Shown here: piece after piece, positions 1 through 33,415 of the stretch | How positions within the stretch are numbered: position 1 is the stretch's first letter | How the letters are laid out: each line of letters starts with the position of its first letter | Assembly: GCA_021792405.1 (NCBI GenBank) | Contig: JAJYUU010000050.1 | Span: forward strand, 1-33,415 | DNA length: 33,415 bases | From: Actinomycetes bacterium | GTDB lineage: Bacteria; Actinomycetota; Actinomycetes; Streptosporangiales; Streptosporangiaceae | Direction: 5' to 3' | Position numbers and translations under genes: made by a program | The notes under the pieces: generated by a model | What the model saw: only the letters and a program-made list of their open reading frames with translations | What the model was told of the DNA's origin: nothing | The model's database searches: none

Positions 1-720
1 GTCGACGACGCCGAAGGTGTCAGCAACGTACCGGCGGGTCTCATCGGTCGTGACCGGGGTGATCCGGTCCACCATGCTGTTCGGGAACGCGGCTTCCCGG
101 CCGATCCAGTCACCGAGCCCGGGATCGATCAGGCCGGCGTAGGAGGTGAAGCTTCGCCGGGCGACGCTCCCGTTCCCCGGCAGGTTGTCGCAGGAGACGA
201 TCGTGAACGCCGGGATGCCCCGGTCTCTGCGACGGCGCAGGCTCTCGACGACAACGCCGAACACGGTCGCGGGCACGGCGCCCGGCGCGAGGTCACGCCG
301 GACCGCCGGGTCGTCTGCGTTAAAGGTGCCGTCCCCGGTGAGGTTGTAGCCGCCTTCGGTGATCGTCAGGGTCACGATCTTGGTGCCGGGGTGCGCGAGT
401 CGCTCGACGACCGCTTCCGGCTCGTCCGGGGCGTACAGGTAGTCGGCGATCGCCGCGATGGTACGGGCCGTCGCGCGGCCATCGGGGCTCCGCTCTACCA
501 GGGTGTAGCGCATATCCTGGCCGCGGAGTGCGTCCCGCACCTGAGCGTCCCGCAGCAGCAGGCCGACCCCGCAGATCGCCCACTCCGTCGACCCGCCCTG
601 ATTCAGCAGCCGGTCGATGTACATGGCCTGGTGCGCACGGTGAAAGTTGCCGACGCCGATGTGGACGATGCCGGTCCGCAGGTCCTCGCGGCGGTAGCGC
701 GGCTGAGCGACGAGGTTCAC
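1..720 (-). CDS. Mannitol dehydrogenase family oxidoreductase (N-terminal part)
   Basis: The minus strand is open from a GTG at 720 to the window edge (240 codons), so the C-terminal half is missing. Residues 18-34 hold the Rossmann-type motif HIGVGNFHRAHQ, and later come CDNLPGNG (about 177-184) and DRITPVT (about 218-224). These are hallmarks of the long-chain polyol dehydrogenases: mannitol 2-dehydrogenase, fructuronate reductase and altronate oxidoreductase. The family interconverts sugar alcohols or aldonates and ketoses with NAD(P) in the cytoplasm. GGGAG lies just upstream of the GTG, which supports this start. The exact polyol cannot be read, because the C-terminal substrate domain lies outside. 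The gene diverges from the split-barrel gene at 820, and the 99-base gap must carry both promoters. Confidence 0.9.
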   Translation of the reverse strand, partial: MNLVAQPRYRREDLRTGIVHIGVGNFHRAHQAMYIDRLLNQGGSTEWAICGVGLLLRDAQVRDALRGQDMRYTLVERSPDGRATARTIAAIADYLYAPDEPEAVVERLAHPGTKIVTLTITEGGYNLTGDGTFNADDPAVRRDLAPGAVPATVFGVVVESLRRRRDRGIPAFTIVSCDNLPGNGSVARRSFTSYAGLIDPGLGDWIGREAAFPNSMVDRITPVTTDETRRYVADTFGVVD

Positions 721-819
721 CGATCACTCCCGGCACGTAGGCATCGCGTTGCTTCGCGATATACCCTCATGGTGCCCGATAGCGATGAAGGCAGCGGATT
801 TCGTCATGGAGAACAGTTG

Positions 820-1233
820 ATGAGCGCGCTGAGCGACGAGGTACGAGCGCTGGCAGCGGAGCCTAACTTCGCCAGCCTGACCACTCTTCTCCCCGACGGC
901 TCACCCGTCGCGAGTCTCATGTGGATCGACGCCGACGAAGACGCGCTCCTCATCAATACCGAACGCCACCGCCTCAAGTACCGCAATACTTGCCGTGATC
1001 CGCGCGTGCACATCCTGATCGTGGACCGGGCCGACCCGGGCCACTATGCGGCCGTTCGCGGCATAGTCACAGACCACATTTTCGGCCAGGTCGCACGAGA
1101 CCACATAGACCGCCTGGCTGAAAAATACATGGGTGAGAAATTCGACCTGCGACGAGTCGTGTCGGAACGAGTGCTTCTCAAGATCAGGCCAGTGCAGCAG
1201 CGTGTCCGCCACAGTTCCGTCATCGTGGAGTGA
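820..1233 (+). CDS. PPOX-class split-barrel oxidoreductase, probably F420- or FMN-dependent
   Basis: This 137-residue protein fits the small split beta-barrel (pyridoxamine 5'-phosphate oxidase-like) family. The N-terminal stretch FASLTTLLPDGSPVASLMW, the following acidic turn, and RHRLKYRNTCRDPRVHILIVD are typical of actinobacterial F420-dependent members such as the Rv1155 type. They use flavin or deazaflavin to reduce small cytoplasmic substrates, usually unknown ones. The frame is open upstream to 391, but that part is antisense to the mannitol dehydrogenase gene. I chose the ATG at 820 because a GGAGAAC ribosome site precedes it and the family motif starts some 15 residues in. It is probably a single-gene transcript ending at the hairpin at 1236. 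The natural substrate is unknown. Confidence 0.88.
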   Translation: MSALSDEVRALAAEPNFASLTTLLPDGSPVASLMWIDADEDALLINTERHRLKYRNTCRDPRVHILIVDRADPGHYAAVRGIVTDHIFGQVARDHIDRLAEKYMGEKFDLRRVVSERVLLKIRPVQQRVRHSSVIVE

Positions 1234-1235
1234 GA

Positions 1236-1255
1236 GCAGCCCGTGAACTGGCTGC
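1236..1255. terminator. Bidirectional hairpin between convergent genes
   Basis: GCAGCC at 1236-1241 and GGCTGC at 1250-1255 form a perfect 6-base-pair stem with an 8-base loop. It sits between the stop of the split-barrel gene (1233) and the stop of the convergent aminotransferase gene (1271). There is no clear T-run, which is common for actinobacterial terminators. Confidence 0.5.
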
Positions 1256-1270
1256 GAACGGCCCTCGCGG

Positions 1271-2401
1271 TCAGGTGCCGGCGAGCCTGCCAGCTTCGGT
1301 GATCGCCCGGATGGCAGCCAGGAGCTTATCGTTCTCGCTCGGGTTACCGACCGTCACTCGCATGCCACCTGGCATCTGAAGGCTGGCGCCGCCGCGCACC
1401 CAGTATCCGGCTGCCATCAGCTTCGCCGGCAGGTCGTCATCGGCATGCGGGCAGAAGATGAAGTTGGCCTGCGTGGGCAACGGCTCGAAGCCCAGGTTGG
1501 CGAGCGACTGAGAGAGCCGCCCGCGCTCCGCCTTGATGCGCTCGGCGCGTTCGGCGAACACGTCGGTGAGCCCGAGTGCGGCCTCAGCCGCCACGATGCC
1601 GGCGATGTTCGTACCGCCGAGCCGCAGCCTGGCATGGAGTTCCCCGGCGATCTGCCTGGCGGCGACGCCGTATCCGACCCGCAAGCCCGCCAGGCCGTAG
1701 AACTTCGAGAACGTCCTGGCGACCAGGACGGGCCGACCGCACTCCAGGTAGTCGAGTGCGCCACGCCCCCCGTCTGCGTACTCGTCGGTGAACTCCCAGT
1801 AGGCCTCGTCGATCAGCAGCAGCGCTCCCGCGGGCAAGACGTCGATCAGCGGCCGCAGATCCCTGGTAGGCGCCATCCCGCCGGTCGGGTTGTTCGGATT
1901 GCAGACGATGACGAGACTTGTCCGATCGGTACACGCATCCGCCATCCGCGCGATGTCACAGGACCCGTCGGGCCGCAGCGGCACCGGCCGCGCCTGCGCC
2001 CTGACGGCCGTGACGGTGCCGCGATAGGCCGGGTAGGAGGTGTCGGGGTAGACCACTTCGCGGTCGGGCCCGCCCAGGCTCTTGATCACGGCCTCCAGCA
2101 GCGCGCTGGTGCCCGGCGCGATCATCACCTGCTCAGGCGAGCAACCCAGCCGCGCGCTCAGCTTCTCTGCCAGCGATCCTTCCATCCCGAACGGGTAGCG
2201 GTTCATCCGGTCGGCTGCGGCCGCGATCGCGTCCAGCAGTTCCCGCGGCGGCGGATAGGGACTCTCATTCCCGCCGAACCTGAGCACGTCCGCGCCGAAA
2301 CTCCAGCCACGCCAGGTAAACGGCGTCCTAGGATCGGTCCAGCGCAGCCCGGTACGGTCCGACTGCTCGCCCGCGAGCCCGTCCGGCAATGAGCCGCCCA
2401 T
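1271..2401 (-). CDS. HisC-like class I/II PLP aminotransferase
   Basis: This 376-residue enzyme is a fold-type I aminotransferase of the histidinol-phosphate/aromatic family. Visible motifs are FGGNESPYPPP near residue 42 (the NENP-like substrate loop), CNPNNPTG at 167-174, the PLP-contacting DEAY at 198-201, and TFSKFYGLAGLRVGYG with Schiff-base Lys233. It would transfer an amino group between glutamate and a 2-oxo acid or histidinol phosphate in the cytoplasm. No other his genes are near, so it is more likely a paralogue (aromatic or secondary-metabolism aminotransferase) than the histidine-pathway enzyme. The ATG at 2401 follows AGAGGAG at good spacing. It diverges from the lipoprotein gene at 2495. 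Confidence 0.9.
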   Translation of the reverse strand: MGGSLPDGLAGEQSDRTGLRWTDPRTPFTWRGWSFGADVLRFGGNESPYPPPRELLDAIAAAADRMNRYPFGMEGSLAEKLSARLGCSPEQVMIAPGTSALLEAVIKSLGGPDREVVYPDTSYPAYRGTVTAVRAQARPVPLRPDGSCDIARMADACTDRTSLVIVCNPNNPTGGMAPTRDLRPLIDVLPAGALLLIDEAYWEFTDEYADGGRGALDYLECGRPVLVARTFSKFYGLAGLRVGYGVAARQIAGELHARLRLGGTNIAGIVAAEAALGLTDVFAERAERIKAERGRLSQSLANLGFEPLPTQANFIFCPHADDDLPAKLMAAGYWVRGGASLQMPGGMRVTVGNPSENDKLLAAIRAITEAGRLAGT

Positions 2402-2494
2402 CCGGGCACTCCTCTCTGGGACCTGTCCGCGCCTAGCCTTGCGCGAGCTAGAGATGCGCCCGCAACTTCAGCGGCCAGCGACAGTCTAAGAGGT

Positions 2495-3085
2495 ATGAGA
2501 ACTGCCTTGTCCGGCATTGCAGCGGTAGCGGCCATCGGAGCGGCTCCGCTGGCGGCAGGCTGCGGTACGTCCGCCCCGGCCGCGCAACTGGGCGCCTCGA
2601 CACCCGCCGCCTCGGCATCCGCCACCCAGGCGTACTGCCGGGCCGCGCAACTTCGGGTCGGCCTCGGACCGCTGGTCTCGGAGGCGACCCAGCAAAACAC
2701 CGTCATCCTGGACTTCCGCAACACCTCGTCAGTCACCTGTGACCTGCGCGGCTATCCGGGCATTACGCTGTCCGAGCGCTCGGGAGCCGTGCTGCCATTC
2801 CGCTACCACGACGGCGGCGACCAGATGCTGACCAGCCAGTCCCCGACGCTGGTCAGGCTGGCGCCCGGCGCGGTGGCGTACGCGGCGGTCAACAAGAACG
2901 CCTGCGTGATGTACGCGTCGCGGTCTGCCGTCGGCGGCGAGGTGACGCCGCCGGGCAGCAGCCAGCCGCTTGCCTTCGAACTGCCGCACTACCGGATGCT
3001 GGATTACTGCCGTGCGGGTGATCCCGGCCATGTCGTCGACGTCTCGCCGGTCGAGCCGACCATCAAGGACGTCATGGCTGGGTAG
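2495..3085 (+). CDS. DUF4232 family secreted lipoprotein
   Basis: This 196-residue protein starts with a short basic end and a hydrophobic Ala-rich stretch ending in a lipobox, LAAGC, with Cys23 as the lipidated residue. It is therefore predicted to be anchored outside the membrane. An Ala/Ser/Thr/Pro linker follows to about residue 45. The remainder matches the DUF4232 fold, with an early cysteine in YCRAAQL, the motif DFRNTSSVTCDLRGYPG, and later cysteines in NACVMY and DYCR that could form disulfides. The family is common in actinomycetes and its function is unknown; it is not known to be catalytic. It is probably monocistronic, with a hairpin just after the stop. I am confident of the family but not of a role. 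Confidence 0.88.
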   Translation: MRTALSGIAAVAAIGAAPLAAGCGTSAPAAQLGASTPAASASATQAYCRAAQLRVGLGPLVSEATQQNTVILDFRNTSSVTCDLRGYPGITLSERSGAVLPFRYHDGGDQMLTSQSPTLVRLAPGAVAYAAVNKNACVMYASRSAVGGEVTPPGSSQPLAFELPHYRMLDYCRAGDPGHVVDVSPVEPTIKDVMAG

Positions 3086-3091
3086 TGAGCG

Positions 3092-3109
3092 CCGGCCCAT
3101 GACGGCCGG
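3092..3109 (+). terminator. Hairpin after the DUF4232 gene
   Basis: CCGGCC at 3092-3097 and GGCCGG at 3104-3109 make a 6-base-pair stem with a 6-base loop, followed by TATATT. It lies 7 bases after the lipoprotein stop codon. Confidence 0.5.
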
Positions 3110-3188
3110 TATATTCCGGACAGCACACGGTCGGCGCTGGGCGGCATGAGCGGCTGCGGCACGCCACTGAACGGAAAGGCACCGTGAA

Positions 3189-3781
3189 ATGGCTGATCCC
3201 GACCTTCTGACAGTAACCGCCGCCGACGGGCGCGAGTTGCTCGCGGCCGCCCGGTCCGGCTGGGCGCGACCTGTTCCCGACTGCCCGGGCTGGACCGCCG
3301 CGGACCTCGCCGGCCACATGGGCGCAATCCTGGGCTGGATGGCGAAGATCGTCACCACGGGCGAGGCCGTGCCGCGTAGCGACCGGGAGACGCCGCCGAC
3401 TGACCACGACCTGCTGGCGACCTGGTACGAGGCCCACCTGGACCGGACCATCGGCATCCTGGCCAGCGCCCCGGCCGACTCGCGGACCTGGACCTTCTCC
3501 AGCCGCGGCGATCACCGGGTGGGCTGGTGGCGCAGCCCGGTGTCGCAGGGCTGACCGGCAGCCTGCACCTGCACGCCACCGACGGCGAGAGCGAGTGGTG
3601 GGTCAGCCTCGACGAGGCCGGCCGCGCAGCCGCTGTCCGCGGCCACCGCAAGGCAGACACCGCCATCCGCGCCACCCGATCCGACCTGCTGCTCTGGCTG
3701 ACCAACCGGCAGCAGCCGAGTGCGCTAGAGGTCCTCGGCCATGCCGAGGTCGCGGCCCGGTGGACCCAGCTGCGCCGCTGA
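3189..3781 (+). pseudogene. Maleylpyruvate isomerase family gene, deleted and frameshifted
   Basis: Two overlapping reading frames together resemble one protein of the mycothiol-dependent maleylpyruvate isomerase (MDMPI) family. Frame one (3189-3554) encodes the DinB-like N-terminal domain, with CPGWTAADLAGHMG near residue 35 and ending in TFSSRGDHRVGWWR. Frame two (ends 3781) encodes the MDMPI C-terminal domain, starting GLTGSLHLHATDGE and ending LEVLGHAEVAARWTQLR. In intact relatives the segment between GWWR and TGSLHLHATD is roughly 45-60 residues long and carries an AHE-VHRWD motif. Here it is absent and the frame changes at about 3535-3550. The second frame has no ribosome site of its own. 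The gene therefore looks inactivated by an internal deletion, although an assembly error could give the same picture. Confidence 0.75.
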
Positions 3782-3932
3782 CAAGCCGCGCGGGAACGGC
3801 ATGCCCGGAAACGAGCCTTGCCGAGTGCACATTGCCCACGTAGCGTGGCAAGTGTCCTGCTATGACGAGGGTCTGCACCACGGCCAGGACCCCTGCTGTC
3901 GGTGCGTCGGCAGCGGCTGAAGGGATGCTGTG

Positions 3933-4562
3933 ATGTCAGGTGCCAGCCCGGGTTCGGCCGGCGAGCATGTGCTGCAGGAGCAGTGCGGGACGGCCGAGCG
4001 TGCCGCGCGATTCTACGAAACCCAGCTCTGCGATCACCTGACCCCGCCCATGTGCGAGTTCATCGGGCGCATGGAGATGGCATTCATCGCAACCGCCGAT
4101 GGCGCCGGGGAATGCGACTGCAGTTTCCGCGCCGGGCCGCCCGGCTTCTTCCGCGTCATCGACGACCGGACGCTCGCCTATCCGGAGTACCGGGGCAACG
4201 GCGTGATGGCCAGCCTCGGCAACATGCTGGCCAACCCGCAGATCGGCCTGATGTTCATCGACTTCGAACGCGACCTGATCGGCCTGCACGTCAACGGCGA
4301 CGCCCGGGTGCTCACCCCGGCCGACATGCGGGTGATCGAGCCCGACCTGCCCGAGCCCAGCCACCCGGGGCGCCGGCCCGAGCACTGGGTGGCGGTCTTC
4401 GTCACCGAGGCCTACATCCACTGCTCCAAGCACATACCCAAGCTGGTGCCCCAGTCCCGGGTCCGGCACTGGGGCACCGACAATCCGCGGCTCAAGGGCG
4501 GGGACCATTTCGGTGTCGCAGCCGTCAAGGCCCGGCAGGAGCCCGCCGCCAGCGCCGGCTGA
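3933..4562 (+). CDS. Pyridoxamine 5'-phosphate oxidase-like FMN-binding protein
   Basis: The protein has 209 residues and belongs to the PNPOx-like split-barrel flavoproteins. Signs are an N-terminal helix (AARFYETQLCDHLTP), the strand pair MAFIATADGAGECDCSFRAG, a central GNGVMASLGNMLANPQIGLMF, and the late EAYIHCSKHIPKLVP motif of the larger actinobacterial members. It may bind FMN, F420 or heme and act in redox reactions in the cytoplasm. Its substrate is unknown. The ATG at 3933 is preferred over the overlapping GTG at 3930, because AAGGGA sits 7 bases upstream. It is the first gene of a rightward run of stress-type genes (PRPP synthetase, M50 protease, Hsp20). A similar family occurs in the mycobacterial DosR regulon (Rv0080), which makes a dormancy role possible but unproven. 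Confidence 0.85.
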   Translation: MSGASPGSAGEHVLQEQCGTAERAARFYETQLCDHLTPPMCEFIGRMEMAFIATADGAGECDCSFRAGPPGFFRVIDDRTLAYPEYRGNGVMASLGNMLANPQIGLMFIDFERDLIGLHVNGDARVLTPADMRVIEPDLPEPSHPGRRPEHWVAVFVTEAYIHCSKHIPKLVPQSRVRHWGTDNPRLKGGDHFGVAAVKARQEPAASAG

Positions 4563-4677
4563 ACGCCAGCCGAACGCCGGGCCCGACGCCGGGCCCGGTG
4601 CGTCCGTCTCAGCTCGCGCGTTGTTGCCGCAGGCTCGCTGGGGGTGAAGGCCTGCCCTGGGCGGGCATGCTGCTGGC

Positions 4678-5628
4678 ATGTCGCTGGGCATCGTGACAGG
4701 CACCGCCAATCCGGTTCTCGCCGGAGAAATAGCGTCCCGGCTGGGGTCACGCCTGGTCGAGATGCAACTGGAGCGCTTCCCCGACGGGGAGATCCGGCCG
4801 CGTCTTGGCCCAGTCCGGGGCGCGGACATCTACGTGATCCAGCCGACCGGCCCTCCGGTCAACGACAACCTGGTCGAACTGCTGCTGCTGCTCGACGCCT
4901 GCCGCCGGGCCGGCGCTGACCGGGTCACGGCCGTGGTCCCCTACTTCGGTTACGCGCGCCAGGACCGGCGGGCCGGGGATCGCCAGCCGATCGGCGCCAG
5001 GGTTGCCGCCGAGGCAATCGCCGCCGCCGGCGCCAGCCGGCTCGTGGTCATCGACCCGCACACCTCGTCACTCGAAGCGATGTTCGCAGTGCCGGTCGAG
5101 ATGCTCACCGCAGTGCCCGTGCTGGCCGCTGCCGTCCGGCGGCTGATTCCCCGCGGCGCCGTGGTGGTTGCTCCGGATCTGGGTGCGATGCGGCTTGCAC
5201 GGCACTTTGCCGCGCTGGTCGAGGCTCGGCTGGCGGCAGTAAGCAAATATCGGCTGGACGCGGTCACGGTGTCGGCCAAGGACATCGTCGGAGACGTGCG
5301 GAACCGGCCGGTCGTGATCGTCGATGACATGATCAGCACCGGCGCCACCATCGAAGCCGCCGTGTCCGCGCTCCGGGCGCACGGGGCGACCGGTGAGCCG
5401 ATTGTCGTCGCGACGCACGGCTTGTTCGCCGGCAGCGCGCTGGCCCGGCTCAGGGAGTGCGCGATAGGCCGCATGCTGGTCACCGACACCATCGGGCCCC
5501 GGCATCCGGCACCCGCCGCCGCGCCAGCGCTGCCTATCCAGGCGGAATCCGTTGCGCACCTGCTAGCCGAGGCGATCGACCGTCTGCACCGCAGCGAACC
5601 GCTGGAGGAACTGCTCTTGCGCGGCTGA
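4678..5628 (+). CDS. Ribose-phosphate pyrophosphokinase, divergent paralogue
   Basis: This 316-residue protein is a PRPP synthetase, making phosphoribosyl diphosphate from ribose 5-phosphate and ATP. Present are FPDGE (34-38), YFGYARQDR (89-97), the metal-site DPH at 126-128, and the PRPP-binding loop VVIVDDMISTGATI (212-225). It departs from housekeeping Prs: the usual DLHA-QIQGFF segment reads DPHTSSLEAMF, and the flag lysine region is SKYRLDAV rather than KRR. It is thus probably a second, specialised copy rather than the essential gene. The ATG at 4678 has a weak ribosome site; the better GGGGGTGAAGG is some 30 bases upstream. It lies between a flavoprotein gene and a Rip3-like protease gene, so a role in stress nucleotide supply or feeding a phosphoribosyltransferase is plausible. 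Confidence 0.88.
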   Translation: MSLGIVTGTANPVLAGEIASRLGSRLVEMQLERFPDGEIRPRLGPVRGADIYVIQPTGPPVNDNLVELLLLLDACRRAGADRVTAVVPYFGYARQDRRAGDRQPIGARVAAEAIAAAGASRLVVIDPHTSSLEAMFAVPVEMLTAVPVLAAAVRRLIPRGAVVVAPDLGAMRLARHFAALVEARLAAVSKYRLDAVTVSAKDIVGDVRNRPVVIVDDMISTGATIEAAVSALRAHGATGEPIVVATHGLFAGSALARLRECAIGRMLVTDTIGPRHPAPAAAPALPIQAESVAHLLAEAIDRLHRSEPLEELLLRG

Positions 5629-5685
5629 CCGATCGGGCCGGCCGCGCCTGCCACCCGCGCGGATGCTGCGGACGTCCCGGCAGCC

Positions 5686-5701
5686 AGGGCAGTTCGGCCC
5701 T
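5686..5701. promoter_or_regulatory. Inverted repeat upstream of the M50 protease gene
   Basis: AGGGC (5686-5690) and GCCCT (5697-5701) flank a 6-base spacer, about 70 bases before the protease start. It could be a regulator site or an unrelated hairpin. It is only a weak relative of the GGGAC-N4-GTCC sites near hsp20 and hpf. Confidence 0.25.
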
Positions 5702-5769
5702 GCTCCGCGGGCGGCTGGCCGGCCCACGGTGGAAGAGGAAGCCGCCTCGGCTCGTTGCTGGAGGCAAAC

Positions 5770-6936
5770 ATGCGGCAAAACATCCGGTTCGGCAGATTCG
5801 CCGGGATCCCCGTCGGGGCCAGCTGGTCGGCCATCGTGACCCTGGCAATTATCGCCGACCTGGTCGCTGCGAGCGCCCTCCCGGCTGCGGTCCCCGGTCA
5901 GTCAGCGGCGCTGTACTGGGGCGCGGGCGTGGCCGTGGCCGCTGCCTTTCTTGCCTCGCTGCTCGCCCACGAGCTCGCGCACGCGCTGGTCGCCCGCAGG
6001 CACGGCATCAAGATTCGCTCCGTCACGCTGTGGATGCTCGGCGGCGTCACGCAGCTGGACGGCGATCCCCGCACGCCGCAGGCGGACCTGCAGATCGCTC
6101 TGGCCGGGCCCGCTATGAGCCTGCTCGCCGGGGCCGCGTTCGTCGGCGCGGCGGCTGCCATCAGTGCCGCTGGCGGGCCGCGAGTCGCGGTAGCCGCCGC
6201 GATGTGGCTGGCCCTCATGAACGGCGTGCTGGCCGCGTTCAACCTGCTGCCAGGGGCACCGCTAGACGGCGGCCGGGTGCTCCGGGCGATGCTCTGGCAT
6301 CACTGGGCTGACCGGCACCGGGCCGAGCGCGGCGCGACGAGCGCGGGGCGGGCGATCGGCGCGATGCTGGCTATCCTGGGCGTGGCCGAGGTCCTGCTGA
6401 CCACTGACCTCATCGGCGGACTGTGGCTGCTGCTCCTCGGCTGGTTCATGGCCAGCGCCGCCGCGGCCGAGCAGGGAGCCGCTTCTGCTCGCGCCTTGCT
6501 GGCCGGCGTCCGCGTCGCGGACGTGATGACGCCTGACCCTGACCTGGCCCCGTCCTGGCTGACCGTCGCCGACTTCATCCGCCAGTTCGGCGGGCGGTCC
6601 GGGCAGCCGGCATTCCCGGTCATCGGACCTGGCGGCGGGCTGGCCGGTGTGGTTACCGTCGCCCGGCTTAGCCGGGTCGCGCATCCGGGCAGGGATCAGG
6701 TGCGGCTCGGCCAGCTGGCACTGCCAGTGCCGGAGGAATACCTGGCGAGCCCGGATGACCCCGCCGCGCGGCTGCTCGGACGTGACCCGCTCGGCGGTGA
6801 GGTCGTGGCGGTCGTCGAGGACGGCGGGCAGATCACCGGCCTGGTCACCGCCAGCAACATCCAGCACGCGCTGCGCTGGCGGAAGCTGGCGGGCGCGACT
6901 GTGTCAGCGGCCGCCCGGCCTGCACCGCACTGGTAG
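5770..6936 (+). CDS. Site-2-type M50 membrane protease with CBS domains (Rip3-like)
   Basis: This 388-residue protein is an intramembrane zinc metalloprotease. HELAH at 67-71 gives two zinc-binding histidines and the catalytic glutamate. NLLPGAPLDGG at 158-168 supplies the third ligand, Asp166. About six hydrophobic segments fill residues 15-250. From about residue 250 come two CBS-like modules, with VADVMTPDPD at the start and GLVTASNIQHALRWR at the end, which may sense adenosine nucleotides. The order membrane protease then CBS is that of mycobacterial Rip3 (Rv2625c), which belongs to the DosR regulon. Such enzymes cut membrane-bound regulators, often anti-sigma factors; the substrate here is unknown. 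The ATG at 5770 is chosen because GGAGG precedes it; an in-frame TTG at 5755 lacks support. Confidence 0.92.
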   Translation: MRQNIRFGRFAGIPVGASWSAIVTLAIIADLVAASALPAAVPGQSAALYWGAGVAVAAAFLASLLAHELAHALVARRHGIKIRSVTLWMLGGVTQLDGDPRTPQADLQIALAGPAMSLLAGAAFVGAAAAISAAGGPRVAVAAAMWLALMNGVLAAFNLLPGAPLDGGRVLRAMLWHHWADRHRAERGATSAGRAIGAMLAILGVAEVLLTTDLIGGLWLLLLGWFMASAAAAEQGAASARALLAGVRVADVMTPDPDLAPSWLTVADFIRQFGGRSGQPAFPVIGPGGGLAGVVTVARLSRVAHPGRDQVRLGQLALPVPEEYLASPDDPAARLLGRDPLGGEVVAVVEDGGQITGLVTASNIQHALRWRKLAGATVSAAARPAPHW

Positions 6937-6955
6937 CTCGCCGTGCGCGCGGCTG

Positions 6956-7189
6956 CTAGCCGCCCTCCTGCCTGGCTGCCTTGACCAGCAGCAGCAGGTC
7001 GTGCGCTTGCCGGGCTGCGCGCTCCTCATCGGCCTCGGACCGCTCGGCGGCCGTCGGGACATCCTCGAACCCGCGCGCCAGCACCTCGACGGCCTCGATC
7101 AGGGCACCTACCTGGTCTTCCAGGCGACCGACTCGTTGGGCCAGGGCTGCGGACGTCGCGCCGCCAGGCGGCTCTGCTTGTCTGCTCAT
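6956..7189 (-). CDS. Small predicted coiled-coil protein
   Basis: A 77-residue acidic protein is read leftward from the ATG at 7189, with GTGAGG 11 bases upstream. After a short disordered end (MSRQAEPPGG), residues 12-75 look helical with heptad-like spacing (LAQRVGRLEDQVGALIEAVEVL, split by the glutamates) and a charged second helix (EADEERAARQAHDLLLLVKAARQ). There are no cysteines, no signal and no membrane segment. I do not recognise the family. It is divergent from hsp20, and the GGGAC-N4-GTCC palindrome lies in the shared 190-base gap, so both genes may be co-regulated. It could assist the chaperone or be unrelated. Its stop lies 20 bases from the end of the convergent protease gene. 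Confidence 0.6.
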   Translation of the reverse strand: MSRQAEPPGGATSAALAQRVGRLEDQVGALIEAVEVLARGFEDVPTAAERSEADEERAARQAHDLLLLVKAARQEGG

Positions 7190-7292
7190 GGTCAATAGCC
7201 TCACCCATGCCGGGCCCACACAAGCAGGGCCGGAGGTCCCGGCTGCGCTCGCCTGGGCACCGGGGTCGGTGCGGGGCGAAGATTCCGGCGAC

Positions 7293-7312
7293 GGCGGGAC
7301 CGAAGTCCTCTT
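7293..7312. promoter_or_regulatory. DosR-box-like palindrome upstream of hsp20
   Basis: The site GGGACCGAAGTCCTC at 7296-7310 contains GGAC-N4-GTCC. Over 20 bases it agrees with the published DosR consensus TTSGGGACTWWAGTCCCSAA at 13 positions, including all of GGGAC and AGTCC. It lies about 70 bases before the hsp20 start and 105 bases before the divergent small gene. Two further GGGACT half-sites follow at about 7334 and 7369; the latter overlaps the ribosome site. The same core recurs before hpf. Confidence 0.6.
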
Positions 7313-7379
7313 GGCCGGCGCGGAATCGGGGAAAGGGACTAGCGGAAGAGAACATCCCGGCTAGCTGAAGGGACTTGTC

Positions 7380-7808
7380 ATGGCTCTGCCCGTTCGCCGC
7401 CACACTGTGCCGGCCCGCTTCCCTGAGCTGTTCGACTGGCTGGAATCGCCGTGGCCGGCGGTACTGCCGTTCGGGTCGGCTCAGACCTTCCGGGTCGAGG
7501 ACTATACCGAGGACGGCAAGTACATGATCCGCGCCGAACTGCCCGGTGTCGACCCGGACAAGGACGTCGAAGTGACGGTGGAATCCGGCATGCTCACCAT
7601 CCACGCGGAGCGCCGTGAGGAGACCAAGCAGGAACGGCACTCGGAGTTCAAGTACGGATCGCTCACCAGGTCAGTGTCGCTGCCTGAGGGCGCCGACCCA
7701 GGCAAGATCACAGCCAACTACGACCAGGGGATCCTCAAGGTCACCGTCCCGGTACCTGAGCAAGCCAAACCCTCAACCCGCAAGATCCCCGTCGGCCACC
7801 CGAGCTGA
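7380..7808 (+). CDS. Hsp20/alpha-crystallin small heat-shock protein
   Basis: This 142-residue protein is a small heat-shock chaperone, close in length to mycobacterial HspX/Acr (144). The alpha-crystallin domain covers about residues 35-130: FRVEDYTEDGKYMIRAELPG opens it, GMLTIHAERREE is in the middle, and the closing GILKVTVPVPE is the canonical A-x-x-x-G-[IV]-L-[KT]-[IV] region. A short tail, STRKIPVG, has an I-P-V motif of the type used for oligomer contacts. It would hold unfolding proteins in the cytoplasm without ATP. GAAGGGA precedes the ATG. Upstream lies a DosR-like palindrome and downstream a strong hairpin, so it is probably transcribed alone. The setting next to hibernation and B12 ribonucleotide reductase genes points to a hypoxia or dormancy role. 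Confidence 0.95.
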   Translation: MALPVRRHTVPARFPELFDWLESPWPAVLPFGSAQTFRVEDYTEDGKYMIRAELPGVDPDKDVEVTVESGMLTIHAERREETKQERHSEFKYGSLTRSVSLPEGADPGKITANYDQGILKVTVPVPEQAKPSTRKIPVGHPS

Positions 7809-7843
7809 CCCTGATTCGGGGGACGCCGTCGATTCCGCGGAGG

Positions 7844-7885
7844 GCGCTGCTGCCGCTGTTCGCGCTGATACGCCGGCAGCAGCGC
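7844..7885. terminator. Strong bidirectional hairpin between hsp20 and nrdJ
   Basis: GCGCTGCTGCCG (7844-7855) and CGGCAGCAGCGC (7874-7885) are perfect 12-base arms around an 18-base loop. The hairpin sits between the stops of two convergent genes (7808 and 7926), the expected place for a two-way terminator. Confidence 0.7.
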
Positions 7886-7925
7886 TCATTCTCTGCGATG
7901 CCAGGGCAGCGCCGGACTTTCCGGC

Positions 7926-9827
7926 TCAGAACGCACAGGCATGCCCGCCGCAGCCACCGCTGTAGTCGCCATTGATCTGCACCGCCGCACCCGACCGGCC
8001 TGCCGGGCCGGCCAGCGTCAGAACCTGGCCGGGGCGGGCGCCGTAACGGTAGACCGTGATGCCCTTCAGCCCGGCACGCCAGGCCGCCAGGTACAGCGCC
8101 CGCACCTCCTCGACTGTCGCGCTGGCCGGCAGATTGACGGTCTTGGCGACTGCCGCGTCCACCTGCCGTTGCGCCGCCGCCTGCATCTTCAGGTGCCAGT
8201 CGGGCGCGATCTCAAGCGCGGTCACGAACGCGGCCCGCACATCCGCCGGCACGTCCGGATTCTGCCCGGCCGTCCCGGTGCGGGCGATCTCGGCCATCAG
8301 CTCCGCAGAGTAGAAGCCCCGTTCCCGCGCCGTGCGCTCGAACAGCAGGTTGGCCTCGGTGATCTGGCGGCCGAGGATGTGCCGCGTGTAGGCGAGGGCG
8401 AAGATCGGCTCGATCCCGGAGGTCGTCCCCGCGATCAGTGAAATGGTCCCGGTCGGGGCCACGGACACCAGTTGCGCGTTGCGCAGCGGCATGGCGCCCT
8501 GGCGGGCGAACGCGCTCTGTTCGAACAACGGGAACGGGCCGCGCTGCGCCGCCAGTGCCGTTGACGCGCTCTGGGCTTCCTGGCGGATGAGCCTGAAGAT
8601 GCGGCCGGCGAGCCTGACCGCAGCGGGCGAGTCATATCGGATGCCAAGCGTGGCCAGCAGCTCAGCCAGGCCCATTACGCCCAGGCCGACCTTGCGGGCG
8701 GCCCGCGCCTTGTCCTCAAGCTCAGCCAGCGGGTACCGGCTGACGTCGATCACATCGTCCAGGAACCGCATCGCCAGATGCACAGCAGCGCCGAGACGGA
8801 CGAAATCGACGCGCCCGCCGGTAACGAAACGGGACAGGTTGATCGAGCCCAGATTGCACGATTCGTGGGGCAGCAGCGGTACCTCGCCGCACGGGTTGGT
8901 GGCCTCGATCCGGCCGAGCCCCGGCAGCGGGTTGTCCCGGTTGATCCGGTCGGTGAACAGCAGGCCAGGATCACCGCTCTGCCAGGCAGCCTCGCACAGC
9001 CGCTCAAACAACTCCGCCGCTGGCACTCGGCCGACGGCCCGGCCGGTGCGCGGGTTGACCAGGGCGTGGGCGGAGTTGTGCACGACGGCGCGCATGAACC
9101 GGCCTGGCACGGCGACCGACAGGTTGAAGTGAGACAGCCGCCCTGCCCGCTTCGCGTCGATGAACTCGGCGATGTCCGGATGCGACACATCCAGCACGGC
9201 CATCGACGCACCGCGCCGCCGGCCGCCTTCCGCCAGCACCTCGGCGGCGGCGTCGAACACCGACAGGAAGGAGACCGGGCCGCTCGCCGTGCCGTGAGTG
9301 CTGGCCACCAGGTCCCCGCGCGGCCGCAACCGTGAGAACGAGTACCCCGTTCCGGCCCCGGCCTGATGCAGCACAGCGGCATCAGCGAGGGCCTGGAAGA
9401 TCGACGCCAGTGAGTCCTCCACCGGCAGCACCACACAGCCCGATAGCATCCCCAGGCGCGTCCCGGCATTCATCAGCGTCGGCGAGTTGGGCAGGAACTC
9501 CAGCCGCCGCAGCGAGCCGGCGAACTTCTCCGCCCACTCCCGCGCAGAGCCGCGGCCCCAGTTGTCCTCCGCCGCAGCAACCCAGGACGCAGCGCGATCC
9601 ATCATCTCACCGGTTGACTCGGTCACCCGGCCGTGGTCGTCACGCAGCAGGTAGCGCTCGCCGAGCACCGCGACCGCACCGAGGCTCAGCTTGAGGTCAT
9701 CGCGCACGCCTAGCGCGGGCTCGGCCCGGCGTAGCTCGGCGTCACGCAGCTCAGCCTGGCCCAGCTCAGCCCGCCTGCCGGTGTCGGCGATGCGGTCCTG
9801 ATCATCGATCTCCGGTCGGCGCGGCAT
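7926..9827 (-). CDS. nrdJ: Adenosylcobalamin-dependent class II ribonucleotide reductase (NrdJ/NrdZ type)
   Basis: This 633-residue enzyme would reduce ribonucleotides to deoxyribonucleotides using coenzyme B12, without oxygen. The substrate-side cysteines are Cys131 (SGCVVLP) and Cys324 (ESCNLGS). The finger loop NPCGE at 311-315 gives the thiyl-radical Cys313, with Asn311 and Glu315. GAGTGYSFSRLRP, VAPTGTISLIAGTTSGIEP and the C-terminal pair Cys626/Cys631 (CGGHAC, for external reduction) complete the signature. No ATP-cone is visible. It is short, like mycobacterial NrdZ (Rv0570, 692 residues), rather than the long Streptomyces NrdJ. Residues 20-38 are a repetitive AEL-rich stretch. A GGGGGA ribosome site precedes the ATG. 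The gene lies 19 bases after hpf and is probably co-transcribed with it. Confidence 0.94.
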   Translation of the reverse strand: MPRRPEIDDQDRIADTGRRAELGQAELRDAELRRAEPALGVRDDLKLSLGAVAVLGERYLLRDDHGRVTESTGEMMDRAASWVAAAEDNWGRGSAREWAEKFAGSLRRLEFLPNSPTLMNAGTRLGMLSGCVVLPVEDSLASIFQALADAAVLHQAGAGTGYSFSRLRPRGDLVASTHGTASGPVSFLSVFDAAAEVLAEGGRRRGASMAVLDVSHPDIAEFIDAKRAGRLSHFNLSVAVPGRFMRAVVHNSAHALVNPRTGRAVGRVPAAELFERLCEAAWQSGDPGLLFTDRINRDNPLPGLGRIEATNPCGEVPLLPHESCNLGSINLSRFVTGGRVDFVRLGAAVHLAMRFLDDVIDVSRYPLAELEDKARAARKVGLGVMGLAELLATLGIRYDSPAAVRLAGRIFRLIRQEAQSASTALAAQRGPFPLFEQSAFARQGAMPLRNAQLVSVAPTGTISLIAGTTSGIEPIFALAYTRHILGRQITEANLLFERTARERGFYSAELMAEIARTGTAGQNPDVPADVRAAFVTALEIAPDWHLKMQAAAQRQVDAAVAKTVNLPASATVEEVRALYLAAWRAGLKGITVYRYGARPGQVLTLAGPAGRSGAAVQINGDYSGGCGGHACAF

Positions 9828-9846
9828 GCCGGTCCCCCGGCACAGG

Positions 9847-10635
9847 TCAGGCGGCGGGCTCGATGAGGCCGTAGTGGCCGTCGTAACGGTGATAGATCAG
9901 GTTGCCGCGACCGGTCTGGCTGTTGACGAAGAACAAGAACGGCTGCCGGAACGACTCGAGGCGGTCTTCGGCCTCGGTGACCGTCAGGCGCACGGCCGGG
10001 ACCTGGCTCACGGAGATGGCCGGATCGACTGGGCCGAGCCGCCCGGTCCTGCGGTGGGCCAGCGCTAGCCGGAAACCGTCTGGAGTCCGGTAAATCACAC
10101 TATCCTCACCGGTGGACTTCTCCGTAAACAGGTGGAAGTCGTAGTCGAGCGCCTCGGCCTCGGCGGCAGCCTCATCCGGAGTCTCGTGCGCCGGGGTATA
10201 GGACTTGTGCCGCATCACCGTGCGCTCGCCGCGCGGGCGGGGAAAATATGGCAGCTGAGGCGCGGGCAGGCTGTCATGGCGCCACTCTCCCGGCTCTGGC
10301 AGCGGCAGGCTGCCCCGCATCCCGGCCCAGTTCCGCCTCGCCCGCTCCAGCCGGATCCGCAGCCGGTCACACGCATGGTCGATGGCCGCCCTCGTGGTGG
10401 CGTCTGCTGACTGGACCCGGACCAGCCGCCCGTTCAGGTCGACATTGATCTGCGCGATGGCCGGGCGCTCCACTGCCGGGTCCGCGTGCATGGTCAGCCT
10501 CACCCTGGCCGACAGCACCGGCTCGGACGCCGTCCGCAACAACGAGCTGACGCGGCGGACCGCGTCACTGACCTCGCTCGCGTGGACCTTGCCGTGAGTC
10601 TGGGTCTGCACCTCCAAGGTTCCTGCGTCTGCCAT
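9847..10635 (-). CDS. hpf: Long ribosome hibernation factor with two C-terminal domains (HPF/RaiA family, Rv0079-like)
   Basis: This 262-residue protein has an N-terminal S30AE/HPF-like domain (about 1-100, EVQTQTHGKVHASEVSDAVRRV onward in pieces). After a Pro-rich linker (about 105-135) it carries two copies of the S30AE C-terminal domain. Copy one includes ALDYDFHLFTEKSTGEDSVIY and copy two includes RQPFLFFVNSQTGRGNLIYHR, here quoted only partly as FHLFTEKSTG and FLFFVNSQTG. Long HPFs bind the 30S subunit and dimerise or silence ribosomes in stress. Doubling of the C-terminal domain resembles the mycobacterial DosR-regulon protein Rv0079 (RafH). An upstream in-frame ATG at 10668 exists, but GGGGGA before 10635 favours the shorter form. 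It leads an hpf-nrdJ operon, with a DosR-like palindrome about 90 bases upstream. Confidence 0.88.
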   Translation of the reverse strand: MADAGTLEVQTQTHGKVHASEVSDAVRRVSSLLRTASEPVLSARVRLTMHADPAVERPAIAQINVDLNGRLVRVQSADATTRAAIDHACDRLRIRLERARRNWAGMRGSLPLPEPGEWRHDSLPAPQLPYFPRPRGERTVMRHKSYTPAHETPDEAAAEAEALDYDFHLFTEKSTGEDSVIYRTPDGFRLALAHRRTGRLGPVDPAISVSQVPAVRLTVTEAEDRLESFRQPFLFFVNSQTGRGNLIYHRYDGHYGLIEPAA

Positions 10636-10720
10636 TAGGATCCCCCAATTTCGGCGGCCACATTGCACCTGATTGCGGATGCCCTACGGTTACTGCTTAC
10701 CGCACTGCGGCGCTGCCGCC

Positions 10721-10740
10721 CCAGGGACCAAGGTCCTTGC
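10721..10740. promoter_or_regulatory. DosR-box-like palindrome upstream of hpf
   Basis: GGGACCAAGGTCCTT at 10724-10738 contains the perfect inverted repeat GGACC-AA-GGTCC and has the same GGGAC-N4-GTCCT layout as the site before hsp20. It matches the DosR consensus at 11 of 20 positions, with both core half-sites intact. It is 86 bases upstream of the hpf start and 25 bases upstream of the ATG of the divergent Pro-rich reading frame. Confidence 0.6.
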
Positions 10741-10762
10741 GGCGGCTCGGTCCGGGCAGGAC

Positions 10763-11110
10763 ATGGAACGCCAGCCGACTCCGTGCCGCTGCCCGGCTGT
10801 GGAGGCAGCCGTGAGCGGGCATCATCTCCCGGTGCCAGCAAATCCCTCGCCACAGCGACCAGAGGCAGTCGAGCCGCCGCCCGTGCCGCCGCCGCCGAGC
10901 CCCGTGCCGCCGCCGCCGAGCCCAGTGCCGCCGCCCGAACCCCAGCCCAGGCCTCCGGAGCCACCGCCGGAGCCCCAGCCCACGCCGCCGCAGCCGCCGC
11001 CGGAACCGCGGCCGCGCCCGCTGCCGCCGCCAGAACCTCAGCCGGGCGCCAGCACCCGGATCCGGCCCGGTTCCGGCTACCTGGTCAGCGCGGCAGGACG
11101 TGCGGGTTAA
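10763..11110 (+). CDS. Proline-rich repeat reading frame, uncertain gene
   Basis: A 115-residue frame runs from the ATG at 10763; the same frame is open from 10673. Residues 30-100 are almost only Pro, Glu, Gln, Arg and Ser, in repeats of PPPPSPV (twice in tandem), PPPEPQP and related units. This would be an extended, disordered chain. There is no signal peptide or membrane segment and no recognised domain. It starts 25 bases after the DosR-like palindrome and diverges from hpf. It ends inside the last codons of the convergent FAD oxidase gene (26-base overlap). The repeats could be a true Pro-rich protein, or a low-complexity intergenic stretch that happens to stay open in GC-rich DNA. I lean only slightly to a real gene. 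Confidence 0.35.
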   Translation: MERQPTPCRCPAVEAAVSGHHLPVPANPSPQRPEAVEPPPVPPPPSPVPPPPSPVPPPEPQPRPPEPPPEPQPTPPQPPPEPRPRPLPPPEPQPGASTRIRPGSGYLVSAAGRAG

Positions 11111-12407
11111 GCGTCCCGGCCGGATCGAGCGCTGACCGGATCCTGGCGAACAGATCCTGCTCGGCCGGGGACCGGGCCAGCCCGAGCCAGGGCGCGCGCA
11201 ACGCCCCGATGCCGTGCTCGGCCGAGATCGAGCCGCCGAGCCCGGCGACGAAGGACAGCACGGCATCTTCATGCCGCCCGTCGGCCGGCCCGGCTGGCAC
11301 GATGTTGACGTGCACGTTGCCGTCTGCCACGTGGCCGAACGTCACCACAAGCGCGCCGGGATCGGCGGCAGCCACCAGCTGAGCGGCACTGGTCGCCAGC
11401 CGCACCCACTGCGCGGCCGGCACGCTGACATCGAGCTTGATCGGCGTGCCGAAGAAGGCCGCGGCCTCAGGGAGCCGGTCCCGGCAAGCCCACAGCCTTG
11501 ATCGCTCAGCTGCCGTCTCGCCCACCGCCACCATCGCTTCGCCGGTCAGCTCTGCCAGGTCCGCCAGCGCCGCCGGGCCATCGGCTTCCAGCAGCAGGTA
11601 GGCCGGAGCGGGCCGCGGCAGCGGGCGCGCCAGCCCGGCACGCGAGGTGAGTATGTCGAGCCCGGTCTGCGTGAAGTATTCCGCCGACAGCAGGCCCGGC
11701 ACTTCCCGCACGGCGCGCTGTGCCATGTCGTGAACCTCGGCGGGCCCGGACAGGCCCGCCAGCACCGTGCACAGTTGCGCAGCCCGCGGCACCAGTTGCA
11801 GCCGCGCCCTGGTCAGTACGGCCAGGGTGCCCTCGGAACCGGCCAGCAGCGACCCGTAGTCGTAGCCGGTATTGTCCTTTACCGGCCCGGACAGATGCTC
11901 CACCACGCTGCCGTCGGCGAGAACGGCCTCGACCCCGCGCAGCTGCGCGCGCATCGGTCCGTGCCGCAGCACCCTCGTCCCGCCGGCGTTGGTGGCGATT
12001 GCGCCGCCCACCGTAGCGCTGTCCTGACTGCCGATTCTGATGCCGAGATCCAGGTCCGGGTCAGCCGCGGCAGCCTGCGCCAGGGTGACTCCGGCGCCCG
12101 CCGTCACCTGCCGGCTATCGGGATCTGCCTGGCCCAGCCGGTTCAGCCGGGTCAGGCTCAGCACTAGCTCGCCGTGCAGCGGCACGCCGCCGCCGACCAG
12201 GCCGGTGTTCCCGCCTTGCGGGACGACCGGCACGCCGGCTTCGGTGCACAGCCGCAGCACCGCTGCCACCTGCTCGGTGTCGGCCGGCCGCACCACTGCC
12301 GCGGCCTCGCCACGGAACCGGCCGGTCCAGTCGACCGAGTAGCCAGCGGTCTGCGCTCCGGTCAGCACCTGCGGGGCGCCGACAATCGCGCGGAGGCCGG
12401 GCAGCAC
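11085..12407 (-). CDS. FAD-linked oxidase/dehydrogenase, GlcD/D-lactate dehydrogenase family
   Basis: About 440 residues form a vanillyl-alcohol-oxidase-type flavoenzyme. The FAD-binding PCMH domain contains VVPQGGNTGLVGGG and ATVGGAIATNAGGTRVLRHG. The cap/C-terminal domain carries the metal-site histidines in GHVADGNVHVNI and the late EHGIG. Relatives oxidise D-2-hydroxy acids (D-lactate, glycolate, D-2-hydroxyglutarate). The frame is open up to 12569, but that part overlaps the M20 peptidase gene. The GTG at 12407, behind GGAG and 26 bases after the peptidase stop, gives the family's usual N-terminus; a TTG at about 12445 is an alternative. As last gene of the D-peptide operon it could oxidise D-lactate or a 2-hydroxy acid derived from the peptides, which is inference. 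Confidence 0.88.
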   Translation of the reverse strand: MLPGLRAIVGAPQVLTGAQTAGYSVDWTGRFRGEAAAVVRPADTEQVAAVLRLCTEAGVPVVPQGGNTGLVGGGVPLHGELVLSLTRLNRLGQADPDSRQVTAGAGVTLAQAAAADPDLDLGIRIGSQDSATVGGAIATNAGGTRVLRHGPMRAQLRGVEAVLADGSVVEHLSGPVKDNTGYDYGSLLAGSEGTLAVLTRARLQLVPRAAQLCTVLAGLSGPAEVHDMAQRAVREVPGLLSAEYFTQTGLDILTSRAGLARPLPRPAPAYLLLEADGPAALADLAELTGEAMVAVGETAAERSRLWACRDRLPEAAAFFGTPIKLDVSVPAAQWVRLATSAAQLVAAADPGALVVTFGHVADGNVHVNIVPAGPADGRHEDAVLSFVAGLGGSISAEHGIGALRAPWLGLARSPAEQDLFARIRSALDPAGTLNPHVLPR

Positions 12408-12432
12408 CGACTCCGGCAGCCGGCCGGATCGC

Positions 12433-13770
12433 TTAGCGCAGGCTGGCAAGGAGCCGGTCCAGCACGCGAACGGCGGAGTGGAGCGCGGGCAGCGGCACGC
12501 GCTCGTCCACCCCATGAAACATGGCGAAATAGTCGTAACCGGACGGCAGCACCAGCGGCGTGAAACCATAGCAGCTCATGCCAAGCCGGGAGAACTCCTT
12601 GGCATCCGTCCCGCCGCTCATGCAATAGGGAACGGGGATTCCGCCGGGATCCTCGGCCCGCAAGGCCGCGGCCATGGCGGCAACCAGCGGCGCGTCAAGC
12701 GGGGCCTCCAGCGCGGGCGAGCCGTGCAGGTACTCGACGGACACTCCCGGGCCGGTCAGCTCGTCGAGGGTGGCGTCGAACTCGGCCTCGTGCCCGGCCA
12801 GCACCCGGCCGTCTATGTACCCGACCGCCTCCCCCGGAATGACGTTCACCTTCTCGCCGGCGCGCAGCATCGTCGGGTTAGCGCTGTTACGAATCGTGCC
12901 GGCCACCAGCGCGCCGGCCGGGCCGAGTTCGTCGAGCAGCGCCACCGCTTCGTCGCCGGCTGCCAGCCGCGCGCACCGTGCGCTGTCCGCTCCGGCGGCT
13001 GCGCCGATCGCCTCGATGGCCGCCTGCACGGTCGGGATCAGCCGTACCGGCCAGCGATACTCCGCGATCCGGCTGACAGCGCCGGCCAGCCTGGACACCG
13101 CATTGTCGCCGTTGGGCTTGGACCCGTGTCCCGCGGTGCCGCGCGCGGTCAGCCGCAGCCACGCGGTACCACGCTCAGCCGATGCGATCGGGTACAACCG
13201 CAGGCCCGGTCCGGCGTGAAAGGTAAAGCCGCCTGACTCGCCGACCGCCTCAGTGCAGTCCTCGAACAGGTCCGGGTGCTTGTCGACGAGCCATTGCGCG
13301 CCGTGCGCGGCAGTGTCTTCCTCGTCTGCGGTGAACGCGATGACCACGTCGCGGGCTGGCCGACGGCCGGCCCGCGCCCAGTCCCTGACGACGGCCAGCA
13401 GCGCGGCGTCCGCGCCCTTCATGTCCACGGCGCCGCGGCCCCAGAGCTGGCCCGCGCGGATCTCGCCCGCGAACGGCGGCACCGTCCAGGCCTCCGGGCT
13501 GGCCGGAACCACGTCCAGGTGGCCGTGCAAGAGCAGTGCGCCCGCCGCGGACCCTGTCCCCTCCCAGCGGGCCACGACATTAGCCCGTCCGGGCGCGGCC
13601 TCCAGTAGCTGCGGGTCCAGGCCCGCCTCGGCGAGCCGGGCCGCGGCGTACTCGGCAGCCGGCCGCTCGCGGCAATCGCCAGCCCCCCGGTTCGTGGTAT
13701 CGATCGCGATGAGGTCGGCGGCGAACCGCACGACTTCCTGCTCGGCCAGCGATGGCACAAGCTCAGCCAT
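12433..13770 (-). CDS. M20 family metallopeptidase
   Basis: This 445-residue enzyme is a two-zinc amidohydrolase/peptidase of the M20 (ArgE/DapE/CPG2) family. HGHLD at 82-86 supplies His84 with Asp86 close by. GAVDMKG gives bridging Asp116. TADEED gives the general base Glu150 and ligand Glu151. The dimerisation/lid domain contains GTAGHGSKPN and NVIPGEAVGYIDGR, and the last ligand is probably the histidine in MFHGVDE. Members cleave dipeptides or N-acyl amino acids in the cytoplasm. Its ATG overlaps the end of the DppA-like gene by 8 bases, so translation is probably coupled. In this operon it is the likely final step, releasing free amino acids from dipeptides or acyl-amino acids; the specificity cannot be read. 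Confidence 0.92.
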   Translation of the reverse strand: MAELVPSLAEQEVVRFAADLIAIDTTNRGAGDCRERPAAEYAAARLAEAGLDPQLLEAAPGRANVVARWEGTGSAAGALLLHGHLDVVPASPEAWTVPPFAGEIRAGQLWGRGAVDMKGADAALLAVVRDWARAGRRPARDVVIAFTADEEDTAAHGAQWLVDKHPDLFEDCTEAVGESGGFTFHAGPGLRLYPIASAERGTAWLRLTARGTAGHGSKPNGDNAVSRLAGAVSRIAEYRWPVRLIPTVQAAIEAIGAAAGADSARCARLAAGDEAVALLDELGPAGALVAGTIRNSANPTMLRAGEKVNVIPGEAVGYIDGRVLAGHEAEFDATLDELTGPGVSVEYLHGSPALEAPLDAPLVAAMAAALRAEDPGGIPVPYCMSGGTDAKEFSRLGMSCYGFTPLVLPSGYDYFAMFHGVDERVPLPALHSAVRVLDRLLASLR

Positions 13771-14596
13771 AGTTCGCCTCGATAGCCGCGGAGATCATCG
13801 TGCACACGGTCTTGAAGCACCGGATCATCTCTGTCGCCGTGCCTGCCTGGTATCCGACCGTCCGCACGCCGGTCCGCTCCACCCCTGGCACGATCGCCGC
13901 CGCGAGCGCAAGCTGCGCGGCGTCGACGTCGACGCTGACGCGGAACGCCGAGGCCGGGGCCGGCGATTGCCGGACCGCGAGGGCCGTCGCCGTCGCCGCG
14001 GCCGCCGTGATGTCCCTGGCAGTGACCGCTGGCGGCAAGCAGACGGCGGCATACCGGCTGACACATCGCTTGACTGCCACCGTCCGGGCCGCCGGAGCGT
14101 AGCTGACCGCGTCGCCGCACGCCCGGTCGTCGCCGGTCACCAGGATCACCGGCACGCCGAACTGCTCGGCGACCCGCGCGTTCAGCCAGCCCTCGCTGGC
14201 CGGCTCCCCGTTCACGGTCACCGATGTGATCGAGTTGGCCAGGTAGGTGTGCGCGAGCACGCCCTCGGTGCCCGCGCCGGCGTGGTAGCCGACGAATGCC
14301 ACGCCGTCGACGTCGCCGTGCTGGATGCCCTCGACCATGCTCAGATCCTTGTGCCGGCCAGTGAGCAATGCCGCCCGCTCATCGAGCGATTCAAGCAGCA
14401 AGTTCCGCATGCTGGAATGTGCCTCGTTGATCAGCACCTCGGTGGCGCCGCCGTCGAACAGCCCGGCTACCGCGGCGTTGACGTCCGAGGTGAACATCGC
14501 CCGGCAGCGCTGCCACTGCTCGGTTCCCGGTTCGACATCAGCCGGCCAGGTGACGCCGGTCGCGCCCTCCATGTCGGCCGAGATGAGGATCTTCAT
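13763..14596 (-). CDS. M55 family D-aminopeptidase (DppA-like)
   Basis: This 277-residue enzyme matches Bacillus subtilis DppA, a zinc D-aminopeptidase that hydrolyses D-Ala-D-Ala and D-Ala-Gly-Gly. The metal ligands are recognisable: SADMEG gives Asp8 and Glu10, INEAH gives His60, GYHAGAG gives His105, and PASEG gives Glu135. His116 (LAHTY) is at the place of the catalytic histidine. The family forms a decameric ring in the cytoplasm. It overlaps the LD-carboxypeptidase gene by 4 bases (ATGA type) and the M20 gene by 8, so it belongs to one operon. This is the clearest sign that the locus handles D-amino-acid peptides. Confidence 0.93.
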   Translation of the reverse strand: MKILISADMEGATGVTWPADVEPGTEQWQRCRAMFTSDVNAAVAGLFDGGATEVLINEAHSSMRNLLLESLDERAALLTGRHKDLSMVEGIQHGDVDGVAFVGYHAGAGTEGVLAHTYLANSITSVTVNGEPASEGWLNARVAEQFGVPVILVTGDDRACGDAVSYAPAARTVAVKRCVSRYAAVCLPPAVTARDITAAAATATALAVRQSPAPASAFRVSVDVDAAQLALAAAIVPGVERTGVRTVGYQAGTATEMIRCFKTVCTMISAAIEANYG

Positions 14597-15615
14597 AGAG
14601 CTCCTTGGGGTTGGCTCGAAGCGGTGATCGCCGCGCCCGTGGCGGGTGCCTCGGCAGCGGACCGCGGACGCAGCGGCGGATCAAGCAAGGTCAGCGTCCC
14701 GGCGTCCGCATCCAGCTCAGCGGCCACGCCGATAGGGAAGGCCTGGAACGGGCAGCCGTGGCCGACGTTCGCGCGCGCGAGTACCGGTACTCCTAGGTCG
14801 CCGAGCCGCTCGGCCAGAATCTGCTCGACCGCCGCTTGCTCCCCGCAGTCGGTGAAGGTGCCGGCGATCACCGCTGCGACGTCCCGCAGGTAACCGGAGC
14901 GCCGCAGCTGAGTGAGCATCCGGTCGAGCCGGTAGTCTTCCTCTTCTGTTTCCTCGATCAGCAGGATGCCGCCGCTGGCAGGCAGGGAGCTGTCGGTGCC
15001 GATCGAGCTGGCGAGCAGTGTCAGGCAGCCGCCCAGGGTCATCCCGCGGGCGCGGCCGGCCCGGATCGGCACCGCGTCGGGATAGCAGATCGTGGTGGCT
15101 TGCTCGGGCCGCATGAGCGTCCTGAGCATCGAGCCGTAGGAGTAGTGCGGCCTGACGCCCGACGTCGCCACCATGGTGGACAGCAGCGAACTCCAGCCCA
15201 GCTTGACCGCGACGGCTTCCAGGATCGCCGTGACGTCGGAGTAGCCTGCCAGGATTTTGGGCTGCAGGCCTACGAGGGTGTCCCACGGCATGGTCTCGAT
15301 AGTGCGCTGCGACCCCGAGCCGCCGCAGGCGAAGAGGATTCCGGCGATGCCGGGGTCGGTCAGCGCGGCGAGCAAATCGCCGGCCCGCCGAGCATCATCG
15401 CCCGCCAGGTACGGGCGGAAGCTGCCGACGTCGCGCGCTGACGGGTAGACCACCGGTTCCAGCCCGGCGAACCGCAGCGTGTCCAGGCCCGCCGACAGCG
15501 CGTCCTGGTCCACCGGGCTGCTGATCGTCAGCACCGCGACCCTGTCACCGGGCACCAGCGCGGGCGGGCGGCGCAGCGACGCCGGCCGCGGATCACCAGC
15601 CAGCGGGTTGCTCAT
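14593..15615 (-). CDS. LD-carboxypeptidase, S66 family (LdcA-like)
   Basis: This 340-residue serine peptidase belongs to the MccF/LdcA family, which removes the C-terminal D-alanine from murein tetrapeptides or processes related amide bonds. The nucleophile elbow AGYSDVTA gives Ser126, EETEEEDYRLDRML gives catalytic Glu221/222, and NVGHG gives His286. The N-terminal domain begins LRRPPALVPGDRVAVLTISSP and is followed by the oxyanion region FACGGSGSQRT. There is no signal peptide, so it acts in the cytoplasm on imported peptides. It overlaps the gene before it (decarboxylase-like) and the one after it (DppA-like) by 4 bases each. The MccF subgroup instead detoxifies microcin-like compounds, but the neighbours favour murein-peptide recycling. 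Confidence 0.92.
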   Translation of the reverse strand: MSNPLAGDPRPASLRRPPALVPGDRVAVLTISSPVDQDALSAGLDTLRFAGLEPVVYPSARDVGSFRPYLAGDDARRAGDLLAALTDPGIAGILFACGGSGSQRTIETMPWDTLVGLQPKILAGYSDVTAILEAVAVKLGWSSLLSTMVATSGVRPHYSYGSMLRTLMRPEQATTICYPDAVPIRAGRARGMTLGGCLTLLASSIGTDSSLPASGGILLIEETEEEDYRLDRMLTQLRRSGYLRDVAAVIAGTFTDCGEQAAVEQILAERLGDLGVPVLARANVGHGCPFQAFPIGVAAELDADAGTLTLLDPPLRPRSAAEAPATGAAITASSQPQGAL

Positions 15616-16952
15616 ACCAGGCTCGTTTCGGCTGACGGCTGCCGCTGCGCACGGTGGTGATGTACGGCCTGCAGTGCGGGCCGCTCGCAGAGGGTGAGTT
15701 CGCCGCCATCGCCGAGCAGCACCTCGGCAGGATGCGGCCTGCCGTTATAACGGGAGGTGAACGACGCCGCATACGCGCCTGCCTGCTCGATCGCCACAAG
15801 GTCGCCACGCCGTAGTGGCGGCAGCTGGTGGGTGCCGAAAGAGTCGGTGATCTCGCAGACAGGCCCGTCGACCGCGGTCGGCCGCGGCGAGGTGCCGGGC
15901 CGCAGCGCGTGCACGCGATGCATGCTGCCGTACAACGCCGGCCGCATCAGTTCGGTCATGCCCGCATCGATAATCACCCGCGGTTCCTCGGCCCCGCCGC
16001 TAGCCGGCTGCCGCGCATGCAGCACCCGGCTGACCAGCCAGCCGGCCGTGGCGACGAGATAGCGTCCCGGCTCGATCGCCGGCCGTCGCGGCAACGCCAG
16101 ACCCGCCGCCGCGAGGGCGTCGCTGAGTGCCTCCCGGAACTGCGCGGGCCCCGGCCGACCCGGGCCGGGCAGCGGGAAACCGCCGCCGTAGTCAACGGTG
16201 TCGGCCCGCGGACAGCAGCCGGCGACGTCGGCGAGCAGCCTGGTCGCGCGCACGCCAGCTAGCGCCCACGCGGTGACGTCGGTGAGCGCGGAGCCGACGT
16301 GCACGTGAATGCCGCGCACGGTCAGGCCCGGCCAGTCCGCTGCGGCGCTGCGGGCAATCCTGCTGATCTCGGCCTCCGGCATGCCGAACTTGCTCGCCCG
16401 CGACCCGACCGCGAACTCACGGCGCGTCTCGGGATCAACGCCGGGATTCAGGCGCAGCAGGATGTCGATGGCGGGCCGGCCGCCACTGCCGAGCTGATAG
16501 CGCGCTGCGAGGCCGGCCAGGCAGCTCAGTTCCTCCGCCGACTCGACGACCAGCCACCGGAGCGGTCGGCCTGCCGCCGCCTCGGCTGCCGTGTGGCCGA
16601 GTTGCGCGTCGGTCTTGCCGATCCCTTCGAAGACCACGTGCTGGTTGGCCAGCCCGCCGTGCCGCGCGTGCTGCCATTCTCCGGTCGACACGACGGCGCC
16701 GCCCCAGCCGCGGCTTGCCAGGTACCCGGCGATGGCCGGCAGGTCGTTCGCCTTCAGCGAGTAGTGCAGCAGCCACGGCGCACCGAAGGCGGCTTCGACT
16801 TGCCGCGCGGCCGTCGCCACCGAGATCATGTCCACGACATAGACCGGCGTGCCGAACAGCTCTGCCGCTCTCGACAGAGCCTGATCTAGCTGGGCACTCG
16901 GATGCGGCAGGATGCTGGTGTCAGGCACGCGGTTGAGTACAACATGGTTCAT
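15612..16952 (-). CDS. Diaminopimelate decarboxylase-like PLP enzyme (LysA family, fold III)
   Basis: This 446-residue protein shows the alanine-racemase/ornithine-decarboxylase fold. HYSLKAN places the PLP Schiff base on Lys68. HVHVGS, DYGGGFP, IEPGRYLV and GPVCEITDSFG (with the active-site cysteine) follow in the order seen in diaminopimelate decarboxylase. YNGRPHPAEVLL near the end matches LysA. It would decarboxylate meso-diaminopimelate to lysine, or a related D-amino acid as known for some family members (D-ornithine/D-lysine). Being first in an operon of murein-peptide hydrolases, it is better read as catabolic than as the biosynthetic lysA. The ATG at 16952 is 22 bases from the divergent RpiR start, and no good ribosome site is seen. 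Confidence 0.85.
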   Translation of the reverse strand: MNHVVLNRVPDTSILPHPSAQLDQALSRAAELFGTPVYVVDMISVATAARQVEAAFGAPWLLHYSLKANDLPAIAGYLASRGWGGAVVSTGEWQHARHGGLANQHVVFEGIGKTDAQLGHTAAEAAAGRPLRWLVVESAEELSCLAGLAARYQLGSGGRPAIDILLRLNPGVDPETRREFAVGSRASKFGMPEAEISRIARSAAADWPGLTVRGIHVHVGSALTDVTAWALAGVRATRLLADVAGCCPRADTVDYGGGFPLPGPGRPGPAQFREALSDALAAAGLALPRRPAIEPGRYLVATAGWLVSRVLHARQPASGGAEEPRVIIDAGMTELMRPALYGSMHRVHALRPGTSPRPTAVDGPVCEITDSFGTHQLPPLRRGDLVAIEQAGAYAASFTSRYNGRPHPAEVLLGDGGELTLCERPALQAVHHHRAQRQPSAETSLV

Positions 16953-16996
16953 GATGCTCGGTCAAGATGGCATTATGAATGAAATGAAACATGATC
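16948..16996. promoter_or_regulatory. Shared start region of the two divergent operons, with CATGAT repeats
   Basis: The starts of the decarboxylase-like gene (16952, leftward) and the RpiR gene (16975, rightward) are only 22 bases apart, so promoters must overlap coding sequence or the transcripts are nearly leaderless. TTCATGAT at about 16948 and AACATGATC at about 16988 are similar AT-rich repeats. They resemble the TTGAATCATG element in the promoter of the transport operon. They are candidate operators for the RpiR protein. Confidence 0.3.
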
Positions 16997-17964
16997 GGGG
17001 GGCCGCCACCTTGGCGCCTGAGTCAACCGACGGGCACCATGCCGCCGATGCGGAAGGTTCGAGGATTGCCGACCGGATCCGCCAGAAGCTCGGCTCGCTC
17101 TCACCGTCGGAGCGGCGGGTGGCCAGGGTACTACTCTCCGGAGCGCCTACTGCCGGACTGGAGTCGTCGGCGAAGCTAGCCGATAACGCAGGCGTGAGCG
17201 GCCCGACTGTGAGCCGGTTCGTTACCCAGCGCCTCGGGTTCCGCAGCTACGCCGAATTCCAGCAGGCACTGCGGAACGAGATAGCAGCCAGGGTCGTCTC
17301 GCCGGTGGAGGTGTATCGCCGCCAGCGGGTTGAGCCAGCCGAGGCAGGCTTCACCGGCCGTAGCGGCGCCGCGCTCGCGGAGTCAGTGCTGGCCAGCCTC
17401 CGGGGCCTGGACACGGCCGAGTTCGCTCACGCAACCGCGCTGCTCGCCGACACCCACCACCACGTCCTGGCAGCCGGAGGCGCATTCAGCCAGTTGGTAG
17501 CCGGTTATCTGGTCGGCGTTCTGCGGGAGATACGGCCGGGCGTGCGCCTGGTCCCGCCCATCGCCGCAGAGCGCGCGGCGGCGCTGGCGGACATCGGCAG
17601 GAAAGACGTGCTGTGCGCGTTCGACTTCCGCCGCTATGAGCGGGACACGCAAGTGTTCGCCGCGGCCGCGAAGGAGACGGGAGCCCGGATCGTCCTGTTC
17701 ACCGACCCCTGGCTGTCGCCGATCGCGGACATTGCCGACGCCATCCTGCCAGCCCAGGAGGCCGGGCCGTCCCCCTTCCCGAGCCTGGCACCGGCAGTCG
17801 CCGTCGCCGAGACGCTGATCACGGCCGTGGCCGGTGAGCTGGGCGAGGAAGGCCGCGCGCACTTCGAGCGATTCGGCGGGATCGCCGATCACTGGATCAG
17901 GTTCTGGCCGCAGGCCGAGAGCGGCCGGGAGAACCGCTCAGGCCTGCCATTGCCCGGGTACTGA
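16975..17964 (+). CDS. RpiR/MurR family transcriptional regulator
   Basis: This 329-residue regulator has an N-terminal RpiR helix-turn-helix domain, about residues 30-105, with RIRQKLGSLSPSERRVARVLL, ESSAKLADNAGVSGPTVSRFV and LGFRSYAEFQQALR in pieces. A sugar-isomerase (SIS) effector domain follows, about 140-300. RpiR members such as MurR sense phosphosugars, and in peptidoglycan recycling they respond to MurNAc 6-phosphate. Position between two catabolic operons argues that it controls both. The ATG at 16975 is the most likely start because the domain begins soon after it; the frame stays open further upstream, over the divergent gene. No strong ribosome site is visible. The effector is unknown and could be a peptide-derived ligand rather than a sugar. 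Confidence 0.88.
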   Translation: MNEMKHDRGAATLAPESTDGHHAADAEGSRIADRIRQKLGSLSPSERRVARVLLSGAPTAGLESSAKLADNAGVSGPTVSRFVTQRLGFRSYAEFQQALRNEIAARVVSPVEVYRRQRVEPAEAGFTGRSGAALAESVLASLRGLDTAEFAHATALLADTHHHVLAAGGAFSQLVAGYLVGVLREIRPGVRLVPPIAAERAAALADIGRKDVLCAFDFRRYERDTQVFAAAAKETGARIVLFTDPWLSPIADIADAILPAQEAGPSPFPSLAPAVAVAETLITAVAGELGEEGRAHFERFGGIADHWIRFWPQAESGRENRSGLPLPGY

Positions 17965-18042
17965 GCACTAGCCGCGGATCGCCTGGCCGCGACCGCATCC
18001 GGTCCTGCAGGGGACACACGGGTCAGCAGCCATCGAGGCTGT

Positions 18043-18097
18043 GAATGATTCGTTACGAGAGTGGGCCTTGACCGCCGTCTTTGAATCATGCTGTACT
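18043..18097 (+). promoter_or_regulatory. Promoter and operator-like repeats before the transporter operon
   Basis: The 293-base gap before the binding-protein gene contains a sigma-70-type promoter: TTGACC at 18068-18073 and TGTACT at 18092-18097, spaced 18 bases. Two related AT-rich elements flank it: GAATGATTC (18043-18051) lies upstream, and TTGAATCATG (18081-18090) lies inside the spacer. The second would place a bound regulator directly over the promoter. The rest of the gap, 18098-18257, is probably a long untranslated leader ending in AAAGGA. Confidence 0.45.
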
Positions 18098-18257
18098 CAC
18101 TGACACCAAGCTACCTCTTGCCCTATTGAGACATCGCCGTACGTAGGAGCCCCCGCCGAACTGCGACCTCTGCGAGCCAGCGTGCGTGCTGTGGCCAGCC
18201 CACCAGGGGTGATCTCAGACCGCCCGCGCTGGCGCGACTGATGAAAGGACCCCCGCT

Positions 18258-20144
18258 ATGCATCGCGTCATGAATCGTCGCCCACCGGACCCGGCAGCAG
18301 CGCCAGGTTCGCGCCAGCCAGGCCAGCACGGCGCGCGCCGGGCACGGGCAAAGAGCGCAGGCATCCTCGGGCTGATCGCGCTCGGCGCCACGGTGATCAC
18401 CGCGTGCTCCTCCGCTGGTTCGGGCGCGCCTGCCACGGCCGCGCAGACCACCGCCATCGTCCCCATGAGCGCGGGCAGCACACCGGATCAGATCTTCCCG
18501 ATTTTCACCGGCGCCCAGTACACCGTCGTCAACGAGCAGGACTTCCAATGGCTCATGTACCGGCCGCTGCTCTGGTACGGCGGCCAGCCCGGCAATGAGT
18601 TCGGCCTCTACAGCCAGGTCAGCCTTGCCAACGCGCCGGTCTACAGCAACAACGACACGGTCGTCACCATCACCATGAAGAAATACCTCTGGTCGGACGG
18701 CACGCCGGTGACGGCCAGGGACGTGCAATTCGAGTACAACCTGATCAAGGCGAACAAGACCAGCTACGGCGCTTACACTGCCGGCGCCTTCCCCGACAAC
18801 GTCAAGACGTTCCAGGTGGTCAGCCCGACCGAGATCAAGCTGACGCTGACCAGGTCCTACTCACCGCTCTGGTTCAACACCAACGAACTGGCGCTGCTCA
18901 CGCCGCTCCCGCAGCAGGCCTGGGACAAGACGTCCGCGACCCAGAAGGTCGGCAACTACGACGAGACCACGGCCGGCGCGGTCGCCGTCTACAAGTACCT
19001 GTTCGGCCAGTCCACCCAGCTCAATAACTACGGCACGAACCCGTTGTGGCAGGTGGTGGACGGACCCTGGAAGCTCAAGTCGTTCTCGACCCGCGGCGAC
19101 ATCGTGTTCGTGCCCAACAAGCGCTACTCGGGCCCGGTCAAGCCGACGCTGACCGAGTTCATCGAGCGCCCGTTCACATCCGACACCGCTGAGTTCAACG
19201 CGCTGCTCGCGCAGACCGGCCTGACCACCGGGTCCATCCCGACCGCGGACCTGAGCCAGACCAGCACGCTGGAAAGCGAGGGTTACCGCGTCTACAGGTC
19301 CCTCACCTACGGACTCAACAACGTCTACCTCAACTACAACAACAGCGCCGACGGCGCGCTGTTCCGCCAGCTCTACATCCGGCAGGCGCTGCAGGAGCTG
19401 GTGAACCAGCCGCAGGACGTGCAGTATGCCCTGCACGGCGCAGGAAACCCGAGCTACGGACCGGTCCCGCTGGCGCCGTCCAGCCCGTACACAACCTCGT
19501 ACGAGACCTCGAACCCCTACCCCTACAGCGTGACCGCCGCCAAGCAGCTGCTCACCTCACACGGCTGGGCTGTCCACCCCGGCGGCACCGACACCTGCGC
19601 GCGGCCTGGCAGCGGGCCGACCGAATGCGGTGCCGGGATCGCCGCCGGCCAGGCACTGGCGCTCAAGGTTCTCTACCCGAGCGGCGACCCCGGGTTCGCC
19701 GTCATGATGGAGTCCTGGCAGTCGTCGGCTCGCTCGGCCGGCGTCGCGATGACCTTGAACTCGGGCCAGTTCAACCAGGTCACCTCCGAGATCTCGGTGT
19801 GCAAGACCGGCACCGCGGCGTGCGGCTGGCAAGCTGGCACCTGGGGTGGCTGGACCATGAGCCAGTACCCGACCGGACAGGGCATCTTCACGACCGACAC
19901 CACAGGGATGCCGGCCCCGGTCGGCACCGAGATCAACAACCTGGTTGCCGCTACCGAGTACAGCTCGAACCCGCAGGCGTTCACGACCTATGAGAACTAC
20001 GTGGCCAAGGAACTGCCGACCATCTTCATCCCCTGGGAGCAGGGCAACGACTCGGTAGTGCTCAAGAGCCTGCAGGGCTACACCGCCGATCAGGAGAACC
20101 CGTTCGCGGACACATTCCCTGAGTACTGGCACTTCGGGAAGTAA
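18258..20144 (+). CDS. ABC transporter peptide-binding lipoprotein (SBP family 5, DppA/OppA type)
   Basis: This 628-residue protein begins with a basic, long N-terminus and a hydrophobic segment (about 34-48) ending in a lipobox ITAC, so Cys50 should be lipidated and the protein held on the outer face of the membrane. The mature part has the family-5 substrate-binding layout, with the early FQWLMYRPLLWYGG motif and YLWSDGTPVTARDVQFEYNLI, partly quoted here. This family captures oligopeptides, dipeptides or nickel. AAAGGA precedes the ATG by about 9 bases. It is the first gene of a five-gene operon with two permeases and two D-amino-acid-type hydrolases. Ligand specificity cannot be read, but context suggests peptides with D-residues. 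Confidence 0.93.
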   Translation: MHRVMNRRPPDPAAAPGSRQPGQHGARRARAKSAGILGLIALGATVITACSSAGSGAPATAAQTTAIVPMSAGSTPDQIFPIFTGAQYTVVNEQDFQWLMYRPLLWYGGQPGNEFGLYSQVSLANAPVYSNNDTVVTITMKKYLWSDGTPVTARDVQFEYNLIKANKTSYGAYTAGAFPDNVKTFQVVSPTEIKLTLTRSYSPLWFNTNELALLTPLPQQAWDKTSATQKVGNYDETTAGAVAVYKYLFGQSTQLNNYGTNPLWQVVDGPWKLKSFSTRGDIVFVPNKRYSGPVKPTLTEFIERPFTSDTAEFNALLAQTGLTTGSIPTADLSQTSTLESEGYRVYRSLTYGLNNVYLNYNNSADGALFRQLYIRQALQELVNQPQDVQYALHGAGNPSYGPVPLAPSSPYTTSYETSNPYPYSVTAAKQLLTSHGWAVHPGGTDTCARPGSGPTECGAGIAAGQALALKVLYPSGDPGFAVMMESWQSSARSAGVAMTLNSGQFNQVTSEISVCKTGTAACGWQAGTWGGWTMSQYPTGQGIFTTDTTGMPAPVGTEINNLVAATEYSSNPQAFTTYENYVAKELPTIFIPWEQGNDSVVLKSLQGYTADQENPFADTFPEYWHFGK

Positions 20145-20158
20145 CGGGGAATTGCACG

Positions 20159-21109
20159 GTGATCGCGTACGTCGCACGACGCTGCGTCCAAGGGCTGGTC
20201 GTGGTGGTGCTGGTCTCTTTCCTGACCTTCATCGAAGCCCACATCATGCCGGGCAATCCCGCCCGCGCGATACTGGGCATCCACGCCAGCCCGGCTCAGC
20301 TGCGCGCCTTCGAGATCCAGAACGGGTACAACAGGTCGTTGCCGATTCAGTATTTCGACTACATCGACCGCTTGCTGCACCTGAACCTGGGCTTCTCGTA
20401 TCAGCTCAACCAGAGCGTGGCGTCGCTGCTGAACGAGCGGCTGCCGGCGACGGTGATCCTGGTGGGACTGGCCGTCGTGGTCGCGCTGGTACTGTGCGTG
20501 CCGGTCGCGATCACGCAGGCCGTCCGCCGGAACAAGCCAGTCGACTACGCCATCACCGGTACGGCGTTCGCGCTGTACTCAATGCCGGAGTTCTGGCTCG
20601 GCCTGATGCTGATCATGCTTTTCGCGGAGAAGCTGCGCCTCTTCCCGCCCGTTGCGCCGCAAGGCAACGTCGGGCAGATCCTCACGCATCCCGCAGGCCT
20701 GGTGCTGCCGGTCGCGACGCTTGCGCTCGGCAGCGTCGCCTCGTTCAGCCGCTACCTGCGCTCCTCGCTGCTGGACAACCTGGCCGAGGATTACGTGCGC
20801 ACGGCGCGAGCCAAGGGTGCCTCGCGCCGCGGCGTGCTGTACCGGCATGTGTTCCGCAACGCGCTGGCACCGATCATCACCCTCATCGGGCTGAGCCTGC
20901 CCGGCATACTCAGCGGGGCGCTGATCACCGAGACAGTCTTCAACTACCCCGGAATCGGGCTGCTGTTCTGGAACTCGGCGCTGTCCCAGGACTACGCGGT
21001 CATGCTCGGCATCACCATTATCGTGGCGATCGCGACCGTGGCCGGATCGCTGCTGGCTGACCTGCTGTACGCGGTCATGGACCCGCGGGTCCGCTACGGA
21101 GAGGCGTAG
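20159..21109 (+). CDS. Peptide ABC transporter permease, DppB type
   Basis: This 316-residue inner-membrane protein has about six membrane segments. The N-terminus is YVARRCVQGLVVVVLVSFLTF, and the binding-protein-dependent transport domain covers the second half. The ATPase-contacting EAA loop reads RTARAKGASRRGVLYRHVFRNAL, given here in family form. FNYPGIGLLFWNSALSQDY near the end is typical of DppB. It forms the translocation channel together with the next gene product. The GTG start at 20159 is 14 bases after the binding-protein stop. The usual cognate ATPases (DppD and DppF) are not found in the window. Confidence 0.94.
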   Translation: MIAYVARRCVQGLVVVVLVSFLTFIEAHIMPGNPARAILGIHASPAQLRAFEIQNGYNRSLPIQYFDYIDRLLHLNLGFSYQLNQSVASLLNERLPATVILVGLAVVVALVLCVPVAITQAVRRNKPVDYAITGTAFALYSMPEFWLGLMLIMLFAEKLRLFPPVAPQGNVGQILTHPAGLVLPVATLALGSVASFSRYLRSSLLDNLAEDYVRTARAKGASRRGVLYRHVFRNALAPIITLIGLSLPGILSGALITETVFNYPGIGLLFWNSALSQDYAVMLGITIIVAIATVAGSLLADLLYAVMDPRVRYGEA

Positions 21110-21111
21110 TC

Positions 21112-22026
21112 GTGGCTGATGCCGTCATCGGCGCGGGCGTGCAGGCAGACCGGCCCGCAGACGATGGTCACGCCCGGCCCATCAGCCCGCTGCGTGCTGC
21201 CGCCTACACCATGGCCGCCAATAAGGGGGCCATGGCCGGGCTGGCGGTCATCGTCATCATGGTGATCTTCTCTTTTGCCGGCCCGTTCTTCTACCACTCC
21301 AACCAGATCACCACCGACCTTCCCGCCGCGCTGCATCCGCCGAGCGCGGCGCATCCGCTCGGAACCGACAACGAGGGCTACGACGAACTCGGGCGGCTGA
21401 TGCTGGGCGGTCAGACCTCGCTCGAGGTTGGCGTGGCCGCAGCCGTTGTCGCGACTTTCATCGGCGTCGGCTACGGCGCGGTGTCGGGCTTCGTCGGCGG
21501 CCTTGTCGACGGGCTGATGATGCGTGCCGTCGACGCGCTGCTGGCCATCCCGACCCTGTTCCTGCTCATCTACTTGTTCAGCGTGTACCAGGCCAGCCCC
21601 GTCCTGCTCATCCTGATCATCGGGCTGGTTGCCTGGCTAGTACCGGCGCGCCTAGTCCGAGCCGAGACGCTGTCGCTGCGCACCAGGGAATATGTCCAGG
21701 CGGTCCAGGTGATGGGCGGCAGCAGGATGCGGATGATCACCAGGCACATCATCCCGAACACGATCGGCACGATCACGGTGAACGCCACGTTCCAGGTGGC
21801 CGATGCGATCCTCGTCCTGGCCGGGCTGTCATACCTCGGTCTCGGTATCCCGCCACCCGCTGCCAACTGGGGCGGCATGCTCTCGACGGGCATCAACTAC
21901 GTCTACGCCGGCGACTGGTGGGTGATCTATCCGCCGGGCATCGCGATCGTGGCGACCGTCATGGCGTTCAACGCGGTGGGTGATGCGCTGCGCGATGTCT
22001 TCGACTCGCGCCTGCGGCCCCGCTAG
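21112..22026 (+). CDS. Peptide ABC transporter permease, DppC type
   Basis: This 304-residue partner permease begins with a short cytoplasmic tail, then a membrane segment (GLAVIVIMVIFSFAGPFF) and the periplasmic-side motif HPLGTDNEGYDELGRLMLGG that marks DppC/OppC proteins. The transport domain has further helices, and the EAA loop is VQAVQVMGGSRMRMITRHIIPN. Its GTG start follows the DppB stop with only 2 bases between, so they are translated together. It would pair with DppB to move peptides across the membrane. About 55 bases separate it from the amidohydrolase gene. Confidence 0.94.
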   Translation: MADAVIGAGVQADRPADDGHARPISPLRAAAYTMAANKGAMAGLAVIVIMVIFSFAGPFFYHSNQITTDLPAALHPPSAAHPLGTDNEGYDELGRLMLGGQTSLEVGVAAAVVATFIGVGYGAVSGFVGGLVDGLMMRAVDALLAIPTLFLLIYLFSVYQASPVLLILIIGLVAWLVPARLVRAETLSLRTREYVQAVQVMGGSRMRMITRHIIPNTIGTITVNATFQVADAILVLAGLSYLGLGIPPPAANWGGMLSTGINYVYAGDWWVIYPPGIAIVATVMAFNAVGDALRDVFDSRLRPR

Positions 22027-22084
22027 CTATCGATCTGCCCTGGCTCACCTAGTCCAGTCCCGCAGGGAGACAAGGAGTCTCGCG

Positions 22085-23716
22085 ATGTTCGATGTCCTCA
22101 TCTCCGGTGGCGAGGTCTTTGACGGCAGCGGCGCGGACCCCGTCCGCGCCGACGTCGCCATTGCCGCCGACCGGGTGCTGCAGATCCGCCCGCGCGACGA
22201 GCACGAAACCAGCCGTGCGGGGGCCGACGGCAGTCCGCCGGAAGCCGCCGTCGTCATCGACGCGACCGGGAAAGCGGTCTGCCCTGGCTTCATCAACATC
22301 CTCAGCCACTCCCCCTTGTCGATCCTGCATGACCCGAGGTCGCTGGGTGAGCTGACGCAGGGAGTGACCACGGAAGTGTTCGGCGAGGGCAGCTCGATGG
22401 GCCCGCTGACCCCCCGACTGAAGGCTGAGCTGCAGGACAGCAAGGACGGCCTCAGCTACGAGGTGAGCTGGACGCGGCTGGCCGAGTACCTCCGGCACGT
22501 CGAGAGCCGGGGCAGCTCGCAGAACGTGGCGTCGTTCATCGGCGGCGGCACGCTGCGGATCAACGGCGTCGGATATGACGACCGGCCAGCCACCGCCGCG
22601 GAACTGGACCTGATGCGAGCCATCGTCGCGGAGGAAATGGCGGACGGCGCGCTCGGGATCGCGACAGCGCTGATCTACCCGCCAGGAAGCTATGCGACGA
22701 CAGCCGAGATCACGCAGCTGTGCGCGGTCGCAGCGCAGTACAACGGCTGCTACGCCTCGCACATCCGCAGCGAGGGCGAGAATCTGCACGAGGCCATCGG
22801 CGAGTTCCTGGCGATCTGCCGGGACGCGGGGCTGCGCGGCGAGCTCTTCCACCTGAAGGCGGCCGGCCGGCCGCACTGGGACAAGATGGCCGGCGCCATC
22901 GAGCTGCTGGAGCAGGCGCGCGCGGCGGGAGAGCCGGTGACCGCCGACGTCTACCCCTACCCGGCCAGCTCAACGGGCCTGACCAGCATCATTCCGGACC
23001 GCTATCACGAGGGCGGGTCAGCGGCCCTGTACGACCGGCTCGCCGACCCGCAGGTGCGCGGCCAGATCCGCGCAGAGCTGCAGGGCTCGCACCGCTGGGG
23101 CGACGTCACCGAGGCGGAGAGCGTGCTCATCCTGCAGGTCACCAAGGAGGAGAACCGGCATTTTCAGGGCCGGACGCTGGCCGATATCGCAGCCGAGCGG
23201 GACGCCGATCCGATTGACACGGCGCTCGATCTCATCGCATCCGACCGGTCACGAGTGGGAACCGCGTTCTTCTCGATGTCGGAGGACAACCTCCGTCAGG
23301 CGCTGCGGCGGCCCTGGGTTGCCATCAGCTCGGACGGCGCGTCGATGGCGCCGGAGGGCGCGTTTCTTCAGGCGCCCACTCATCCCAGGGCCTACGGCAG
23401 CTTCGCCAGGGTGCTCGGCCACTACGTCAGGGACGAGAAGGTGCTGACGCTCGCGGACGCGATTCACCGGATGAGCGGGCTTCCCGCGGCCACCCTGGGC
23501 CTGCGGCAGCGGGGCTTGCTGCGCGAAGGCTACTTCGCCGACGTCGTGGTGTTCGACCCGGATGCCGTCACCGACCGCGCTACGTTCGCCGACCCGCACC
23601 AGCTCTCGGCAGGCGTGAGCGAAGTCCTGGTCAATGGCAAGATCACCATCGCCGGCGGCGCTTTTACCGGCGAGCTTCCCGGCCGTGCGCTGGCCGGGCC
23701 GGGGGCGCGGCCGTGA
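22085..23716 (+). CDS. N-acyl-D-amino-acid deacylase-like amidohydrolase with altered metal motif
   Basis: This 543-residue protein belongs to the D-aminoacylase branch of the amidohydrolase superfamily. N-terminal FDVLISGGEVFDGSG and the C-terminal GLLREGYFADVVVFDPD with VLVNGKIT are typical. SHIRSEG gives a metal histidine and ISSDGAS the catalytic aspartate. The first metal motif, normally FID-H-H, reads FINILSH (69-75): Asp becomes Asn71 and the first His becomes Leu73. GVTTEVFGEGSSMGP replaces the usual cysteine region. A subfamily with this change is known to me, so it may use one metal. It would free D-amino acids from acyl- or peptidyl-D-amino acids in the cytoplasm. The ATG at 22085 follows AAGGAG; the frame is open further upstream over the permease gene. 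Confidence 0.87.
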   Translation: MFDVLISGGEVFDGSGADPVRADVAIAADRVLQIRPRDEHETSRAGADGSPPEAAVVIDATGKAVCPGFINILSHSPLSILHDPRSLGELTQGVTTEVFGEGSSMGPLTPRLKAELQDSKDGLSYEVSWTRLAEYLRHVESRGSSQNVASFIGGGTLRINGVGYDDRPATAAELDLMRAIVAEEMADGALGIATALIYPPGSYATTAEITQLCAVAAQYNGCYASHIRSEGENLHEAIGEFLAICRDAGLRGELFHLKAAGRPHWDKMAGAIELLEQARAAGEPVTADVYPYPASSTGLTSIIPDRYHEGGSAALYDRLADPQVRGQIRAELQGSHRWGDVTEAESVLILQVTKEENRHFQGRTLADIAAERDADPIDTALDLIASDRSRVGTAFFSMSEDNLRQALRRPWVAISSDGASMAPEGAFLQAPTHPRAYGSFARVLGHYVRDEKVLTLADAIHRMSGLPAATLGLRQRGLLREGYFADVVVFDPDAVTDRATFADPHQLSAGVSEVLVNGKITIAGGAFTGELPGRALAGPGARP

Positions 23717-24711
23717 CCGCGGCCGAGCTGGTCACCAGCCTCGATCAGGACGCAGCCTGCCAGACGGTGGCCGCGGTCGCGCAGCTGGCGGCAGCCTCCG
23801 GCGGCCACGTCGGCCTGCTCGCCCGGCACCTGGAGACCGGCGAGGAACTCGCCTGGCAGCCCGGCGAGACATTCGGCACGGCCAGCACGGTGAAGGTCGC
23901 GATCTACGCGGAGGTCATGCGGCAACGCCGGCTCGGCCGCATTGACCTCGATGCCGCTGTCGTTACCCGCGAGGCTGACCTGGCAGGCGGCTCGGGCGTG
24001 CTGAGTGTCATGCGGCCAGGAATGCGCTGCACAGTCGCCGATCTGTGCACTCTGATGATCGTGGTGTCGGACAACACTGCCACGAACATGCTGATCGACA
24101 TGCTCGGCGGTGCCGGCGCGGTCAATGACGGCCTGGATGAACTCGGATACCACGACATCCGCCTGAACCACAAGATCGGGTACGCCCCTCCCCCGCTGGT
24201 GGTGGCCGGCTCCCCGCCGTCGCAGGCCAGCTCTGAGCCGCTCGGCTACGCCACCCCGGCCGAGTTCTGCCGCCTGCTCGCCGACCTGCACGCCGGCGCG
24301 GTCGTCGACCCCGAGGCGTCGGCAGAGATGATCACTACGCTGCGCCATCAGCAGTCCCAGTCCCTCGTTCCCCGCGCGTATCTCGATGTCGCCGATCCCC
24401 CGGACGAGCCGGGTCCGGACGGCCCGGCCGTTGCCAGCAAGACGGGCAGCGTCGGCGGCTGCCGAGCGGAGACTGGGCTGCTCTACCTGCCCGGCGACGG
24501 CGGCACGGTGGCGTACTGCGCAGCCGCCGACCGGCTGGCCGACCGGACCATGACGGCACTGGCCGAAGGCAACGAGATTCTCGGCCGGCTGGGCGCGGTC
24601 ATCCTCGCGCGCTGGTGGCCAGGACCCGGTCCGGTGCCAGTCCGCCCGGGCTGGCTGACCGTTCCGGGCCACGTTACGGCAGCCTGCGGATCGAACGAAG
24701 GAAGCGGCTGA
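23713..24711 (+). CDS. Class A beta-lactamase-fold serine hydrolase, probably cytoplasmic
   Basis: This 332-residue protein has all three serine penicillin-recognising motifs: STVK at 58-61 (nucleophile Ser58, Lys61), SDN at 119-121 and KTGS at 243-246. The class A Glu166 position, in the E-x-x-L-N motif, aligns with HDIRLN and appears to be Asp148. There is no signal peptide or lipobox, so it should stay in the cytoplasm, unlike real beta-lactamases. Its GTG overlaps the amidohydrolase stop by 4 bases, which indicates coupled translation. In this operon a D-amino-acid amidase or D,D-peptidase role on imported peptides is more likely than drug resistance. That is inference; a diverged beta-lactamase remains possible. 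Confidence 0.87.
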   Translation: MTAAELVTSLDQDAACQTVAAVAQLAAASGGHVGLLARHLETGEELAWQPGETFGTASTVKVAIYAEVMRQRRLGRIDLDAAVVTREADLAGGSGVLSVMRPGMRCTVADLCTLMIVVSDNTATNMLIDMLGGAGAVNDGLDELGYHDIRLNHKIGYAPPPLVVAGSPPSQASSEPLGYATPAEFCRLLADLHAGAVVDPEASAEMITTLRHQQSQSLVPRAYLDVADPPDEPGPDGPAVASKTGSVGGCRAETGLLYLPGDGGTVAYCAAADRLADRTMTALAEGNEILGRLGAVILARWWPGPGPVPVRPGWLTVPGHVTAACGSNEGSG

Positions 24712-24830
24712 ACGGTCGCTGGGAACTCTTGCCGGGGCCTGGCGTCGAGTAGGCGCCGGGCACCCGCCCCATCCAGGGCAGGATCGGCCGGCCCTGGTCC
24801 TCCGACGTCAATGATGCCGGTCAGGCGCCC

Positions 24831-24863
24831 GTCCGGCTCAGGCGCCCTGCGGGCTGCCCGGAC
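24831..24863. terminator. Possible hairpin terminator after the transport operon
   Basis: GTCCGG (24831-24836) and CCGGAC (24858-24863) pair over a 21-base loop, in the 154-base gap between convergent stops at 24711 and 24866. Nothing else is evident in the gap. Confidence 0.35.
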
Positions 24864-24865
24864 CG

Positions 24866-25114
24866 CTAATTGCGCAGCGAGATCTCGTCGGACTCGGCGA
24901 TCGTGTCGGCCTCGATGACGCGCAGACCGTGCCCTAGCCGCTGGCGGGCCTGCCGCAGCAGCTTGAGCGAGTTCGTCGCCGGACCCTCGGCGGCCGATCG
25001 CTCCAGGTCCGCCCCATGCTCCTCGATCAGGTGCGCCTGCAGAGCCGCGGCAACTTCGTCGGCAGCCTTCAGCGCTGAATAGATGGCACGATCCCGTGCC
25101 GCGTCGTTAACCAT
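24866..25114 (-). CDS. Small hypothetical helical protein
   Basis: This 82-residue, acidic, Ala-rich protein is probably all helical (IYSALKAADEVAAALQAHLIEEHG in the first half, LKLLRQARQRLGHGLRVIEAD in the second, abbreviated). It has no cysteine, signal peptide or membrane segment, and I recognise no family. The start is uncertain: GAGG lies too near the ATG at 25114 for a good ribosome site. It follows the DUF1918 gene by 57 bases on the same strand and may share its transcript. Confidence 0.5.
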   Translation of the reverse strand: MVNDAARDRAIYSALKAADEVAAALQAHLIEEHGADLERSAAEGPATNSLKLLRQARQRLGHGLRVIEADTIAESDEISLRN

Positions 25115-25171
25115 GCCTCAGTATCTCGCTCCGGCGACCAGCGGTGGCCTGACCAGCCGGACACGAGCGGG

Positions 25172-25381
25172 CTAGCTCTTTCCCTTGGCCTTCTTCCGGC
25201 TCGGGTGCTCGATGACGGCATCCGGACCGGGGAAGACCAGCGCCACGTGATGATCCTCGAACTGCACGAGGTAGGGCGGCTCACCGCCCGACCCGCGGAC
25301 TTCGACGATCTCGCCCTTGCGCTCCCGCTGACCCACGACGCTGCCGTGCACGTGGATCAAGTCCCCGACAACTGCCTGCAT
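25172..25381 (-). CDS. DUF1918 domain protein
   Basis: This 69-residue protein is a clear DUF1918 member: MQAVVGDLIHVHGSVVGQ at the start, then KGEIVEVRGSGGEPPYLVQF, and a late VFPGPDAV before a Lys-rich tail. The fold is a small SH3-like barrel of unknown function. A family member, Rv0569, is in the mycobacterial DosR dormancy regulon and sits beside nrdZ there. The ATG at 25381 follows a strong AAGGAGG. It is downstream of the DUF2252 gene on the same strand, separated by 189 bases, in which I see no clear regulatory element. Confidence 0.9.
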   Translation of the reverse strand: MQAVVGDLIHVHGSVVGQRERKGEIVEVRGSGGEPPYLVQFEDHHVALVFPGPDAVIEHPSRKKAKGKS

Positions 25382-25570
25382 GACGCCTGCCTCCTTGGCC
25401 GAGATCCTCGTTCGCCGTCGGCCGCGATCGCCGTGTCGCGCGCGCGCCACCGGAGAACACCTGGTGGTATCTACCCGGCGGGCGGGGAATCCATCCGGCG
25501 CTGCTGTGGCCTGGTGGCATCCGGCTCTGCCGGCCGGATCCGATCGGCCCGGTGAACGACGACGCCGGTG

Positions 25571-27025
25571 TCACATCCCTCGCTCGGCAGGCACCTGCCC
25601 GGAGTCAATAGCGGCGACCAGCGCGGCGTAATCACGGTCGTTCTGATCGGCATAGGCGGTGGCGAACTGGGTGATCGCGGTGTCGAAGACGTCGGAACTG
25701 CCCAGGTAGGCGGCGATGGCAATGCGGTCCCCCGAGCAAGCGTGCGCGCGTGCCAGCGCCCAGCCGCACAGTGCGCCGTACATCCGCAGGCCAGGCGGCG
25801 CCATGGCATCGGTGTCGACTGAGAACTTCCAGTCGCGCAACTGGCGCACGTAATAATCGCGACTCTGCCCGTCCGTGCCGTCAGCACGCTGCCAGCCCAG
25901 GAAGATATCGCTGCTTGCCTGCATCAGCCGCTGGCCCGCGACGACTCGCTGGCCCTGGTTGGCGTACTTGCTGGCCCCGGCGAACCGGCTCAGCACAGCC
26001 GGTTCGGCCTCCTTGACCTGCAGGAACAGCGGGTCGCGCTCGTCCCGGCCGAGCATCAGGACGATCCAGCACCTAGTCCCCACGCTGCCCACGCCCACTA
26101 CCTTGCGGGCCATGTCGGCGAATTCGAACTGCTCGAGCAGGAACCGGCGGTCGTTTTGCAGGCTGCGCCGGAACTGGGTGATCAGATCGCCTAGTTCGGC
26201 GAGCAGCGCCGCGCGGTCGGTGTGCCGGGGCACCAGCTCATCCGCCGGCACGATGAGCGGCGGGTCGGACACGATCCGCGGCCGTCCGTCCACGATCCGG
26301 GTTAGCTTGCTCAGTTCCTGCATGCTGTCCCTGGCTCTGGCCTTCGCCAGGCCCTTGGCCACCGTCGCGCGCTGCCGCTTCTTCAGTTGCGACTGGAACT
26401 GGGCGAGCAGCACGTCCATGTCGGCGTGGGCGTACCAGACCGCGAGGTTCGGCTGACTGGCGAAGTCACGCATCGCCTGCCGGTAGCGGCCGACAGCACC
26501 AGAGACGATCTTGCGCCGCTCCTTGTCCGCGAACCCGTTCCCGCGCGCCGCCACCTCCAGGCTCGCGGCCAGGCGCTTCACATCCCACTCCCACGGGCCG
26601 GGCAGTGTCTCGTCGAAGTCGTTGACGTCGAACACGAGCCGGCGCTCGGCAGACCCGAAGATGCCGAAGTTTGACAGGTGCGCGTCACCGCACGCCTGCA
26701 CCGGCAGGCCGGAGACAGGCGTGCCAGCAAGGTCGCTGGCCATCACCAGGGCCGCGCCGCGGAAGAAGGCGAATGGCGAGACCGACATCCGGCCATACCT
26801 GACGGGTACCAGGTCCGGCAGGCGGGCCGCCGCCTGCTCGGCGAGCAGCGCGAGCGGATCCGGCCGGCCGGCCGGCTCGAAGCTGGCATGGCTATCTCTT
26901 GGCACCAGCGAACGCGCGTACTTCCCCCTGGCCTCGCGTTCGGCGGGCGTAAGCTGCGCCAGCCCGCTGTCAAGCTGGTACCTGGGCAACCGCCGGGCCG
27001 GTGCAGCCGCGGTAAGTACGCTCAC
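25571..27025 (-). CDS. DUF2252 family protein, kinase-like fold
   Basis: This 484-residue protein belongs to DUF2252. The core signatures are PFAFFRGAALVMASDL, QACGDAHLSNFGIF and VFDVNDFDETLPGPWEWDVKRLA. Later come VGVGSVGTRCWIVLM and ALARAHACSGD. The GDAHLSNFG and DFDE elements resemble the catalytic and metal-binding loops of aminoglycoside phosphotransferase/kinase-fold proteins, but no activity is established. Length agrees with the family. I chose the GTG at 27025 because AAGGAG precedes it by 6 bases; the frame is open to 27217 without support. It is first of a leftward set with DUF1918 and a small helical protein. Confidence 0.9.
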   Translation of the reverse strand: MSVLTAAAPARRLPRYQLDSGLAQLTPAEREARGKYARSLVPRDSHASFEPAGRPDPLALLAEQAAARLPDLVPVRYGRMSVSPFAFFRGAALVMASDLAGTPVSGLPVQACGDAHLSNFGIFGSAERRLVFDVNDFDETLPGPWEWDVKRLAASLEVAARGNGFADKERRKIVSGAVGRYRQAMRDFASQPNLAVWYAHADMDVLLAQFQSQLKKRQRATVAKGLAKARARDSMQELSKLTRIVDGRPRIVSDPPLIVPADELVPRHTDRAALLAELGDLITQFRRSLQNDRRFLLEQFEFADMARKVVGVGSVGTRCWIVLMLGRDERDPLFLQVKEAEPAVLSRFAGASKYANQGQRVVAGQRLMQASSDIFLGWQRADGTDGQSRDYYVRQLRDWKFSVDTDAMAPPGLRMYGALCGWALARAHACSGDRIAIAAYLGSSDVFDTAITQFATAYADQNDRDYAALVAAIDSGQVPAERGM

Positions 27026-27218
27026 TCCGTGCTCCTTCCCGATGCCTGACATCGGACACCATGCCCCCGCAGGCAGGCCGGCCGCCTCACCCGCGCCGGG
27101 TGAGCGCCGGCCTGACCGAGCTGGGCTGGACCAGGCCGGCTTTGTGACGCAGATCGCACAGTCAGCCAGGACGAAAACGTCATGGGCAGAGCTTGTACCG
27201 GCAAGAGGGGAGAGCACG

Positions 27219-27491
27219 GTGAGCAGCAGCAGCCTGACGGCCCTGATAGTTCTCGTTACCCTTATTCACGTCGCCGCACTCGTGATCATGATCGTTATCC
27301 GGGTCCGGCGGAGCGAGACCGACGGAACCAAGGGCAGGTACGCGCCGGTCACGCCATGCGCCGTCTGCGGCGAGCCGGCTACCCACCGGAGCTACGACGG
27401 GCTCGACCCGAACGAGCGGCACGACCCGCACACCGGCCGGGCCTACTCCACCGATCTGGCCCACTACCAGCCGCTGTGCCCGGCTCACTGA
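27219..27491 (+). CDS. Small membrane protein with zinc-ribbon-like tail
   Basis: A GTG at 27219, after GAGGGGAGA, opens a 90-residue protein. Residues 5-27 form one hydrophobic segment (ALIVLVTLIHVAALVIMIVI) followed by RVRR, so the tail should face the cytoplasm. The tail has PCAVCGEPATH and ends with LCPAH. The two CxxC-like cysteines, the late cysteine and several histidines could bind one zinc. I know no named family. The stop overlaps the end of the convergent methyltransferase gene by 7 bases. It lies divergent from DUF2252, with a 193-base gap that must hold both promoters. Confidence 0.6.
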   Translation: MSSSSLTALIVLVTLIHVAALVIMIVIRVRRSETDGTKGRYAPVTPCAVCGEPATHRSYDGLDPNERHDPHTGRAYSTDLAHYQPLCPAH

Positions 27492-28267
27492 GTGCCCCGC
27501 CCGCTCCGGGTACTGCACGGGCGCTGGCCGGCGAAGGCGATGGCGCGCGATCCCGGCCCGTTCCCTGACGCAATGCCCGGCAGCGATCGCGCGGCGAACC
27601 CGGCGGCGGCGAGCAGCCGGAGCCAGGCACCGCGGCTGAACGAGCCGAGCCGGTGTGCTTCCGTCACCACCCGGACCGTGCCGTCCGCCTCGCGCAAGGT
27701 GAACTCGTACTCCGCCAGGATCCAGTCGTCGGACGGGTCCGGATCCGACGTCCGCTCCCGGAAGCTTGCCCGCCGGCCGGTACCGTCGTCACCGCCGCCG
27801 CCTCCCCCGGCGCTGGGCCGGAAGGTCTCGGCGGTGTGGTCCGGTGTGAACAGGGCCAGCCCACCGGGCCGGCAGTGCGCGAACGCGGTCTCGATGACGA
27901 GCCGCAGGTCGCCGGGGCTGGTGACGTAGTCCACGGCATCGTGCACCAGCACGGCGTCGAACAGCCGGCCGAGGCGCACGCTGCGCATGTCCCCCTGGAT
28001 ATGCTCGCAATCCGGGTTGAGCTGCCGGGAAACCGCCAGCATCTGCGCCGAGGCATCCACCAGCGTCATCGCCCGGCCGGCCTTGAGGTGCACGGCGACG
28101 TGGCCGCCGCCGCTGCCGAGGTCCAGCACCGTCCGCACCGGAACCTCTGCCTGCCCGAACACCGAACTGATCATCTCGGCGTCGGCCCCGTACTCGCCGG
28201 GCGGTGAGATCAGCGGCCACCAGCTGGCCAGCTCCCGGTAGAGGCCGTAGCCGTCCCCGCCGCTCAC
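27485..28267 (-). CDS. Class I SAM-dependent methyltransferase
   Basis: This 260-residue protein has a Rossmann methyltransferase core. Motif I is VLDLGSGGGHVAVHL, and TLVDASAQML contains the acidic residue at the end of strand 2. GDMRSVRLGRLFDAVLVHDAVDYV covers motifs II and III in part, and CRPGGLALFTPDH is motif IV-like. A low-complexity Gly/Asp loop (GGGGGGDDG) follows. The C-terminal half, with ILAEYEFTLRE and GAWLRLLAAAGF, resembles small-molecule methyltransferases. The substrate is unknown. The GTG at 28267 has GGAGG before it; an upstream ATG in frame at 28345 is less likely. Confidence 0.85.
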   Translation of the reverse strand: MSGGDGYGLYRELASWWPLISPPGEYGADAEMISSVFGQAEVPVRTVLDLGSGGGHVAVHLKAGRAMTLVDASAQMLAVSRQLNPDCEHIQGDMRSVRLGRLFDAVLVHDAVDYVTSPGDLRLVIETAFAHCRPGGLALFTPDHTAETFRPSAGGGGGGDDGTGRRASFRERTSDPDPSDDWILAEYEFTLREADGTVRVVTEAHRLGSFSRGAWLRLLAAAGFAARSLPGIASGNGPGSRAIAFAGQRPCSTRSGRGTQ

Positions 28268-28395
28268 CCCTCCATCATCGCCCACGCCACTGCCCGCTCG
28301 CGGGTCGCCCGCCGCGGCCGCTGCAGGCTGCCGGTGGCACCGCATAGCCTTGCAGCGGGGCCGCAGGCAGCCGCGACAAGCCAGGAGGAATCCCC

Positions 28396-28884
28396 GTGGC
28401 CAAGATACCGCAGACCGGCCAGATACCCCCCGACTTCACCCTGCCAGGAATCGAGATCTCGGGCGATGAGGCGGTCCAGGGCGAGTACACGCTTTCCCGG
28501 CACCGGGGCAAGCCGATCGTGCTCGCGTTCTACCCGGGCGACAACACCGCCGTATGCACCCGCCAGTTGTGCTCCTATACCTCTGGGCTGGAGAACTTCA
28601 CTGGCTTCGGCGCCACCGTATGGGCGATCAGCCCGCAGGGACTGGCCAGCCACGAGCAGTTCGCCCGCAAGTACGGCCTGGCCTTCCCGCTGCTGTCCGA
28701 CGAGGGCCTGACGGTCAGCCGCGAGTACGGCATCACGCTCGGGGGCGCGGGCTTGCGCCGGTCGGTCTTCGTCATCGACTCCGGCGGGGTACTCCGCTGG
28801 AAGCACGTCACGCTGGTGGGCCTGACTTTCCCGACCGCGCAGGCCGTCTCCGCCCAGCTGGCCGACCTCCGGGCGGCTAGCTGA
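28396..28884 (+). CDS. Peroxiredoxin, PrxQ/BCP type
   Basis: This 162-residue thiol peroxidase reduces hydrogen peroxide and organic peroxides. The peroxidatic cysteine is Cys54 in DNTAVCTRQLC and the resolving one Cys59, the five-residue spacing of atypical 2-Cys PrxQ/BCP enzymes. The usual P-x-x-x-T-x-x-C reads FYPGDNTAVC, with Pro47, Thr51 and Cys54 retained. The beginning (GQIPPDFTLPG) and a late FVIDSGGVLRW are family features. The GTG follows AGGAGG. The stop codon overlaps the ATG of a truncated epimerase gene (TGATG), which suggests an older two-gene operon. Confidence 0.93.
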   Translation: MAKIPQTGQIPPDFTLPGIEISGDEAVQGEYTLSRHRGKPIVLAFYPGDNTAVCTRQLCSYTSGLENFTGFGATVWAISPQGLASHEQFARKYGLAFPLLSDEGLTVSREYGITLGGAGLRRSVFVIDSGGVLRWKHVTLVGLTFPTAQAVSAQLADLRAAS

Positions 28885-29021
28885 TGCGCATCCTGATCAT
28901 CGGCGGCACCGCGTTCGTCGGGCGGCACATCGCCCAGGCTGCCGTCGATCGCGGCCACCGGACTCACGCCGCGGCCGCTTCGCCACAGCGTCGCGCGCGC
29001 TGGCAGCGATCTTGCGGTTAA
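28884..29021 (+). pseudogene. N-terminal stub of an NAD-dependent epimerase/dehydratase
   Basis: The frame gives 45 residues and stops at TAA 29021. The first 25 (MRILIIGGTAFVGRH and on to DRGHRTH) are the classic Rossmann start of an NAD-epimerase/isoflavone-reductase-like protein. After that, resemblance ends in an Ala/Arg-rich tail. Full-length relatives have about 300 residues. The ATG overlaps the peroxiredoxin stop by one base. A strong terminator starts at the stop codon. This is probably a deletion remnant of a once longer gene. Confidence 0.65.
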
Positions 29022-29061
29022 CGAGGGTTCCCAGCGCGCACTCCTCGCCGGGAACCCTCGT
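29021..29061. terminator. Strong bidirectional hairpin
   Basis: ACGAGGGTTCCC (29021-29032) and GGGAACCCTCGT (29050-29061) form a perfect 12-base-pair stem around a 17-base loop. It lies between the peroxiredoxin/epimerase-stub transcript and the convergent YceI gene stop at 29072. Confidence 0.7.
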
Positions 29062-29071
29062 CAGCAGGCGG

Positions 29072-29632
29072 TCAGGCCCTGACGGCCTCGATCTCGAGCT
29101 GAAGCTGGATCTTGTCGGCCACCACGGCGCCGCCGTTCTGCAGCGGCGCGTTGAAGTTGACGTTGAAGTCGCGCCGGTTGATCTCGCCGGTCGCGGTGAA
29201 GCCGGCCCGGTAGCCGCCGTACGCGTCCGGACCGAAGCCCTGAAGCTCCAGGCGCAGCGGCACGTTCCTGGTCACGCCCTTGAGGGTCAGCTCGCCGTCC
29301 AGGACGTACTCGCCGTCCTCAACCCGCACGCCCGTCGACTTGTACGTCATCGTGGGGTAGGTCTCTACCTCGAAGAAGTCGGCAGACCGGATGTGCGCGT
29401 CACGCTGCTCCTGGCCGGTGTTGATGGAACTGAGGTCGATCTCGGCGGTGACCGATGACTGCAGCGGGTCGTCTGTGGTCACGATCTGGCCACTGAAGCT
29501 GGTGAACCGGCCGCGGACCTTGCTAACCATCATGTGCCGGACCGAGAAGCCCACCTCAGAGTGGACCGGGTCAATGTTCCAGGTGCCGGCCTGAAAGCCC
29601 GGGATGCTGGTCTCAGTGGTCTGTGCGGTCAT
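29072..29632 (-). CDS. YceI family lipid-binding protein
   Basis: This 186-residue protein belongs to the YceI-like lipocalin-type family, which binds isoprenoid or fatty lipids in a beta-barrel. GTWNIDPVHSEVGFSVRHMMVSKVRG marks its start (abridged), IDLSSINTGQEQRDAHIRS is the middle, and LTLKGVTRNVPL and TATGEINRRDFNV are conserved later. There is no signal peptide, so it is a cytoplasmic actinobacterial form. The ATG at 29632 has GGGAG upstream, better than the more distal ATG at 29680. It is divergent from the MarR gene, and the operator-like repeats between them suggest that the MarR protein represses it. Confidence 0.93.
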   Translation of the reverse strand: MTAQTTETSIPGFQAGTWNIDPVHSEVGFSVRHMMVSKVRGRFTSFSGQIVTTDDPLQSSVTAEIDLSSINTGQEQRDAHIRSADFFEVETYPTMTYKSTGVRVEDGEYVLDGELTLKGVTRNVPLRLELQGFGPDAYGGYRAGFTATGEINRRDFNVNFNAPLQNGGAVVADKIQLQLEIEAVRA

Positions 29633-29672
29633 GCTTATCACTCCCGAAGACGGATCGCTGGTTGCCATGTTG

Positions 29673-29723
29673 TTGAACACTCAATGATTATCATCCGCGA
29701 TCGCAGTTGTCAAACTCTCAACT
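29673..29723. promoter_or_regulatory. Operator-like repeats in the yceI-marR gap
   Basis: TTGA-N4-TCAA at 29673-29684 and AGTTG-N9-CAACT at 29705-29723 are two inverted repeats sharing an ACTCTCAA/ACTCAA element. The second overlaps a likely -35 box (TTGTCA, 29707-29712), 19 bases from TATGAT (29732-29737). The TSS from that -10 would be at or next to the MarR ATG (29744), so the message may be leaderless. Binding by the MarR protein to both genes is inferred. Confidence 0.5.
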
Positions 29724-29743
29724 ACCTATCGTATGATGAGCCC

Positions 29744-30271
29744 ATGGCACAGTCCGCCACTCGGTGGCTCACCCCGGAGGAGCAGCGGGCGTGGCGGATC
29801 TTCCTGACCGCCACGCAGCGGCTGTTCTCCGCGGTGGAAGGCCAGCTGCAGCGCGACTCGGACATACCGCATGGGTATTACGAGATCCTGGTGCGGCTCT
29901 CCGAGGCCGACGGCCGCGCACTGCGGATGAGCCAGCTCGCCGAGGCCTCGACCTTCAGCAAGAGCCGGCTGTCGCACGCCGTGGCGCGGCTCGAGGAGCG
30001 CGGCTGGGTCGAGCGGCTCGACTGCCCGACCGACCGGCGCGGCCAGGTCGCCCGGCTGACCGATGCCGGATACACGGCACTGCAAGCCGCCGCTCCCGGC
30101 CACGCGGCGCAGGTCAGGCGCTCGGTGTTCGACCGGCTCAGCAGCGACCAGGTGTCCCAGCTTGCCGCGATCAGCACGGCCATCGCGGCTGGCCCGCGAC
30201 CGGACCCGGCCAGCCTGAGCGACGAGGTAAGTAGCTGCCCCGGAGCGTGCGACAGCGAGTTCGGTGAGTAG
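29744..30271 (+). CDS. MarR family transcriptional regulator
   Basis: This 175-residue protein is a winged-helix MarR regulator. The N-terminal helix WLTPEEQRAWRIFLTATQRL leads to the DNA-binding core (LRMSQLAEASTFSKSRLSHAVARLEERG in part) and the wing DCPTDRRGQVARLT with its D-x-R signature. Such dimers repress their own and neighbouring genes and are released by aromatic ligands or oxidation. Two cysteines lie in the tail (SSCPGACDSE), which is an extension beyond the usual length. There is no ribosome site and a -10 box ends 7 bases before the ATG, which suggests a leaderless mRNA. It pairs with divergent YceI, a common actinobacterial arrangement. Confidence 0.92.
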   Translation: MAQSATRWLTPEEQRAWRIFLTATQRLFSAVEGQLQRDSDIPHGYYEILVRLSEADGRALRMSQLAEASTFSKSRLSHAVARLEERGWVERLDCPTDRRGQVARLTDAGYTALQAAAPGHAAQVRRSVFDRLSSDQVSQLAAISTAIAAGPRPDPASLSDEVSSCPGACDSEFGE

Positions 30272-30280
30272 CGGCTGTCC

Positions 30281-30928
30281 TCAGTGACCGGCATCGGCAA
30301 GCTGGCTGGCCATCGCATCGGCGATCGCCGCCGGGCCGGGGCCGGGCTCGCCGCGCAGGCCGGCCACCACGCCCTCACGGTCGGTGTCGCTGCGGTTCTG
30401 GCTTAGCTTCTGCATGGCCTCGACCGCTGTGACAGTCAGCTCGACCCCGACGATCCCGCGCAACTGGCCGTCGATGTAGTCGGGCGGCGCGTCGGTGATC
30501 GCCCACGGATGCTCGCGGCCGCTCTCATGGACGCTCGTCAGCCGGGTGACGAAGGCGCGCAGCCACTCCGGATCGTGGTGGAAGGCGACCGGCCCGGTCA
30601 GGTGCACTGCCTCGTAATTCCAGGTCGGCACCACCCGGCCATGCCGCGTCTTGCTCTCGTACCAGGCAGGCGAAATATAAGCCTGCGGCCCGTGCACGAT
30701 TGCCAGTGCCTGCGCGCCGGGCAGCGCCGTCTGCCACTGCTCGTTGGCGATCGCCATATGGCCGAGCAGCCGCCCGTAACCGTCGTCCTGCCGGTCCCAG
30801 ATGACCGGCAGCAACGTGCTGACCGGCTTGGTGCCGTCGAACGTCACCAGGTCGGCGGACTGCGCCGCCGCTGCGAATGCCGCGATCTGCGCCATATCGG
30901 TGAGCGAGAAATGCCGTGGCAGGTACAT
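30281..30928 (-). CDS. FMN-binding negative regulator, PaiB family
   Basis: This 215-residue protein is a PaiB-type flavin split-barrel protein. MYLPRHFSLTDMAQIAAF is the conserved start; later features are LVTFDGTKPVSTLLPV, GHMAIANEQW, YISPAWYESK and VPTWNYEAVHLTG. In Bacillus PaiB is linked to repression of sporulation and degradative enzymes; biochemical activity is unclear. The ATG at 30928 lacks a good ribosome site, so a leaderless message is possible. The frame is open upstream to 31036, but the conserved start fits 30928. It converges on the MarR gene with 9 bases between stops. Confidence 0.92.
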   Translation of the reverse strand: MYLPRHFSLTDMAQIAAFAAAAQSADLVTFDGTKPVSTLLPVIWDRQDDGYGRLLGHMAIANEQWQTALPGAQALAIVHGPQAYISPAWYESKTRHGRVVPTWNYEAVHLTGPVAFHHDPEWLRAFVTRLTSVHESGREHPWAITDAPPDYIDGQLRGIVGVELTVTAVEAMQKLSQNRSDTDREGVVAGLRGEPGPGPAAIADAMASQLADAGH

Positions 30929-31037
30929 GGCACAAGGGTAAGCGCCCGCGCGGTGCAATCCGGCGCCTGAGCAACCGGACGCCTGAGCAACCGGGCGCCG
31001 GGTCGAAATGCGGTGTCCAGCGGAATGCGCGGCCACC

Positions 31038-31043
31038 TATGCT
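31038..31043 (+). promoter_or_regulatory. Likely -10 element of the T-box leader
   Basis: TATGCT at 31038-31043 would place the transcript start near 31050, just before the first T-box element. A possible -35 (TGTCCA, 31013-31018) is weak. Confidence 0.35.
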
Positions 31044-31049
31044 GGTGCG

Positions 31050-31345
31050 CAACGCGCTGACGGAGACAAGTAGCGCCGGTCCACGCGAGCACCTGCCTGG
31101 CTAACCACACGGCGTGCCAGGCAGCAGAGAGCCACCGGAAGCTGAGAAGGCGGCCTCGCGCCCGGTCGCGAAGACGCTCCCGAGTGCGGGGAGGAACGGC
31201 AGCCGCCGCCAGCGGTTCGCTCAATGCCCCGTCGGCCAGCCCCCGTCATCGGGCCAGTCGAGGCCGGTCCCCGCCGGAAAACACGACGGCGCGGGGCGGC
31301 GAAAGTGCGGTGGCACCGCGAGTTCCCTTATCGCCCGCACTCCCA
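31050..31345 (+). ncRNA. T-box riboswitch leader upstream of the aspartyl-tRNA synthetase gene
   Basis: The leader has the T-box hallmarks. GGAGACAAGTA (31062-31072) matches the 5' GA/AGTA part of stem I, and AGAGAGCC (31126-31133) its 3' part. The T-box core GGTGGCACCGCG is at 31309-31320. AGTGCGG (31304-31310) pairs with CCGCACT (31335-31341) in the antisequestrator helix, with the tRNA-binding bulge TGGC. UGGC would pair with G73-CCA, fitting tRNA-Asp, tRNA-Asn or tRNA-Ser. CTCCC (31340-31344) can pair with GGGAG of the ribosome site at 31399-31403. No U-run terminator is present, so control is likely translational, as in actinobacterial ileS leaders. The specifier codon is not settled: the three bases before AGAGAG read AGC. 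A 9-base hairpin (31093-31101 with 31116-31124) sits in stem I. Confidence 0.85.
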
Positions 31346-31408
31346 AGGGATCATGCGCGCCGGGCGCCCACGGCGATTCCCGGCCTGAGCAGCCCTGAGG
31401 GAGCTGTC

Positions 31409-32698
31409 ATGATCTCCCGCGTACTGTCCGCCGACCTGCCTGAGCACGTCGGGGAGCGAGTCACGATCGCCGGCTGGCTGCACCGCCGCCGGGACCTGAA
31501 GTCGGTAACCTTCCTGATCATCCGCGACCGGGCCGGGCTGGCTCAGGTCGTGCTGCGAGCCGGAGACGAGACCGCCGGCGAGGAAACGGTCCTGCACGTC
31601 GAGGGTCTCGTCGTCGCGAGCCCGCAGGCACCCGGCGGCGTCGAGCTCACCGAGCCGGTGGTGATCCAGCTATCCGGGCCGGCCCAGCCGCCGCCGTTCG
31701 ACCTGTACCGGCCAGCCGTGACCGCCGCGCTGCCCACCATCCTCGACCACGCGCCCGCCACGTTGCGCCACCCGCAGCTGCGGGCCGGGTTCGAGGTCGC
31801 CGCGGCGAGCGCGGCCGGGTTCCGCACCGCGCTGGACCGGGCCGGCTTCACCGAGATCTTCACCCCGAAGATCGTCGGCACGGCAACCGAGGGCGGGGCC
31901 AACGTGTTCAGCATCGACTACTTCGGCCGCCCCGCCTACCTCGCGCAGTCACCGCAGTTCTATAAGCAGGCCATGGTCGGCGTCTTCGAGCGGGTTTACG
32001 AGGTCGGGCCCGCCTTCCGCGCCGAGCCGCACGACACCGCCCGGCACCTCGCGCAGTACACCAGCCTGGACGCAGAGTTTGGCTTTATCACCGACCACTT
32101 CGACGTCATGGCTGTCTGCCGGGACGCCGTCGCAGGCATGGCCGATTCCGTCCGGGAACGGGCGAGTTCCGCCATGCAGTTCCTGGCCGCAAAGCTGCCT
32201 GAGGTGCCGGCCCAGATCCCTTACCTGCACTTCAGTGAAGCCATGGCACTCATCGGCGCGGCGACCGGCGAGGACATCACCGAGGAGCCGGACCTGGCGC
32301 CCGCGCACGAGCGCTGGCTGTGCCAGTGGGCGCAGCGGGAGCACGGCAGCGAGCTGGTCTTCGTCACCGGTTACCCGCTGCACAGCAAGCCGTTCTATAC
32401 CTACCCCGACCCCAGACGACCGCGTTACTCCTATGGTTTCGACTTGCTGTTCCGCGGCACCGAGATCGTGACCGGGGGTCAGCGGCTGCACCGGCACGAG
32501 GATTACCTCCAGGCGCTGGCCGCGCGCGGCATGGACCCGGTGCCGTTCGCCGGCTTCCTGCAGGTGTTCTCCCACGGCATGCCGCCGCACGGCGGGTTCG
32601 CGATCGGGCTGGAGCGCTGGACCGCCCGGCTGACCGGCGCGGCCAACGTCCGGCAGGTCACGCTGTTCCCGCGCGACCTGCACCGGCTCAGCCCGTGA
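31409..32698 (+). CDS. aspS: Archaeal-type aspartyl-tRNA synthetase, perhaps nondiscriminating (Asp/Asn)
   Basis: This 429-residue class IIb synthetase lacks the GAD insertion of normal bacterial AspRS (about 590 residues). The OB-fold anticodon domain (about 1-100) contains GERVTIAGWLHRRRDL. The catalytic domain has YLAQSPQFYKQAMV, motif 2 VGPAFRAEPHDTARH and motif 3 GGFAIGLERW. His25, after GWL, is at the place where nondiscriminating AspRSs have His and discriminating ones often Trp; this is an inference from memory. Such enzymes charge tRNA-Asn with aspartate for amidation by GatCAB. GAGGGAG precedes the ATG at 31409 and is the target of the T-box leader. A housekeeping aspS elsewhere is likely. 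Confidence 0.92.
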   Translation: MISRVLSADLPEHVGERVTIAGWLHRRRDLKSVTFLIIRDRAGLAQVVLRAGDETAGEETVLHVEGLVVASPQAPGGVELTEPVVIQLSGPAQPPPFDLYRPAVTAALPTILDHAPATLRHPQLRAGFEVAAASAAGFRTALDRAGFTEIFTPKIVGTATEGGANVFSIDYFGRPAYLAQSPQFYKQAMVGVFERVYEVGPAFRAEPHDTARHLAQYTSLDAEFGFITDHFDVMAVCRDAVAGMADSVRERASSAMQFLAAKLPEVPAQIPYLHFSEAMALIGAATGEDITEEPDLAPAHERWLCQWAQREHGSELVFVTGYPLHSKPFYTYPDPRRPRYSYGFDLLFRGTEIVTGGQRLHRHEDYLQALAARGMDPVPFAGFLQVFSHGMPPHGGFAIGLERWTARLTGAANVRQVTLFPRDLHRLSP

Positions 32699-33014
32699 CG
32701 AAGCTCACGCGGTGTACCCGCCCTGGTTCACTGCCACGAACAGGCCAACGCCGCCAGGGATGCCGGCCAGGGCACCCGCCAGCGCGGGCCGCTGACGGTG
32801 CATCCGGTACCTCGCGCTCAGGTAACCTCGCTGGAGGCGATCCACCCTTTCCCATCGAGTCATCCGACGTTCGCTGCGGCCACATCGCGCAGTTCGCTGG
32901 CACGGCTTGTGCCCGCCGGATACTCTCGGCCGAAGGTGTTGAGCGTCATTTCGGAGCGTCAGTCCGGTACCCGCTGGCGGGCTGGGTAACGTCGACTAGA
33001 GAAGGTCACGTCAG
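32699..33014. other. Gap between aspS and the GtrA gene
   Basis: This 316-base gap holds no convincing gene on the plus strand and no clear terminator. The only feature is a very short minus-strand frame at 32705-32803. The last part should carry the GtrA promoter; GAAGG lies just before the GTG at 33015. Confidence 0.5.
32705..32803 (-). CDS. Possible 32-residue membrane miniprotein
   Basis: The frame from ATG 32803 has GAGG 8 bases upstream. It encodes a basic start (MHRQRP) and one hydrophobic segment, LAGALAGIPGGVGLFVAV, before NQGGYTA. It fits a single membrane span but is too short to prove coding. It may also be the decayed end of a longer gene. Confidence 0.2.
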   Translation of the reverse strand: MHRQRPALAGALAGIPGGVGLFVAVNQGGYTA

Positions 33015-33415
33015 GTGAACAGCGTTCGGGGCTTGTACCAGCAGTTCCGGCATCTGATCCACGAAGGTGCCAAGTTTGGTGTCGTCGGCGGGATAGGGTT
33101 CGTCGTCACCGACGGCGGCACGAACCTTCTCCAGCCTCCACTGCACGGCTGGCTGAAAGCGAATGCGATCGCCACCCTGGCCGGCATGATCGTTACTTAC
33201 CTCGGCAGCCGGTACTGGACGTTCCGGGACCGCGAGCGAGGCGGCGTGGGCCGTGAGACTGTCCTGTTTTTCGTGCTCAACGGGCTCGGGCTGGGTATCC
33301 AGCTGGCCTGCATTGGGTTCACGAACTACGCGCTCGGGCAGAATGGCAGGCTCGCCTCGAACATCGCACTGTTCCTCGGCATCTGCCTCGGCACGCTCTT
33401 CAGGTTCTGGTCCTA
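33015..33415 (+). CDS. GtrA family membrane protein (partial)
   Basis: The frame opens with GTG at 33015 and leaves the window after 133 codons. EGAKFGVVGGIGFVVTDGGTN gives the first GtrA membrane segment, abridged as KFGVVGGIGFVVTD. NAIATLAGMIVTYLGSRYWTFRD is the second with the family's R-x-W-x-F motif. Two further hydrophobic segments follow: LFFVLNGLGLGIQLACIG and NIALFLGICLGTLFRFW. GtrA-type four-helix proteins help move or hold polyprenyl-linked sugars for cell-surface glycosylation. The end is missing, and the partner glycosyltransferase, if any, is outside. Confidence 0.9.
   Translation, partial: MNSVRGLYQQFRHLIHEGAKFGVVGGIGFVVTDGGTNLLQPPLHGWLKANAIATLAGMIVTYLGSRYWTFRDRERGGVGRETVLFFVLNGLGLGIQLACIGFTNYALGQNGRLASNIALFLGICLGTLFRFWS

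Follow-up and report, generated by a model that had tools for sequence, protein, structure and literature searches.

A T-box riboswitch, predicted to read tRNA-Asp, ahead of second, archaeal-type aspartyl-tRNA synthetase genes in actinomycetes

Introduction

The T-boxes of Actinobacteria are located mostly upstream of ileS, as stated in a preliminary description of the DNA analyzed here and in agreement with both the loci examined and the literature (PMC1262725). The window, i.e. the whole analyzed stretch of 33,415 nt (positions 1 to 33,415, forward strand, of contig JAJYUU010000050.1 from a Streptosporangiaceae bacterium, GCA_021792405.1), raises the question of what a leader of this kind does ahead of an aspartyl-tRNA synthetase (AspRS) gene, which tRNA it reads and at which step it acts. 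The sequence comparisons described below indicate that, in all likelihood, a tRNA-Asp-specific translational T-box with a canonical long Stem I controls aspS2, the gene for a second, archaeal-type AspRS.

The leader and the enzyme

The leader is complete and extends from ~31050 to ~31354, ahead of aspS2 (31409-32698); like the gene, it lies on the plus strand, as do all of its parts described below. The -10 element TATGCT (31038-31043) conforms to the TANNNT found at an equal distance before the leader in ~50 listed leaders, and the transcript is expected to start near 31050. The order of the motifs is GACGGAGACAAGUAG, AGAGAG, GCUGAGAAGGCGGC, CGAAGACG CUCC CGAG, Stem II, the F-box-like CCCCGUCAUCGGG, Stem III and AGUGCGG-UGGCACC-GCGA...UCGC-CCGCACU. 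Stem I (31054-31184) is of full length, with the lower helix GGAG (31062-31065)/CUCC (31177-31180), the motifs AGUA (31069-31072) and AGAGAG (31126-31131) and the distal GCUGAGAAGGCGGC; in the leader alignment, the AGAGAG motif and the distal module are both present, and Stem I is not of the shortened form. The specifier codon GAC (Asp; 31173-31175) follows a conserved GAA. Further downstream are the Stem II region GCGGGG/CCCCGU (31186-31232) and the Stem IIA/B region with the F-box CCGUCA (31233-31260; motif as in PMC7583486), both conserved in the alignment, and Stem III (31261-31300), a covarying helix. The antisequestrator (31304-31341) consists of helices A1 (31304-31310/31335-31341) and A2 (31318-31321/31331-31334), with the bulge UGGCACC (31311-31317) between their 5' strands. 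Over the full leader, compensatory double changes occur at 16 of the 45 pairs.

The 429 aa product of aspS2 (P0001) matches NF003483, aspartate--tRNA(Asn) ligase, archaeal-type, with 529 bits against a cut-off of 353, which bears out the earlier assignment of the gene as an archaeal-type aspS; with TIGR00458, it falls just below the cut-off. The closest solved relative is Thermus thermophilus AspRS2 (1n9w). The product contains His in GWLH and Pro in APGG, in place of the Trp and Lys-Leu of the Thermococcus enzyme (T. kodakarensis, 3nel); we take this His and Pro of the anticodon domain to be residues of a non-discriminating AspRS, and the product is predicted to be such an enzyme. The host genome also encodes a bacterial-type AspRS (contig 204) and GatB, and no AsnRS above the cut-off was found in it; by homology, aspS2 is a second, redundant AspRS gene. 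Upstream of the host's own ileS, no T-box core was found. Elsewhere in the window, a gene for a PaiB-like FMN-binding protein (30281-30928, minus strand) is divergent from the leader, and oligopeptide-type ABC transporter genes (SBP_bac_5, OppC) adjoin an amidohydrolase within 18258-24711, with a beta-lactamase-like protein at 23713-24711.

Detection of the T-box

At the gathering score, Rfam RF00230 has no match in the window or in the host genome, whereas under relaxed settings the whole model (1-219) aligns to 31048-31341 with 16.2 bits (E 0.25), against the cut-off of 93. The preliminary description had named the lack of an Rfam hit as a ground for rejecting the T-box; by itself, this outcome is ambiguous, with the entire model aligned at a score far below the threshold. 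As counter-evidence, the miss can be dismissed because none of 297 genomes of the class reaches the cut-off, with 162 of the 297 matched at E 0.01 or better. Among the more distant relatives, two loci (L042, 93.1 bits, and L058, 115.3 bits) do exceed it. The Rfam cut-off is a detection threshold, not a defining feature of T-boxes, and in its curated form it conceals actinobacterial T-boxes, including the whole aspS2 group.

To avoid circularity, a covariance model was built from 15 leaders, with the window and its near relatives left out. This leave-clade-out model recovers 31170-31354 with 108.6 bits (E ~1e-29), compared with 15.6 bits for the runner-up in the window. Together with the motifs, which lie where they had originally been placed, and with the like leaders of nearly all relatives (see below), this score confirms, at the level of sequence, that the leader before aspS2 is a genuine T-box.

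tRNA specificity

All 27 aligned leaders share the string GAAGAC without variation, and each of the 50 leaders whose Stem I is long or truncated contains it. The codon register, immediately after GAA, is fixed by three independent cases: a leader of this kind before serS in another genus (G226; L121, L153), with CGAA-UCC-A and the bulge UGGC, the ileS leaders, with GAAN-AUC-A and the bulge UGGU, and an Anaerolineae relative (L058), with GAAC-GAC-A. Specifier and bulge thus change with the regulated gene, UCC/UGGC for serS, AUC/UGGU for ileS and GAC/UGGC for aspS2. The triplet directly before GAA (CGC), which would specify Arg, was considered as the specifier and rejected, since in the leaders of serS and ileS the codon follows GAA.

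In the host, tRNA-Asp (anticodon GUC) and tRNA-Asn carry G73 and tRNA-Ile carries A73, precisely as had been argued from the TGGC bulge. Because of G73, UGGC fits both Asp and Asn; GAC then selects Asp, so that tRNA-Asp is the expected ligand and the original pair of candidates is narrowed to one. Thus, the leader appears to read uncharged tRNA-Asp, not tRNA-Asn.

Control of translation

The helices A1 and A2 are paired in 100% of the cells across 48 leaders, with changes on both sides at 4 pairs, and the energy of the antisequestrator is -13.4 kcal/mol. Its 3' strand, CCGCACU, continues into CUCCC; the resulting anti-Shine-Dalgarno (anti-SD) sequence GCACUCCC (31337-31344) overlaps the 3' strand of A1 and, in the window, pairs with the SD region GGGAG-c-UGU (SD GGGAG, 31399-31403) at -11.1 kcal/mol. 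Outgroups rebuild the anti-SD:SD helix with other letters (GCACUCCC/GGGAGUGC, CACCUCC/GGAGGUG, ACACCUC/GAGGUGU). Neither the window nor the actinobacterial leaders show an evident U-rich terminator downstream of the antisequestrator. From the overlap of the anti-SD with the antisequestrator and the lack of an evident terminator, we infer that control is very probably translational. The overlap noted in the preliminary description therefore holds, and its proposal that uncharged tRNA gates translation is well supported by the sequences.

A further helix, P1 (31324-31350), can form between UCCCUU in the antisequestrator loop (31324-31329) and AAGGGA just after the anti-SD (31345-31350). All leaders examined can form this pairing, although one terminal pair is often missing; double changes occur at 3 pairs, 2 of them substantial (in Actinocatenispora, Longispora and Kineosporia, UU/AA is replaced by CC/GG or CG/CG). 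With a spacing of just three bases between P1 and helix A1, P1 should exclude the antisequestrator. A place for P1 in the ON state was rejected because of the geometry, as these three bases would need to span the entire antisequestrator. P1 and the SD helix are predicted to stack as an H-type pseudoknot, which would be the OFF state.

An alternative in which the antisequestrator loop (AGUUCCCU) itself sequesters the SD was rejected: it suits the window and the Nonomuraea leaders, but in the outgroups pairing of the GCACUCCC type is far better. In the window, the stretch from P1 to the SD is longer by ~30 bases. A local hairpin (31390-31406, CAGCCC-UGAG-GGAGCUG), with similar ones in Nonomuraea leaders, covers the SD and could also mask it, so that access in the ON state is not guaranteed.

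Distribution and forms of the leader

In a scan of the relatives of the enzyme (57 loci), 56 of the 57 actinobacterial aspS2 relatives have a T-box leader; the sole one without a T-box, upstream sequence being present, is L016:3082-3582. The leader model and an enzyme search were also run on 395 genomes, sampled evenly from the class. The leader model matches 25 of these genomes, and a close aspS2 is present in 21, all of which fall within the 25 and have the leader directly upstream of aspS2. In the same sample, four divergent archaeal-type AspRS genes of one family have no leader match, and no bacterial-type AspRS scores above the cut-off in their genomes, whereas one does in the other 24 tested. 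The switch thus accompanies aspS2 as a second enzyme, a pattern to which the host genome conforms. In genome G182 (L118), a GAC T-box lies ahead of a divergent archaeal-type AspRS that is ~36% identical to P0001.

Stem I is long in most of the leaders, truncated in Amycolatopsis (L054) and apparently cut down to an ultrashort hairpin, whose loop contains GAC, in Kineosporia (L051-L053), Longispora (L056) and several of the sampled genomes (e.g. GGGG-CCUGACACA-CCCC). In two genomes (G306 and G128; L134, L136), what appears to be a T-box of this ultrashort form, again with GAC in its loop, lies ahead of the bacterial-type AspRS gene. In three leaders (L010, L029, L047), the bulge is UGGCACA rather than UGGCACC. 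Outside the Actinobacteria, a MAG labelled Proteobacteria (L057:4715-4833) has a T-box before aspS2 with the specifier AAC (Asn) and the bulge UGGU; a hairpin and a U run follow, so this T-box is probably transcriptional. A search for a tRNA gene travelling with aspS2 yielded only unrelated tRNAs at a few loci, such as the Trp/Leu/Leu trio after the Actinocrispum aspS2.

Alternative explanations

The non-discriminating character predicted for the enzyme suggests another ligand, tRNA-Asn, alone or along with tRNA-Asp, which would match an AspRS that makes Asp-tRNA-Asn for GatCAB. The G73 of tRNA-Asn, the residues of the enzyme, the presence of GatB and lack of an AsnRS above the cut-off in the host, and the AAC specifier of the distant L057 are all compatible with this possibility. 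Nevertheless, GAC is invariant in every actinobacterial aspS2 leader with a recognizable specifier loop, tRNA-Asn would have to be read with its first codon position mismatched, and the register is pinned by the serS and ileS leaders, so we regard tRNA-Asn as a very improbable ligand and retain tRNA-Asp.

We assign a similarly slight chance to transcription termination as the mode of action. In its favor, most known T-boxes act by termination, a long Stem I is typical of those (PMC7583486), and the T-box of the distant L057 is followed by a hairpin with a U run; against it, no U run comes after the antisequestrator in the window and in the actinobacterial leaders, and the anti-SD:SD helix shows both conservation and covariation. 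Slighter still is the chance that the T-box has decayed and lost its switching function in this organism. The low Rfam score, the 30-base insertion before the SD and the local SD hairpin would fit decay; against it, the defining motifs and helices are all intact, and the anti-SD:SD helix, at -11.1 kcal/mol, is among the stronger ones. Translational control by a working, tRNA-Asp-reading T-box is hence the preferred reading.

Proposed mechanism and role

Under this reading, uncharged tRNA-Asp would bind through its anticodon GUC to the specifier GAC and through its 3' end, GCCA, to the UGGC bulge; the tRNA-bound antisequestrator would stay closed and leave the SD free. With charged tRNA-Asp, the antisequestrator would open, the 3' strand thus freed and the CUCCC next to it would pair with the SD, and this helix, probably joined by P1 as a pseudoknot, would stop translation. 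The physiological effect would be to add the back-up AspRS only when the housekeeping AspRS cannot keep tRNA-Asp charged.

With a tRNA-Asp-reading switch on nearly all of these second AspRS genes, their products would be conditional enzymes, made when Asp-tRNA-Asp is short, a role that is directly testable. The T-box and aspS2 might even constitute a portable rescue cassette of actinomycetes, triggered by tRNA-Asp, that supplies a spare AspRS only when the housekeeping enzyme is starved or poisoned (e.g. by a natural AspRS inhibitor), via a pseudoknot of P1 and the anti-SD that sequesters the SD and is not described for T-boxes; we put this forward tentatively, as possible rather than probable. 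More generally, the leaders extend actinobacterial T-boxes past ileS to Asp and Ser, and the long, truncated and ultrashort forms of Stem I on aspS genes are a natural series that bears on which contacts a translational T-box needs.

Comparison with known systems

The T-box family, aspS as a target in Firmicutes and translational T-boxes in Actinobacteria are already known. Actinomycetales are on record as having second AspRS genes, whose role is unsettled (PMC4206432), and TBDB scanned Actinobacteria, its text naming no aspS (PMC7778990). The literature searched, with TBDB entries and two central papers outside its scope, does not describe the combination of aspS2, tRNA-Asp, a long Stem I and this sequestrator layout, how widespread it is, its tie to an archaeal-type AspRS that is redundant, or the predicted P1 pseudoknot.

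The actinobacterial ileS T-boxes act translationally (PMC1262725, PMC7583486). A few translational T-boxes have a long Stem I, and a shortened Stem I without the elbow-binding module is usual, though not obligatory, in those of Actinobacteria (PMC7583486). The aspS2 leader shares with the ileS T-boxes of Nocardia farcinica and Mycobacterium tuberculosis the actinobacterial origin, the F-box, a UGGN bulge, Stem II and IIA/B, and an antisequestrator that competes with an SD sequestrator. It differs in having GAC, UGGC and a full Stem I that includes the AGAGAG/GNUGNGAA distal module in place of AUC, UGGU and a shortened Stem I (PMC7583486), and in its conserved P1, which is not evident in the ileS leaders inspected.

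Compared with the transcriptional, Firmicutes type of RF00230, the whole model aligns and the Stem I motifs are the same, whereas the aspS2 leader has a sequestrator in place of the terminator. For T. thermophilus AspRS2, we know of no T-box control. In Clostridium acetobutylicum, Saad et al. reportedly found a leader that reads Asn and Glu codons in a gatCAB/aspS operon; the leader described here differs in having an Asp codon and preceding a lone aspS2. T-box control of tRNA-dependent amidation genes in C. acetobutylicum (Saad et al. 2012, 2013, as cited in PMC4206432) is nonetheless akin to the present case in that the genome has an additional AspRS and a T-box is tied to the tRNA-dependent synthesis of asparagine.
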